7,379 bases of DNA, taken from assembly GCA_007136585.1 (NCBI GenBank), contig SLGR01000180.1, forward strand, positions 1 to 7,379. Direction: 5' to 3'. Shown here one piece after another: positions 1 through 7,379 of this stretch (position 1 is the first letter of the stretch; every line of letters starts with the position of its first letter). A program made the position numbers and the translations under genes. The notes under the pieces were generated by a model, which ran no database searches, was not told where the DNA came from, and saw only the letters and a list, made by a program, of their open reading frames with translations. Source of the stretch: Candidatus Sumerlaeota bacterium. GTDB taxonomy: Bacteria > CG03 > SLGR01.

Positions 1-1
1 C

Positions 2-733
2 GGAGGAAACACTCTCCAGATATTCTACGGCAACCCCAGGGGGTGGAGGAAAAAACCCGTCGACCCCGTAAAGGCGGAGGAGTTCAAACGCCTCAGGGCC
101 GAAAGAAACACGGGGCCGCTTCTCATTCACTCCCCTTACCTCATAAATATCGCAACCAGGGGGAAGGTTTATGAAAAATCCGTCAAGGCCCTTGAAGAAC
201 AGGTAACCGGGTCGGAGGTTCTGGGAGCAGAGTATTTCATACTTCACCCCGGAAGCTCCGCGGGGGGAGACCTTAAAGCCGGGATAGAAAGGGTTACCCT
301 CACACTCAACCGGCTCCTTGACAGTATGAACCCCTCCGTAAAGATACTCCTTGAGAACACCGCAGGGGGAAAATCTTCCGTTGGAAGAGACCTTGATACC
401 CTTCTTCTTATAAGGGAGAATACCGGAAAGAGGGTAGGTCTCTGCCTTGACACCTCCCACGCTTTCCAGTCGGGCCTGGACCCGGACTCTTTTTTAAGCC
501 ATGAGTTTACCCGATACGCTGATGTGGTGCACGCAAACGACAGCAAAACTCCCCTGGGATCCGGTCTGGACAGGCATACCCATATAGGGGAAGGCCATAT
601 CGGGGTGGAAGGGTTCAGAAAAACAGTTAACCACAGCCGTCTCCTCGAGAGGCCCTTTATCATAGAAACCCCGGGAGGGTCTGCAAAAGACAGGGAGAAT
701 ATAAGTCTGCTTAAGTCCCTGAGGGCTCAGTAA
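2..733 (+). CDS. nfo: Deoxyribonuclease IV (endonuclease IV), 5'-truncated by window edge
   Basis: This is an AP endonuclease of base-excision repair. The family cuts 5' to abasic sites in the cytoplasm using three metal ions in a TIM barrel. The visible 243 residues cover all but about the first 26 residues, judged by aligning the first metal ligand with E. coli Nfo His69. All nine metal ligands of the family can be placed in the fragment: H43 (IHSPYLI), H82 (ILHPGSS), E119 (LLENTAG), D150 and H153 (LCLDTSHAF), H177 (VVHANDSK), D190 and H192 (LDRHTHIGEGHIG), and E222 (IIETPGG). The enzyme therefore looks intact and active apart from the edge truncation. Its TAA stop overlaps the 3' end of the convergent cupin gene by 7 bp. 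No terminator hairpin is visible between them. The identification rests on motif recognition and is secure. Confidence 0.95.
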   Translation, partial: GGNTLQIFYGNPRGWRKKPVDPVKAEEFKRLRAERNTGPLLIHSPYLINIATRGKVYEKSVKALEEQVTGSEVLGAEYFILHPGSSAGGDLKAGIERVTLTLNRLLDSMNPSVKILLENTAGGKSSVGRDLDTLLLIRENTGKRVGLCLDTSHAFQSGLDPDSFLSHEFTRYADVVHANDSKTPLGSGLDRHTHIGEGHIGVEGFRKTVNHSRLLERPFIIETPGGSAKDRENISLLKSLRAQ

Positions 734-999
734 AGCCTGTAGTGTTTTTTTACGTCCTCAAGTATCTCCCATTTACAGCTCATACCCGCGGGAAAACTCA
801 CGTAATCCCCGGCTCCGAACTCCACAGTCTCGCCTGATTCAGGGGTAACCCTTACCCTGCCCTCCAGGAGGTAGCAGTCCTCGTTGGAATCATAATGCCA
901 GTCAAAAACCGAAGTTTCTTTTTCCCATATAGGCCACGATCTTACCCCCATCTCACTGATCTCCCCTTCGGAGGGTTTCCTGATTTTTATCTCACCCAT
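727..999 (-). CDS. Small cupin-fold protein (Cupin_3 / DUF861, EutQ-like)
   Basis: This 90-residue single-domain cupin matches the Cupin_3 (DUF861) pattern. Motif 1 is around residues 33-48 (DWHYDSNEDCYLLEG), followed by RVRVTPESGETVEFGAGDYVSFPAGMSCKW, here given as two parts: a strand-turn segment and the GDxVxFPAG motif. The C-terminal WEI...VKKHYRLY ending is also typical. Motif 2 has no histidine, as in many DUF861 proteins, so classical three-His metal binding is doubtful. The family includes ureidoglycine aminohydrolase and EutQ-type domains, but stand-alone small members mostly have no known substrate. The start is supported by AAGGAG about 10 nt upstream, inside the 3' end of the cyclophilin gene. 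Only 1 bp separates the genes, so it is probably the last cistron of that operon. The function remains unassigned. Confidence 0.85.
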   Translation of the reverse strand: MGEIKIRKPSEGEISEMGVRSWPIWEKETSVFDWHYDSNEDCYLLEGRVRVTPESGETVEFGAGDYVSFPAGMSCKWEILEDVKKHYRLY

Positions 1000-1000
1000 A

Positions 1001-1669
1001 TTACTCTACTCTCCTTATCTTGACTTTCTCCATAACCACATCATCCACAGGGCGGTCACCAGGGCCGGTCCGGACCCGGGAGATATCCTCAATAATATCC
1101 ATACCTTCAAGAACCTCCCCGAATATAGTATGCCGGCCGGTAAGCCAGGGGGTCTCCGCAACGGTTATGAAGAACTGGCTCCCGTTGGTATTGGGCCCGG
1201 CGTTTGCCATCGCAAGGAGGCCCGGCCTGTCAAACTCAAGCCCGGGGACTATCTCGCAGTCAAAGGTGTACCCGGGGCCGCCCGTGCCGGTACCGAGCGG
1301 GTCGCCACCCTGGATCATAAAATCCCGGATGACCCGGTGGAATATAAGGCCGTCGTAAAAAGGACGGGTATCCGTCTCCCCTGTAGAGGGATCGGTGAAC
1401 TCTTTTTCACCTTCCGCAAGAGAAGTAAAATTATTTACGGTCTCCGGGGTCTTATCCCCGTAGAGTTTCAGGGTTACCCTGCCCAGTTCCTCTCCCCCGT
1501 GAGTTATATCTATAATGGCATAGGTTCCGCTCTCAAGCTTCTCTTCGTACTCCACTATCTCCTCCTTTTCTTCCGCGGGCTGCGGAACTTCAGCGGCGGT
1601 ATCGGTCCGACCGGCGCACCCTGCCGCTGCCAGTACAAACGGCATTAAAAAAACAATAACCTTACTCAT
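1001..1669 (-). CDS. Cyclophilin-type peptidyl-prolyl cis-trans isomerase, lipoprotein
   Basis: This 222-residue protein is an exported proline isomerase that would assist protein folding outside the cytoplasm. Residues 1-17 are a signal sequence ending in LAAAGC, making C18 the probable lipid-modified cysteine. The -3 residue is Ala rather than the usual Leu/Val, so the lipobox is relaxed. A charged linker (EEKEEIVEYEEK) at about residues 33-44 precedes the cyclophilin domain (about 48-222). The active-site set is complete: R112 and F117 in FHRVIRDFMIQGGD, Q120, Q165 and F167 in NGSQFFIT, and W175, L176 and H180 in WLTGRH. The tryptophan at the drug-contact position (human CypA W121) is less common in bacteria. 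The ATG overlaps the YkgJ stop by 8 bp, and GGAGGG lies just upstream, which suggests translational coupling. Membrane side (inner or outer) cannot be told. Confidence 0.93.
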   Translation of the reverse strand: MSKVIVFLMPFVLAAAGCAGRTDTAAEVPQPAEEKEEIVEYEEKLESGTYAIIDITHGGEELGRVTLKLYGDKTPETVNNFTSLAEGEKEFTDPSTGETDTRPFYDGLIFHRVIRDFMIQGGDPLGTGTGGPGYTFDCEIVPGLEFDRPGLLAMANAGPNTNGSQFFITVAETPWLTGRHTIFGEVLEGMDIIEDISRVRTGPGDRPVDDVVMEKVKIRRVE

Positions 1670-2075
1670 CTCTTCCCTCCTTCTCCTTGATCCTCACAAG
1701 TTCTTTTACCCCCCGGCAGAATCCGGCGATCTCCGCGAAGTTCTCCGGGTCTTTCATATGTTCCAGCCAGAACGGGAAACTCCTGCACTGCCTGGGCCTT
1801 GCCTCGTATATAAGGCAGCCTTCTCCCTCCCTGAAGAAAATACAGGGTTTATCATACTCGCCATTAAGCCTTCTCCGGCCCCGGCTCAGTTCAAGGTGTT
1901 TTTCCCTGAACTCGGCGGGTCTCAGCCCCAGGATCTCTGAAATACCGCTGAGCTCATCCTTTCCCACAAAGACATAACCGTCTCCGCAGCAGCAGGAACC
2001 GCAGCGAAAACACTTAAAGAGAAGATCCCCTGATTTCAGGGAACTATGCACTTCTGATAGAGGACTGCGTTCCAT
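1662..2075 (-). CDS. YkgJ-family cysteine-cluster protein (zinc/iron-chelating domain)
   Basis: This 137-residue cytoplasmic-looking protein has the hallmark CxxCxxCC near the N-terminus (CFRCGSCC, about residues 22-29). Later cysteines follow in the expected places: CIFF, EGCLIYEARPRQCRSFPFW, and GFCRG near the C-terminus. This is the PF03692 pattern, annotated as Fe-S or zinc binding. The biochemical role of the family is poorly known. The chosen ATG is the first after an in-frame TGA only two codons upstream (TGA TTT ATG), and no Shine-Dalgarno sequence precedes it. An internal GTG at codon 9 also lacks one. The start is therefore uncertain. The gene's upstream side abuts the hairpin array directly, so its promoter or leader must lie in or across that array. 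It is the first tightly packed cistron of the YkgJ-cyclophilin-cupin group. Confidence 0.88.
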   Translation of the reverse strand: MERSPLSEVHSSLKSGDLLFKCFRCGSCCCGDGYVFVGKDELSGISEILGLRPAEFREKHLELSRGRRRLNGEYDKPCIFFREGEGCLIYEARPRQCRSFPFWLEHMKDPENFAEIAGFCRGVKELVRIKEKEGRDE

Positions 2076-2308
2076 AAATCAAGTTAGTCGCGTGCTTAAG
2101 CACACGAAACTTCCGTAGGGGCTGTCGCTATCGCTCCTCAAGGGGGCGGGATGCCCCCTATGACGTCCGCTAAAGCGTCCTGTTACCCCCCGGCTTGGAA
2201 AAATACTTTTTCCAAACCTTTTGAGCCGGAAATAATTCCGGCTTAAGCCCCTCCCGGCGTTCGCTTCGCTCACTGTCACCCCAATCGGGGTATGTGAATC
2301 CGCCCGGG

Positions 2309-2331
2309 AAAATCCTATTAAATAGGGTTTT
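2309..2331. terminator. Possible weak, bidirectional Rho-independent terminator
   Basis: The stem pairs AAAATCCTAT with ATAGGGTTTT around a TAA loop, with one G-T wobble. It is followed by T residues when read in either direction. On the minus strand it sits about 135 nt after the kinase-like gene's stop. The stem is AT-rich and thermodynamically modest, so termination is only a possibility. Confidence 0.3.
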
Positions 2332-2380
2332 TCAGGATGAACACACTTGTTCATATCCTTTCCCCCGGTACCCCCTGATA

Positions 2381-2415
2381 ATTGCATCGGGTCAACTTTG
2401 AAATTCCGATGCAAT
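2381..2415. repeat. Perfect 10-bp stem hairpin at the kinase-proximal end of the array
   Basis: ATTGCATCGG (2381-2390) is perfectly complementary to CCGATGCAAT (2406-2415). The 15-nt loop contains a second small stem (TCAA/TTGA). It lies 51 nt beyond the stop codon of the kinase-like gene. Neither strand has a T-run after the stem, so it does not look like an intrinsic terminator. It could mark the border of the array or protect the mRNA 3' end. Confidence 0.6.
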
Positions 2416-2466
2416 GAATATAATAAAAAACTCACGGGCCGGCAAGAACGGCGGATCTCCCGGAAA

Positions 2467-3300
2467 TTATCTTCTGAAAAACCGGTCAAAATCCAGGGCG
2501 GACTGTTTCCTGCGAAGACGACTGATAAGTAACGCTTCCTCCGCCGGTGAGAGGTTGAAATGTTTACGGTACAGCTCCGATATATCCCCTGTTTTCTCCC
2601 CGGAAGATTCACCCTCCTCAGTAACCGCCCGCAGTGTATAATCAACGGCGCGGCGGATATCCTTTATTTTGAGATACTTCCGGGCCCCGGGTTTAACATA
2701 GTCAAAATCGCACCATACAAGCTCATCTCCGGATACTATGACGTTCCGGGGCTGGGAGGCCCCGTAGGCGATCCCGCTTCTATGCATCCTGGATATATCC
2801 TCAAAATAGCGGTCTATCAGCCTTAGTTTCTCATCCCAGGACAAATCCGCTTGAAGAGAGTTCTCAAGCGTAGGCCCGGGGGTCTCGCGGGTAACAAAAA
2901 GCCCTTCCTGCTTTAACGGGGAGTAGCTGCAAAGCATTACAAGCGTCGGAAGAACCGTCCGGACCCCCGTATCCCTTACACTGAGCGCCCCCTGGAGCTG
3001 CCTGAGAACCCAGGGTTTTTTAAACCTGAACCCGCGGATGATATCCTTCAGAAGAGGTGACCCCCGGTAGCTGAGTTTTTTTATATAGTACCCGGTCTCC
3101 CCCGCGCGGGTGCGGAAACTTGCCCGGTGGCGCCGTGGTGTTATAACCGGCTCCGTCGGCTCGGGTCTCTCAAAGTACCCGGCAAATACCCTCCAGTCGG
3201 GGGAATCTTCCCCGGCGGGGCTTATTACTTTCATTCCCGGCTGCGGGGTCTTTGTCTCAAACCCCTCCGGGACCCATTTTTCCGGAAATCTTCTTATCAT
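2467..3300 (-). CDS. WaaP/Kdo-kinase-family (lipopolysaccharide kinase-like) protein, possible pseudokinase
   Basis: This 277-residue protein has a protein-kinase-like fold of the kind that phosphorylates lipopolysaccharide core sugars at the inner face of the membrane. A lysine-bearing strand (GYYIKKL, K74/K75) is followed by a basic segment with FRFKKPWVLRQL (91-102), as in WaaP-type kinases, then FVTRETPGPTLE (135-146). The catalytic-loop equivalent is MHRSGIAYGASQPRNVIV (172-189). N186 and the DFD metal motif (198-200) are present, but the expected H-G-D reads Y-G-A, so the catalytic aspartate is Ala181. The ATG at 3300 was chosen because AGGAGGAG lies immediately before it and a promoter lies just upstream. 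The longer reading frame beyond it runs antisense to plsC and is not credible. Without the catalytic Asp it may be a pseudokinase or have an atypical mechanism. No substrate can be inferred. Confidence 0.75.
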   Translation of the reverse strand: MIRRFPEKWVPEGFETKTPQPGMKVISPAGEDSPDWRVFAGYFERPEPTEPVITPRRHRASFRTRAGETGYYIKKLSYRGSPLLKDIIRGFRFKKPWVLRQLQGALSVRDTGVRTVLPTLVMLCSYSPLKQEGLFVTRETPGPTLENSLQADLSWDEKLRLIDRYFEDISRMHRSGIAYGASQPRNVIVSGDELVWCDFDYVKPGARKYLKIKDIRRAVDYTLRAVTEEGESSGEKTGDISELYRKHFNLSPAEEALLISRLRRKQSALDFDRFFRR

Positions 3301-3321
3301 ATCTCCTCCTGTTTTCCCGGC

Positions 3322-3350
3322 ATTATACACATTTTTTTCCGGCCGGTAAA
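3322..3350 (-). promoter_or_regulatory. Sigma70-type promoter for the kinase-like gene
   Basis: On the minus strand TTTACC (3345-3350, 4/6 match to TTGACA) lies 17 bp from a perfect TATAAT (3322-3327). Transcription would begin near 3315, giving a very short leader of about 15 nt that carries the AGGAGGAG ribosome binding site directly before the ATG at 3300. Confidence 0.6.
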
Positions 3351-3379
3351 ACCATATTAGAATTTCTCCGGGTTTTTCG

Positions 3380-3385
3380 TATAAT
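3380..3385 (+). promoter_or_regulatory. TATAAT -10 box of plsC, possibly driving a leaderless mRNA
   Basis: A perfect TATAAT ends 9 nt before the plsC ATG at 3395. The -35 region at 17-bp spacing (TTAGAA) is weak. Transcription would start at or within a few bases of the ATG. This fits the absence of a Shine-Dalgarno sequence there. Confidence 0.45.
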
Positions 3386-3394
3386 ATACCCGTT

Positions 3395-4132
3395 ATGCTT
3401 GCGCTGCGAACAACCTTCTGGTGGGCCGTTTTTATACCGGTTACATCTCTCTTCTCGCTCCTGGCCGTGGCGGCCGGGAGTTTTGACAGGAGCGGGGACC
3501 TCTCCCACGCCCTCAACCGGATATGGGCGCGCATTACTGTAGCGGCAAGCGGGTGCCGGATTGATATAAAAGGGCTTGAACTCCTCAGCCGGGACTCCGG
3601 ACAGATTATCGCGGCCAACCACCAGAGCGCTTTTGACATATACATACTTACAGCGGCGCTTCCGCTTCAGATCAGGTGGATAGCCAAGGAGGAGCTTTTC
3701 AGGATACCGCTTATGGGCAGGGGTATGAGAGCCTCAGGGTACCTGTGCATAAACAGGGAAAAACCAAGGCAGGCCGTAAAAATTCTCAGAAAAGCCGCGG
3801 AAACCGTCAGAAGCGGCAGGTCGGTCATCATATTTCCCGAAGGAGAACGTACACCCGACGGAGAACTCGGGGAGTTCACCAGGGGGCTTCTGCGTATAGT
3901 TAAAAAATCCGGGGCCCCGGTCTGCCCCCTCACAATAGACGGAACTTTTGAGATGATGCCCCGCTCCAGTTTCCTCTTAAGAAAAGGCGACGTAAAAATA
4001 ACCGTCGCCCCCCCGCTCTTTTACAGGGATATAAAAGGAAAACCCGAAGAAGAGGTCCTTGAGGCCGTGCGGGGAGCTATAGCAGCCCGCCTGGGGAAAC
4101 CCTCCCCTACCGGTCGGAAAGTATCACTGTAA
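3395..4132 (+). CDS. plsC: 1-acyl-sn-glycerol-3-phosphate acyltransferase
   Basis: This 245-residue membrane-associated acyltransferase adds the second acyl chain to lysophosphatidic acid to make phosphatidic acid for phospholipid synthesis. A hydrophobic N-terminal segment (about residues 8-28) serves as the membrane anchor. The four family motifs appear in order: the HX4D catalytic motif NHQSAFD (H76, D81), the substrate-binding block FRIPLMGRGMRASGYLCINR (102-121), FPEGERTPDG (147-156), and APVCPLTIDG (174-183). Its length is normal for the family. The ATG at 3395 has no clear Shine-Dalgarno sequence, but the hydrophobic N-terminus fits this start and a TATAAT lies just upstream. It is divergent from the kinase-like gene, and its 3' end overlaps the M16 peptidase gene by 26 bp on the opposite strand. 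Acyl-donor preference cannot be told. Confidence 0.93.
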   Translation: MLALRTTFWWAVFIPVTSLFSLLAVAAGSFDRSGDLSHALNRIWARITVAASGCRIDIKGLELLSRDSGQIIAANHQSAFDIYILTAALPLQIRWIAKEELFRIPLMGRGMRASGYLCINREKPRQAVKILRKAAETVRSGRSVIIFPEGERTPDGELGEFTRGLLRIVKKSGAPVCPLTIDGTFEMMPRSSFLLRKGDVKITVAPPLFYRDIKGKPEEEVLEAVRGAIAARLGKPSPTGRKVSL

Positions 4133-6845
4133 AGGACTCTTTAAAGTAGCTCTCCGCGGCTTCCCGGAGCTCCTCCGGGGTCACCTTCCCGACCCTCTTA
4201 CGGAAATCATCCCCCCCGGGGTCCCCGATACCGTATATCTCGTCCAGCCCCGCGCTTGAAGCCCGCTCGGAGTTGCTCTGGCGTGAGAAGAACTCGTCAA
4301 AGAGGACTTTTGCCGAGGCGCGCTCCAGGTCCCCGGATGAGACCTCAGTCTCCGCCGCGCGCCTGACCGCGCCGTGCGCCCTCTCCAGGGCCTCTTCCAG
4401 ATGCTCCGGTGAGGTGTTGAACGTCACTTCAAAGAACCCGGGAACAAGCCCAGTAACCATACGGGCCCAGGAAGCGTATACAAGGCCGGGGCCGTCCCCC
4501 CGGAGCGCCTGCTGGAGCCACCCTCCCGGGAAATCGCTTATGACCGCGGAAAGAACCCGCATAACCGGGTAATCCGGGTGGGCGTGCTCTATGGCCGGGC
4601 CGAACCCCGACATCACAGCTGTCAGGGGTTTGGAGGTCCTGACCCTCTCCACCCCGGGTTCGGGAAGCTCCGGGGGTATTATCTCATACTCACGCGAGGG
4701 CGTCTCGGGAAGGTCCCCGAAAAGTCCGCGCGCTTTCTCAACCGCCTCGTCCGGGTCTATATCCCCTGTCACAACGATCACGGTATCGGCGGCGCCCAGC
4801 CTGGAATAATGAAAATCACTTATATCCCCGGCGGTAATCTTCTCAATAGTCTCCCGGCGCCCCAGCGAGGTCCGGGACCAGGGATGGGCCCCGAAGTAAA
4901 TATCCCGGAACCGCTGCGTGAGCTCACCGTACCAGGAATCCCTTTCCCTGTCTATGGCGGCAAGGTGCCTCCTTTGGAGCGACTCCCACTCTTCGGGGAG
5001 AAAAGCGGGCCTTAAAAAGACCTCGGCAACCAGCTCCATTACCTCGGGCCAGTCCTCCTTCAGGGACCGGGCCCTGATGTAATCTGTATTGTAACCGCTT
5101 GAGGCCGATACGGAAGCCCCCATACCCTCAACCTTTTCGGCGAACTCCAGGGCTGTGTACTTCTCCGTCCCCCGCGTCAGCATAGCCGCGGCGGCGGAAG
5201 CGTACCCCTCCCTGCCGTACTCCTCGGCAAGGAGCCCGCCCCGGGTGTAAAGGTGTATGGCAGCCGCCGGGACTACCGTGGAACGCTGGGTTATGACCCG
5301 CAGCCCGTTCTCAAGTTTTGTGAGCCTGTAAGGTCCGACCTCCGCCGGGGCCCTCTCCCGGATATCCTCTGAAACCCCGGATATTTTTTCTATGATCCTC
5401 GAGTTATCCATCCTTACTTTTTCGGAAGGGAACTCTTCGGGGGATGGGCCGGGGACCCTTCTGAGGGGCACGGCTTTCTCCTCTTCAGTCTCCGGCAGGA
5501 GCCTCACCGTTATCAGCCTCTCCGGTTTAAGGTACTGCCGCGCCGCCCTCATCACATCCTCCGCCGTCACCTCCCTGATCTCCCTGTAGTAGCGGAAAAG
5601 GTAATCAGGGTCACCGAAGGCAAGGGTATCCCGGGCCATCCTTGAAGCGGCTTCCTGGACATTCTGGTTGGCGCTGAGTATGCGTGAGAGAATATTCCTC
5701 CGGGCCCTCTCAAGCTCATCCCCGGAGACAGGCTCCTCAAGGAGGCGCCCGACCTCCGCCAGGATAGCCTCCCGGGCTCTCTCTGCGGGATCCGAATCTT
5801 CTTCCCCGGGGGCGGGCTCGGCGTCAATCCCGAAGAACCCTTCTCCCCAGTGAAAACTGAGGTTATAGGAGGAAACCGCGGTAACAAGTCCGTCCCTGTC
5901 CCTTACGGTTCGGCTCAGGCGGGAACTCTCTCCGCGCCCGAGAACTGCCGCTAGAAGATCAAGGGCGGAATCATGCTCCTCACCGGCCCTTGTTCCGGGC
6001 CAGGCAAGCCTTATGCGGGGGCGGCGCAGGTCTGCCCTCCCCGAAACTTCTCCCGGAAACTCAGGTTCGGGCTCTACGGGAAAACTTATCTCCGGAAGGT
6101 CCCGCGCGGGGACCTTTCTCCAGTTTTCAGCCACCCTCTCCACTACCTCAACAGGGTCGATATCCCCGGCAACCGTAAAGATCATATTATTAGGGGCGTA
6201 CATCCTCTCATAGAAATCAATAACCTGGTCCCTGGTGATCTCAAGGAACTCGTCGGCGTAACCTATCGTGGGATGGCGGGCGGGGTGAACCCCGTACCGG
6301 GCCTGCTGGGTAAGGCGCCAGAGGATACGCGGGGGCTCCCCTTCACCCATAGAAATCTCCCGCTGGATTACCTGTCGCTCCCTTTCAAACTCTTCTTCGG
6401 GCAGGGTCGCGTTTATCATCCAGTCCGAAAGAAGGTCCACAGAGGTCAGGACATCTTCGCTTGAAGAGTTTATGTAGTAATATACGCTCTCAAGCCCGGT
6501 CGCCGCGTTCTTCCGGGCCCCCATCCTTCCCAGTATGGCGTTACTCTCGCTCTCGGAACGCGTGGTTGTGCTCCCCCCCGAGAGAAGGTGCTCCAGAAAA
6601 TGGGATATACCCGCCCCCGAGAATTCCTGTTCAAAGATAGAGCCTGTCTCAACCCATACCTGGGCTGAAGCGACCGGGGCCGCCGGCATCCTGCGGGCCG
6701 CCACTATGAGCCGGTTATCCAGCAGGGCTATTACCTGCCCCTCATCCTTCCGGAGGATGGTGTACCCCTTATCCTCCGGCATTAAAAAACGAAGAGTGCA
6801 TCCGCCTGTAATCAGCGCCGCCGCAAGAAGTGCCGCCTTTATCAT
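4107..6845 (-). CDS. Two-domain M16 (pitrilysin/insulinase family) zinc peptidase lipoprotein
   Basis: This 912-residue protein combines two M16 repeats in one chain, a clam-shell arrangement like pitrilysin or PqqL (about 930-960 aa). Residues 1-15 are a signal sequence, and C16 in LITGGC is the likely lipidated residue, although Thr at -3 departs from the usual lipobox. The N-terminal repeat holds the inverted zinc motif HFLEH (H82, E85, H86) and a distal Glu (E163 in ERQVIQREI). It is therefore the catalytic half. Its partner domain (about 205-450) has the typical NNMIFTVAGDIDP. The second repeat starts near 505 (YRLTKLENGLRVI) and has GYASAAAAML where the zinc motif would be, so it is non-catalytic. 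It likely degrades peptides in the periplasm. The start has GGGAGGGG upstream, and a good promoter lies about 50 bp further. No operon partner is visible. Confidence 0.93.
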   Translation of the reverse strand: MIKAALLAAALITGGCTLRFLMPEDKGYTILRKDEGQVIALLDNRLIVAARRMPAAPVASAQVWVETGSIFEQEFSGAGISHFLEHLLSGGSTTTRSESESNAILGRMGARKNAATGLESVYYYINSSSEDVLTSVDLLSDWMINATLPEEEFERERQVIQREISMGEGEPPRILWRLTQQARYGVHPARHPTIGYADEFLEITRDQVIDFYERMYAPNNMIFTVAGDIDPVEVVERVAENWRKVPARDLPEISFPVEPEPEFPGEVSGRADLRRPRIRLAWPGTRAGEEHDSALDLLAAVLGRGESSRLSRTVRDRDGLVTAVSSYNLSFHWGEGFFGIDAEPAPGEEDSDPAERAREAILAEVGRLLEEPVSGDELERARRNILSRILSANQNVQEAASRMARDTLAFGDPDYLFRYYREIREVTAEDVMRAARQYLKPERLITVRLLPETEEEKAVPLRRVPGPSPEEFPSEKVRMDNSRIIEKISGVSEDIRERAPAEVGPYRLTKLENGLRVITQRSTVVPAAAIHLYTRGGLLAEEYGREGYASAAAAMLTRGTEKYTALEFAEKVEGMGASVSASSGYNTDYIRARSLKEDWPEVMELVAEVFLRPAFLPEEWESLQRRHLAAIDRERDSWYGELTQRFRDIYFGAHPWSRTSLGRRETIEKITAGDISDFHYSRLGAADTVIVVTGDIDPDEAVEKARGLFGDLPETPSREYEIIPPELPEPGVERVRTSKPLTAVMSGFGPAIEHAHPDYPVMRVLSAVISDFPGGWLQQALRGDGPGLVYASWARMVTGLVPGFFEVTFNTSPEHLEEALERAHGAVRRAAETEVSSGDLERASAKVLFDEFFSRQSNSERASSAGLDEIYGIGDPGGDDFRKRVGKVTPEELREAAESYFKESFTVILSDR

Positions 6846-6898
6846 AGCCCCTCCCGGGTAAAAAGTTCTTATTCCTTGTTTCCTTCATAACAGTTTAA

Positions 6899-6927
6899 TT
6901 CATACAGCTTTAAAAACTTTTTGTCAA
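6899..6927 (-). promoter_or_regulatory. Sigma70-type promoter of the M16 peptidase gene
   Basis: On the minus strand a perfect TTGACA (6922-6927) is followed, after exactly 17 bp, by TATGAA (6899-6904, 4/6). Transcription would begin near 6892 and give a leader of about 47 nt, ending in the GGGAGGGG ribosome binding site before the ATG at 6845. Confidence 0.65.
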
Positions 6928-6946
6928 ATTAATACAAGACCTTCGG

Positions 6947-6977
6947 TGGATAGCACCTCAAAAGTTAAGACACTTTC
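6947..6977. mobile_element. Possible solo IS3-family (IS150-like) terminal inverted repeat
   Basis: The segment begins TGGATAGCACC and continues with TCAAAAGTTAAGACAC. It resembles, from memory, the end pattern of many IS3/IS150-group elements: TG at the tip, then CACC-C-AAAAGTT-AGACAC. No matching opposite end is found in the window and no transposase domain remains, so at most this is a relic. The resemblance is recalled, not searched. Confidence 0.3.
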
Positions 6978-7113
6978 AAAGCGCCTCATCTCTTATCTTA
7001 TGGATATTATTATAATTTAAATTGTTCCCTCTAATCTTATCCTTAACCTTCCGTCTACCAATTCCGCCCATCTTTCTTTTCTCATTCAACCCATAATACA
7101 GTCTTTTTCTCAT
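6976..7113 (-). CDS. Short basic reading frame, 45 codons, doubtful or transposon relic
   Basis: The frame begins ATG at 7113 with MRKRLYYGLNEKRKMGG, is rich in Lys/Arg and Asn, and ends at a TGA within the possible IS terminal repeat. The frame stays open about 10 codons upstream of the ATG, with no good ribosome binding site before it. I recognise no family. It could be a decayed C-terminal piece of a transposase, given the adjacent IS-like end, or chance in AT-rich DNA whose other strand is pyrimidine-biased, which naturally encodes K/R/E/G codons. A real small protein is the least supported option. Confidence 0.2.
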   Translation of the reverse strand: MRKRLYYGLNEKRKMGGIGRRKVKDKIRGNNLNYNNIHKIRDEAL

Positions 7114-7234
7114 TGGAGTCAAGTACTTAAATTCACAAAAAATTTACGGAACTTTTGAATTGATTTCACATATGTAAGGTATCCTAACCCCCGGAAGGGA
7201 AATGAATTAGGCAAAACAGAGATGAAGTTTTAAA

Positions 7235-7240
7235 AGGAGG
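7235..7240 (+). promoter_or_regulatory. Strong ribosome binding site for the gene at 7247
   Basis: A perfect AGGAGG, preceded by AAAA, lies 6 nt before the ATG at 7247. It fixes the start and supports the short visible frame as a real gene. Confidence 0.8.
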
Positions 7241-7246
7241 CTTGAA

Positions 7247-7379
7247 ATGAAAAGTTTTAAAAATTTTGTGGCAGGCGGCATCTTTCTGGGATTTATGCTT
7301 CTATGCGTTAATGATGCGCTGGGTTTACTAATAGCTTCGAGTGAAGAATATTCGAAAAGCAGCAATTCAGAAATATCTC
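7247..7379 (+). CDS. Secreted or membrane protein of unknown function, 5' end only
   Basis: The first 44 codons run off the window edge without a stop. The N-terminus MKSFKNFVAGGIFLGFMLLC is a clear signal sequence: basic residues (K2, K5), then a hydrophobic core (about residues 8-20). A plausible signal-peptidase I site follows ALG at residues 24-26. The cysteine at 20 is preceded by LL and not Gly/Ala, so it does not make a good lipobox. The visible mature part is Ser/Glu-rich (IASSEEYSKSSNSEIS). The start is secured by AGGAGG 6 nt upstream. The gene is AT-rich like the intergenic DNA before it and unlike the GC-rich genes to the left, which hints at different ancestry or a recently acquired segment. 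The function cannot be told from this fragment. Confidence 0.75.
   Translation, partial: MKSFKNFVAGGIFLGFMLLCVNDALGLLIASSEEYSKSSNSEIS

What the first reader, a model, noticed from the sequence alone, without database searches (positions are those of the whole stretch)
2081..2415. Dense array of at least seven consecutive hairpins in one intergenic gap
Nearly every base of this 335-bp stretch falls in or between short inverted repeats (GC-rich, AT-rich and nested ones). This is far beyond what a promoter or terminator needs, and no such density is seen elsewhere in the window. The gap separates two same-strand gene groups, so the array may be transcribed as a structured leader or spacer RNA, or it may be a genome-wide extragenic repeat family. 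I do not recognise it as a named riboswitch, ribozyme or REP family.
Basis: partly seen in the sequence, partly recalled or inferred. Interest (0 to 1): 0.6.

Follow-up and report, generated by a model that had tools for sequence, protein, structure and literature searches.

The report
Mobile hairpin element with nested copy
The run of hairpins is a small gene-free mobile DNA element with a second, related element inserted inside it; relatives in other bacteria sit at the ends of transfer-RNA genes and each carries a short antisense match to the very tRNA it has entered, which may be how it finds its target.

Summary
The hairpin array is real (z about -6 on both strands; edges 2081 and 2415). 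It is an undescribed, gene-free, repetitive mobile element. The own genome holds further copies of 93-99% identity at unrelated loci. Rfam, phage, plasmid and viral collections give no family match.

Read on the minus strand, it is a composite. An outer element has a 5' hairpin ATTGCATCGG..., a core GGGGTGACAG-hp-CGCC-GGGG..CCCC, and a 3' hairpin ending CTT|G. A related element is nested in the loop of its GGGGCT/AGCCCC hairpin; another copy lacks it.

The core recurs in distant bacteria (12 of 386 genomes, 34 exact hits, 0 control hits), with compensatory base changes. Some copies are free. Eighteen copies in six genomes follow tRNA genes, always in tRNA orientation. The segment 5' of the core is antisense to that same tRNA (9.8 nt against 5.6 for other tRNAs; 0 of 20,000 permutations). 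Most copies end in a duplicate of that tRNA's 3' end, starting inside the antisense-matched stretch.

Best reading: a non-autonomous structured element, moved in trans, with an antisense segment defining the insertion point. The enzyme, and whether RNA or single-stranded DNA acts, are unknown. Y1 and Y2 transposases correlate poorly.

The parts
2081..2415 (-). whole composite element (sense strand = minus); no protein gene
   Evidence: edges from copies on C137, C187, C4, C215 of the same genome and from G005 copies
2080..2083 (+). CAAG at the element's edge (sense ...CTT|G); C or T precedes AAG in other copies
   Evidence: sequence; C187 AAC|AAGTTAG; 35 Atribacteria copies found with AAGATA at this edge, C before it in nearly all, T in 3
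2081..2112 (-). outer element, 3' terminal hairpin AAGTTTCGTGTGC..GCACGCGACTAACTT
2246..2251 (-). outer element, left arm GGGGCT of the split third hairpin
   Evidence: contiguous in C137 (GGGGCTTTAGCCCC), split here by the nested copy
2118..2123 (-). outer element, right arm AGCCCC of the split third hairpin
2124..2245 (-). nested second element: 5' hairpin, C, AAAAGG, hairpin, GGGGTAACAG, hairpin, GTCATA, hairpin, TTGA, hairpin
   Evidence: absent from C137 copy; covariance models R1 and R2 hit here
2224..2244 (-). nested element 5' hairpin AAGCCGGAATTATTTCCGGCT; its 3' arm GGCT sits where the antisense segment of tRNA copies sits
   Evidence: homology of position with tRNA copies is inferred
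2217..2222 (-). AAAAGG motif, invariant next to the antisense segment in the G003 copies
2194..2216 (-). nested hairpin 1 (TTTGGAAAAAGTATTTTTCCAAG)
2180..2189 (-). nested core motif GGGGTAACAG
2141..2159 (-). nested hairpin 3 (AGGGGGC..GCCCCCT)
2273..2282 (-). outer core motif GGGGTGACAG
   Evidence: exact match to the core shared with distant genomes
2256..2272 (-). outer hairpin-2 segment TGAGCGAAGCGAAC plus CGCC
   Evidence: same in G005 copy
2277..2354 (-). outer element, accessory hairpins (2277-2297, 2304-2336, 2337-2354) in the hairpin-1 region
2381..2415 (-). outer element, 5' terminal hairpin ATTGCATCGGAATTTCAAAG...CCGATGCAAT, the end shared by copies in several phyla
   Evidence: pattern found in 110 stretches of named genomes and in G005, G009

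Best explanation
Window 2081-2415 is a composite of two related non-autonomous mobile elements of one undescribed family, read on the minus strand. Each is a gene-free chain of hairpins around a conserved core (GGGGTGACAG-hairpin-CGCCAGA-GGGG..CCCC-TATGG). SHOWN: further copies in the genome, nesting of one element in the hairpin loop of another, conserved termini, compensatory base changes, and presence in distant bacteria. SHOWN in relatives: copies at tRNA genes carry, just before the core, an antisense match to that tRNA, and most end in a duplicate of the tRNA's 3' part that starts inside the antisense-matched stretch. INFERRED: the element is inserted as a folded single strand (RNA or DNA) by a factor acting in trans; the antisense stem fixes the junction at the target; at tRNA genes the tRNA 3' end is restored. 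In free copies, such as the outer one here, a fixed 5' hairpin replaces the antisense stem and the 3' end falls at CTT|G. The nested copy entered the GGGGCT/AGCCCC loop of the outer one.
For: Further copies of 93-99% identity at unrelated loci. The C137 copy lacks the nested part and reads GGGGCTTTAGCCCC. Same termini in G005 and G009 and in Atribacteria, Omnitrophota and other MAGs. Core pattern: 34 exact hits in 12 of 386 genomes, 0 for the reversed-pattern control. 15 pairs with changes on both sides against 7.0 shuffled (0/500) and at most 4 when slid. 29 distinct hairpin-2 sequences, median z -2.9. Core-only models or patterns recovered tRNA-adjacent copies in other bacteria. 18 tRNA copies: antisense match 9.8 nt to own tRNA against 5.6 to others, 0/20,000 permutations; duplicate 3' end in most, its start inside the antisense interval in nearly all of them. 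29 tRNA genes of the own genome show no such duplicate.
Against: No enzyme was identified. Y1 transposase is missing from several element-bearing genomes and Y2 from most tested. No copy in the own genome was found at a tRNA gene, so the antisense rule reaches the window only by homology; the nested copy's own match to its target is 4 nt. The G-U against A-C test does not say whether RNA or DNA acts (11 against 6, not significant). All hosts are draft genomes. The antisense segment could be a by-product of insertion instead of a guide. Two of the eight G003 tRNA copies have lost or never had the duplicate.
Confidence: 0.72

Rival explanations
1. A palindrome-ended passenger of an IS200/IS605-type Y1 transposase or RAYT (PATE/REP-like): two terminal hairpins, no inverted terminal repeats, no target duplication for free copies, constant bases at the edges.
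For: Free copies have subterminal hairpins at both ends and edge bases (C)AAG. Y1 genes occur in 14 of 16 genomes of the phylum, including one in the own genome.
Against: Y1 genes are absent from the element-bearing genomes G117, G384, G255, G309, G362 and G100, from G063 and from G009. No 3'-end motif within 3 mismatches and no core was found around Y1 genes. The IS200 copies in UBA6794 showed no similarity to these ends on inspection. Y1 transposition does not explain duplicated tRNA 3' ends.
Confidence: 0.2
2. Tyrosine-integrase islands shrunk to their attachment region: integration in a tRNA gene, restoration of the 3' end by element sequence, displaced 3' fragment at the other end.
For: Intact tRNA plus displaced 3' fragment is the hallmark of integrase islands (PMC4383910) and is present in most of the 18 copies.
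Against: One genome has the same core at eight different tRNA genes, each with its own antisense segment; classical integrases each favour one site. Free and nested copies are not in tRNA genes. No gene recurs next to free copies.
Confidence: 0.15
3. A cis-acting structured RNA (leader, terminator or tRNA-processing element) spread by vertical descent and gene conversion.
For: Sense strand equals the gene strand here and the tRNA strand in 18 of 18 copies; compensatory changes.
Against: Intergenic copies lie next to unrelated genes. Relatives that keep the cupin-cyclophilin-CxxCxxCC gene order show no element. Stems are almost free of G-U pairs. One copy is nested inside another.
Confidence: 0.1
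4. The antisense segment and the tRNA duplicate are by-products of strand-switching during insertion or replication, not a targeting device.
For: Some antisense segments cover the T-arm imperfectly, like an eroded inverted copy.
Against: The match sits at a nearly constant distance before AAAAGG or GGGAAAGAGG and spans the junction.
Confidence: 0.3

Closest known systems
Stem-loop sequence families / REP-type extragenic palindromic repeats (PMC2267715)
   Same: short, intergenic, multicopy, foldable, gene-free
   Different: longer; conserved unpaired core between variable stems; nested copies; relatives in tRNA genes with antisense matches
PATEs and other IS200/IS605-derived non-autonomous elements (own knowledge)
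   Same: hairpin at each end, no inverted terminal repeats
   Different: hosts often lack Y1 transposase; antisense match of 7-14 nt to the target in most tRNA copies; tRNA 3' duplication
tRNA-integrated genomic islands (Islander, PMC4383910)
   Same: intact tRNA restored, displaced 3' fragment at the far end
   Different: only about 150-250 bp, no integrase gene, same core at many different tRNA genes of one genome
Guide-bearing elements: group I/II introns, IS110 bridge RNA (own knowledge)
   Same: an internal segment complementary to the target spans the insertion junction
   Different: none of their cores or enzymes recognised; no Rfam match

Membership tests
IS200/IS605-derived element (PATE/REP) | terminal hairpins without inverted terminal repeats | tested here: met
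IS200/IS605-derived element (PATE/REP) | Y1 transposase (PF01797) in the host | tested here: not met
   absent in 6 of 13 element-bearing genomes, in G063 and in G009
IS200/IS605-derived element (PATE/REP) | an autonomous copy with the same ends | tested here: not met
   no 3'-end motif within 3 mismatches and no core around Y1 genes; UBA6794 IS200 ends differ on inspection
IS91 / Helitron-like element | Y2 transposase (PF04986) in the host | tested here: not met
   2 of 15 genomes only
IS91 / Helitron-like element | GAAC or CAAG at one edge | tested here: inconclusive
   CAAG here and in most Atribacteria copies, GAAC-like in Prado141; which bases belong to the target is not settled
Rfam RNA family | score above a gathering threshold | tested here: not met
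tRNA-integrated island (tyrosine integrase) | restored tRNA and displaced 3' fragment | tested here: met
   most of the 18 relatives' tRNA copies; not in the window copy itself
tRNA-integrated island (tyrosine integrase) | encoded integrase | tested here: not met
   element holds no gene; no recurring gene within 3 kb of free copies
MITE of a DDE transposase | terminal inverted repeats and target duplication | tested here: not met
   ends differ from each other by inspection of the aligned copies

The most novel reading that the evidence does not exclude
A new class of very small (about 150-350 bp) mobile elements in which a structured RNA or single-stranded DNA carries its own reprogrammable antisense guide. 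The guide pairs across the insertion junction, so that one core can enter many different tRNA genes of a genome and leave each tRNA intact.
Probability: 0.3. Interest if true: 0.92.

Novelty: new variant of a known kind. Interest (0 to 1): 0.72.

Why it matters
Hairpin repeats are common and usually dismissed. This family has a sharply conserved core shared between distant bacteria and, at tRNA genes, a target-matched antisense segment spanning the insertion junction. If the segment is a guide, it is another natural system in which a short nucleic-acid segment picks the insertion site, in an element too small to encode any protein. That is testable by changing the segment. It would also explain some repeat-broken contigs and apparent partial tRNA genes in these genomes.

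Tried and rejected
Rfam at gathering and relaxed thresholds: only chance-level hits in the window region (Mahella-1, CRISPR repeats); tRNA and weak tmRNA matches in other loci come from the tRNA genes and their 3' copies. Phage and plasmid collections: none. Viral contigs: none for the core or module, one for the 3'-end pattern. Y1 transposase as mobiliser: poor co-occurrence. IS91-type Y2: absent from most hosts. A carried gene: no recurring protein near the 110 stretches with the end pattern. G-U bias as a test of RNA action: inconclusive. tRNA-end duplicates as a general feature: none at 29 own-genome tRNA genes. Literature searches found no description of these consensus strings; the library lacks most subscription journals.

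Full report
OBSERVATION. Positions 2081-2415 hold seven or more packed inverted repeats. The region folds far better than shuffled sequence on both strands (z -6.24 and -6.43). It lies between a gene of unknown family (minus strand, stop at 2467) and a CxxCxxCC zinc/iron-chelating-domain gene whose start codon is five bases from the element's edge. No Rfam family matches, and there is no tRNA.

REPEAT FAMILY IN THE OWN GENOME. The genome (1.88 Mb draft, 257 contigs) holds further copies of 93-99% identity on contigs C4 and C215 (both cut by the contig end, as repeats often are) and C137, plus a 45-base remnant on C187. Alignment and reading of these fix the edges at 2081 and 2415. The C137 copy is shorter: it reads GGGGCTTTAGCCCC where the window reads GGGGCT-[122 bases]-AGCCCC. 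The window therefore holds a second element nested in the loop of a hairpin of the first. Relatives keep the cupin-cyclophilin-CxxCxxCC gene order, and no element copy was found at those loci at the thresholds used.

RELATIVES. A DNA search of 61 genomes gave matches in the same order and phylum. The outer element's 5' end (sense ATTGYATCGGAATTTCAAA) occurs in 110 stretches of named genomes, mainly Atribacteria MAGs, bacterium Prado141, Omnitrophota RS_10_7, Cloacimonadota RS_16_45, SpSt-1156 and the Elusimicrobia MAGs GH52 and AUK228. Some of these are chance hits in genes. No protein gene recurs beside them. In Atribacteria the other edge is (C)AAGATA in 35 listed copies.

CORE. A covariance model of the nested module found nine good copies in genome G003, all beside tRNA genes or tRNA 3' fragments. 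A second model and then a plain pattern found the core in other bacteria: GGGGTGACAG-hairpin-CGCCAGA-GGGG..CCCC-TATGG has 34 exact hits in 12 of 386 genomes and none for the reversed control. Across 33 copies there are 29 different hairpin-2 sequences. On 16 free copies, four stems show 15 pairs changed on both sides (7.0 in shuffles, 0/500; 2-4 in slid controls) and 92% of cells paired. The unpaired stretches are nearly invariant. Free copies run from RGYATCGGAATTT...CCGATRC, GGATTAGGGGG, hairpin, core, to AAGTATCCCCGAAGGGGATATCTTG. The window's outer element has the same order of parts, with accessory hairpins in its hairpin-1 region.

tRNA COPIES. 18 copies in six genomes (G003, G007, G053, G109, G111, G249) follow a tRNA gene in the same orientation. 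Just before the AAAAGG or GGGAAAGAGG motif lies a stretch complementary to that tRNA: mean 9.8 nt against 5.6 for the other tRNAs, 0 of 20,000 permutations as good. In most copies the core is followed by a duplicate of the tRNA's 3' part ending at or near CCA. In 13 of the 14 copies with a usable duplicate its first base falls inside the antisense-matched interval (read). The rule was seen first in G003. The copies in G053, G109, G111 and G249 were found through the core alone, so they are an independent test. The own genome's 29 tRNA genes show no such duplicate.

MECHANISM. Shown: multicopy, mobile-like distribution, nesting, conserved ends and core, antisense rule at tRNA genes. Inferred: the antisense stretch pairs with the target side and sets the junction; the tRNA 3' end is restored as in integrase islands (PMC4383910); the moving form is folded single-stranded nucleic acid; an enzyme acts in trans. 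In free copies a fixed 5' hairpin stands in the place of the antisense stem. The nested copy in the window has the same anatomy (hairpin AAGCCGGAATTATTTCCGGCT, C, AAAAGG), but its match to its target is only four bases, so the rule is suggested there, not shown.

WHAT MOVES IT. Not identified. Y1 transposases are present in 14 of 16 genomes of the phylum but absent from many element-bearing genomes, and none was found beside the element. Y2 transposases are absent from 13 of 15 tested. Whether RNA or DNA is the active form is open: mismatches in stems are few and not significantly biased to G-U.

LIMITS. All genomes are drafts or unnamed here. Copy numbers are lower bounds. Literature was searched only in an open-access library. 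Covariation counts use 16 sequences from a few genera, and four of them are misaligned in the 5' hairpin. The guide reading is an inference from sequence.

Noticed in passing
L149 (G000:C230), L150, L152: A single RAYT-like Y1 gene of about 310-320 aa sits beside the same neighbouring genes, including an apparent LptF/LptG-like permease, in G000, G002 and G003, so it looks vertically inherited rather than mobile.
   Followed up: partly
(L164-L193, L304-L333): Y1 transposase content varies from none to twelve or more matches per genome among element-bearing MAGs, with no evident relation to element copy number.
   Followed up: partly
L051 2426-2563: A strong molybdenum/tungsten cofactor riboswitch (82 bits) in Atribacteria UBA6794, near an element copy and ABC transporter-like genes.
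   Followed up: no
L060, L066, L069, L100, L132: Cloacimonadota RS_16_45 copies are preceded by runs of CCTTAGCC-like repeats just before the shared terminus.
   Followed up: no
L279 (G309:C39): Three core copies in tandem within about 350 bases, spaced by similar GC-rich hairpins: possible array formation.
   Followed up: no
L019/L201 (G003:C9): The contig ends inside a second tRNA-Ser-like 3' fragment plus the start of another core: a possible tandem insertion at one tRNA gene.
   Followed up: no
window 6850-7379: An AT-rich stretch between the M16 peptidase gene and a new plus-strand reading frame beginning near 7247 differs in composition from the rest of the window.
   Followed up: no
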